Part shown: positions 1 to 39,227 of the stretch, in pieces | Layout: each line of letters begins with the position of its first letter | Position numbering within the stretch: the first letter of the stretch is position 1 | NCBI GenBank assembly: GCA_943354005.1 | Contig: CALRBE010000008.1 | Span: forward strand, 1-39,227 | DNA length: 39,227 bases | From: an uncultured Candidatus Saccharimonas sp. | Lineage (GTDB): Bacteria > Patescibacteriota > Saccharimonadia > Saccharimonadales > AWTP1-31 | Reading direction: 5' to 3' | Notes under the pieces: model-generated | What the model saw: only the letters and a program-made list of their open reading frames with translations | The model's database searches: none | Told to the model about the DNA's origin: nothing | Program-made: the position numbers and the translations under genes

Positions 1-1038
1 TATTATCTTGACGACACCAGCACAGGCGCTGTTTTTCGGCAAGCAGTCTTCTCGGACAACAATATAGATAAGCTTGTTATCAACAAACTACCTATTAAAG
101 CGAGCATACTAACAGTTAACCAAACAGGCGTTACTGCCCTAGCCAGAACTATGCAAATCAAGCTGCAATCCAACAATAATCCCCTGTATTTTAGTGAAAA
201 AATTGGCCCGTTCCTTGCAGGCACAGATATTACGCATACCTCAAACGAGGTGTCCTTCAAACCAGGCTGCGCATATAGCCTTACATCTTTCTGTTCCGAA
301 CCACGCTTTATTGAAACCCTCAAAGCCAGCGGCATTGACGTCGTAGAGTTAACCGGAAATCATAACAATGACTTAGGTAATCAGTTTAATGCCGATACCA
401 TCCGTCTATACCATAGTCTTGGTTGGGGCACTTTTGGAGGCGGCCTAAATAAGAGCGAGGCCAGCAAACCATACGTAGTCGATAAGAAAGACTCTAAAGT
501 GGCCTTCCTGGGCTATAACTACGCCGATAGCTCCAATAGCGGTGTGTTAGCAACAGCAACCACAGCAGGGGGTAACCCATACGATGCCAGCAAGACAAAA
601 TCAGATATAGAAAAAGCTCATCAACAAGCAAGTTTTGTTATTGTGGACGTGCAATTTTCAGAGTGCTATGCCTACCCAAACGCTGGCTACGTAGAGTTCC
701 CTACATGTGATAAACCAGTTCCAAATCAAGCAGAGACCTTCAAGAAGCTCATAGATGACGGTGCTGACATGGTTGTAGGCACTCAGGCGCATCAACCACA
801 GATCTATGAGCTATATCATGGCAAACCAATTTACTATGGCTTGGGCAATCTCTATTTTGATCAGACGGAACAGCCTGGCACTGAGCGCGGCATAATACTC
901 ACTCACTATTTTTCGAATGGCAAACTTTTGCAAACCAAACTCTCACCAACCTTCTATGATAAAGCCTTGCAAACCCACCTTTTAGCTGGAGATCAAGCTA
1001 CGGAATTTTTGCAAAGGCTGAATAATTCACGGAATTAG
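1..1038 (+). CDS. CapA-like (PGA_cap) metallophosphatase-fold protein, 5' truncated
   Basis: The reading frame is open from the first base, so the true start lies before the window; the ATG at 151 is internal. The protein resembles the CapA family (poly-gamma-glutamate capsule/PgsA type, calcineurin-like metallophosphatase fold). Visible family motifs are ELTGNHNNDLG, with metal-site Asn and His, then VGTQAHQPQ, then YYGLGNLYFDQ near the C-terminus. CapA proteins are usually exported or membrane anchored; the N-terminus is not visible, so a signal peptide cannot be judged. Nothing next to it is a capB or capC homologue, so capsule synthesis is not implied. In small-genome bacteria these proteins commonly stand alone and their substrate is unknown. 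Family assignment is confident; function is inferred. Confidence 0.85.
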   Translation, partial: YYLDDTSTGAVFRQAVFSDNNIDKLVINKLPIKASILTVNQTGVTALARTMQIKLQSNNNPLYFSEKIGPFLAGTDITHTSNEVSFKPGCAYSLTSFCSEPRFIETLKASGIDVVELTGNHNNDLGNQFNADTIRLYHSLGWGTFGGGLNKSEASKPYVVDKKDSKVAFLGYNYADSSNSGVLATATTAGGNPYDASKTKSDIEKAHQQASFVIVDVQFSECYAYPNAGYVEFPTCDKPVPNQAETFKKLIDDGADMVVGTQAHQPQIYELYHGKPIYYGLGNLYFDQTEQPGTERGIILTHYFSNGKLLQTKLSPTFYDKALQTHLLAGDQATEFLQRLNNSRN

Positions 1039-1083
1039 TTATTCTATAAAAAAGATATGTAGCATGACTCCCATTTCTTACGC

Positions 1084-1124
1084 TCACGAATTAGGACTAA
1101 ATGATTTTAAAAACATCATAGTTT
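1084..1124 (+). repeat. Duplicated upstream element, copy A
   Basis: This 41-bp stretch matches 2905-2945 at 36 of 41 positions (my count). Both copies lie the same way, 43-47 nt before the start codon of a GNAT gene, so the duplication that made the two acetyltransferases also carried their upstream DNA. The core contains ATTTTAAAAACA. Confidence 0.8.
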
Positions 1125-1155
1125 AGCGACTGAGCCTTTCAGAGGCATTTAATGC

Positions 1156-1161
1156 TATGAT
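1156..1161 (+). promoter_or_regulatory. Extended -10 (TGC-TATGAT) of GNAT gene 1
   Basis: TATGAT is preceded by TGC (extended -10) and ends 6 nt before the ATG at 1168. Transcription would start at or next to the start codon, giving a leaderless mRNA. No Shine-Dalgarno is present. Confidence 0.65.
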
Positions 1162-1167
1162 TAATAA

Positions 1168-1764
1168 ATGAGTGAAGCATCAATGGATAAATCAGATTAT
1201 CCCAAGGAAGTAGAAATCGAGCGAGCCGTGCCTGATGACGCCGAGATAATATGTGATATTCGTGATAGAGCATGGCTAAAAGCCTATCCAAATGCTGAAC
1301 TAGGTATTACCGCAGATGATATTAGGGTAAACGCTCAAGGGCGTGACGGCGAATTTGTGCCTAGACGAATTGCACATCTAAAAAAGCAGTTTACTCAAGA
1401 TGATGGCTCTGGGTTAACGACCTTTGTTGCAAAAGTAGAGGGTAAAGTAGTTGGGTATGTTGAGCCTATAATTGATGAACAAAATAAGCGTTACATTAGC
1501 GCAATCTATGTAGACCCTAATAATCAAAGAGGAGGCGTAGGTACGCAACTTTATGAGAAGGCAGTTGAATTGTTAGGTGAAGACCAGGATATATTTCTAG
1601 AAGTTGTCAGCTACAACCAAAATGCAATAGAATTTTATAAGAAAAGAGGTTTTGAGCAAACTGAAGCTATTGTTCCCGAAGATGAAGGCAGGCCGGACTA
1701 TATGAAATCACTACCGATGATTGAAATGGTTCTTAAAGCAAAAACAGACCACACATCCTTATAA
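1168..1764 (+). CDS. GNAT-family N-acetyltransferase (paralogue 1)
   Basis: 198 residues with a GNAT fold that would transfer an acetyl group from acetyl-CoA to an amine; the substrate cannot be read from sequence. Motif A (acetyl-CoA pyrophosphate loop) is NNQRGGVGTQLYEKA at about residues 118-132, and motif B is VSYNQNAIEFYKKRGF at about 147-162. The N-terminal IERAVPDDAE is the usual beta-1 region. It is clearly paralogous to the gene at 2993: both share YPNAE, GIT..DIR, the SYNQ.AI.FYK..GF block and a closely similar upstream region. An alternative ATG lies at 1183; 1168 is preferred because it sits 6 nt after a good extended -10. A hairpin with a T-run follows the gene. Confidence 0.88.
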   Translation: MSEASMDKSDYPKEVEIERAVPDDAEIICDIRDRAWLKAYPNAELGITADDIRVNAQGRDGEFVPRRIAHLKKQFTQDDGSGLTTFVAKVEGKVVGYVEPIIDEQNKRYISAIYVDPNNQRGGVGTQLYEKAVELLGEDQDIFLEVVSYNQNAIEFYKKRGFEQTEAIVPEDEGRPDYMKSLPMIEMVLKAKTDHTSL

Positions 1765-1892
1765 ATTGAATACTTTTGCTAAATAGATAAGCTAGAAGCA
1801 GAGCCATTTTCTATGAAGTTAACTCGAGTACCAATGTCTTTTAAACTTTGATATGATTAGGCCATTGATTATTCGAAGTTACTAACAATAAG

Positions 1893-1923
1893 CCTCATGA
1901 ACTCGGTATTATGAGGTCTTTTT
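1893..1923 (+). terminator. Rho-independent terminator after GNAT gene 1
   Basis: Six-base-pair stem CCTCAT/ATGAGG with a 12-nt loop, followed by TCTTTTT. It ends transcription of the acetyltransferase just before the promoter of the next gene. The rest of 1765-1947 shows nothing I can identify. Confidence 0.65.
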
Positions 1924-1935
1924 AATTCGGTTTGC

Positions 1936-1941
1936 TATAAT
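1936..1941 (+). promoter_or_regulatory. Extended -10 (TGC-TATAAT), leaderless start
   Basis: Perfect TATAAT preceded by TGC, ending 6 nt before the ATG at 1948. It predicts a leaderless transcript and fixes the start. Confidence 0.7.
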
Positions 1942-1947
1942 ACCAAA

Positions 1948-2883
1948 ATGAAAGCATTTATATTTGACCCGCTGTGGAATGATCTTATATCAGAAGATTT
2001 ACTAGGTGAGCTACGAGATAGCAATATTGAACTAATTGTTACGACAAAAATTGCACCACTTATCGATTGTAAGGAACTGTTCGAGGGTGACGACGAGAGA
2101 ATAATATGTGTCAATCCAGACTATGTTAATTGGAAGCTCAAGTCTGACGACTACAAAAACATTCCAAACCTAAAGGCAATACTTGGTGCTGCAACTTCTT
2201 TTTCTTGGATAGATGCAAGTTACGCAAATGATAATGGCATAACTATTGCAAATGTCCGCAGTTTCTCAACACAAGCCGTTGCAGAGTGGGCAATTGCAAT
2301 GCTTTTTAATGTCTCGCGACAAGTACCAAGACTAATAAAAGACGGTTTTCCATTAGATTTTGATAAAGACTTTATGAAATATAGAGGCTTGGAGCTTCAT
2401 GGCAAAACAGCTGCAATAATCGGTCTTGGACATAATGGCATAGCAATAGCGGAAAGATTAAAGGGGCTTGGCTTAAATATTGTTTATTGGTCAAAAAATA
2501 CTCGTAACAATGAATATAAATTTAGTGAGCTTGACGATATTTTTGAGACCGCAGATGTAATTGTGCCCGCATTTGCACACAATGATGAAACCGATGCACT
2601 AATTACTGATGAACTATTGGCTAAATTAAAGTCATCTGCAATCATAATTGACATTATTGAGTTAAAAAATAAAGACAAGGTTATTGAACTAGTCAAAGAG
2701 GGTAAGATATTTGGTTTTGGTTTCGAAGCTAAGCCGAATAGTTTTGATAAGTACGAGGGTAATGTATGGGCAGCCCCTGCCTATGCTTGGGTTACTGATG
2801 GCTCGATGAATAATATGATGACAAAATGGGTAGAGAATATGATTGATGCTGCGAGCGATAGGTTCCCCAACAAAATAAACTAG
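1948..2883 (+). CDS. D-2-hydroxyacid dehydrogenase-like protein lacking catalytic Arg and His
   Basis: 311 residues with the D-isomer-specific 2-hydroxyacid dehydrogenase fold. The NAD-binding Rossmann segment is GKTAAIIGLGHNGIAIAERL, with the glycine motif at about residues 159-164. The helix with STQAVAEWAIA near 107-117 is typical of the family. Working members carry Arg in an INTARG-like loop, Glu near DVxxxEP and His in TPH. Here the Arg loop reads IDIIELKNKD (about 234-243) and the TPH segment reads AAPAYAW (about 275-281), so neither residue is present. It therefore probably binds NAD(P) without ordinary hydride-transfer catalysis, or uses other residues. It is a distant relative of the gene at 5042, which shows the same losses. 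Starts six bases after a perfect extended -10. Confidence 0.85.
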   Translation: MKAFIFDPLWNDLISEDLLGELRDSNIELIVTTKIAPLIDCKELFEGDDERIICVNPDYVNWKLKSDDYKNIPNLKAILGAATSFSWIDASYANDNGITIANVRSFSTQAVAEWAIAMLFNVSRQVPRLIKDGFPLDFDKDFMKYRGLELHGKTAAIIGLGHNGIAIAERLKGLGLNIVYWSKNTRNNEYKFSELDDIFETADVIVPAFAHNDETDALITDELLAKLKSSAIIIDIIELKNKDKVIELVKEGKIFGFGFEAKPNSFDKYEGNVWAAPAYAWVTDGSMNNMMTKWVENMIDAASDRFPNKIN

Positions 2884-2904
2884 TTTAACCCCTAGATCAT
2901 AACC

Positions 2905-2945
2905 TCACCAATTAGGCCTAAATAATTTTAAAAACAGTATAGTTT
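2905..2945 (+). repeat. Duplicated upstream element, copy B
   Basis: Second copy of the 41-bp element at 1084-1124, 47 nt before the start of GNAT gene 2. Weaker similarity continues to the start codon, including the -10 context TGCTAnGAT. Confidence 0.8.
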
Positions 2946-2979
2946 CAAACGAATGAGACCATGATGGCCTCTTTTCTGC

Positions 2980-2985
2980 TAAGAT
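2980..2985 (+). promoter_or_regulatory. Extended -10 (TGC-TAAGAT) of GNAT gene 2
   Basis: Corresponds in position to the -10 of the paralogue at 1168. It ends 7 nt before the ATG at 2993, consistent with a leaderless start. Confidence 0.5.
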
Positions 2986-2992
2986 AAGATAA

Positions 2993-3556
2993 ATGACGGA
3001 AACTACAATGTCTAATGAGTTTAATAACGAACCAGTTATAGAGAGAGCCATCCCCCAAGATGCTGAAGCTGTATCTGAATTGCTTCGACGTACTTGGATG
3101 GCTACCTACCCAAACGCCGAAGCTGGCATAACTGAGGAAGATATTCGACTTCGTACTGAGGGTGAAAACGGTGAACGCATCTCGCAGAACATCGAGGACT
3201 GGCGTAAGAAAATTGAAACGAGTGATGGTTCGGTAGCTGTATTTGTCGCAAAAAAAGACGGCCGAGTTGTGGGGATGACAGCTCCTGGAATAATTGATGG
3301 CAAGCGTCGAATCGGTGCAATGTACGTATTACCTGAAAATCAAGGAGATGGCGTAGGCAGGGCACTTATGCAGAAGGCACTTGAGTGGCACGGTACTGAA
3401 GAAGACATTTACCTACTAGTCGCCAGTTATAATCAAAAAGCAATTAAATTTTATAAAGATAATGGTTTCCAGCAGACGGATAGAGTAGTAGAAGATAAAG
3501 GTAATGTATACGGCAATACCCGGATACCTGAAATAGAAATGATACTCAAAGCATAG
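2993..3556 (+). CDS. GNAT-family N-acetyltransferase (paralogue 2)
   Basis: 187 residues. Motif A is LPENQGDGVGRALMQKAL at about residues 113-130 and motif B is ASYNQKAIKFYKDNGF near 143-158. It is paralogous to the gene at 1168, with aligned N-terminal IERA.P.DAE, YPNAE.GIT..DIR and C-terminal EMILKA. The duplication includes the upstream DNA. A dehydrogenase-like gene lies between the copies, so this is not a simple adjacent tandem; either that gene was inserted later or the unit was copied around it. A possible second start is the ATG at 3008; 2993 agrees with the promoter position. Substrate unknown. Confidence 0.88.
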   Translation: MTETTMSNEFNNEPVIERAIPQDAEAVSELLRRTWMATYPNAEAGITEEDIRLRTEGENGERISQNIEDWRKKIETSDGSVAVFVAKKDGRVVGMTAPGIIDGKRRIGAMYVLPENQGDGVGRALMQKALEWHGTEEDIYLLVASYNQKAIKFYKDNGFQQTDRVVEDKGNVYGNTRIPEIEMILKA

Positions 3557-3580
3557 ATTGTATTTTTAGCATAAGAGTCT

Positions 3581-3586
3581 TATCAT
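3581..3586 (+). promoter_or_regulatory. -10 element (TATCAT), leaderless start
   Basis: TATCAT ends 6 nt before the ATG at 3593. It matches the spacing at neighbouring genes; no -35 or Shine-Dalgarno is evident. Confidence 0.45.
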
Positions 3587-3592
3587 TGATTT

Positions 3593-4360
3593 ATGTACAA
3601 ACAATTTACAGCAGAAGACCATAAAAAATATCTTGGCCTTACGCCAGACTATAAAGTAGACGGCTTCATGGTTTATGGTACTTACCAGAGCTATCCTTTT
3701 GAACAGATAGAAGATAGCCTAAAAAGGTTGGGGGTTGATTATGAGGTTAACGAATTACATCATGAGTTCCTTAGCCAAATAAGAGAAATCAAGGTTTCAG
3801 GCAAGGTCTTATGGCTTGCAATCGCCTACGGCGGAGCATTACTTAGTGAGTACATGCATTTAGCCTGTTTATTTGGAAGTAATAAAAACATTTTATTGGG
3901 AAGCTGTGGCGGGCTTAAAAAGGGGGCCTCCAGCCTAGAGCTAATAGTTCCGGATTGGAGCTATGCTGATGAAAGTTCTGCAAAAGCCTACCAACCAGAA
4001 GCTAATAATAAATACGAAGCAGATGCCGAACTTAGTAACGCCCTTACTGAGAATCTTGAAAAGAAATATAAGGTTCATCGTGGTAAGACAATTACTTATC
4101 AAGCAATGTTGGCTGAAACATGGGAAGATGTTGAACAGTGGTCTACGGAAGGTTACGCTGGCGTTGAAATGGAAGCCGCAACTGTATTTTCTGCCTCTAA
4201 GCATTTTGGGGTCCCTGCGGCGGCAATACTAAGAATCGGTGACAATCTTATTGAAGAGCAGACTGTCATGGACATTAACTACGAAAACAATCAGGATTTG
4301 AGAAGGCAAGTATCACAGGATGCTTTTGACATTATAGTTGAAGAATTACTTAACAAATAG
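3593..4360 (+). CDS. Nucleoside phosphorylase (PNP/UDP family)
   Basis: 255 residues of the PNP_UDP_1 fold, which cleaves nucleosides with phosphate to give free base and (deoxy)ribose 1-phosphate. The phosphate-loop region is ILLGSCGGLKKG at about 100-111. The ribose-site signature GVEMEAATVFSASK is at about 190-203, with Glu between Met and Ala. The base-site loop AAILRIGDN is at about 210-218. The length fits uridine/purine nucleoside phosphorylases, but the N-terminal 60 residues are not diagnostic and the base preference is uncertain. Salvage of host-derived nucleosides would suit an organism without de novo nucleotide synthesis; that is inference. It stands as a single gene. Confidence 0.88.
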   Translation: MYKQFTAEDHKKYLGLTPDYKVDGFMVYGTYQSYPFEQIEDSLKRLGVDYEVNELHHEFLSQIREIKVSGKVLWLAIAYGGALLSEYMHLACLFGSNKNILLGSCGGLKKGASSLELIVPDWSYADESSAKAYQPEANNKYEADAELSNALTENLEKKYKVHRGKTITYQAMLAETWEDVEQWSTEGYAGVEMEAATVFSASKHFGVPAAAILRIGDNLIEEQTVMDINYENNQDLRRQVSQDAFDIIVEELLNK

Positions 4361-4395
4361 ATTCAATAGATCAGCAGGCCCTTTAACTTATAGCA

Positions 4396-4424
4396 TTGAC
4401 ACATATGCATAAAAGCAGTATAAT
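4396..4424 (+). promoter_or_regulatory. Consensus sigma70-type promoter six bases before the start codon
   Basis: TTGACA at 4396-4401, a 17-nt spacer, and TATAAT at 4419-4424. The ATG at 4431 follows after 6 nt, so the predicted first base is at or within a base or two of the start codon. This is the clearest leaderless promoter in the window. Confidence 0.85.
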
Positions 4425-4430
4425 AGAGCA

Positions 4431-4919
4431 ATGAATGAAAATATAGGTTCTATCGAAAAATTAGAAGCGGCATGTGCAGAGTTCGTTTATGAATTCTCGC
4501 CCGACACATTAGGTGATGACAATAAACGTTCTGCTACAGTAAGAGATCTCCAACTTAGTCTGGGTATGCGCGCTATGGGCATAACATATCGTTCAGAAGA
4601 GGAGCAAAAAGCTTCTTTCGTGGAAACCGAAAATTCAATGTTAAACTTATCAGGCAACCCAACAGCATACATTGAAACGTTTACGGAAAATAATTTTAGA
4701 GCTATATATAGCTACGATAGACATACTGGTTTGGTGGTAGTCAATAACTATACATTTCCGAAAGATGAAGTAAGGGCACTACGACGTAGTGACTATGATG
4801 CGCTAGGTATGTCTATCGCAACTAAGGGGGTGACTTCATTTCTCATGACTAGAGCTCTAACTCCGGTTGGTATTTACAGGCTAACAGAAGATGTGAAAAA
4901 AGCGATAGACGAAGCCTAA
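4431..4919 (+). CDS. Hypothetical protein, 162 aa
   Basis: I do not recognise this family. The protein looks soluble and mixed alpha/beta, with no signal peptide, membrane segment or cysteine cluster. The middle (YIETFTENNFRAIYSYDR followed by GLVVVNNYTFPKDE) looks like paired beta strands; the C-terminal half (MSIATKGVTSFLMTRALT) looks helical. It is very likely a real gene because it is led by a consensus promoter and fills its interval cleanly. The ATG at 4431 is set by that promoter; a second in-frame ATG is not nearby. It stands alone between the phosphorylase and the second dehydrogenase-like gene. Confidence 0.7.
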   Translation: MNENIGSIEKLEAACAEFVYEFSPDTLGDDNKRSATVRDLQLSLGMRAMGITYRSEEEQKASFVETENSMLNLSGNPTAYIETFTENNFRAIYSYDRHTGLVVVNNYTFPKDEVRALRRSDYDALGMSIATKGVTSFLMTRALTPVGIYRLTEDVKKAIDEA

Positions 4920-5009
4920 ACTACCTATCTCTTTATCTCAACCTTCCACATAGCTATTACGCAAATCAAGAAATTTTCAAACACGAGGCACCGTTTGGGA
5001 TCTTTAAGG

Positions 5010-5038
5010 TATAGTGAGACAATAAACAAAACGGAGAG
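5010..5038 (+). promoter_or_regulatory. -10 element and Shine-Dalgarno of the second dehydrogenase-like gene
   Basis: TATAGT at 5010-5015 is followed by a leader of about 20 nt ending in GGAGAG (5033-5038) just before the ATG at 5042. Unlike its neighbours, this gene has a conventional ribosome binding site. Confidence 0.6.
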
Positions 5039-5041
5039 ATT

Positions 5042-5983
5042 ATGAAATTCAAAAAAGCTATACTTATAAATATCGCAGATTCGCTCCTAGACCAAAAATA
5101 TTGGGATAAGATTGATGGGCTAGTAGAAACAAGGATTTCTCTTGATCGAGAAGACCCTGAATTACACGACAAAATCAAAGATGCCGACCTGCTTTTATTG
5201 GGCTTTCAAGTGCCAATCGGCAAAGACATTATTGATGCAATGCCCAACCTTAAGCTAATTAGTATTCTAGCTACGGCATACGGGACAGTTGATTTAGAGG
5301 CAGCAAGAGCCAAGGGCATCACTGTTTGTAATATAGCTGACTACAGTACTGAAGCAGTAGCAGAATTCACTATTGCCGCCATCTTGTATGAACTTCGAGG
5401 AATGGCTGAAGCTATTAGACGCAGAGAAGGTGGAGACTGGAACTTCACTGGCATTAGAGCTAGAGAATTAAAGGGCAGCAGGTTTGGTGTTATTGGCTTG
5501 GGAAATATTGGCAACCGCGTTGCAGAACTAGCAGAGGGCTTCGGAGCTAATGTTAGTTACTGGTCTCGCAGTAAAAAAGATGTCGATTTTAAGTATGACG
5601 ATGATCTGAACAGCTTAATAGCAAATAATGACATAATCTCCATCAATGTTGCTGAGACCGAAGATACTATTGACTTACTAAACTCTGATAATATTCCGTT
5701 GATTCCAAAAAACGGTATATTAATCAGCACAGTTCCAGCGACTGTCGTCAACACTGAAGCATTGACATCACGCCTTGCAAAAAAGGATATTACTTTTATA
5801 TTCGTTAACCATCCTCGCCCATCTCTAGAACCAGAACTTGCTAAAGTAAATGACTCCACAAATGTTACCGGCTATCCTGCTATCGGGTTTATAACTGACG
5901 AAGCAATAATTGCTAAACAAGAATCATTTATTGCTAACCTTGAAAACTTCGTTAATGGTAACCCACAAAATATAGTCAGTTAA
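5042..5983 (+). CDS. D-2-hydroxyacid dehydrogenase-like protein lacking catalytic Arg and His (second copy)
   Basis: 313 residues of the D-2-hydroxyacid dehydrogenase family. The Rossmann glycine motif is in RFGVIGLGNIGNRVAELAEG, GLGNIG at about 152-157. YSTEAVAEFTIA at 101-112 is typical. The loop that should carry the catalytic Arg (INTARG type) reads ISTVPATVVNTEAL, with Pro where Arg is expected. The segment that should hold TPH reads VTGYPAIGF, so the acid/base His is absent as well. Sequence otherwise stays close to the family (PNLKLIS, GITVCNI), so this is not decay from mutation. It may be a cofactor-binding sensor, or an enzyme with moved catalytic residues. It is only distantly similar to the gene at 1948. 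Confidence 0.85.
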   Translation: MKFKKAILINIADSLLDQKYWDKIDGLVETRISLDREDPELHDKIKDADLLLLGFQVPIGKDIIDAMPNLKLISILATAYGTVDLEAARAKGITVCNIADYSTEAVAEFTIAAILYELRGMAEAIRRREGGDWNFTGIRARELKGSRFGVIGLGNIGNRVAELAEGFGANVSYWSRSKKDVDFKYDDDLNSLIANNDIISINVAETEDTIDLLNSDNIPLIPKNGILISTVPATVVNTEALTSRLAKKDITFIFVNHPRPSLEPELAKVNDSTNVTGYPAIGFITDEAIIAKQESFIANLENFVNGNPQNIVS

Positions 5984-6089
5984 GTATTGTTGATTATAGT
6001 TCCATTAATAGCTCTGCACTAAATATCTGATAGCCAAATATACGACCATATCGAAAAAATATAGATAGAGCAATATCTTCTCTTTTTGT

Positions 6090-6095
6090 TATGCT
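6090..6095 (+). promoter_or_regulatory. -10 element (TATGCT), leaderless start
   Basis: TATGCT ends 6 nt before the ATG at 6102; there is no Shine-Dalgarno. It fits the pattern of neighbouring genes but the hexamer is imperfect. Confidence 0.4.
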
Positions 6096-6101
6096 TGTAA
6101 T

Positions 6102-6878
6102 ATGAATAATACTTTACCCATAGATTTTAAAGACGAGCGAGGTCTTGAAGTCTTCAAAGATGTTATAAAAAATCTTCCCAAGGACGTTGAGGTTTACTTA
6201 ATTGCGGGCACCATTCGCAACGCAATCGATAAATATTTCCATAGTGATAGGAATCTATTTCAACGTGATTATGACCAAATTGTTACAAAAGGTTGCGATA
6301 AGTATATTGCCTATCTAAAAGATCTCGGTTTTTATAATGGGCGCATTCAAAGACCTACACAAAAAGTGCTAATTAAGTCTTTTGTCGGTAACGAAGACAT
6401 AAGTGATTTTGCCAACAATCTTGTTTTTGATATTCACCTTATGGACGGCACAGATGCCATTGATAACCTGAAAAAGCACGTTGGCCTAATATTGAACGGT
6501 AACGCACTCTCTATAAGAGACGTTTTCTCTAGTGACTGGCAGGATAGACTTGTTTCATTGCCAGGTGCTTTGGATTCAATAGAAAATAAACAGCTGAAGC
6601 TAAATCACGAAGGATATAAATATCAAGCAGCAAATCTTTTTTCAGTAATTCGGTTTGTACATAACGGCTATGCACCGCCCACTGAAGATGAACTAACCTT
6701 GCTAATTCGAGAGCTGCCTCGCATCGAAGATGAACGTTACTTAAAAAATGTACAAAAGGTATTTAAATATGTCGGCGGCGAAGACAATGCGCGCAATATT
6801 TGTCGAGAGATAGGCTTAAACGTAGACATATTTGATAAAAAGGCAGTAATAAATAGCTTAAATCAGGATACAAATTAA
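6102..6878 (+). CDS. Divergent class II nucleotidyltransferase (CCA/poly(A)-polymerase head-like)
   Basis: 258 residues. The N-terminus VEVYLIAGTIRNAID (about 29-43) aligns with the GG-x-VRD motif of tRNA nucleotidyltransferases and poly(A) polymerases. RDYDQIV (about 55-61) matches the metal-binding DxD. VFDIHLMDG (about 108-116) is at the place of the third strand. LNGNALSIRD and the following LPGALDSIENKQL, then FSVIRFVHNGY, parallel the family's RDFTINAL, GG..DL..K and LL RA.RFA blocks. The usual second Gly is Ala-Gly-Thr here and the C-terminal RNA-binding domains seem shortened. A role in ending or repairing RNA is possible, but it is too divergent to name it the CCA-adding enzyme. Confidence 0.68.
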   Translation: MNNTLPIDFKDERGLEVFKDVIKNLPKDVEVYLIAGTIRNAIDKYFHSDRNLFQRDYDQIVTKGCDKYIAYLKDLGFYNGRIQRPTQKVLIKSFVGNEDISDFANNLVFDIHLMDGTDAIDNLKKHVGLILNGNALSIRDVFSSDWQDRLVSLPGALDSIENKQLKLNHEGYKYQAANLFSVIRFVHNGYAPPTEDELTLLIRELPRIEDERYLKNVQKVFKYVGGEDNARNICREIGLNVDIFDKKAVINSLNQDTN

Positions 6879-6894
6879 ATCTTAAGCTTTCTGA

Positions 6895-6900
6895 TATAAT
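6895..6900 (+). promoter_or_regulatory. Extended -10 (TGA-TATAAT), short leader
   Basis: Perfect TATAAT with TG one base upstream, 13 nt before the ATG at 6914. The leader would be about 6 nt, too short for a Shine-Dalgarno. Confidence 0.6.
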
Positions 6901-6913
6901 AAGCATTAGTATT

Positions 6914-7735
6914 ATGAAGTCATCTCTAAACAAATTGTCTAGAAGTACGTATATTAGATGGATAATCCTATTCTTTATTGCCGCTACAAATATATGGGCT
7001 CTAAAAAATCCAGGTTTAAGTTTTATTGTCTTTCTTGCACCACTTATATTTGTGCTACTACACAGCTTTAAGTTATTCGGAAAAAAACATACATTTATGA
7101 TTTTCGGAATCATTATATTAGTATCTTTTACCGCTGAATATCTTGGAGTTCATACTGGTCGTGTATTCGGGCCTTACTACTATAACCCAAGCGCAAAAGT
7201 TAATGGTTTCTTATGGGCTGGAGTTCCGCCGCTTGTTACTTTTAGTTATATATCAATGGGATATTGCTCCTATGTTCTATCTAGGATAATTTTTGGCAAA
7301 CTAGGAAAACTAACTGGTAGCGCTATCGCTGGAGTACCAATAGTAGCGGCTATGATAATGACAATGTGGGATATGAGTTTTGATCCAATTGCTTCCTATG
7401 TAAATAAAATCTATACATGGTATGAAGGTGGGGCATATTTTGGCGTACCATTTCGTAACTTTACGGGTTGGTTCCTAGAGTCACTAATATTCTTTCTAAT
7501 TATTGGGGTGTATTTGAAATTCTTCGCAAAAGCCAAAGACTATCTAGCAAAACCAAGTAGATTATTTCTTGCTGAAGTCATTTTTTTGGTAGCTGCTAAC
7601 GCCTTTGGAACGCTGTCGCATGAGTTTAGTAGTCCTACTATGATTCAACAATCTATGGCTATTGTCGCTTTGTTTGGACTCGGCATGCCAGTAGTTATAG
7701 CTAGTTTTCGTCTACTTGATGCCAATAAGAAATAA
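6914..7735 (+). CDS. Carotenoid biosynthesis protein, CruF/DUF422 family
   Basis: 273 residues, an integral membrane protein with about seven hydrophobic segments. Diagnostic blocks are AEYLGVHTGRVFGPYYY (about 75-91), where the family has E..G..TG.PFG.Y.Y; WDMSFDPIA near 154-162; and GGAYFGVPFRNFTGWFLES near 172-190. Characterised relatives (CruF, archaeal bisanhydrobacterioruberin hydratase) hydrate the psi ends of C40/C50 carotenoids in the membrane. No phytoene synthase, desaturase or cyclase is visible in the window, so it either acts on imported carotenoid or has another lipid substrate. The gene stands alone with its own promoter and ends convergently with pssA. Confidence 0.82.
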   Translation: MKSSLNKLSRSTYIRWIILFFIAATNIWALKNPGLSFIVFLAPLIFVLLHSFKLFGKKHTFMIFGIIILVSFTAEYLGVHTGRVFGPYYYNPSAKVNGFLWAGVPPLVTFSYISMGYCSYVLSRIIFGKLGKLTGSAIAGVPIVAAMIMTMWDMSFDPIASYVNKIYTWYEGGAYFGVPFRNFTGWFLESLIFFLIIGVYLKFFAKAKDYLAKPSRLFLAEVIFLVAANAFGTLSHEFSSPTMIQQSMAIVALFGLGMPVVIASFRLLDANKK

Positions 7736-7769
7736 ATTAGTCTACTAAGCTTAGTTCTAGCTCATGGTT

Positions 7770-8261
7770 CTATTTTAGAATGCGATTGACTCTGCGAGTA
7801 CTTATGTAGAACAAGGATAGTGCAACAACCAAGATGCCGGCAATAATTTTATCGGCATCAAATACTATTAATAATGGAATAGTAAGTCCGCTAAAAGTAA
7901 TAGGAAGCCCGATCAGGTAGCCTTTGGTTAAGTGGCGATTAATATTGTGCCTAGCCAGACGTAGGGCTCCACAGACGGGTATTAGCACTACAAGCAGTGA
8001 AAGCCAGGTAGTATTATAGTATGTCGCTACAAGCACCATAGGTGCCACTCCAAACGTTACGAGATCAGATAGTGAATCAAGCTCCGCTCCAAATTTAGAC
8101 TCCTTTTTGAGAGCTCGAGCTAAGTAGCCATCTATAGAGTCAAAGAAAACACCAGTTAGCAGTAAGAATGCTGCAATGTTATATTCCCCATGGATAGCTA
8201 GGTATATTGAAAACAGTCCAGATAATAGATTAAGACAGGTGACATAGTCGGGCAATGTCAT
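7770..8261 (-). CDS. pssA: CDP-diacylglycerol--serine O-phosphatidyltransferase (PssA-like)
   Basis: 163 residues from the ATG at 8261. A TTG at 8285 would extend it by 8 residues into psd, but MTLPDYVTCLNLLSG is the usual PssA beginning and leaves a 4-nt gap after the psd stop. The CDP-alcohol phosphatidyltransferase motif is complete: D41..DG45..AR49, 8 residues, G58...D62...D66 (DSIDGYLARA then FGAELDSLSD). Five to six membrane segments are visible. It should make phosphatidylserine from CDP-diacylglycerol and serine, which the adjacent Psd would decarboxylate. It could be another CDP-alcohol transferase, but the psd partner and the N-terminus favour PssA. Confidence 0.88.
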   Translation of the reverse strand: MTLPDYVTCLNLLSGLFSIYLAIHGEYNIAAFLLLTGVFFDSIDGYLARALKKESKFGAELDSLSDLVTFGVAPMVLVATYYNTTWLSLLVVLIPVCGALRLARHNINRHLTKGYLIGLPITFSGLTIPLLIVFDADKIIAGILVVALSLFYISTRRVNRILK

Positions 8262-8265
8262 TATT

Positions 8266-8919
8266 TTAGGAATTGATTTTTGCAATTGTTGTTTCTCCCG
8301 CGACTACACGGTCGCCCTTACTAACTTTCAATTTAACTGTATCCGGTAATACTAATGTTACTTGCGATCCAATATTAATTAGTCCAACGATTTGTCCCAT
8401 ATCGACGGCTTCACCTGGTTTGACGTGAGTAACAATCCTCCGAGCAACGAAGCCGGCTATCTGGATCATTTTTACTGAAATATCTTTATTTTTAATGACT
8501 ATTTCAGTTTTTTCGTTCACTAGTCCTGATTCAAATGAATTCACTGCAAGAAATTTTCCATCGCTATGCTTAACTGATACAACTTTTCCACTAATTGGAG
8601 CACGATTCATGTGTACATCAAGTGGTGACATAAATATCGATACTAAGTATCCATGAGGCGATACATCTTCCGTTATAGTCTTAATAAGACCGCGGTATCT
8701 TTTATCTCCCTTAAGTAGCGCAACCTCAGATTTTGTATATTCATGGATCTCTATTATTTTACCGTCAGCTGGGGCGAGAATAATATCTTGAGCATCCGGA
8801 ACTAGTCGATCAGGACTACGCAAAAAGTATACTTTCCAGAAAAATAAAAATGCCAAAGGGATAACGAGAATGATGAATAGAAGAATATAAATAATCATAG
8901 CTAATTCATAGTATACCAT
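8266..8919 (-). CDS. psd: Phosphatidylserine decarboxylase proenzyme, short form
   Basis: 217 residues. An N-terminal membrane anchor (about residues 8-28) precedes the decarboxylase domain. Family blocks are ILAPADGKI (48-56), SPLDVHMNRAPISGKV (98-113) and NIGSQVTLVLP (182-192). The Gly-Ser at 184-185 is the expected self-cleavage site that creates the pyruvoyl group (LGST/GSS in other members). It makes phosphatidylethanolamine from phosphatidylserine and is followed at once by pssA, so the pair is a minimal PE pathway. A second start, ATG at 8898, would begin MIIYILL and lies 11 nt after a TATACT; the start is therefore uncertain by 7 residues. Length fits the short archaeal/Bacteroidetes-type Psd. 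Confidence 0.88.
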   Translation of the reverse strand: MVYYELAMIIYILLFIILVIPLAFLFFWKVYFLRSPDRLVPDAQDIILAPADGKIIEIHEYTKSEVALLKGDKRYRGLIKTITEDVSPHGYLVSIFMSPLDVHMNRAPISGKVVSVKHSDGKFLAVNSFESGLVNEKTEIVIKNKDISVKMIQIAGFVARRIVTHVKPGEAVDMGQIVGLINIGSQVTLVLPDTVKLKVSKGDRVVAGETTIAKINS

Positions 8920-8958
8920 TAGCGATAACCTAATGGGTATGTGTAAGCTAAAAGGCTA

Positions 8959-8987
8959 TTGACAATGCAAAGCTTAAGTGATATTAT
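8959..8987 (+). promoter_or_regulatory. Consensus promoter of the 9057 gene
   Basis: TTGACA at 8959-8964, 17-nt spacer, TATTAT at 8982-8987. The leader is about 60 nt and ends in the Shine-Dalgarno TAAGGAG seven bases before the ATG at 9057. Confidence 0.75.
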
Positions 8988-9056
8988 TAAAAATCAATTT
9001 CCGTTTTTTTGAGGCGTAAATAATTAGTAATATTTAGACTACTTCTAAGGAGTAAA

Positions 9057-9389
9057 ATGTCAGATTTGTTTGAAATTAATCAGGTTGCCACACGCGCACA
9101 TTTTCCAGGCGGTCCCAATGAGAACCCTGGTATTCGTTTAATTGAAGGGTATTTACCTGGTTGGACTTTTGCGGGGTCGCTTAAGTATGCTCACGTTGAT
9201 AAAGTAACCGAAGAACGTGAAATGTTTCCGAGCCCAGTAGATGCAGTCGCTAAAGATACTGGACGAGTTTTACTCCCTGGTGTAGTTGTTGTCGTGGACA
9301 TATCTGTAGTACCACCTCGGTTTCATAAGTGTGTTGGAGAATTCGTTTTAAACGACAACATTCTTAGCTATCAGCCTGCCGGTCTTTGA
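9057..9389 (+). CDS. Hypothetical protein, 110 aa
   Basis: I do not recognise this protein. It is small, soluble and rich in Val, Pro and Gly, with likely beta-strand segments (RVLLPGVVVVVDISVVPP at about 79-96) and a single Cys near residue 102. No signal peptide, membrane segment or metal motif is seen. It is well supported as a gene: a consensus promoter, a strong Shine-Dalgarno (TAAGGAG) with good spacing, and no competing ORF. The strong promoter plus good ribosome site suggests high expression. It stands alone ahead of two tRNA genes. Confidence 0.72.
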   Translation: MSDLFEINQVATRAHFPGGPNENPGIRLIEGYLPGWTFAGSLKYAHVDKVTEEREMFPSPVDAVAKDTGRVLLPGVVVVVDISVVPPRFHKCVGEFVLNDNILSYQPAGL

Positions 9390-9465
9390 TAAATATTAGC
9401 TACTTGTAGACATCTATAAGACATTTAGTCGCTTTCTTGGTAAAATGTATCCGTTAGATGTACAT

Positions 9466-9539
9466 GGCGCCTTGGCCGAGTGGTTAGGCAGCGGTCTGCA
9501 AAACCGCGTACACCAGTTCAAATCTGGTAGGTGCCTCCA
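9466..9539 (+). tRNA. tRNA-Cys (GCA)
   Basis: Cloverleaf with acceptor GGCGCCT/AGGTGCC (one G-U pair), anticodon stem GCGGT/ACCGC enclosing loop CTGCAAA (anticodon GCA at 9498-9500), and T arm with GTTCAAATC. The discriminator is U, as expected for Cys, and CCA is encoded. Confidence 0.95.
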
Positions 9540-9580
9540 TATTTAATTTAGTATATCAATTCAGATATACTGTAGCCACT

Positions 9581-9666
9581 GGGCGAGTGGTGGAATGGTT
9601 TACACAACAGACTTAAAATCTGTCCCGGTAAAACGGTTGTGGGTTCGAGTCCCACCTCGCCCACCA
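9581..9666 (+). tRNA. tRNA-Leu (TAA)
   Basis: Acceptor GGGCGAG/CTCGCCC, anticodon loop with TAA in ACTTAAAATC, a long class II variable arm (CCCGGTAAAACGG) and T arm GGTTCGAGTCC. The discriminator A73 and an encoded CCA fit leucine. It follows tRNA-Cys by 41 nt. Confidence 0.95.
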
Positions 9667-9676
9667 ATAGAAATAT

Positions 9677-9701
9677 ATCCCTCTTCGTGAGGGATTTTTT
9701 T
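9677..9701 (+). terminator. Terminator of the tRNA-Cys/tRNA-Leu unit
   Basis: Seven-base-pair stem ATCCCTC/GAGGGAT with loop TTCGT, followed by a run of T. Placed 10 nt after the tRNA-Leu CCA end. Confidence 0.85.
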
Positions 9702-9737
9702 ACGTCCTACAAAGATGAAATTACTCCCCATAAGTGG

Positions 9738-9743
9738 TATAAT
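9738..9743 (+). promoter_or_regulatory. Extended -10 (TGG-TATAAT)
   Basis: Perfect TATAAT with TG one base upstream; likely promoter of the membrane protein-ligA pair, with a leader of about 50 nt. Confidence 0.6.
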
Positions 9744-9800
9744 AGATAGAGATAAAACGTACTAAAAAACTCAAGTTTGAGAGGGATTATAAAAACGAAA

Positions 9801-12792
<2,992 letters not shown>

Positions 12793-12843
12793 AGCATTAG
12801 CATTGTCTACAGTATGTTCATGCGTCGACGATACTCTTTAAGA

Positions 12844-13542
12844 ATGAACTGCTTTTCACCTCCTGTAATGCTGGCGACTGCAATCATTGAAATTAGCTTA
12901 CTAGTATATACCTTATATAAGTATGGTACGAAAAGCATAGGACGACTCGTTGCTTTAATGCTTCTATTACTGGCTATATTTCAAATTGCAGAATATAACA
13001 TTTGCGGCGGATTAGGATTAAACTCTCAATTTTGGTCACGTATAGGATTCATGGTGATTGCCTTACTGCCTCCACTCGGAATACATTTGAGCATGATGAT
13101 AGCAAAGAAGGACATAAAGTGGTTTAGATACACGGCATACCTTAGTGGTCTTATTTGGGTAGCAATATTCGGCTTAAGCGACAGAGCCTTTAGTGGATAT
13201 TCATGTGGCGGTAATTACATGATATTCCAGGTTGGAGAAAACTTTGGGAACGCCTATATGATCTACTACTACTTTTGGTTATTTGCAGCCATAGGGTTAT
13301 CTATATGGTTCATGATTAGAGCAACTAAAAGTCAGATGAAGAGCTTACTCCTGCTGATCATTGGATATCTCTTATTTATAGTACCTACATCTTTAGTAAA
13401 CGGCATTAATCCAACGACCATAGAAGGACTACCTTCTATCTTATGCGGCTTCGCAGTATTTTATGCTCTTGTTATAACATTTGGAATACTTCCCAATGAA
13501 CTTAAGTCTAAAAAACGTACAAAAAAGAAATTGACAAAGTAA
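12844..13542 (+). CDS. Seven-transmembrane sensor-like membrane protein
   Basis: 232 residues from the ATG at 12844; ATG at 12814 would add ten residues including MRRRYSLR. The later start is preferred because GATACT ends 8 nt before it and the protein then begins directly at the first membrane helix, but this is uncertain. About seven hydrophobic helices are separated by short loops, with a basic tail (KSKKRTKKKLTK). The layout recalls the N-terminal 7TM sensor region of some histidine kinases, here without any kinase or output domain. Cys pairs (NICGGLG; YSCGGN) may sit on the outer face. The -35 box of the downstream ncRNA promoter lies inside its final codons. Confidence 0.65.
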   Translation: MNCFSPPVMLATAIIEISLLVYTLYKYGTKSIGRLVALMLLLLAIFQIAEYNICGGLGLNSQFWSRIGFMVIALLPPLGIHLSMMIAKKDIKWFRYTAYLSGLIWVAIFGLSDRAFSGYSCGGNYMIFQVGENFGNAYMIYYYFWLFAAIGLSIWFMIRATKSQMKSLLLLIIGYLLFIVPTSLVNGINPTTIEGLPSILCGFAVFYALVITFGILPNELKSKKRTKKKLTK

Positions 13543-13558
13543 TTAAACCGCTTATGAT
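13531..13558 (+). promoter_or_regulatory. Strong promoter of candidate ncRNA 1
   Basis: TTGACA at 13531-13536, 16-nt spacer, TATGAT at 13553-13558. The predicted transcription start, near 13566, falls exactly at the left edge of a GC-rich hairpin and no ORF follows on this strand. Confidence 0.75.
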
Positions 13559-13565
13559 AGAAGTA

Positions 13566-13680
13566 TCTCGTGCGCACCGCGGCGCGTTCCTTCAAAAACA
13601 AAAACACATGTGATTATCACCCGCCGCAGGGTGGGCGCGCACGAAAAAAATAAAATCCCGATTCGCTCGGGATTTTTGTT
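13566..13680 (+). ncRNA. Candidate structured non-coding RNA, about 115 nt
   Basis: A GC-rich island in AT-rich DNA with its own promoter and terminator. The ends pair as TCGTGCGC (13568-13575) with GCGCACGA (13637-13644). Inside, GCGGCG can pair with CGCCGC, with small bulges, or CACCC with GGGTG as an alternative hairpin. The central loop is unstructured and CA-rich (TTCAAAAACAAAAACACA) and begins with TTCCTTC, which is complementary to Shine-Dalgarno-like GAAGGA. It contains none of the signature sequences of SRP RNA, tmRNA, RNase P or 6S RNA that I know. A trans-acting regulator is one possibility; function is unknown. Confidence 0.6.
13652..13680 (+). terminator. Bidirectional Rho-independent terminator
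   Basis: Ten-base-pair stem AAAATCCCGA/TCGGGATTTT with loop TTCGC, flanked by T-runs on both strands. It ends candidate ncRNA 1 on the plus strand and probably the kinase/methyltransferase unit on the minus strand. Confidence 0.85.
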
Positions 13681-13715
13681 ATTTCTTCCTACTTGGGGCA
13701 ACTAAGAAACTATTA

Positions 13716-14204
13716 CTAATCTTGAATTATGACTTTCTCGTTTTCGTTATTGGGCTCTTCAAAAATAGCTATTCTTTTATCCAGAATATCAGGAGTAATT
13801 ATAAAATTATTTCCTTTTTCAATATCTGCTCGACGGTTTAATCTCTCCAACAGCAAAGCTCTACTGGCCTTAAGGTATATTAATTGCATTTCAGCACCAT
13901 TACTTTCAACGAGATCTCTAAAATACTCCCGATCCCTCTTTTTCCGTACGCCGAAATCAAGTACGACCGATTGACCATTTCTTATATTCTCAACGATTTT
14001 CGATTTTATTATTTCCATAACGTTTGATTTATATTCATTACGTTTCTCAGTAGGGTAGTCAATACCAGCTACTCCATATCGTTTGATCATCTCATCGTCA
14101 ATCGAGAGAGATAGTGCTCCTTGTTCATCTACAATTTTTTTTGCATACGTTGTTTTCCCTGAACCGGGTAGTCCGCACAATAAATAAACGATCGCATGTT
14201 TCAT
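13716..14204 (-). CDS. P-loop kinase-like ATPase (AAA_33 type)
   Basis: 162 residues. Walker A is LLCGLPGSGKTTYAKKI (about 8-24). LSIDDEMIKRYG near 33-44 is the typical Asp-containing strand after the lid helix, and GQSVVLDFGVRKKRDREYF near 77-95 carries the Walker B-like Asp. RALLLERLNRR contains lid arginines. The family includes polynucleotide-kinase-like, chloramphenicol-phosphotransferase-like and zeta-toxin-like proteins acting on small molecules or RNA ends; the substrate is not evident. It lies 8 nt after the methyltransferase gene on the same strand and is probably in one unit with it. Confidence 0.8.
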   Translation of the reverse strand: MKHAIVYLLCGLPGSGKTTYAKKIVDEQGALSLSIDDEMIKRYGVAGIDYPTEKRNEYKSNVMEIIKSKIVENIRNGQSVVLDFGVRKKRDREYFRDLVESNGAEMQLIYLKASRALLLERLNRRADIEKGNNFIITPDILDKRIAIFEEPNNENEKVIIQD

Positions 14205-14212
14205 ATGTATAT

Positions 14213-14860
14213 CTATTTTTGAATTAATGGTTTTTTACCAATGTAACGTACTAAGTTATGTATGCCCATAGCACTATCTTTATAAGTTTCACCGTTCTCA
14301 TCTGCGACAACTGTATTAAATCTTTGCGTAAATTCATTAACTGTAGTTTTACTAAAAAAGCGTTTCGTTGATTTGCCAATTTTGAAATAGTCTTTCTCAA
14401 TCATCTCGCCAGTTTTGTATTCAGGGTCATTCACTGAGTTTGCTAGAAGTGCAAGTGTACCGCCAGGTTTAAGGATCCGGTAGATTTCATTAAAAATATT
14501 AGCGGTAGTCTCATGATCAAAATAATGCAGTGAAAGATGTGAGTAAACTACATCAAAAGAATCAGCCTGAAAGGGCAGCTTTTTTCTTAGATCAACCTTT
14601 TTAATTTTAATGTCGACTGAGTTTGATGTTGCTTTTTCCTTTGCTAGTTCCAAAGCGCTATCTTCAATGTCTGTAGCAGTAACGTTATAGTCACGTTCTG
14701 CAAAATAGCAGCTGTCTTGCGCTTGACCTGCGCCTAAATCTAAAACCATTCCTTTTGCAGGAAAATAATCTAAAGCTTGTTCTGCAAAAATCGATGCTTT
14801 ATTAATCCACTCCTGATTTTTGTATGTGCTATGTAGATCTGACCAAACGCTTTCACTCAT
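14213..14860 (-). CDS. SAM-dependent methyltransferase (class I)
   Basis: 215 residues with a Methyltransf_11/25-type Rossmann fold. Motif I is GMVLDLGAGQAQDS (about 37-50), the acidic end of strand 2 is NVTATDIEDSAL near 59-70, motif IV is FDVVYSHLSLHYFDH near 103-117, and the post-motif is RILKPGGTLALLANSV near 128-143. Such enzymes methylate small molecules, lipids or proteins; nothing here fixes the substrate. The next gene on the strand is a small P-loop kinase. A TATACT lies 7 nt before the ATG, predicting a leaderless message. Confidence 0.85.
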   Translation of the reverse strand: MSESVWSDLHSTYKNQEWINKASIFAEQALDYFPAKGMVLDLGAGQAQDSCYFAERDYNVTATDIEDSALELAKEKATSNSVDIKIKKVDLRKKLPFQADSFDVVYSHLSLHYFDHETTANIFNEIYRILKPGGTLALLANSVNDPEYKTGEMIEKDYFKIGKSTKRFFSKTTVNEFTQRFNTVVADENGETYKDSAMGIHNLVRYIGKKPLIQK

Positions 14861-14867
14861 AATATTC

Positions 14868-14873
14868 AGTATA
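14868..14873 (-). promoter_or_regulatory. -10 element (TATACT), leaderless start
   Basis: Read on the minus strand, TATACT ends 7 nt before the methyltransferase ATG at 14860. Confidence 0.5.
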
Positions 14874-14935
14874 TAGCCATTTATTAATTTAATCGAAAGT
14901 TATAGAATTTTTTGTACGCTAACAATATTATTTCT

Positions 14936-15012
14936 TGGTGGAGCCACGGGGACTCAAACCCCGGACCTCTTCGCTGCCAGCGAAGCGCTCTAATCAACTG
15001 AGCTACGGCCCC
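14936..15012 (-). tRNA. tRNA-Ala (GGC)
   Basis: On the minus strand: acceptor GGGGCCG/TGGCTCC with two G-U pairs, D arm GCTCAGTTGATTAGAGC, anticodon stem CTTCG/CGAAG around loop CTGGCAG (anticodon GGC), T arm with GTTTGAGTC, discriminator A and an encoded CCA. The G-U pair is at position 3-70, the alanine identity element. Confidence 0.95.
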
Positions 15013-15080
15013 ACGTAGTAGTAGATAGTATAACAAAGTTTATTATTTGTAATAACCGTGAGCGTCGCACAGATTTAGGG

Positions 15081-15086
15081 TACAAT
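15081..15086 (+). promoter_or_regulatory. -10 element (TACAAT), leaderless start
   Basis: TACAAT ends 6 nt before the ATG at 15093; no Shine-Dalgarno is present. Confidence 0.55.
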
Positions 15087-15092
15087 AGAGTC

Positions 15093-16028
15093 ATGGCTAA
15101 AAAATCAACTACCAAATCACAAGAAAATGTAACTTTAACAGATACAACCCCATTTATTATTAAGCATAAAACAGCAACAACAATTATTGGAGCAGTGCTC
15201 TTAGTTATTATCTCCTCAACAATTTGGATCAGACAGGTCTATTATAGTCCTGAGCTAGTGTTTAATGCGATGATTGAGAATAACTTGTCCACTAACGGAG
15301 TAACTCGCACGCGTATTACTGAACAAGAAGGTGCAAAAAGGGAAGACATCGAGCAAGTTAGTTTTGTCCCTGAAGCAGCTGTCCGCACGCTTCAGACTAT
15401 TAATCAAAAAACTGAAAATGGTAAAAACACAATCGTTACTGAGAGTATAGGTACTCGAGATAATGACTATAGCCAATTTATTAAAATCGATGTTACTGAA
15501 AAAGACGAATCTGGAAAGAAACTTAACTACGCAACTGTAGAGCGACAGTGGGGCAAGTCTGATGCCAAAGAACAACCAGCTCAGATTTTCCGCGGTACTA
15601 CATTGAGCCCAATACCATTTGCAAATCTTGATCAGTCAGCACGTAAAAAAATTATAGCTCTCATGAAGGAAAGCAAGGCATACGATGTCCAATACGCAGG
15701 AGTCAAGAGCGTCAAGATTAAAGGTGAAGATGCACTAGCGTTTCCTGTTAAGATAAATAGCGAAAAATATGTAGGAGTACTAAAAGAGATTGCTAAGTAT
15801 ATAGGAATTAAGAATACTGATGACTTGAATCCTGCAGATTTTAAAGACCAACCTCCAATTGAGGTTACGATTACAGTTGGCAAGCTTTCACGACAAATCT
15901 TAGAAGTTACTTATACAGCTGGCCAGAAAGAAACTTACAGTTCATATGGACTTAGTGAGCCTATTAAATTGCCGAAAACAACAATTTCATTGAACGCTTT
16001 GCTACAAAAGGCTGAAGAGATAAGATAG
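15093..16028 (+). CDS. Membrane-anchored extracellular protein, unknown function
   Basis: 311 residues. A short basic cytosolic N-terminus precedes one membrane helix (TTIIGAVLLVIISSTIWI, about 29-46), which should place the remaining 260 residues outside. That part is rich in charged residues and likely beta-strand; no catalytic motif is recognisable. Two features recall substrate-free carrier or lipoprotein-like folds of the LolA/LppX type (long beta-rich sheet, QAGQKETYSSYG-like C-terminal strand), but this is only an impression. It starts the cell-wall cluster: the alpha/beta hydrolase ATG follows 7 nt after its stop, so they are co-transcribed. Confidence 0.72.
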   Translation: MAKKSTTKSQENVTLTDTTPFIIKHKTATTIIGAVLLVIISSTIWIRQVYYSPELVFNAMIENNLSTNGVTRTRITEQEGAKREDIEQVSFVPEAAVRTLQTINQKTENGKNTIVTESIGTRDNDYSQFIKIDVTEKDESGKKLNYATVERQWGKSDAKEQPAQIFRGTTLSPIPFANLDQSARKKIIALMKESKAYDVQYAGVKSVKIKGEDALAFPVKINSEKYVGVLKEIAKYIGIKNTDDLNPADFKDQPPIEVTITVGKLSRQILEVTYTAGQKETYSSYGLSEPIKLPKTTISLNALLQKAEEIR

Positions 16029-16035
16029 TCACGCC

Positions 16036-16782
16036 ATGCAAGTTGTCGTAGATTCATTGCTAACTAATTACTACCGTACAGGTACAGGCAAAACAGTTGT
16101 GGTTCTACATGGCTGGGGAGACAATATTGCAGGCATTGCACCATTTCTAAAAAGCCTTAGCGCGCATTATGACGTTGTGGCTATGGATGTTCCAGGCTTT
16201 GGTGGAACTCAGGCTCCAGAAACTAGTTGGGGCTTAGACGAGTACGCCCAGTTCGTACAAAGCTTTATTACGAAATTAAACATAAAACCTAATGTGATCA
16301 TTGGCCATTCAAATGGCGGTGCTATTGCTATACGAGCAATAGCTCATGGTCTTAAGACTGAAAAGCTAGTTCTGCTAGCTTCAGCCGGGGTTCGCGGTGA
16401 TAATAAGAAAACTATTGGTGCCGTTAGGGTTATTTCAAAAGTAGGTAAGATTCTTGCTAAACCTTTACCTAAAAAAACTCAAAGAAAACTCCGAGAATCT
16501 GTATACTCAACTATTGGATCAGATATGCTCGTGGCAGAACACATGCAAGAAACATTTAAACGTATTGTCGCAGATGACGTAAGAGAAGATGCGAAGAATA
16601 TAACTCAACCTACACTACTTATCTATGGGCAGAATGATGTCTCGACGCCAGTAAACATAGGAATGGCTCTTCAAGCTGCAATTCCTAATTCAAAAATCGA
16701 AATAATTCCTGATGTTGGTCATATGCTTCCGACAGATGCAACTAGCGTGGTGCTTGGTATGGTTACGGAGTTTATTAAATGA
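16036..16782 (+). CDS. Alpha/beta hydrolase
   Basis: 248 residues. The oxyanion region is VVLHGWGDN (about 20-28). The nucleophile elbow is IGHSNGGAIAI with Ser near residue 94. The acid lies in YGQNDVSTP near 196-204, and the His in DVGHMLPTD near 225-233, so the triad is complete. The substrate is undetermined; the family includes esterases, lipases and peptidases. It overlaps murF by four bases (ATGA), so the two are translationally coupled, which suggests a substrate linked to the cell envelope. No signal peptide, so it should be cytosolic. Confidence 0.88.
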   Translation: MQVVVDSLLTNYYRTGTGKTVVVLHGWGDNIAGIAPFLKSLSAHYDVVAMDVPGFGGTQAPETSWGLDEYAQFVQSFITKLNIKPNVIIGHSNGGAIAIRAIAHGLKTEKLVLLASAGVRGDNKKTIGAVRVISKVGKILAKPLPKKTQRKLRESVYSTIGSDMLVAEHMQETFKRIVADDVREDAKNITQPTLLIYGQNDVSTPVNIGMALQAAIPNSKIEIIPDVGHMLPTDATSVVLGMVTEFIK

Positions 16783-18218
16783 TTAAAAGAATAGTTAGCT
16801 TCTTTGGACCGTCTTATCCTAAAACATTAACCTATATGCTACAGAGTACTGAATATGAGGTAGGACCATACCTTGCTTGGTACTGGAGAACTAATAACTT
16901 TGGGGAAGTTGCACATAGAAGAACATTAGCTAAGACCCTCAGAGCTAAATTATTATCAGCCGGTCTTAGTATCGGCATGCTAATACAAATAGTGATAGCG
17001 ATTATTATTCTTATCCAAGGAATTAAATTGCAGCGCGGTAGTGACATTTACTTCGGTATTGCACTATTACTATCTTACCCAGTTGTTTGGGCACATATTA
17101 TTGTCATTCCTCTTACGATAGCTCGAATATTTATTGTTAAACCTAAAGAGCGTCATGCAGTTAAAGCGTCAGCCAAAGTTTTTGAGCAGCACGAAGCAGT
17201 TAAGATAGCGGTTGCTGGTAGTTACGGAAAGACTACTATGAAAGAGCTTTTACTTACTGTTCTTAGTGAAGGCAAGAATGTTGCAGCAACGCCCGCAAAT
17301 AAAAATGTTGCCATCTCTCATGCTCACTTCGCTAAGAAACTGTCAGGATCAGAAGACATTGTCATTATTGAATATGGTGAGGGCGCTCCGGGTGACGTTG
17401 CACGTTTTGCAAAAACCACAAAGCCAACTATCGGCATAATAACTGGGCTTGCACCAGCTCATCTAGATAAATATAAGACACTTGATTCAGCTGCCAAAGA
17501 TATACTATCTCTTGCCGATTATCTTCAGGATAAGAATGTTTATATCAATAGCGAATCAGAACCTTTAAAGAAATACAAAAAATCACAATTTCATTCATAC
17601 TCACAGCAGTCCGTCTTGGGGTGGAAAATAGATAACATTAAAATTGCTATTTCTGGCATGACTTTCGTAATGTCAAAAGACGCGGACCGTATTAGTCTTA
17701 GTACTAATTTAATAGGACGGCACTTAATCGGTTCATTAGCTCTATGTGTCGCATTAGCAAAACAATTTGGATGCAGTAATGAAGATATTATAGCTGGCGT
17801 TGCAAAGACTAGTCCGTTTGAGCATCGTATGCAACCACGCGAGATCGCTGGGGGCTATATAATCGATGACACTTACAATGGCAATCTTGAGGGCGTACGT
17901 GCCGGTTTGCAGTTATTACAGGAGCTTACTGCACGACGAAAAGTTTACGTTACTCCTGGGCTTGTTGATCAAGGTAAAGAAGCAAAGAATGTACATCAGG
18001 AAATGGGTAAACTAATTGCCAAATCAAATCCAAATAAAGTAGTCCTTATGAAAAACAGTGTAACTAGCTGGATATGCGACGGCCTTAGCAGCGCTGGATA
18101 TACAGGTGAAATCGTGATTGAAAAGCATCCCCTTGATTTCTATACAAACATTAACCAGATCATTGCAGCAGGTGACATTATGCTACTTCAAAACGACTGG
18201 ACCGATAATTACAAATAA
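16779..18218 (+). CDS. murF: Membrane-anchored Mur ligase (MurF-like)
   Basis: 479 residues. An N-terminal region of about 125 residues with two to three membrane segments (about 62-81 and 90-118) precedes a Mur ligase core. The ATP loop is VAGSYGKTTMKE (about 145-156). IIEYGEGAPGDVARF and ITGLAPAHLDKY match the MurF pattern, and IIDDTYNGNLEGVRAGL matches the IDDxYNANP signature. MurF adds D-Ala-D-Ala to the UDP-MurNAc peptide, and ddl lies next, making that dipeptide. The membrane anchor is not found in classic MurF. Start ATG at 16779 overlaps the hydrolase stop. It could instead be a related amide ligase, but the ddl neighbour supports MurF. Confidence 0.83.
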   Translation: MIKRIVSFFGPSYPKTLTYMLQSTEYEVGPYLAWYWRTNNFGEVAHRRTLAKTLRAKLLSAGLSIGMLIQIVIAIIILIQGIKLQRGSDIYFGIALLLSYPVVWAHIIVIPLTIARIFIVKPKERHAVKASAKVFEQHEAVKIAVAGSYGKTTMKELLLTVLSEGKNVAATPANKNVAISHAHFAKKLSGSEDIVIIEYGEGAPGDVARFAKTTKPTIGIITGLAPAHLDKYKTLDSAAKDILSLADYLQDKNVYINSESEPLKKYKKSQFHSYSQQSVLGWKIDNIKIAISGMTFVMSKDADRISLSTNLIGRHLIGSLALCVALAKQFGCSNEDIIAGVAKTSPFEHRMQPREIAGGYIIDDTYNGNLEGVRAGLQLLQELTARRKVYVTPGLVDQGKEAKNVHQEMGKLIAKSNPNKVVLMKNSVTSWICDGLSSAGYTGEIVIEKHPLDFYTNINQIIAAGDIMLLQNDWTDNYK

Positions 18219-18258
18219 AGCTAATTAATTGTAATTTGTAATTGTATTTTGAGACTAT

Positions 18259-18264
18259 TACAAT
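18259..18264 (+). promoter_or_regulatory. -10 element (TACAAT) placing the ddl start
   Basis: TACAAT ends 7 nt before the ATG at 18272, where the usual Ddl N-terminus begins. It argues against the upstream in-frame TTG at 18242. Confidence 0.5.
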
Positions 18265-18271
18265 GGATAGT

Positions 18272-19441
18272 ATGAAAACAATTGCAGTAATTTTTGGTGG
18301 AAGAACAACTGAACACGACGTTTCGATCGTTACAGCTATTGCAAGTATCATTAAACCTCTTGAAGTGCAGGGTGGATATCAGATTGAGCCAGTATATATC
18401 GCAAAGGACGGGTCATGGTACTGGGATTCAAAGCTTAAAGATATAGCAACCTTTCAATCGGGTGAGATCGAAGATTTCATGCGCAAGGCACCAAAAGTAC
18501 AGTTGTCTATAGATAATGGTCTAACACTAATTAAAAGTAGCCAGTTTGCAGGCCGAAAACAATACAAGAAGATTGATGTAGTTTTTCCTGCTATGCATGG
18601 TACGCATGGCGAGGACGGAGAACTAATGGGGCTTCTTGAAATGGCTAATGTGCCATACATTGGCTGTGGAGTTGCTGCCAGTGCAATAGCAATGGATAAG
18701 GTTCTAGCCAAACAAGTTACAACTAGTGCTGGAATTGCCAGTACTCCATGGGTTTGGTTCAACGCTATAGATTTAGAGAGAGACCTTAAAGGAACACTTG
18801 CTACAATTGCAACGCTTCAGTATCCGTTATTCGTGAAGCCAGCACACCTAGGCTCTAGTATTGGCATTACAAAAGTTGATTCTAAAGATCAGCTTATGAA
18901 TGCACTTGAAGTAGCAATCCATTATGACAATCGAGTAATTGTAGAACAAGCAGTTAATAACCTCGTTGAAGTAACGCTGCCAATAATTGGTAATGATGAT
19001 CCAATTCCTGCAATGCTAGAACAGCCGCTCTTAAAAAGTGAAGATTTTTTTGATTTTGAAACTAAGTATATGCAAGGTGGCAAGAAAGGCGGCAAGAAGG
19101 GCGGATCTTCAAAGCAGGGTGCTCAAGGGTATAGCCAAATCCCAGCCGACCTTCCTAAAGATGTCTACGATGATGCGATTAAGACGGGACTTGAAGTCTA
19201 CCGCGTAACTGGATGTGCCGGTATCGCACGTGTTGATATGCTTATCGATATCAAAACAAAGAAGGTTATGTTCAATGAAATAAATCCTATGCCGGGAGGA
19301 CTATACAGTCATAACTGGAACAAGGCTGGAATGAGTAATGTCGACCTTGTCGATAAACTCGTACAGCTCGCCGAAGAAAGATGGCAAAAGTCACAAAAGA
19401 TTACCACGGCATTTAGTACAAGCTACTTGAAACAGTTCTAA
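18272..19441 (+). CDS. ddl: D-alanine--D-alanine ligase
   Basis: 389 residues from the ATG at 18272, beginning MKTIAVIFGGRTTEHDVS as in nearly all Ddl proteins. It joins two D-Ala with ATP for peptidoglycan. Seen in order: FPAMHGTHGEDGELMGLLE (N-terminal domain), ATP-grasp KPAHLGSSIGITKV, VEQAV..LVEVTLP, and the metal-binding VMFNEINPMPGG near the C-terminus. An unusual low-complexity Gly/Lys insertion (GGKKGGKKGGSSKQG, about 269-283) lies between FDFETKY and SQIPADLP. In other Ddl proteins this is the omega loop that closes over the active site. The next ORF begins on the base after its stop. Confidence 0.95.
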   Translation: MKTIAVIFGGRTTEHDVSIVTAIASIIKPLEVQGGYQIEPVYIAKDGSWYWDSKLKDIATFQSGEIEDFMRKAPKVQLSIDNGLTLIKSSQFAGRKQYKKIDVVFPAMHGTHGEDGELMGLLEMANVPYIGCGVAASAIAMDKVLAKQVTTSAGIASTPWVWFNAIDLERDLKGTLATIATLQYPLFVKPAHLGSSIGITKVDSKDQLMNALEVAIHYDNRVIVEQAVNNLVEVTLPIIGNDDPIPAMLEQPLLKSEDFFDFETKYMQGGKKGGKKGGSSKQGAQGYSQIPADLPKDVYDDAIKTGLEVYRVTGCAGIARVDMLIDIKTKKVMFNEINPMPGGLYSHNWNKAGMSNVDLVDKLVQLAEERWQKSQKITTAFSTSYLKQF

Positions 19442-20176
19442 ATGGGTAAAAGTACATCTAATAAACAATTGCTTCCTTCTTTAGCCAGCCCCTCTAAAAC
19501 AGAATATGCCGAAATGGAGATAGCACTGCAAAGAGAGCGGGAATGGTATAAAGACAGTCCACGCTATTTGGTTAAAAAGGACATAAAACGCGCAATTCGA
19601 AATAATGAGTTAGTCCAGCTGAGCGAATCAGAGGATCTTAAACCTATTGCTCGTTTCAATACATCAATTGAAGGCTTCACGCCTTACCTTACGCCAAATG
19701 CACTAAGGGTAGCTAAGGCCTTTGGTAACCTATGGCGTTTCATGATGAAGGAACAATTTGGTATTAACCACCCAGCGCTCAAACTAGCCGTTACATCCAT
19801 GGTACGTACTCAAAAGTATCAGGATAAACTAGTCGGCAGCGGACGATTCGCTTCTCCTGATAGTATTCACTGTACTGGTAACGCCTTTGATATTGATGTC
19901 AGTGGTTATTATTCGTTAGTAGATAATGACACGGCTATTTCACACGTTGATCCACGAAGAAAGGCTGCGGGTCAACGCATTGGTGGTCTCATAGCCCAAT
20001 CACTCGGAGAAACGTTTAACGCAGAATCACATAGTGGCGCATACGATAAAAGAGTTACTGAGTCTGCTCTTTGGACAGCCGAAGTCTTGTTCGAAGAGTA
20101 TGAAATCAATAGAGTCCACGAATTCAAGGACTCACCTAATGCCTGCTTGCATATAGCAGTAAATCCCGATTATTAA
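19442..20176 (+). CDS. LAS-type peptidase (DUF5715/VanY-like), possibly cytosolic
   Basis: 244 residues. SIHCTGNAFDIDVSG (about 141-155) carries the zinc ligands His143 and Asp150 in the SxHxxGxAxD form of M15/LAS D,D-peptidases. The catalytic Glu region is VHEFKDSPNACLHIAV, with Glu227 and zinc ligand His237; the usual second His of the HxH motif is Cys-Leu-His here. These enzymes cut cross-link or stem peptides. No signal peptide or membrane helix is seen: the start is MGKSTSNKQLLPSLASPSK, and the ATG follows the ddl stop with no gap. It may therefore reach the wall by another route, or act on imported muropeptides. Confidence 0.8.
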   Translation: MGKSTSNKQLLPSLASPSKTEYAEMEIALQREREWYKDSPRYLVKKDIKRAIRNNELVQLSESEDLKPIARFNTSIEGFTPYLTPNALRVAKAFGNLWRFMMKEQFGINHPALKLAVTSMVRTQKYQDKLVGSGRFASPDSIHCTGNAFDIDVSGYYSLVDNDTAISHVDPRRKAAGQRIGGLIAQSLGETFNAESHSGAYDKRVTESALWTAEVLFEEYEINRVHEFKDSPNACLHIAVNPDY

Positions 20177-20256
20177 TAAAACGTCGTAAAAGGTACTGCA
20201 GTATTAGCAAGTACACTATTGTATAATGCGAAATACAGTAGAGGGAGTTGGGTTGC

Positions 20257-21105
20257 ATGCAGTACACGATATTGGGTAGATTACAGTTTATTACAATTCT
20301 AGCTGTATTAGCATTGCCTTTTGCAGCTTTGCTCAATCAACCGGTCCATGCAGAAGTCAACTTTAGTTCCTTAGCTATAGATGACAACAAGCCAAATGCA
20401 CAACCATATGAGGGAGCAATTTTCCCAGATGTAAACAGATCGATAAACACATTGGGCGATTCATTCATAGACTCGCTTAATAGCGTACGAACAACAAGTA
20501 ACGTCGACTGTAGTCTAGAAAATTGTATTGCCCTGACATTTGATGATGGTCCCAACCAGTTATATACTCCTCAAGTTCTCGATATACTAAATCAATACCA
20601 AGCATATGGCAGTTTTTTTATCATAGGCAATAGGATCTCAGCACATCCTGAAATTGTCCGACGAACATACAGAGAAGGTCACGACATAGGTAATCACTCC
20701 TGGTCTCATCCGATGTTTGATGAGTTGTCGCCAGAACAGATTAATAATGAGTATGTAAGTACACAGGAGGCTATGGTAAGGGCAGGCGTTCCAGCTTCAA
20801 CTATGTTTAGGCCTCCCTATGGAATTCATACCGCTGCTTCGCTCTCGACTATTCCAACACCACAGATGCTATGGAATGTTGACCCACGTGACTGGAATGA
20901 AAAGTCTGTCGATTCATTAGTGCAGCATGTTCTTCAGGAGTCACATCGTGGTTCAGTTGTGGTTATGCACGACACTTCTATAGTTACTACAGAAGCTTTG
21001 AAACGTATCATACCGGAGCTTCAAAAGAACTATAAACTTGTAACTTTAAGTGATATGTTTGACCTTGAGCCTGGCGATCGTGGACTATACTACGGCTTAC
21101 AGTAG
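20257..21105 (+). CDS. Secreted polysaccharide deacetylase (NodB domain)
   Basis: 282 residues from the ATG at 20257, with the Shine-Dalgarno GAGGGAG nine bases before it; the TTG at 20248 would leave no spacing. A signal peptide is clear: QYTILGRLQFITILAVLALP and a cleavage-like site after VHA. The NodB domain has the Asp pair in IALTFDDGPN (about 92-101), the metal ligands in GNHSWSHPMF (about 145-154), FRPPYG and VVVMHDTS. It should deacetylate N-acetyl sugars in peptidoglycan or another polysaccharide outside the cell, which suits the preceding wall genes. TATAAT at 20222-20227 is the likely -10. Confidence 0.92.
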   Translation: MQYTILGRLQFITILAVLALPFAALLNQPVHAEVNFSSLAIDDNKPNAQPYEGAIFPDVNRSINTLGDSFIDSLNSVRTTSNVDCSLENCIALTFDDGPNQLYTPQVLDILNQYQAYGSFFIIGNRISAHPEIVRRTYREGHDIGNHSWSHPMFDELSPEQINNEYVSTQEAMVRAGVPASTMFRPPYGIHTAASLSTIPTPQMLWNVDPRDWNEKSVDSLVQHVLQESHRGSVVVMHDTSIVTTEALKRIIPELQKNYKLVTLSDMFDLEPGDRGLYYGLQ

Positions 21106-21126
21106 CCTACCGCTGTAGTTTTACGG

Positions 21127-21132
21127 TATAAT
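21127..21132 (+). promoter_or_regulatory. -10 element (TATAAT) of leuS
   Basis: Perfect TATAAT ending 8 nt before the ATG at 21141; an in-frame TTG at 21135 lies too close to be transcribed. Confidence 0.6.
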
Positions 21133-21140
21133 GATTGAAT

Positions 21141-23600
21141 ATGAAGCGATACAATCCTAAAGATATTGAAGTTAAATGGCAGAAAAAATGGGATGCCGAT
21201 GGCACGTACAAGGTAGATCTTGATTCCGTAAAGCCAAAATACATTGGTTTTGGAATGTTTAACTACCCGAGTGGAGCCGGTATTCATGTTGGCCACGTAC
21301 GCGCCTTTACTATTCCCGACATCATGACTCGCGCTAAGCGCCAACAGGGATTTGCATCCTATCAGCCAATCGGTTGGGACTCGTTTGGTTTGCCAGCTGA
21401 AAACTATGCTATTAAGACTGGCGTTCCTCCTCAGGAGTCTACGAAGACTGCCATAAAGAAGTATCATGAACAATATCGAGCACTTGGCTGGGCTGTTGAT
21501 TGGACTAAAGAGATCAATACAACTGACCCGGAATATTACAAATGGACTCAATGGGTATTCACTAAATTATTTGAGCACAACCTAGCGTATCAGCAAGAGA
21601 GTCCTCAGTGGTGGTGCAATCAATGCAAGACAGTGCTAGCCGATGAACAAGTTCTTGGCGGAAAATGCTGGAGACATGACTCAGAAGAAGACCCACTTGT
21701 CTCTAAGCGCAATCTCAAACAGTGGTTCTTTAGAATTACTAAATTTGCCGATGAAATGCTTGAAGCAACAGAAGATCTTGATTGGACACAATCAGTTAAG
21801 GCATCACAACAAAGTTGGATCGGACGAAGTATTGGAGCAGAAGTATCATTCGCTATTGAAGGAAATAAAAAAGAACTTAAAGTTTTCACAACCCGCCCGG
21901 ATACTCTTTACGGTGCAACATTTATCGTCCTTGCACCCGAACATCCACTCGTAGCTGACATTACAACAGAAGAATATAAAGCCGATATTACGTCCTATGC
22001 CAAATCATCTATCGTAAAATCTGAAGTAGAAAGACAGCAAGATGCCGACAAAGAAAAGACTGGTCTTTTCACGGGAGCTTATGCTATCAACCCAGTAAAT
22101 AATAAAAAGATTCCTATTTGGGTCGCAGATTATGTCTTAATGGGCTATGGCACTGGGGCTATAATGGCAGTTCCAGCTCATGACGAGCGTGACTTTGCTT
22201 TCGCTAAGAAGTTCGATCTTGATATAACTAGGGTAGTTTCTAATAACGAGCCCGATGAAGACTGCACTCACGCTGAGGGTGTACTAATAAACTCCGAAGA
22301 GTATAACGGGATGTCTTCTGCTATAGCTCGTGAACAAATTGTTAAAGACTTACAAACCAAGAAAATAGCTCACGAAAAAGTAAACTACAGAATGCGTGAT
22401 TGGCTAATTAGCCGACAAAGATACTGGGGAGCTCCGATTCCAATTATTCATTGCGAATCTTGTGGTCCAGTTGCGGTTCCTGAAAAAGACTTGCCAGTAG
22501 AGCTGCCAAAAATTGAAAACTATCGTCCTACTGGCGGCTATGTATCGGTACTGGCTGGAGTTGAAGACTGGGTAAATGTACCGTGCCCCACATGCAATAA
22601 GCCAGGTAAACGCGAAACAGACACAATGGACGGCTATGTCTGCTCAAGTTGGTATTTCCTTCGCTACGTGGATCCAACAAACAGTGAGCAAGCTTGGAGT
22701 AGCGCTCGAAGTAAGCAATGGATACCAGTAGATTTTTATAACGGTGGTGATCATGCGACAGCCCACTTGCTTTATGCACGATTCTTCATGCGCTTCTTCC
22801 ATTCAATTGGTCTTGTCGATTCCCCTGAACCATTCAAGAGGATGATTTATCACGGTAAAATTAAAGCCGGAGATGGTTCTGTATTCAGTAAGAGCAAGGG
22901 CAATGGGATCGACCCACTAGAAGTAATCGAACAGGGCTACGGAGCTGACGCTATACGACTATATGAAATGTTTGCTGCGCCAGTTGAGCTTGCTGTCCTA
23001 TGGGATGAGCAGGGAATACCGGGCGCCTATAGATTCTTAAATAGAGTCTGGAATATCACTCAAGAGTTTCTTGCCTCATCTGAAGAGCAATTGGACGACA
23101 AAATAACCGCTGACATTAGGATGATTGAACATAAGGCGATTGCTAAAGTAACTGAAGATATAGATGGCGTACTTTTTAACACAGCGATTGCTGCACTCAT
23201 GGAAGCGGTTAATGGATTATACAAGCTTAAAGGCGAGGGTAAACTTAAGAAAGACGATGTATGGCAATCTGCTATTGAAAGTATTCTAATGCTACTTGCA
23301 CCGTTTGCCCCTCATATTACTGATGAGCTTTGGTCACAGCTTGGTCATGACGACAGTATCCATATTGATCACTGGCCAACACTTAATATCGATTACGTAA
23401 CACTAGATACGGTTACTTTCGTAGTGCAGGTAAACGGTAAGCTACGTGCACAAATCCAGTTACCAAAAGACAGTGAAAAAGAAGTTGTACTTACTGCCGC
23501 TAAGGAAGATGAAAACGTTAAGGAATATACAGCTAAAGGAAACCTGGTCAAAGAAATATTTATTCCAGGCAAACTTATTAACTTAGTTGTAAAAGACTAG
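21141..23600 (+). CDS. leuS: Leucyl-tRNA synthetase
   Basis: 819 residues from the ATG at 21141. It charges tRNA-Leu with leucine. FNYPSGAGIHVGHVRAFTIPD has the HIGH motif as HVGH (residues 49-52). The CP1 editing domain includes TTRPDTLYGATFIVLAPEHP. The class I KMSKS loop reads FSKSKGNGIDP (about 582-592), lacking Met but keeping SKS. CPTCNKPGKRETDTMDGYVCSSWYFLRY is the usual zinc-like insertion and catalytic region. The C-terminal domain closes with KEIFIPGKLINLVV. A complete enzyme of normal length, with a substrate (tRNA-Leu) at 9581. It ends overlapping the stop of the convergent gene. Confidence 0.97.
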   Translation: MKRYNPKDIEVKWQKKWDADGTYKVDLDSVKPKYIGFGMFNYPSGAGIHVGHVRAFTIPDIMTRAKRQQGFASYQPIGWDSFGLPAENYAIKTGVPPQESTKTAIKKYHEQYRALGWAVDWTKEINTTDPEYYKWTQWVFTKLFEHNLAYQQESPQWWCNQCKTVLADEQVLGGKCWRHDSEEDPLVSKRNLKQWFFRITKFADEMLEATEDLDWTQSVKASQQSWIGRSIGAEVSFAIEGNKKELKVFTTRPDTLYGATFIVLAPEHPLVADITTEEYKADITSYAKSSIVKSEVERQQDADKEKTGLFTGAYAINPVNNKKIPIWVADYVLMGYGTGAIMAVPAHDERDFAFAKKFDLDITRVVSNNEPDEDCTHAEGVLINSEEYNGMSSAIAREQIVKDLQTKKIAHEKVNYRMRDWLISRQRYWGAPIPIIHCESCGPVAVPEKDLPVELPKIENYRPTGGYVSVLAGVEDWVNVPCPTCNKPGKRETDTMDGYVCSSWYFLRYVDPTNSEQAWSSARSKQWIPVDFYNGGDHATAHLLYARFFMRFFHSIGLVDSPEPFKRMIYHGKIKAGDGSVFSKSKGNGIDPLEVIEQGYGADAIRLYEMFAAPVELAVLWDEQGIPGAYRFLNRVWNITQEFLASSEEQLDDKITADIRMIEHKAIAKVTEDIDGVLFNTAIAALMEAVNGLYKLKGEGKLKKDDVWQSAIESILMLLAPFAPHITDELWSQLGHDDSIHIDHWPTLNIDYVTLDTVTFVVQVNGKLRAQIQLPKDSEKEVVLTAAKEDENVKEYTAKGNLVKEIFIPGKLINLVVKD

Positions 23601-24004
23601 CCTTCGACTGTTAACAATTCAACTCTAGCAATATTAGCTTCTCCGCAAACACTAATCCGCTCGCCGTCAATAAGTTGATACAGAGTGCGATCAAATGTAT
23701 CGCTAGCAGATGTATTGCCATTAATTAAAGGAGCAATTTGGCTCGCTAACATGTTAGGATCATCATATCTACTGAAATCATCTCGCCCAAAGGACTGACA
23801 TACCTGAGGCTCGATATGGCTCGCTGCTAATACCAATCCTCCAAAGAACAGTATTGCTCCAGCTATTGCGGTGCGACCTGCGTTTCGGTTAACTCTATTA
23901 TCTCGTGAGGGAGGCGTATCAAGTATCACGGCACCATGAAGTGCAGCACGTAATCCGCGCCCAATAGTCTCAATTGGATTTGGTTTGTTAGTAGAATTAT
24001 TCAT
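23597..24004 (-). CDS. Hypothetical single-pass membrane protein
   Basis: 135 residues. A polar N-terminus of about 45 residues precedes one membrane helix (AIAGAILFFGGLVLAASHI, about 46-64); the remainder would be extracellular and holds two Cys (VCQSFG; SVCGEA) that could form a disulfide. No family recognised. Its start overlaps the stop of the upstream gene by 8 nt, so the two are co-translated. Its stop codon shares bases with the leuS stop on the other strand (CTAG). Confidence 0.65.
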   Translation of the reverse strand: MNNSTNKPNPIETIGRGLRAALHGAVILDTPPSRDNRVNRNAGRTAIAGAILFFGGLVLAASHIEPQVCQSFGRDDFSRYDDPNMLASQIAPLINGNTSASDTFDRTLYQLIDGERISVCGEANIARVELLTVEG

Positions 24005-24467
24005 TTTTATTAAAAGTTAGACCTAGTCTATTTATATTGCCCAGAAAAGTAATGCTCCCTGCCGGTGTCTTAAGCTTGTTTGCTTCGCGTAGTGCGATTA
24101 TGCCGTTATAAGCGTAATGTAAAACGTTATTCTCGATACTATCTAGCTCATTACGGCTCAAGGAATTCAAGTTATTCGCAAACTCAATACTAGCTTCTTT
24201 GACTAGATCTCTATTTTCAAATATGTTTTTACCATCGCTATTAGATATTCTCTCCCGTAGGTCATCAATTGCAAACTGTGCACGTTCCTCTACATGAAGA
24301 TTACGCATATCAATTATTTCTGCTAGGTCGATAAAATTATCAATAACTGGTCTACCAACATCCCATGAAAATTTATTGGATAAAGCCATGCGATCAGGGG
24401 CTTCTCCAGTCGTAACGGCTGCTATTTCGTGTAACGGAATCTTATTGAATTCAGGTATTGTAATCAT
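23997..24467 (-). CDS. Hypothetical soluble protein, 156 aa
   Basis: 156 residues, mostly helical and acidic, with no signal peptide or membrane segment. The N-terminus MITIPEFNKIPLHEIAAV and the central ERAQFAIDDLRERISN suggest an all-alpha fold. I do not recognise a family. It is the first gene of a two-gene minus-strand unit with the membrane protein that follows, joined by an 8-nt overlap. TATAAT 7 nt before the ATG fixes the start and predicts a leaderless message. Confidence 0.65.
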   Translation of the reverse strand: MITIPEFNKIPLHEIAAVTTGEAPDRMALSNKFSWDVGRPVIDNFIDLAEIIDMRNLHVEERAQFAIDDLRERISNSDGKNIFENRDLVKEASIEFANNLNSLSRNELDSIENNVLHYAYNGIIALREANKLKTPAGSITFLGNINRLGLTFNKNE

Positions 24468-24474
24468 GTTATAT

Positions 24475-24480
24475 ATTATA
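24475..24480 (-). promoter_or_regulatory. Extended -10 (TGG-TATAAT), leaderless start
   Basis: On the minus strand, a perfect TATAAT with extended TG ends 7 nt before the ATG at 24467. It is back to back with the rpmF promoter. Confidence 0.65.
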
Positions 24481-24516
24481 CCAAATAAACTCTATAAAGT
24501 CAATACAAACTATGAC

Positions 24517-24545
24517 TTGAGTATTAGTCCAAAAAGCGTTATAAT
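24517..24545 (+). promoter_or_regulatory. Promoter of the rpmF unit
   Basis: TTGAGT at 24517-24522, 17-nt spacer, TATAAT at 24540-24545. The leader is about 40 nt and contains AGGAG (24576-24580) upstream of the rpmF ATG. Confidence 0.75.
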
Positions 24546-24591
24546 TAGTTTAATATCATAAAATTAATAAGCAACAGGAGCCTGTTTTACT

Positions 24592-24741
24592 ATGGGAAAA
24601 CCAAAGAAACGAACTAGTCCCCGCCGAACCGGCACCCGCCGAAGCCACCTTGTACTAACACTTGCACGTAAAGTTAATGGCAAATCACCAGTTAACGTGT
24701 ACACAACAAAGCGTGAGAGCGCAAAACCTGCAAGTAAATAA
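24592..24741 (+). CDS. rpmF: 50S ribosomal protein L32
   Basis: 49 residues, very basic. MGKPKKRTSPRRTGTRRSH is the typical bL32 beginning (P.K.SK.R...RR), followed by an abbreviated C-terminal part without the Cys zinc ribbon. It is a structural protein of the large subunit. Shine-Dalgarno AGGAG lies 11 nt before the ATG. It precedes nusB by 51 nt and is probably in one unit with nusB-nudix-rnc, although a weak TATACT lies between. Confidence 0.92.
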   Translation: MGKPKKRTSPRRTGTRRSHLVLTLARKVNGKSPVNVYTTKRESAKPASK

Positions 24742-24792
24742 GCATATCTACGATATACTAATAGTAGTTACGTAGACAGGAAATTAACAAAT

Positions 24793-25266
24793 ATGGCATC
24801 AAATCGTCATCTAGGCCGAATATTGGTACTACAGACACTATACGAATATGATTTTCGTAAAGACTGTGGCGATGAAGCTTTTGATATTAACGATGTCTTA
24901 GACCGCAACATTGCTCGTTACCACGATACTGTCGACGACCAAGATTTTATAAAAAATCTAGTAATCGGTGTTACAGAGCAAGCAAGTAATCTAGATAGTA
25001 CACTGCAACCTATTGCTCCTGAGTGGCCGATTGCAGATATCGCACGTATGGATCGTATAGTCCTAAGAATGAGCCTGTATGAACTCTTGAAAAATAAAGA
25101 AGTTCCGCCCAAGGTTGTAATTAACGAAGCCGTAGAACTGTCAAAGGCTTTTGGTGGGGATAATAGCTCTAAGTTTATCAACGGAGTACTTGGAACAGCA
25201 CTTCGTAAATATGAAGACGGCTCCCTCGAAATTCCGGCAGGCCTGAATAAGAAAGAAAAAGCATAA
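24793..25266 (+). CDS. nusB: Transcription antitermination factor NusB
   Basis: 157 residues, an all-helical RNA-binding protein that joins NusE/S10 on boxA during rRNA transcription. The N-terminus SNRHLGRILVLQTLYEYDF is the typical R..ar...LQ.LY pattern. The C-terminal half has RMDRIVLRMSLYELL and PPKVVINEAVELSKAFGGD followed by FINGVLG, the strongest family signature. Shine-Dalgarno-like ACAGGA is about 12 nt upstream. Its stop overlaps the nudix start (TAATG), so the two are translationally coupled. Confidence 0.95.
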   Translation: MASNRHLGRILVLQTLYEYDFRKDCGDEAFDINDVLDRNIARYHDTVDDQDFIKNLVIGVTEQASNLDSTLQPIAPEWPIADIARMDRIVLRMSLYELLKNKEVPPKVVINEAVELSKAFGGDNSSKFINGVLGTALRKYEDGSLEIPAGLNKKEKA

Positions 25267-25775
25267 TGAAACGACCAGCCCCATTTGAAGGCATAAAGAA
25301 ATTTGTAAATAAACGTCGACCTGCTATTAGCGAAGTTGTACGTGAGCCCACTGCTGGAGGGGTAGTTTTTCGACGCGACAAAAACAAAGAAGTTGAAATC
25401 CTTCTAATCCAAGATGCAAAAGACCGCTGGACTATACCAAAAGGCCACATTGAAGAAGGCGAGTCATCTAAGGAAACTGCCGAGCGTGAGATAATGGAAG
25501 AGACAGGATTACAGAAGATGGACGTGCTTAACTGGCTTGGAAAAATAAACTTTCGCTATCGTAGAACAAATAGTTTGGTCCTTATGACAACAGAAATTTT
25601 TCTTGTGCAAGCCCAGGGCGATACCGACGCTCTTAAGCCTGAGGAATGGATGAATGGCATCAAATGGTTCCCAGCAGTTGAAGCATTAGATAAAATTGCC
25701 TACGAAGATATTGAAAAACTTATGTTGATCGGTCTTAAGAGGATACGATCAGGAAACTTAGGGTTATCATCATGA
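25266..25775 (+). CDS. Nudix hydrolase
   Basis: 169 residues. The Nudix box is complete, GHIEEGESSKETAEREIMEE followed by TGL, at about residues 59-81. The preceding GGVVFRR and WTIPKG are typical of diadenosine-polyphosphate or (d)NTP-cleaning enzymes of the MutT/Ap4A type. The N-terminal 28 residues are basic and unlike the core. It is embedded between nusB and rnc with a 1-nt overlap on one side and a 4-nt overlap on the other. A role in RNA or nucleotide quality control is likely; the substrate is not fixed. Confidence 0.93.
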   Translation: MKRPAPFEGIKKFVNKRRPAISEVVREPTAGGVVFRRDKNKEVEILLIQDAKDRWTIPKGHIEEGESSKETAEREIMEETGLQKMDVLNWLGKINFRYRRTNSLVLMTTEIFLVQAQGDTDALKPEEWMNGIKWFPAVEALDKIAYEDIEKLMLIGLKRIRSGNLGLSS

Positions 25776-26473
25776 GACAGGACCACCAGGAATACATAAC
25801 TTTTGCACGCGACGTTCTAGGAGTTAAATATAACGATATCGAGCTGTTAGTTCGAGCATTTACGCACCGATCATATGTTAATGAGCACCGTAAAACTGTT
25901 ACAGAGCATAATGAACGACTAGAATTTCTAGGTGATGCAGTACTCGAACTTGTTGTAACCAGCTTCTTATATAGCAACTTTACTGATCCAGAAGGAGTAC
26001 TTACTAACTGGAGAAGCTCTTTAGTTAGAACTGAAAGCATTAGTGCTGCTGCTTCTCGTAATGACTTTGAACCTCTACTACGACTAAGTAAAGGCGAGAA
26101 GCGCGGTACTGCTCGTGCACGTGCTCAGATACTCGCAAACTGCTACGAAGCTGTCGTTGGCTCATTGTATCTAGATCAGGGCTACGAAGCAGTCGCACGC
26201 TTTATTCACGATAGCCTTATAACGACTTTCCAAGGCATATTAGATAGCGGCTCATGGATGGATCCAAAATCTCATTTTCAGGAAGCAGCACAGAGCAAAG
26301 AAGGCTCAACTCCTGTCTATAAAGTACTCAGTGAAATAGGCCCCGACCACGATAAGATATTCACTGTCGGAGTCTTTGTTAACGGAGAATTAAAAGGTCA
26401 GGGTGTGGGTCCAAGTAAACAGGCTGGTCAGCAAAAAGCAGCCGAAGTTGCACTTCAAGGATACAAGAGTTGA
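25772..26473 (+). CDS. rnc: Ribonuclease III
   Basis: 233 residues. It cuts double-stranded RNA, including rRNA precursors. The RNase III signature NERLEFLGDAVLEL (about 47-60) carries the metal-binding Glu and Asp; the second metal site is in NCYEAVVGSLYLDQGY. The double-stranded RNA-binding domain follows at about 160-231 (DPKSHFQEAAQSK to KQAGQQKAAEVAL). ATGA overlap with the nudix gene. It is the last gene of the unit; the rpsP promoter begins inside its final codons. Confidence 0.96.
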   Translation: MRQDHQEYITFARDVLGVKYNDIELLVRAFTHRSYVNEHRKTVTEHNERLEFLGDAVLELVVTSFLYSNFTDPEGVLTNWRSSLVRTESISAAASRNDFEPLLRLSKGEKRGTARARAQILANCYEAVVGSLYLDQGYEAVARFIHDSLITTFQGILDSGSWMDPKSHFQEAAQSKEGSTPVYKVLSEIGPDHDKIFTVGVFVNGELKGQGVGPSKQAGQQKAAEVALQGYKS

Positions 26474-26498
26474 CAACAGGGGCGGTTACCTGTAAAAT
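26470..26498 (+). promoter_or_regulatory. Promoter of rpsP
   Basis: TTGACA at 26470-26475 (overlapping the rnc stop), 17-nt spacer, TAAAAT at 26493-26498. Leader of about 60 nt. Confidence 0.75.
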
Positions 26499-26563
26499 AG
26501 TCTCTAAGTCTTTATATTAATGTAAACAACTATTTTTTATAGAAAGAGAGAGTAAAGCCTTAT

Positions 26564-26977
26564 ATGCTAGCCATTCGAATGCAACGTACTGGAAGAAAAG
26601 GACATGCAACATTTCGTGTTGTTGTTCAGGATAGCCGACTAACACCAACAAGCGGACGCTTTGTTGCGCAGTTAGGTCACTATGATCCGCACACTAAAAA
26701 TGCAAAGATTGATGCAGAAAAGGCAACATTTTACCTTTCACATGGTGCACAGCCATCTCAAAGAGTTGCACGTCTTATACAAAAAGAAGGTGTTAAACTT
26801 CCCGAATGGTTCACTCTTGATGCTCCAAAAGAACGAAAAGCACGAAATCCTGAAAAACTTCGTAGCCAGCAACCAAAAGAAGAAGCTGTTGCCCCAGAAG
26901 TACCTGCTGAAGTAGAAGAGACTGTTGCTCCAGAAGTAACTGAAGCTACTCCAGCAAAAGAATCTCAAGAAGACTAA
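26564..26977 (+). CDS. rpsP: 30S ribosomal protein S16 with acidic C-terminal tail
   Basis: 137 residues, where bS16 is usually 80-90. The core is complete: MLAIRMQRTGRKGHATFRVV, then SGRFVAQLGHYDPHTK and WLSHGAQPS-like LSHGAQPSQRVARLI. After about residue 95 it runs into a low-complexity acidic tail rich in Glu, Pro, Val and Ala (PEVPAEVEETVAPEV). It assembles with the 30S subunit. The next gene, khpA, also ends in an acidic tail. It has its own consensus promoter. Confidence 0.95.
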   Translation: MLAIRMQRTGRKGHATFRVVVQDSRLTPTSGRFVAQLGHYDPHTKNAKIDAEKATFYLSHGAQPSQRVARLIQKEGVKLPEWFTLDAPKERKARNPEKLRSQQPKEEAVAPEVPAEVEETVAPEVTEATPAKESQED

Positions 26978-27016
26978 AAAAATAGTACAATTAAATTTGT
27001 ATACTGCATTGTTTGC

Positions 27017-27022
27017 TATACT
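27017..27022 (+). promoter_or_regulatory. Extended -10 (TGC-TATACT) of khpA
   Basis: TATACT preceded by TGC, about 32 nt upstream of khpA. The leader holds AGGAG 9 nt before the ATG at 27055. Confidence 0.5.
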
Positions 27023-27054
27023 AAAGATGTTACTAAAAACAGGAGTTATACAGT

Positions 27055-27513
27055 ATGAGTAGTATCGATCAACAGTTCGTAGAATATATAGTTAAATCAT
27101 TAGTGGGTAAGCCAGACGCTGTTCAAATAGATCGCCGAATTGACGATAAGGGTGTTCTTCTTGAATTAACAGTAGACCCTGAGGATCTTGGACGAATAAT
27201 TGGTAAAAGAGGTGCCACTGCACAGAGTCTACGTACTCTTTTGCGAGCCTTAGGTACGAAAAATGAAGAACGTTATAACCTTAAAATTATTGATAATGGT
27301 CCAGAAGATTACGTTCGTCCGGAACGCACTAACGAGGCTCCAAAAGTAGAGAACGACACTGAACGTACAAATATGGACGACGATAACGAGTCTACAGAAG
27401 AAATTAGCGTTGAAGCTCAAGAACCTGAAGTTGAAGAAGATATTGCAGCTGAGAGTGATCTAGCTAAGAAAACTCGACGTGAACTTGAAGATCTAGATGA
27501 TCTCGATATCTAA
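27055..27513 (+). CDS. khpA: KH-domain RNA-binding protein with acidic tail (KhpA-like)
   Basis: 152 residues. Residues 1-80 form a KhpA/YlqC KH domain: DQQFVEYIVKSLVGKPD, then the nucleic-acid loop GRIIGKRGATAQSLRTLL with GKRG as the GxxG. It binds RNA and usually pairs with KhpB. KhpA is normally about 75-80 residues; the second half here is a highly acidic tail (ENDTERTNMDDDNESTEE) ending in DLDDLDI. Between rpsP and trmD it keeps the common rpsP-khpA-trmD order. Shine-Dalgarno AGGAG is well placed. Confidence 0.92.
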   Translation: MSSIDQQFVEYIVKSLVGKPDAVQIDRRIDDKGVLLELTVDPEDLGRIIGKRGATAQSLRTLLRALGTKNEERYNLKIIDNGPEDYVRPERTNEAPKVENDTERTNMDDDNESTEEISVEAQEPEVEEDIAAESDLAKKTRRELEDLDDLDI

Positions 27514-27520
27514 AAAAGAC

Positions 27521-27550
27521 TTGCATTAGCATAACCATCCATTGTAAAAT
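27521..27550 (+). promoter_or_regulatory. Possible promoter of candidate ncRNA 2
   Basis: TTGCAT at 27521-27526, 18-nt spacer, TAAAAT at 27545-27550. It lies just after the khpA stop; predicted start near 27557. Confidence 0.5.
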
Positions 27551-27556
27551 AGTAGA

Positions 27557-27665
27557 AGTCTAATCAAGACGATTTAAAAAACAAAAACGAATTTAGAAAG
27601 CTCATGCGAGCCATCGAAAGATGGGAGCTTTATGTGACAGACGGAACCCCCTAGGGGTTCTTTTT
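27557..27665 (+). ncRNA. Candidate structured RNA or trmD leader, about 109 nt
   Basis: A compact fold lies between khpA and trmD. AAAGCTC (27597-27603) pairs with GAGCTTT (27625-27631). Directly against it, CCATC/GATGG closes a GAAA tetraloop (27611-27624), and a 7-nt bulge (ATGCGAG) sits on the 5' strand only. The RNA ends in a strong terminator before trmD has its own -10, so it is a separate transcript or an attenuated leader. The GNRA loop beside a helix junction resembles riboswitch scaffolds, but the GEMM core sequence is missing. Confidence 0.5.
27644..27665 (+). terminator. Rho-independent terminator upstream of trmD
   Basis: Stem GAACCCC/GGGGTTC with loop CTA, followed by TTTTT. 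Confidence 0.88.
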
Positions 27666-27702
27666 GTTTAAGCCTAAACTTTCAAAAAGACTTAAAATAT
27701 TG

Positions 27703-27708
27703 TAAAAT
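27703..27708 (+). promoter_or_regulatory. -10 element (TAAAAT) of trmD
   Basis: TAAAAT ends 8 nt before the ATG at 27717, with no Shine-Dalgarno. This points to separate, nearly leaderless transcription after the terminator. Confidence 0.45.
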
Positions 27709-27716
27709 ATACATAT

Positions 27717-28367
27717 ATGAAGATTCAAATAATTACATTGTTCCCAGATATGTTTCCAGGCGTTATCGATAAGAGTATGCTATGGAAAGCCCAAGAACAG
27801 AAGCTACTTGATATAAGCTACGTAAACTTACGAGATTTTGGCCTTGGCCCACGCAAAACCGTAGACGATACGCCATATGGTGGAGGTGACGGTATGCTCC
27901 TTAAGCCTGAGCCTCTCTTCGCTGCGGTACGTCATGCAAAAGAACAGGATCCTAATGCTAAGGTGCTGCTAATGACCGCACGTGGTGAACGCTGGAAGCA
28001 GACAACCGCTCAAGCTGCTGCTGATCTAAACAACGGCTTAATAATTATATGTGGACGATATGAAGGCTATGACGAGCGTATAACGACACTTGTCGACATG
28101 CAAGTATCTATCGGCGACTACATACTTACTGGCGGTGAAATCCCTGCAATGGTCATAACAGACAGCGTTGTACGGCTAATACCTGGAGTACTAGGCGGCG
28201 CAACAAGTACTCTGATTGAAAGTTTTAGCGATGGCCATACACTGGAATTCCCTCAATATACTCGTCCAGAAGTATTTGAAGACATGAGTGTACCCAATGT
28301 TCTACTAAGTGGAAACCATTCAGAAATCAATAAGTGGCGCGAAGAAAATAGTAGCCAAGCAAAGTAG
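27717..28367 (+). CDS. trmD: tRNA (guanine-N1)-methyltransferase
   Basis: 216 residues. It methylates G37 of tRNAs with SAM to prevent frameshifting. Knotted SPOUT-fold signatures are DDTPYGGGDGMLLKPEP (about 49-65), IICGRYEGYDERI (about 103-115) and VSIGDYILTGGEIPAM near 122-137. The C-terminal domain is a little shorter than in Escherichia coli. It ends two bases before the stop of the convergent sodC. Usual rpsP-khpA-trmD neighbourhood, but rplS is not next. Confidence 0.96.
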   Translation: MKIQIITLFPDMFPGVIDKSMLWKAQEQKLLDISYVNLRDFGLGPRKTVDDTPYGGGDGMLLKPEPLFAAVRHAKEQDPNAKVLLMTARGERWKQTTAQAAADLNNGLIIICGRYEGYDERITTLVDMQVSIGDYILTGGEIPAMVITDSVVRLIPGVLGGATSTLIESFSDGHTLEFPQYTRPEVFEDMSVPNVLLSGNHSEINKWREENSSQAK

Positions 28368-28368
28368 T

Positions 28369-28902
28369 TTAAACTTTATCTATTGTTCCGCAAGCAAGTC
28401 TTGGTCCACCGCTGTGTCCAGATCCTGACTCTCCAGGCGTATGTGGGTCGATATTAGCGTGAATCATTAGCGAAGTGCCTTCTGGTGCTGATTCTTTATC
28501 GAGTAATGATACAGGGCCGTCTGAGAGTGTTACACGAGTTGTAATCGCTTCTAGAATGCCGTGTCCTTTCGAATCAATCCTAATAGACGGAAGGTCACCT
28601 GAATGATAACCGTGATTTGCATCGGGATCTGTATTACCATTTGGACCGGGATCAAAATGTCCACCAGCACACTTAAAGCCATCACAATCACAGGACGCTT
28701 TTTCATGAATATGTACAGCATGTTGGCCCTCAGTAAATACACTAGGGTCAGCCGTTACTTCTAGTTTAATATGTACGTATTTTGAACCATCGACGTCAAA
28801 TTCAGTAAAATGCGCGATACCTTTAATTAATGCAGGCCCTTTCATATGAGCTACTGCCTTAGCGGATACTTTTTTATGATCAGCGTTTAGTGAAACTTCC
28901 AT
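28369..28902 (-). CDS. sodC: Cu/Zn superoxide dismutase without signal peptide
   Basis: 177 residues. It converts superoxide to hydrogen peroxide and oxygen. Copper and zinc ligands are all visible: AVHIHEKASC (two His), GGHFDPG (bridging His), HGYHSGDLPSI (His and Asp) and LMIHANID (His). The active-site Arg and disulfide Cys are in GGPRLACGTI, with partner Cys in the KASCDCDGFKC segment. Bacterial SodC is normally exported, but this protein starts directly at the domain (MEVSLNADHKK) with no signal sequence. The ATG shares its A with the stop of a 41-residue membrane protein upstream, so it is translated after it by reinitiation or as a frameshift fusion. Confidence 0.94.
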   Translation of the reverse strand: MEVSLNADHKKVSAKAVAHMKGPALIKGIAHFTEFDVDGSKYVHIKLEVTADPSVFTEGQHAVHIHEKASCDCDGFKCAGGHFDPGPNGNTDPDANHGYHSGDLPSIRIDSKGHGILEAITTRVTLSDGPVSLLDKESAPEGTSLMIHANIDPHTPGESGSGHSGGPRLACGTIDKV

Positions 28903-29027
28903 TATTTTGTCCTCACTTTTATAACTACGGCCATAGTAGCTAGTAATGCAAACAGCGCCCCACCAATAAAGATAGAAGCGCTGCTAGAACTATGCTCAAC
29001 CGAATGATTTGCTATTATTTGAAACAT
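28902..29027 (-). CDS. 41-residue single-pass membrane microprotein co-translated with SodC
   Basis: Reads MFQIIANHSVEHSSSSASIF, then a membrane helix (IGGALFALLATMAVVI, about 21-36) and the tail KVRTK. The positively charged tail predicts N-out, C-in. A textbook Shine-Dalgarno AAGGAGG lies 5 nt before the ATG, the best in the window, and the stop overlaps the sodC ATG (TAATG). The final sense codon AAA follows an A and is next to the stop, so a -1 slip at A-AAA-TAA would continue into the SodC frame and give a membrane-anchored SodC. His residues in the outer segment could touch metal. Too short for standard ORF callers; no known family. Confidence 0.75.
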   Translation of the reverse strand: MFQIIANHSVEHSSSSASIFIGGALFALLATMAVVIKVRTK

Positions 29028-29089
29028 ATTGACCCTCCTTATATTATAGGGTCTATTGTAACCTAAATAACCTGCAAATTACGAAGTGA

Positions 29090-30292
29090 TTAGTAGTTTG
29101 CTATGAACGTGTAGGCTTGACCAGTATTACCGGCACGACCAGTACGACCAATACGGTGTACGTAATCTGAATATGTGTTCGGTTGGTCAAAGTTAATGAC
29201 GTGTGAAACATTTGGAATGTCTAGGCCACGAGCTGCAACGTCTGTTGCTACAAGTACTTTTACGCGGTCTTGTTTGAACGCGTTAAGTGCACGTTGTCGC
29301 TGTGGTTGTGACTTGTTACCATGGATAGCTTCAGCCTTATGCCCGAGATCATTAAGATGATCTGCGAGTTTCTGGACGCCCCACTTTGTTTCGCCAAAGA
29401 CGAGAACTTTTTCAAAGTTAGGATCTTCTAACATTTCACCAAGCTTATTTAGCTTCTGATCTTTAGTAGTCTTAATGACGTCTTGAGCGATATGCTCACT
29501 AGTTACAGGAGAAACAACTGAAATTGTTTCAGGGTCTTTAAGTAACTTATGAATAAGATTACTAATTGCTGGAGACATAGTTGCACTAAAGCATAGACCT
29601 TGGCGTTCCTGTGGAAGTAGGTCAATTAGGAATTCGATATCTCCGATGAAGCCCATATCAAGCATTTGGTCTGCTTCGTCAAGGATTACAATTTGAGTTT
29701 TAGCTAGGGATAGTATACCTCGCTCTACTAGGTCTTTTAGTCGTCCTGGAGTACCAATAACTACCTCAGGTTTTTCTCGTAGAGTTCTAATCTGAGGCAC
29801 AATGTTCATTCCACCGACACAAAGTACGCTCAAGAAGCCTGCACCTCGACTGAAGATTTTAAATTCATCATCAATCTGCTGTGCGAGTTCACGCGTAGGA
29901 GCAACGATTAATGCTGTTGTGCCACGAGGCATTTCAAGTAGACGTTGAATAGTAGGCAATACGAAGGCTGCAGTTTTACCTGTACCTGTGTTTGCTAGTC
30001 CAATAACGTCCTTACCAGATAGTACATGAGTAATAGCCTTGTCTTGAATAGCAGTCGGTGTTACATAGCCAGCTTTTTCAATGTTTTTCTTTAATCCATC
30101 ATGGAAAGGAAAATCAGCGAATGCGTTCTTTGCAACATAAACAGGCTGTTCAGTGCGTGGTTTAGGAATGTTAATAAATTTTGAAGGATCAATATAAGCT
30201 CCTCGACGATTTCCTCGTGAAGATGGTTTGCTTTTATATGATGTTCGGCCGCCTTTATTACGACCATATGAAGAATAAGTGTTGTTGTACAA
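29090..30292 (-). CDS. DEAD-box RNA helicase (RhlE-like)
   Basis: 400 residues. A basic Arg/Gly/Tyr-rich N-terminal stretch (residues 1-45) precedes the helicase core. Q motif region is FPFHDGLKKNIEKAGYVTPT, motif I is ANTGTGKTAAF, motif II is ILDEADQMLDMG, motif III is SAT, and HRIGRTGRAGNTGQAY is motif VI. It ends right after the second RecA domain, so no C-terminal extension. Start codon is TTG at 30292, supported by GAAAGG with a 7-nt spacing. It unwinds RNA duplexes, likely in ribosome assembly or RNA decay. The message has a leader of about 134 nt (see separate entries). Confidence 0.93.
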   Translation of the reverse strand: MYNNTYSSYGRNKGGRTSYKSKPSSRGNRRGAYIDPSKFINIPKPRTEQPVYVAKNAFADFPFHDGLKKNIEKAGYVTPTAIQDKAITHVLSGKDVIGLANTGTGKTAAFVLPTIQRLLEMPRGTTALIVAPTRELAQQIDDEFKIFSRGAGFLSVLCVGGMNIVPQIRTLREKPEVVIGTPGRLKDLVERGILSLAKTQIVILDEADQMLDMGFIGDIEFLIDLLPQERQGLCFSATMSPAISNLIHKLLKDPETISVVSPVTSEHIAQDVIKTTKDQKLNKLGEMLEDPNFEKVLVFGETKWGVQKLADHLNDLGHKAEAIHGNKSQPQRQRALNAFKQDRVKVLVATDVAARGLDIPNVSHVINFDQPNTYSDYVHRIGRTGRAGNTGQAYTFIANY

Positions 30293-30317
30293 GAATGTAC
30301 CTTTCGTTTGTTGACAT
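30258..30317 (-). CDS. Possible 19-residue upstream ORF overlapping the helicase start
   Basis: ATG at 30317 opens MSTNERYILVQQHLFFIWS in the frame shifted from the helicase and passes over the helicase TTG, stopping 35 nt inside it. It could regulate helicase initiation. No Shine-Dalgarno precedes it, so it may be chance. Confidence 0.25.
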   Translation of the reverse strand: MSTNERYILVQQHLFFIWS

Positions 30318-30343
30318 GGAGCGTAGTTATACGCTTTTACATG
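30315..30343 (-). promoter_or_regulatory. Hairpin in the helicase leader
   Basis: Perfect 6-bp inverted repeat AGCGTA-TAAC-TACGCT at 30320-30335 flanked by CATG/CATG, which can extend the helix. It lies about 23 nt before the helicase start, near its ribosome-binding site. Confidence 0.5.
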
Positions 30344-30432
30344 TATTAATATTATCTCTAACTGCGAAGAAGTGAACAGCGAGAAAATACTTCAAACGAC
30401 TCGACATTCAATAGAATCACAAATAGACTCTA

Positions 30433-30461
30433 ATCATAACACGTAATTTATGAATTGTCTA
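30433..30461 (-). promoter_or_regulatory. Promoter of the DEAD-box helicase
   Basis: On the minus strand TAGACA (30461-30456), 17-nt spacer, TATGAT (30438-30433). It predicts a leader of about 134 nt, unusual here because most genes seem leaderless. Confidence 0.6.
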
Positions 30462-30481
30462 GTACTTTACGCTAAAGGTTA

Positions 30482-32299
30482 TTAGCTTTTCTGACGTTTT
30501 CGCTTACTTGGATCCATCTCGCGCTTACGGAGACGAAGACTCTGAGGTGTAACTTCAAGGAGCTCATCATTCTCGAGGAAGTCGAGACATTCTTCTAGGC
30601 TAAAGATCACTGGAGGCGTAAGCTGTACGACACCATCACTACTGCTACTACGCATGTTTGTGAGGTGCTTTTCTTTTGCTACGTTAATTTCCATATCATC
30701 ACTACGAGTATTGAGACCAATAATCTGTCCAGCATATACTTTTGTTCCAGGGCCAACAAAACAAGTACCACGTTCTTCTACTGTTTGAAGTGCATAGGCT
30801 GTAGTATTTCCAGTCTGGAAGGCAATAAGAACACCATTACGCTGTTGATTAAGACTAGCACCAAGTTCTTGGTATCCAATAATAAGACTATTCATGATAG
30901 CAGTACCTTTAGTCGCTGTCATAAGAGTGTTACGTAATCCAAGAAGTGTACGAGTAGGCATTTCGTAAATAAGCTTTGTTACACCACGAGATGTAGTGAA
31001 CTGCTCTTTAAGATTTGCACGTCGCTGTCCAAGTTCGGCCTGTACAGAACCAACTTGCTCGGCACCAACTTCAATAATAACCTCTTCTAGAGGCTCCATA
31101 GTTTTGCCGTCTTTTTCATGAGTTACCACTTGTGGTCGTCCAACTTCAAATTCAAATCCTTCACGACGCATTGTCTCAATGAGTACACTTAAGTGAAGCT
31201 CACCACGTCCTGAGATCAAGAAGCCAATACCATCTTGCTCTACGAGTAGTCCGATATTTGTTTCAAGTTCTTTTTTAAGGCGATCAGCAATTTGGCGGCT
31301 AGTGCTAAAGTCAGCTTCAGTGCCTTTGAAAGGGGATGTATTTGGACCTAGATAAATTTTAAGAGTCGGTGCTTCAACTTCAAGAATAGGCAATGCCTCT
31401 GGCTTCTCGGGATCTGCAATTGTTTCACCGATCTGAATATTTCCCATACCAGTAATACTTACAATATCACCGGCGATTGCAGTTGGAGTCTCAATCTTAG
31501 CAAGACCTTGGTGGTTATAGATTTTATCTATTTTTGCTTTTACGAATGTACCATCTTTTTTACACACTGCAACTTGGTCGCTAGACTTGATTTGGCCACG
31601 TGAAATACGCCCAACAGCGTATTTACCTTGGAAACTGTCCCAGCTAAGGGCAGTTACGAGCATTTGGAATGGAAGATCTGGCTCTACGGAAGGTGAAGGA
31701 ACATCGTTTATAATTCCGTCGAAAAGTACAGATAAGTCGCCATCAGCCTCTGAATTTTCTGGGATTGTTTTCCATGCCTTACCAGCACGTCCTACAGCAT
31801 AATAAATTGGATAATGTAGCTGGTCTTCGTGTACGGCTAGTTCTAGGAAAAGATCAGCAAGCTCATCTTCAACTTCAGCAATACGGCTTCCAGGCTTATC
31901 TATTTTATTGATAACAACAATTGGTTTTAGGTTTAGGGCTAGTGCTTTTGTAAGTACAAACTTAGTCTGTGGCATAGGACCTTCTTGAGCATCAACGATA
32001 AGAAGACAGCCATCTGCCATATTTAGAGTACGTTCAACCTCACCGCCAAAGTCGGCGTGCCCAGGAGTATCAATAATATTGATATGGAAATCGTCATGTT
32101 GCACAGCTGTAATCTTGGCTGTAATAGTAATACCGCGCTCACGTTCCTGATCGCCGCTGTCCATAATGAGGTCTTGGCTCATCTCAGCCTGATTATCACG
32201 GAATGTATTAGACTGCTTTAGCAGTCCGTCAACTAGAGTTGTTTTACCATGGTCAACGTGAGCAATTATTGCAACGTTTCTAATCTTTTTTGGGTCCAT
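30482..32299 (-). CDS. typA: Translational GTPase TypA/BipA
   Basis: 605 residues, the normal length. It acts on the ribosome, in stress adaptation and 50S assembly. G1 is AHVDHGKTTLVDGLLKQ (about 14-30), G2 RERGITITAK, G3 DTPGHADFGGEVERTL and G4 NKIDKPG. Domain II and the two EF-G-like domains follow, ending with the family-specific C-terminal domain (SLRLRKREMDPSKRKRQ). Shine-Dalgarno AAGGA is 9 nt before the ATG. Single-gene unit; a short GC hairpin precedes its leader. Confidence 0.97.
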   Translation of the reverse strand: MDPKKIRNVAIIAHVDHGKTTLVDGLLKQSNTFRDNQAEMSQDLIMDSGDQERERGITITAKITAVQHDDFHINIIDTPGHADFGGEVERTLNMADGCLLIVDAQEGPMPQTKFVLTKALALNLKPIVVINKIDKPGSRIAEVEDELADLFLELAVHEDQLHYPIYYAVGRAGKAWKTIPENSEADGDLSVLFDGIINDVPSPSVEPDLPFQMLVTALSWDSFQGKYAVGRISRGQIKSSDQVAVCKKDGTFVKAKIDKIYNHQGLAKIETPTAIAGDIVSITGMGNIQIGETIADPEKPEALPILEVEAPTLKIYLGPNTSPFKGTEADFSTSRQIADRLKKELETNIGLLVEQDGIGFLISGRGELHLSVLIETMRREGFEFEVGRPQVVTHEKDGKTMEPLEEVIIEVGAEQVGSVQAELGQRRANLKEQFTTSRGVTKLIYEMPTRTLLGLRNTLMTATKGTAIMNSLIIGYQELGASLNQQRNGVLIAFQTGNTTAYALQTVEERGTCFVGPGTKVYAGQIIGLNTRSDDMEINVAKEKHLTNMRSSSSDGVVQLTPPVIFSLEECLDFLENDELLEVTPQSLRLRKREMDPSKRKRQKS

Positions 32300-32321
32300 A
32301 TGTCACTATCCTTTTTCAATA

Positions 32322-32345
32322 AAATAACCGCTAGTAAGCGGCTTA
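32322..32345 (-). terminator. Weak terminator-like hairpin after the DUF1295 gene
   Basis: On the minus strand CCGC-TTACTA-GCGG followed by TTATTTTATT. The stem is only 4 bp, so it may instead be part of the typA leader. Confidence 0.3.
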
Positions 32346-32382
32346 CGCACTAATCATTAGACTTATTTTAACACAAGCTCGA

Positions 32383-33186
32383 TTATTTGGCTACCTTTCT
32401 AGGGTTACCTGGAAAGAAAATGTTAGTTCTTCGTGCATATTCTTGATATTTTTTGTCTTTTGCGTACTTTTTCTCGAGAAGAGGTATGCCAGAAACAAAA
32501 AGAATCAGGACTGTAATCGTTGCTGGTCCAATTAGTGCAAATAGCTTAGTACCTAAGGGTAGGGAAGAAGAGGCACATATTAGCCATAGGCCCCACCACT
32601 GAGTTACTTCACCAAAATAGTTTGGGTGACGAGTATATCGCCACAGGCCTGTTTGCATTACGGCGCTTTTTTCTTTTCTACTACTTAAGAACATGCGTAG
32701 CTGGTAATCGCCAATAGTCTCAAATATGAAGCCAAGCGTCCAAAGCAGCACGCCAGCTGCAAACCACGCTGATACTGAAAGAGTATTCTGTATACCGGCA
32801 GACAGGGTTACAGGTAAGGAAACTAGTACAAGAAGAATCCCCTGGAGTATAAATACCTGCAGGAATGAACGTACTAAAAACAGTTTGCCCCATTCTTTCC
32901 TCCATTGTGCATATCGAAAATCTTCGTGCTTTCCTTTATTGCGGGTTGCTATGTGAATTGCCAATCTAAGACCCCAGATGGTAGTTAGTAGCACTACCAC
33001 ATAGGAAACGATAGAAGGATTTGGATTAAGCGCAAGGGCACTTACCGCAGCAACTATAAAGCCTATTCCCCAAGCGGTGTCGGCTATATCGTTACGTTTA
33101 GAAATAATTGCCAGTAAAAACCAGGCAGTCATATATACGAATACTATGCTTCCAACAGTAATAAGGACGTCAGATACCATTACCAT
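32383..33186 (-). CDS. DUF1295 family membrane protein (steroid 5-alpha-reductase/ICMT-like)
   Basis: 267 residues from the ATG at 33186, which lies 10 nt after TATACT on the minus strand; an in-frame TTG at 33210 would add 8 residues. About seven membrane helices. The family block is GLWRYTRHPNYFGEVTQWWG (about 191-210), where RHPNY binds the cofactor in steroid reductase and isoprenylcysteine methyltransferase relatives, and YQEYARRTNIFFPG near the C-terminus. It probably modifies a lipid or isoprenoid with NADPH or SAM; the substrate is unknown. Divergent from the Pif1-like helicase. Confidence 0.85.
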   Translation of the reverse strand: MVMVSDVLITVGSIVFVYMTAWFLLAIISKRNDIADTAWGIGFIVAAVSALALNPNPSIVSYVVVLLTTIWGLRLAIHIATRNKGKHEDFRYAQWRKEWGKLFLVRSFLQVFILQGILLVLVSLPVTLSAGIQNTLSVSAWFAAGVLLWTLGFIFETIGDYQLRMFLSSRKEKSAVMQTGLWRYTRHPNYFGEVTQWWGLWLICASSSLPLGTKLFALIGPATITVLILFVSGIPLLEKKYAKDKKYQEYARRTNIFFPGNPRKVAK

Positions 33187-33256
33187 AATAACTATTAGTA
33201 TATCATTCAAATATCGATGCCATTAAATTCCATTGATACGCTAAAATAGATAGTCT

Positions 33257-34597
33257 ATGACACAAGCACACGCACTCGATATCCTAAAGCTTGGTAAGAA
33301 TGTATTCCTGACTGGCGCTGCCGGTAGCGGCAAGACATACGTACTTAACGAGTACATTGGGTACCTGAAAAAGAAGCATATCCCGGTGGCTATAACTGCC
33401 TCAACAGGCATCGCTGCAACTCATATGCAGGGAAAGACTATACACTCATGGGCCCATATAGGTATTAAGGAGTCATTAAGCCAAGCAGATCTTGCTCACA
33501 TGTTTGCAAAGAAAGATGTACGTAAGAGTATTGCAGAAGCTAAAGTCCTAATCATCGACGAGGTTTCCATGCTGCATCATTTCAGACTAGATATGGTGAA
33601 TGATGTGCTGCAGAAGATGCACGGCAACAGTAAACCTTTCGGAGGTATCCAAGTTGTACTGTGTGGTGATTTATTTCAATTGCCTCCTGTATCGCGAATG
33701 ACGCGAGCACAATACGTGACTGATGCTGCTATATGGAACGAGATGGACATCCATATTTGCTACCTTACAGAACAACATAGACAGGATGATGATGCACTCA
33801 TTCAATTACTTAATGAAATGCGAGACGGTGAAGTTTCCGAAAAGTCTCATGAACTTATCCAAGATAGAATTAATGCAGAGATTATTTCAGATATTACTCC
33901 GACGAAACTATTCACACATAATGTAGACGTCGACGTTATGAATCAACAGGAGCTTACCAAATTATCCGGTAAACCTCGATCTTATAAGATGACCCAAAAA
34001 GGAGATAAGTCAGTAGCCAAAACTTTAAAGAACAACTGTCTAGCGCCAGAAGAACTTATACTCAAAAAGAACGCAATTGTTATGTTCGTACAGAATAATT
34101 ACGCAAAAGGATTTGTTAATGGAACGCTTGGAAAAGTTGTGTCATTTGCACTAGACGGTGCACCTATTGTTGACACTCTAGATGGTAAAACAATTTCCGT
34201 TCCAATGGGAAGCTGGAGAGTTGAAGAAGGGGATAGCGTTATCGCAGAGATCAATCAGTTGCCGTTGCGACTGGCATGGGCCATCACGGTCCATAAAAGC
34301 CAGGGTATGACACTTGATGCTGCTCAGATTGATCTATCTAAAACCTTCATAACTGGTATGGGCTACGTTGCACTTTCTAGAGTCAGATCACTCGAAACAC
34401 TAAATATACTTGGAATTAATCAAAAAGCATTAATGGTAGATCCGATAGTCATTGAAATAGACTCTACATTATCTCAGGAATCAGAACGCTATAGACGAGC
34501 TATTGAATCAATGTCACCAGCCGAACTGCTCACATCACAACAAGAGTATATCGCCTCACTTAAATATGAGGGCAGGCTTAATCTTGCTGACGTATAA
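33257..34597 (+). CDS. Pif1-like superfamily 1B DNA helicase
   Basis: 446 residues. Walker A is VFLTGAAGSGKTYVLNEYI (about 17-35). ITASTGIAATHMQGKTIHSW is motif Ia. KVLIIDEVSMLHHFRLD (Walker B, about 96-112) and FGGIQVVLCGDLFQLPPV (motif III) follow, then the C-terminal ITVHKSQGMTLDAAQIDL and YVALSRVRSLETL motifs. It is the bacterial Pif1/RecD-like type that unwinds DNA 5' to 3', helping replication through structures such as G-quadruplexes. Only the helicase core is present. TAAAAT ends 9 nt before the ATG; no Shine-Dalgarno. Confidence 0.93.
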   Translation: MTQAHALDILKLGKNVFLTGAAGSGKTYVLNEYIGYLKKKHIPVAITASTGIAATHMQGKTIHSWAHIGIKESLSQADLAHMFAKKDVRKSIAEAKVLIIDEVSMLHHFRLDMVNDVLQKMHGNSKPFGGIQVVLCGDLFQLPPVSRMTRAQYVTDAAIWNEMDIHICYLTEQHRQDDDALIQLLNEMRDGEVSEKSHELIQDRINAEIISDITPTKLFTHNVDVDVMNQQELTKLSGKPRSYKMTQKGDKSVAKTLKNNCLAPEELILKKNAIVMFVQNNYAKGFVNGTLGKVVSFALDGAPIVDTLDGKTISVPMGSWRVEEGDSVIAEINQLPLRLAWAITVHKSQGMTLDAAQIDLSKTFITGMGYVALSRVRSLETLNILGINQKALMVDPIVIEIDSTLSQESERYRRAIESMSPAELLTSQQEYIASLKYEGRLNLADV

Positions 34598-34666
34598 CAA
34601 ACTACAACATTTTATTTTGTAAAATATAAAAAACATAGCTATTATGGTTTCAGGAGAAAAAAATAT

Positions 34667-34915
34667 ATGAACCCAACAACAAACCAAACACCAACGAACG
34701 ATAATACAACTACACCACAGCCTGTTGATCCAGCTGCAATGCCAGTAATGCCAACAGACCCTGTTGATCCAGCTGCAATGCCAGTAATGGACCCACCTGT
34801 CACTCCACCAGCACCAGTTGCAGAGGCACCAGCTCCGGCACCAGTTGCAGAGGCACCAGTAGAGCCAGCAGCACCTGCTCCTACAGACCAGACTCCACAG
34901 CCTGGCGCAATGTAG
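34667..34915 (+). CDS. Pro/Ala-rich repeat protein, 82 aa
   Basis: An intrinsically disordered protein of low complexity. After a Thr/Asn/Gln-rich start (MNPTTNQTPTNDNTTTPQP) it has two copies of VDPAAMPVM and two of APVAEAPAP/APVAEAPVE, ending PQPGAM. No signal peptide or membrane helix. Shine-Dalgarno AGGAG lies 10 nt before the ATG and a strong terminator follows, so it is a real gene. The repeats are conserved as DNA, not just protein (see repeat entries). Function unknown. Confidence 0.72.
   Translation: MNPTTNQTPTNDNTTTPQPVDPAAMPVMPTDPVDPAAMPVMDPPVTPPAPVAEAPAPAPVAEAPVEPAAPAPTDQTPQPGAM
34721..34789 (+). repeat. Two identical 30-bp direct repeats within the Pro/Ala-rich gene
   Basis: Positions 34721-34750 and 34760-34789 are identical and begin CCTGTTGATCCAGC. 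Spacing is 39 bp, so a slip between copies would delete or add 13 codons in frame. Confidence 0.9.
34811..34859 (+). repeat. Two identical 22-bp direct repeats within the Pro/Ala-rich gene
   Basis: Positions 34811-34832 and 34838-34859 are identical (begin GCACCAGTTGCAGAGG). Spacing 27 bp, also a multiple of three. Confidence 0.9.
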
Positions 34916-34922
34916 TCATCTT

Positions 34923-35219
34923 ATGACTACGACTAATCGGTTGCAAAAAAGTAAAAAACTTTCTCGCAACCGATTTTTTTATGATTCAAATAATTCCTTA
35001 GTCCTCTTTCAGTTACCTAATATTCCTCTTTCAATATGGATAGTCTGTACAATTGCTACTAAATTTGTCAGCGGCACAGCGCAGAACATACTCGGTATTA
35101 TTGCCACGCTAGGTCTTACTATCTGGGCACTACTTGAAATAACAAGCGGCGTAAACTACTTTAGATGCCTACTAGGTTTATTCATGCTCACTTATATTAT
35201 TATTACAAGACTATTCTAA
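34923..35219 (+). CDS. Small membrane protein, 98 aa, overlapping a terminator
   Basis: From the ATG at 34923, 98 residues. About residues 1-20 (MTTTNRLQKSKKLSRNRFFY) are encoded by the terminator hairpin itself. The rest has about three membrane helices and a conserved-looking core (LFQLPNIPLSIW, LLEITSGVNYFR) that resembles small membrane proteins common in CPR genomes; I cannot name it. No other in-frame ATG occurs before the core and no Shine-Dalgarno is near 34923. Start is therefore uncertain. The ATG is 7 nt after the upstream stop, so translational coupling would let ribosomes open the hairpin and permit read-through. Confidence 0.6.
   Translation: MTTTNRLQKSKKLSRNRFFYDSNNSLVLFQLPNIPLSIWIVCTIATKFVSGTAQNILGIIATLGLTIWALLEITSGVNYFRCLLGLFMLTYIIITRLF
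34935..34980 (+). terminator. Strong Rho-independent terminator
   Basis: Ten-base-pair stem AATCGGTTGC/GCAACCGATT with a 21-nt loop that itself can fold (AAAGT/ACTTT), followed by seven T. It is placed 20 nt after the Pro/Ala-rich gene and inside the 5' end of the next ORF. Confidence 0.9.
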
Positions 35220-37049
35220 TTACTTAGTAAACGAACAAGACCATCCGAACCATCCACATGTATAGTTACGCTCATAAACTGTAGGCACAGATTTGTTACC
35301 GGCACTATCTATAGCAGAAAATTCGTATTTATATTTTTGTCCAGCGTTAAGGTTGAAATCTGTGAATGTCCTATTAACGCCGTTATATATCACTTTTCCA
35401 TTCTTTTTAATCTGATAGTTAGTAACGATTTTTGGTGAGGTACTGGCACCCCAAGATAGCGACGCGCCCTGTCTGAATTCGAACAGGCTACTATCCCATC
35501 CTATTGATACAGGGAAGCTGCTTGGTATCTTAACTGACGTGGGAACAACTACTGCAGGAGGGGTCATCTGTCCTGTTGGGGGTGTGGGCTGCATGGGAGT
35601 AGGTGTGGGCGGCGTTGGAGTTGGAGGTGTAGTCGTCGTCGTTTGAGTGGTAGGATAACTACTTGTAACATATTTGCAGTAAAAGGTAGACTTTTGACCG
35701 TTGCTACAATTATTCGTAGGTGGGGCAACAAGCTGTATATTGTCTTGGCTTATAAGTCCGTTTAGTAGGGTATTATCTGAAGCGTCGTTGATACCTACGC
35801 TTGCCCAGGCCTTTTTAACGCTTGGGTTTAGGGAACTTGATACTTGTATAACGGATACGCCGCTAGTATCTACGATTATAATGCCATAGTCTCTCATAGC
35901 TCGTGCAAAAATTCTTGCAGTCTGGGCTTTTTTAACATCAGCTTTTAGATCAGGCTTAGAGTTTATCCAGTTTTCAACATAGGCATCGTCCACATTAAGT
36001 TTAAAACGAGAACCCTCAGGTATAAGGGCTTTTTGAGTATATAGTGCATCTAGCTCTGGAGAATTTTTCCCAAGACGAGCTGAATGCGTTTTTGCGGCCG
36101 CATGTTCAAACTTACTCGCTGGAGCTACTGCTGTTCCACACGTTGTACCCTCAGCTGCAGTATTAAGCTGTGAAGGAGTACATTCTGGACCAATTGCCGT
36201 ACTAGGTATGGCCATACCAAGTGCATGACGAATTTCTCCAGCAGCTACTTCATCAGGAGTAGTAAGGGTTGCGTAGAATGATATGCCTGCACCACGGTCT
36301 CCAGTGCTACCTTCGTAAGTGCGATAATCTATTTTCTGTCCAGAGGGATTGCGGCTAACTTGAACGGCGTAGGTACACAGTCTATCTCCAATTAAGACAC
36401 CACATTGGGAAATTCTTTCGAAACCTCTTTTAACACCAGCAAGGTAGATAATCTCACCAGTCTGATCATTTAGTATAACGGCCTCATTATCTCCAGCCTC
36501 CCCAATTACCCAGGCGTCATTCCAGGGGATGCTAGTTTTTGGTATCGTACTGAATAAGGCTCCGGTCCCATCTAGATTTGAGGCATATACTGATGAATAA
36601 ATTTGGATTGTCCTATTAGCATCTTTGGCATTTAAAACTGTTCTTGAATAGTTTGCCCTGACATCTTCGAAGCCAAAACCAACTGTTGTGTTACTTCTAG
36701 CGGCTAGACCAGTTGCAGATAGGTCATTGCCATTCCGATAATTCCAAAAACGTGAAGCGTAATCTGCAGACTGCGAATCTATGGGTAGGTTACATGCCGG
36801 CTGGTTCCATACTGCATTTCCAAAAGGAACTTTGTATGTATAGTTTTGTACTCGAGCACCACATGTCGTCGCTGATGGAACAGGTGATGAGGGTGTACCA
36901 GTGGAGGCAAAAGAATACCCAATTCCAATGATTCCGAGAACTATAAATACAATTACAAGTAGGGCTTGCGCAGGCCTTTTAGTTGTAAAAGTATGCGTTA
37001 TTTTTTGCCACAGAGATTGTTTTTGTTGAGGAATTTCGTTATTTTCCAT
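35220..37049 (-). CDS. Membrane-anchored cell-surface protein with C-terminal Fn3-like domain
   Basis: 609 residues. A cytosolic tail and one membrane helix (ALLVIVFIVLGIIGIGYSFA, about 29-48) place the rest outside. The large middle domain (about 60-450) contains GEIRHALGMAIP, then PEGSRFKLN, then ARIFARAMRDYGIIIVDTSG; this order recalls exported bacterial carbohydrate-associated proteins with IxHAL...PxGxRFRL...ALxxYGxxVxDxSG. A Thr/Pro linker (TTTTTPPTPTPPTPTP) joins a C-terminal Fn3-like domain (NYQIKKNGKVIYNG; GQKYKYEFSAIDSAGNKS) ending in a Cys/Trp-rich tail. It probably contacts a polysaccharide or host surface; catalytic residues are not identifiable. SD AGGG is 6 nt upstream. Confidence 0.8.
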   Translation of the reverse strand: MENNEIPQQKQSLWQKITHTFTTKRPAQALLVIVFIVLGIIGIGYSFASTGTPSSPVPSATTCGARVQNYTYKVPFGNAVWNQPACNLPIDSQSADYASRFWNYRNGNDLSATGLAARSNTTVGFGFEDVRANYSRTVLNAKDANRTIQIYSSVYASNLDGTGALFSTIPKTSIPWNDAWVIGEAGDNEAVILNDQTGEIIYLAGVKRGFERISQCGVLIGDRLCTYAVQVSRNPSGQKIDYRTYEGSTGDRGAGISFYATLTTPDEVAAGEIRHALGMAIPSTAIGPECTPSQLNTAAEGTTCGTAVAPASKFEHAAAKTHSARLGKNSPELDALYTQKALIPEGSRFKLNVDDAYVENWINSKPDLKADVKKAQTARIFARAMRDYGIIIVDTSGVSVIQVSSSLNPSVKKAWASVGINDASDNTLLNGLISQDNIQLVAPPTNNCSNGQKSTFYCKYVTSSYPTTQTTTTTPPTPTPPTPTPMQPTPPTGQMTPPAVVVPTSVKIPSSFPVSIGWDSSLFEFRQGASLSWGASTSPKIVTNYQIKKNGKVIYNGVNRTFTDFNLNAGQKYKYEFSAIDSAGNKSVPTVYERNYTCGWFGWSCSFTK

Positions 37050-37108
37050 ATTATACCCTTATAGATTCAGTTTACTTTCCTTCAGTATATCAAAGATAAT
37101 GGTTATCC

Positions 37109-37486
37109 TTAAATTCCACCAAGCTTGTCCATAGCTTCGTGAGATAGGCCAAAATAATGTGCTACTTCGTGCCAAACTGTCTTATGTACTTGCCCCTTGA
37201 GACTGATTTCATCTTTACAATAACTAAGCATTGGTAACCTAAAAATTGTAATTTTATCGGGCAGTACAAGGTTATACCCACTATTACGGCTAGTCAGCGG
37301 TATGCCTTCGTAGAGACCGAAAAGGGAATGACCCGGCAGCAGTCGTAGCTTCTGTATTTGTTCTGGAGTAGGTTCATTAGCAGTCACAAATACAACGTTT
37401 TTGATTTTTTTAAAGTATTTCTCTGGAATTGCATCAATTGCATCAGAAACTAATAACTCAAACTGATCTTCATTAACGTTTAGCAT
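37109..37486 (-). CDS. Zincin-like metallopeptidase (MPN/DUF1025 type)
   Basis: 125 residues. WHEVAHYFGLSHEAMDKLGG (about 105-124) carries the HExxHxxGxxH zinc motif: His106, Glu107, His110 and His116. The N-terminus FELLVSDAIDAIPEKYFKKI is typical of this family of small cytosolic zincins. Physiological substrate unknown. It follows the membrane protein at 37502 by 15 nt on the same strand and could share its transcript, but TATACT 7 nt before its ATG suggests it can be expressed separately without a leader. Confidence 0.85.
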   Translation of the reverse strand: MLNVNEDQFELLVSDAIDAIPEKYFKKIKNVVFVTANEPTPEQIQKLRLLPGHSLFGLYEGIPLTSRNSGYNLVLPDKITIFRLPMLSYCKDEISLKGQVHKTVWHEVAHYFGLSHEAMDKLGGI

Positions 37487-37493
37487 ATAAATA

Positions 37494-37499
37494 AGTATA
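37494..37499 (-). promoter_or_regulatory. -10 element (TATACT), leaderless start
   Basis: Minus-strand TATACT ending 7 nt before the metallopeptidase ATG at 37486. Confidence 0.5.
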
Positions 37500-37501
37500 C
37501 G

Positions 37502-38059
37502 CTACGTATTCTTTTGAGGACGAACCAGTATCCAGAGGGCCAGGGCAATTAGCAGTAGCATTGCTGAGTAGAAGCCAGCTTCACCATATAATTCAATCTT
37601 GTAGCCTTCATTAAAATTTAGCTTAAAGTAACCAATTGCTGCAATAAGGTATGCCGCAACACATAAAACACTAGCACTAAAAAGAGCTATCTTCCGCTGC
37701 ATGCAAGCCGCAACAAGCAGAGGCACGATGTACAGGAATACTGCCTTGCTTGCCATTCCTCTTTGCGTATAGACATAAAATGAGGCTATTGAAACATCGA
37801 CTACTATTAAGGCAATGATTACTCGACGTAATATGGCTTGAGAAACGTTGCTCTTTCGCGAAATAAACCAAAGAAAAATGATCACAACGAGTGATGAAAC
37901 CAATAATATCCATCGTCTGAATACAACTATAGGTTCAATTAGATTACCTGCGTCAAAAGCAATAAGTTGAATGACGAGTGCGATTATATAAAGAAAATGG
38001 ATATTGAGCATAAGGCTCAAGTTAGCTTTTAATTTCTGATTAACTTTTTTTTGCGGCAT
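37502..38059 (-). CDS. Multi-pass membrane protein, sensor-like
   Basis: 185 residues with five or six membrane helices (e.g. LMLNIHFLYIIALVIQLIAF, VVIIFLWFI, FLYIVPLLVAAC, MLLLIALALWILV) separated by short loops, and a small cytosolic tail (RPQKNT). The YIVPLLVAACMQRKIALFSA segment resembles the membrane sensor portion of histidine kinases, but no kinase or other output domain follows. The start is set by TATACT 6 nt before the ATG. Confidence 0.68.
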   Translation of the reverse strand: MPQKKVNQKLKANLSLMLNIHFLYIIALVIQLIAFDAGNLIEPIVVFRRWILLVSSLVVIIFLWFISRKSNVSQAILRRVIIALIVVDVSIASFYVYTQRGMASKAVFLYIVPLLVAACMQRKIALFSASVLCVAAYLIAAIGYFKLNFNEGYKIELYGEAGFYSAMLLLIALALWILVRPQKNT

Positions 38060-38065
38060 ATATCT

Positions 38066-38071
38066 AGTATA
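38066..38071 (-). promoter_or_regulatory. -10 element (TATACT), leaderless start
   Basis: Minus-strand TATACT ending 6 nt before the ATG at 38059. Confidence 0.5.
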
Positions 38072-38119
38072 ACCTTAAGCTTTTTAAAGGCGAAATTACC
38101 CCGTAAGATAATCATCAAG

Positions 38120-38125
38120 TATAAT
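38120..38125 (+). promoter_or_regulatory. -10 element (TATAAT)
   Basis: Perfect TATAAT ending 9 nt before the ATG at 38135. Confidence 0.5.
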
Positions 38126-38134
38126 AAGACTATT

Positions 38135-38257
38135 ATGAAAAAACGCGATAAAACAAAACAGAATAAATTACAGAAGATTACAACAAAAAGAGCCTTATAT
38201 GAAAAGGCAAGAAAACTAAAGCGTAAAAAACTTACACAAGAAGATCGTATTAATTAG
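38135..38257 (+). CDS. Small highly basic protein, 40 aa
   Basis: MKKRDKTKQNKLQKITTKRA and the rest of 40 residues are about 40% Lys or Arg, with no hydrophobic segment; likely helical and nucleic-acid or ribosome binding. The ORF could extend upstream to 38051, but TATAAT just before 38135 makes that the better start. It resembles no ribosomal protein I can name. It sits between divergent membrane protein and phosphotransferase genes. Confidence 0.55.
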   Translation: MKKRDKTKQNKLQKITTKRALYEKARKLKRKKLTQEDRIN

Positions 38258-38281
38258 AAGAAATTTAAGCTTTTTTATTGA

Positions 38282-38287
38282 TATAAT
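38282..38287 (+). promoter_or_regulatory. Extended -10 (TGA-TATAAT), leaderless start
   Basis: Perfect TATAAT with TG one base upstream, ending 7 nt before the ATG at 38295. Confidence 0.65.
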
Positions 38288-38294
38288 CTCCAAT

Positions 38295-39227
38295 ATGGTC
38301 TACAAAAAAACTGGGCAATTTCAAGCCGACAAAAACAACTTAAAGCGTTTAGTTTTGAAATACGGGTATGCTGACTTTACCTTCACGGCCGTGGATAGTG
38401 GAATCGAAAATAGTACGTTTATTATCAAAAGCGATGATACTTTTGTATTACGTGTCTATAGATACGTAAAAAAAAGCGTTGACGACATTAATCGCGAAGT
38501 CGACTTCATGCAAAAGCTCCGTATTAATGGCCTATCAGTCCCACGCGTTCTGCCAAATACTTCAGGCAAATATATGTCCAATATAAATATCGGTCAAAAC
38601 CAATGGAGTGCAATTGCTATGGAGTATATAGCCGGGCATCATCCAGAAAGCTATAATGCAACAATTATTGATCAGCTCGCGGCCAGCCAAGCAGTAATGC
38701 ATCAGATCGGTATACAATATGCTCAGCAAACTAACGCAAATCCAGTTCTACAGCTTACACCAGGCGAGTTTACTGATCAAATTATTAATGAGGAAATCGT
38801 TAACTCACATGTTAAAGAACTTATTGGTCACGCACGCGCATACACCGTCATCCTAGACAATAGATTAGCATATGGCTATGTTCACAACGATTACGATATC
38901 GAAAACACACTTTTTGATGTCAATAATAAGCTAGTCGGTATATTGGACTTTGATGATTTAGTCGTCATGCCGGTGGTGGTATGTCTGGCGTTTAGCCTAT
39001 GGTCACTACTTTTTGAAACTAGTGATATGAAGCTTGTAACCCGTTATATCAATATGTATATAAAGACCAGACAACTTACAACTCACGAGCTGAGCTATAT
39101 TCCCCAGATTCTGCTTTTTCGTCACTATGCCATTACTACGCTTTTGGTACTGAGGGGTGAAATAGATGACGAAACCCTACAAACATGCCAAGAAGTGGAG
39201 TCGCTGTTGCTTACAATGATCGAACGT
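38295..39227 (+). CDS. APH-family phosphotransferase, 3' truncated by window end
   Basis: 311 codons remain open to the last base. The fold is the aminoglycoside phosphotransferase/choline kinase type (kinase-like). The catalytic loop reads YVHNDYDIENTLFD, with the H-N-D...N pattern (usually HGDLHPGN), then GILDFDDLVV, the metal-binding Asp. The ATP lobe is NSTFIIKSDDTFVLRVYRY near residues 39-57. It probably phosphorylates a small molecule such as an amino alcohol or sugar; aminoglycoside resistance is not implied. Starts 7 nt after an extended -10, so probably leaderless. Confidence 0.85.
   Translation, partial: MVYKKTGQFQADKNNLKRLVLKYGYADFTFTAVDSGIENSTFIIKSDDTFVLRVYRYVKKSVDDINREVDFMQKLRINGLSVPRVLPNTSGKYMSNINIGQNQWSAIAMEYIAGHHPESYNATIIDQLAASQAVMHQIGIQYAQQTNANPVLQLTPGEFTDQIINEEIVNSHVKELIGHARAYTVILDNRLAYGYVHNDYDIENTLFDVNNKLVGILDFDDLVVMPVVVCLAFSLWSLLFETSDMKLVTRYINMYIKTRQLTTHELSYIPQILLFRHYAITTLLVLRGEIDDETLQTCQEVESLLLTMIER

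Follow-up and report, generated by a model that had tools for sequence, protein, structure and literature searches.

Structured RNAs that are present in single copy almost throughout a bacterial order are few, and they usually have central functions, as do rRNA, RNase P RNA, tmRNA, SRP RNA and 6S RNA. The window, i.e., the whole stretch of 39,227 nucleotides analyzed here, contains a predicted RNA (13565..13682, + strand) which resembles bacterial SRP RNA (4.5S RNA, RF00169) in being a single-copy RNA of housekeeping type, about 80–115 nt in length and with a closing stem; unlike SRP RNA, it lacks the GGAA-capped domain IV motif and does not match RF00169, and Ffh was not found in relatives of the host. 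With 6S RNA (RF00013) it shares the arrangement of stem, internal loop and stem and the location in an independent gene, but it is less than half the size, is not matched by the covariance model, and has a large A-rich apical loop. A closing stem combined with a large single-stranded loop is also the layout of Y RNA and YrlA (RF02553), which belong to the RNP type; the new RNA resembles them in this respect, but shows no match to RF02553. Like the orphan RNAs of Rfam (LOOT, OLE, raiA and similar RNAs, whose functions are unknown or were found only lately), it has a conserved structure and was discovered by comparative genomics, but there is no match to them in sequence or structure. LOOT RNA (RF03000, 75.5 bits) is encoded by a separate gene near the new RNA in one genome of family f35 (L059:297-414, – strand).

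It is nearly certain that the locus is a real, uncatalogued ncRNA gene and that a family of such genes exists. A sequence-only reading of the region had proposed a new ncRNA gene with promoter, structure and terminator, and the proposal was confirmed by homologs in many families. The sigma-70-type promoter TTGACA-16-TATGAT (13531..13558, +), with the -35 box TTGACA at 13531–13536 and, after 16 nt, the -10 box TATGAT at 13553–13558, matches the consensus in 11 of 12 positions and is the top one of three promoter-like matches in 2.5 kb (shuffles: 8.4 matches scoring at least 9/12). The -35 box overlaps the final codons of the ORF that precedes it (12814–13542). The RNA is predicted to comprise about 80 bases, or about 115 nt including the terminator, its start and end (13565..13682) being deduced from promoter and terminator. 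The intrinsic terminator with the 10-bp stem that had been claimed is located at 13652..13676 (+) and is followed by a T tail on both strands; since it is T-rich on either side, it can probably also end the convergent gene at 13716–14204 (–). That gene codes for an AAA_33/zeta-toxin-like small kinase. As the sequence-only reading had stated, there is no ORF on this strand, none of at least 60 aa being present on the + strand between 13543 and 13728. The minimum free energy of the fold is -40.9 kcal/mol, as compared to -30.0 ± 3.3 kcal/mol in shuffles (z = -3.3); without the terminator, z is -2.0. Promoter and terminator are kept in the homologs: a promoter score of at least 8/12 was found upstream of 60 of 77 homologs (about 16 expected from shuffles), with the end of the -10 box mostly 8–11 nt 5' of helix P1, and an intrinsic terminator follows within 70 nt in 55 of the 77 (shuffles: 1.1).

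Helix P1 is formed by TCGTGCGC (13568..13575, +) and GCGCACGA (13637..13644, +), which pair perfectly over 8 bp, in agreement with the earlier claim that the ends form such a helix. A second helix, P2, formed by GCGGCG (13579..13584, +) and CGCCGC (13622..13627, +), had been overlooked, as had the strand GGGTGGGC (13629..13636, +) that joins P2 to P1. In divergent homologs, whole helices are swapped. P1 occurs, e.g., as CGTGCGC/GCGCACG, CGGGTGT/ACACCCG, GGTACGC/GCGTAGC and CGCGCAG/CTGCGCG, and P2 as GCGGCG/CGCCGC, GCGACTTTAAA/TTTAAAGTCGC, GGCTCTTT/AAAGAGCC and GGGGTAC/GTGCCCC. In alignment A6 (66 sequences), 13 of the 14 pairs of P1 and P2 show changes on both sides, with 126 double-change cells vs. 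32 in shuffles (0/500) and a covariation score of 0.44 vs. 0.14; the slid controls collapse. Because alignment A6 was fitted to the covariance model, both helices were retested without fitting. For P1, a MAFFT alignment blind to structure showed changes on both sides in 7 of the 8 pairs (41 cells vs. 12). P2 was assessed by an alignment-free helix score, exchanging 5' and 3' halves among homologs; the score was 17.9, as compared to 13.2 ± 0.3 in the permuted sets and a maximum of 14.2 in 2000 permutations. Compensatory changes together with strong conservation in relatives were what the sequence-only reading had suggested looking for. With 38 G-U vs. 4 A-C cells on the + strand, this strand is therefore the sense strand of the RNA. 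RNAalifold preferred a local hairpin when applied to alignment A3 of close relatives, because P2 hardly varies among them; comparison of the diverse homolog set settles P2. In family f35, the one sampled most often, a single position of P1 is mismatched, and the helix is lengthened by GC/GC. In genera g54 and g87 (L130–L134), the RNA is enlarged to about 110 nt and has one more hairpin, CCACT..AGTGG, as well as a block of conserved sequence, GCGGATTAAAACAAACCAATGTGCCCC. Model R1 had included a further pairing of pseudoknot type, P3 (CACCC/GGGTG, around the 3' strand of P2); only 31 of 77 homologs can form it, and it was considered optional.

The joining strand between P2 and P1 is almost invariant: 76 of 77 homologs have GGTGGGC, and 72 of them have GGGTGGGC. 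The A/C-rich apical loop (13585..13621, +; window copy CAAAAACAAAAACA), delimited from homolog alignments, contains AAAYAAA in 75 of the 77 homologs (9.2 expected from the same loops shuffled) and contains it at least twice in 40 homologs (0.25 expected). Loop length differs widely among homologs, and no other seed is conserved. The sequence-only reading had suggested a trans-acting RNA that recognizes Shine-Dalgarno sites through TTCCTTC at the beginning of the loop (13587–13593). This heptamer is confined to the genus of the window, with its three genomes, and was found in 1 of 77 representatives; GG(G)UGGGC and AAAYAAA are the unpaired elements that are kept. A role in trans is possible in general, whereas action of TTCCTTC on Shine-Dalgarno sites is unsupported. 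Complementarity of the loop and of the G-rich strand to 16S and 23S rRNA was no better than that of shuffles.

The window derives from a genome of Ca. Saccharibacteria, the name borne by its close homologs. A blastn search with a query of 131 bases yielded matches of 91–96% identity in the genus of the window and of 74–97% over shorter stretches, mostly centered on CACCCGCCGCAGGGTGGGCGCGCACG, in numerous other families of the order. With covariance models built in succession, matches were obtained in 129 of 393 (R1), 134 of 295 (R2) and 257 of 295 (R3) genomes of the order, the 295 being those with at least 90% completeness, and the RNA was nearly always present in a single copy. The 38 of 295 genomes without a match to R3 may reflect loss or divergence. 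Among 380 genomes sampled across the phylum, 30 genomes of the order matched, and there were two matches in other classes. Both are weak and were judged to be due to chance: L128 lies on the strand opposite the beginning of a dnaK-like gene and does not have the paired AAAYAAA loop, and L129 is partial. As sampled, the family is thus confined to this order (Saccharimonadales by record names). Exact matches in Actinobacteria and Myxococcota are probably due to chance, the pattern being GC-rich, and a search of viral contigs with one exact 17-mer gave no match.

In 40 of 65 loci, ligA is located within 1.3 kb upstream on the same strand. The genes between or behind ligA and the RNA vary (HisKA_7TM-like protein, rdgB-like, tRNAs, Mur-ligase-like), and upstream and downstream neighbors and their strands differ between families, the downstream gene being partly convergent. 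Retention of the position relative to ligA, with other neighbors varying, is consistent with vertical inheritance of an independent gene and not with a cis element. At 16 loci of family f35, a gene coding for an RRM protein lies divergently about 160–440 nt upstream of the RNA. A small RRM protein gene is present in 57 of 61 genomes of the order, usually in single copy (G000:C9:267-476 in the host genome). It was not found in G040 and G060, both of which have the new RNA, and the protein was therefore rejected as an obligate partner.

Searches of Rfam 15 identified only tRNAs in the window and, with a lax threshold over the locus, nothing credible (E up to 5); likewise, no family matched the new RNA at 20 homolog loci. 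That the RNA cannot be matched to 6S, SRP, RNase P or tmRNA, as had been stated, was upheld. The host genome encodes tmRNA (L169:8267-8671, –, 81 bits) and RNase P RNA (L189:9261-9606, –, 253 bits) at other loci, so the new RNA is neither of these. A scan of all but about 30 kb of this genome detected rRNA, tmRNA, RNase P RNA, an L10 leader and tRNAs, and within this scope neither SRP RNA nor 6S RNA. The 23S rRNA gene of the host (contig C1, L175:3598-7543) spans 3946 nt, compared with a model of 2925 positions; an intron or insertion of roughly 1 kb is the probable reason. Among 21 relatives (G000–G020), with positive controls, SRP RNA (RF00169) and the Ffh M domain (PF02978) were detected in none, and the SRP54 GTPase domain (PF00448) gave nothing above the cut-off. 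The SRP domain IV signature AGG..GGAA..AGCAG has no consistent site in the new RNA. A disguised SRP RNA was rejected, since RF00169 and Ffh were not found in 21/21 relatives and the signature is missing. RF00013 did not match at the new RNA, and 6S RNA was undetected in 20 of the 21 relatives. The remaining one, G008, has a weak, full-length 6S-like match (L107, G008:C51:16563-16716; 32 bits, E = 2.7e-5), seen in this relative only; Saccharibacteria may thus have a diverged 6S RNA instead of none.

On this basis, we favor, with some reservation, a trans-acting RNP RNA of housekeeping type, about 80 nt plus terminator, which would be ancestral to Saccharimonadales and is nearly universal there. 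P1 and P2 would stack to form a rigid stem that serves as a scaffold and presents two binding sites, the G-rich strand and the A-rich loop. At these elements, GG(G)UGGGC and AAAYAAA, the RNA would contact a conserved partner, which is most likely either a protein or a larger RNP; the molecule would act within an RNP and not like an antisense RNA that relies on a single seed. However, the only RNA-binding protein gene seen adjoining the RNA is the RRM gene of f35 that two genomes seem to lack, and the composition of the loop could also allow pairing with U-rich targets. Alternatively, and as a generalized version of the sequence-only proposal, the RNA might be a base-pairing regulatory sRNA, whose loop or G-rich strand would pair with mRNAs and alter translation: an own promoter and terminator, the unpaired loop and the position in trans suit such an RNA, and U-rich leaders could be paired by the conserved AAAYAAA. 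However, two separate invariant elements and near-universality in single copy are untypical of regulatory sRNAs, and the proposed seed TTCCTTC is specific to one genus, the loop varies widely in length, and pairing to rRNA does not exceed that of shuffles. Because only the A-rich box is kept as a seed and because the RNA is nearly universal, we regard a base-pairing regulator as rather unlikely.

A functional analog of 6S RNA that binds RNA polymerase, with P1, joining loop and P2 imitating a promoter bubble, would account for the layout of stem, internal loop and stem and would fit the failure to detect 6S RNA in most relatives. However, the RNA is much too small to form two long arms, its internal loop is small and one-sided, there is no 6S match, and G008 has its separate 6S-like candidate, making this explanation improbable. 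In a similar vein, the RNA might replace the missing SRP RNA in a lineage-specific targeting particle, given that SRP RNA, Ffh M domain and SRP54 GTPase went undetected in 21 genomes, in which a single-copy RNA of housekeeping type is present instead. We consider this very unlikely: the domain IV signature is wholly missing, and other CPR bacteria, in which the new RNA was not found, commonly do without SRP, whose loss has been described in Parcubacteria (PMC4508563) and in many CPR lineages (PMC8080830). An equally slim chance is assigned to a cis element, that is, a 3' UTR or leader of an adjoining gene. The RNA does lie 20–100 nt behind the upstream gene in many loci, but it has its own promoter and terminator, neighboring genes and strands change between families, and the next gene in the window is convergent; a leader or riboswitch would be expected to precede the same gene on the same strand, and the downstream genes vary. 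Finally, nothing except conservation speaks for a small protein gene or a repeat instead of an RNA, whereas the lack of an ORF, loop indels of any length, covarying helices whose G-U pairs lie on one strand and the occurrence of one copy per genome render this explanation negligible.

In the main texts of the open-access literature, no description of this RNA was found. It is a new RNA family without known relative, and the claim of novelty refers to the family. It belongs to no Rfam family, and its two nearly invariant elements have been kept through deep divergence. The host group has cultured members, and genetics of Saccharibacteria has been published (PMC10633639), rendering the function of the RNA directly testable. 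It is conceivable, though we put this forward tentatively, that it is a core RNP RNA restricted to Saccharimonadales, without counterpart in any other bacteria, and that it serves an essential housekeeping function in ultrasmall epibionts lacking SRP and a recognizable 6S RNA. If so, it would function, e.g., on the ribosome, on RNA polymerase or in protein targeting.
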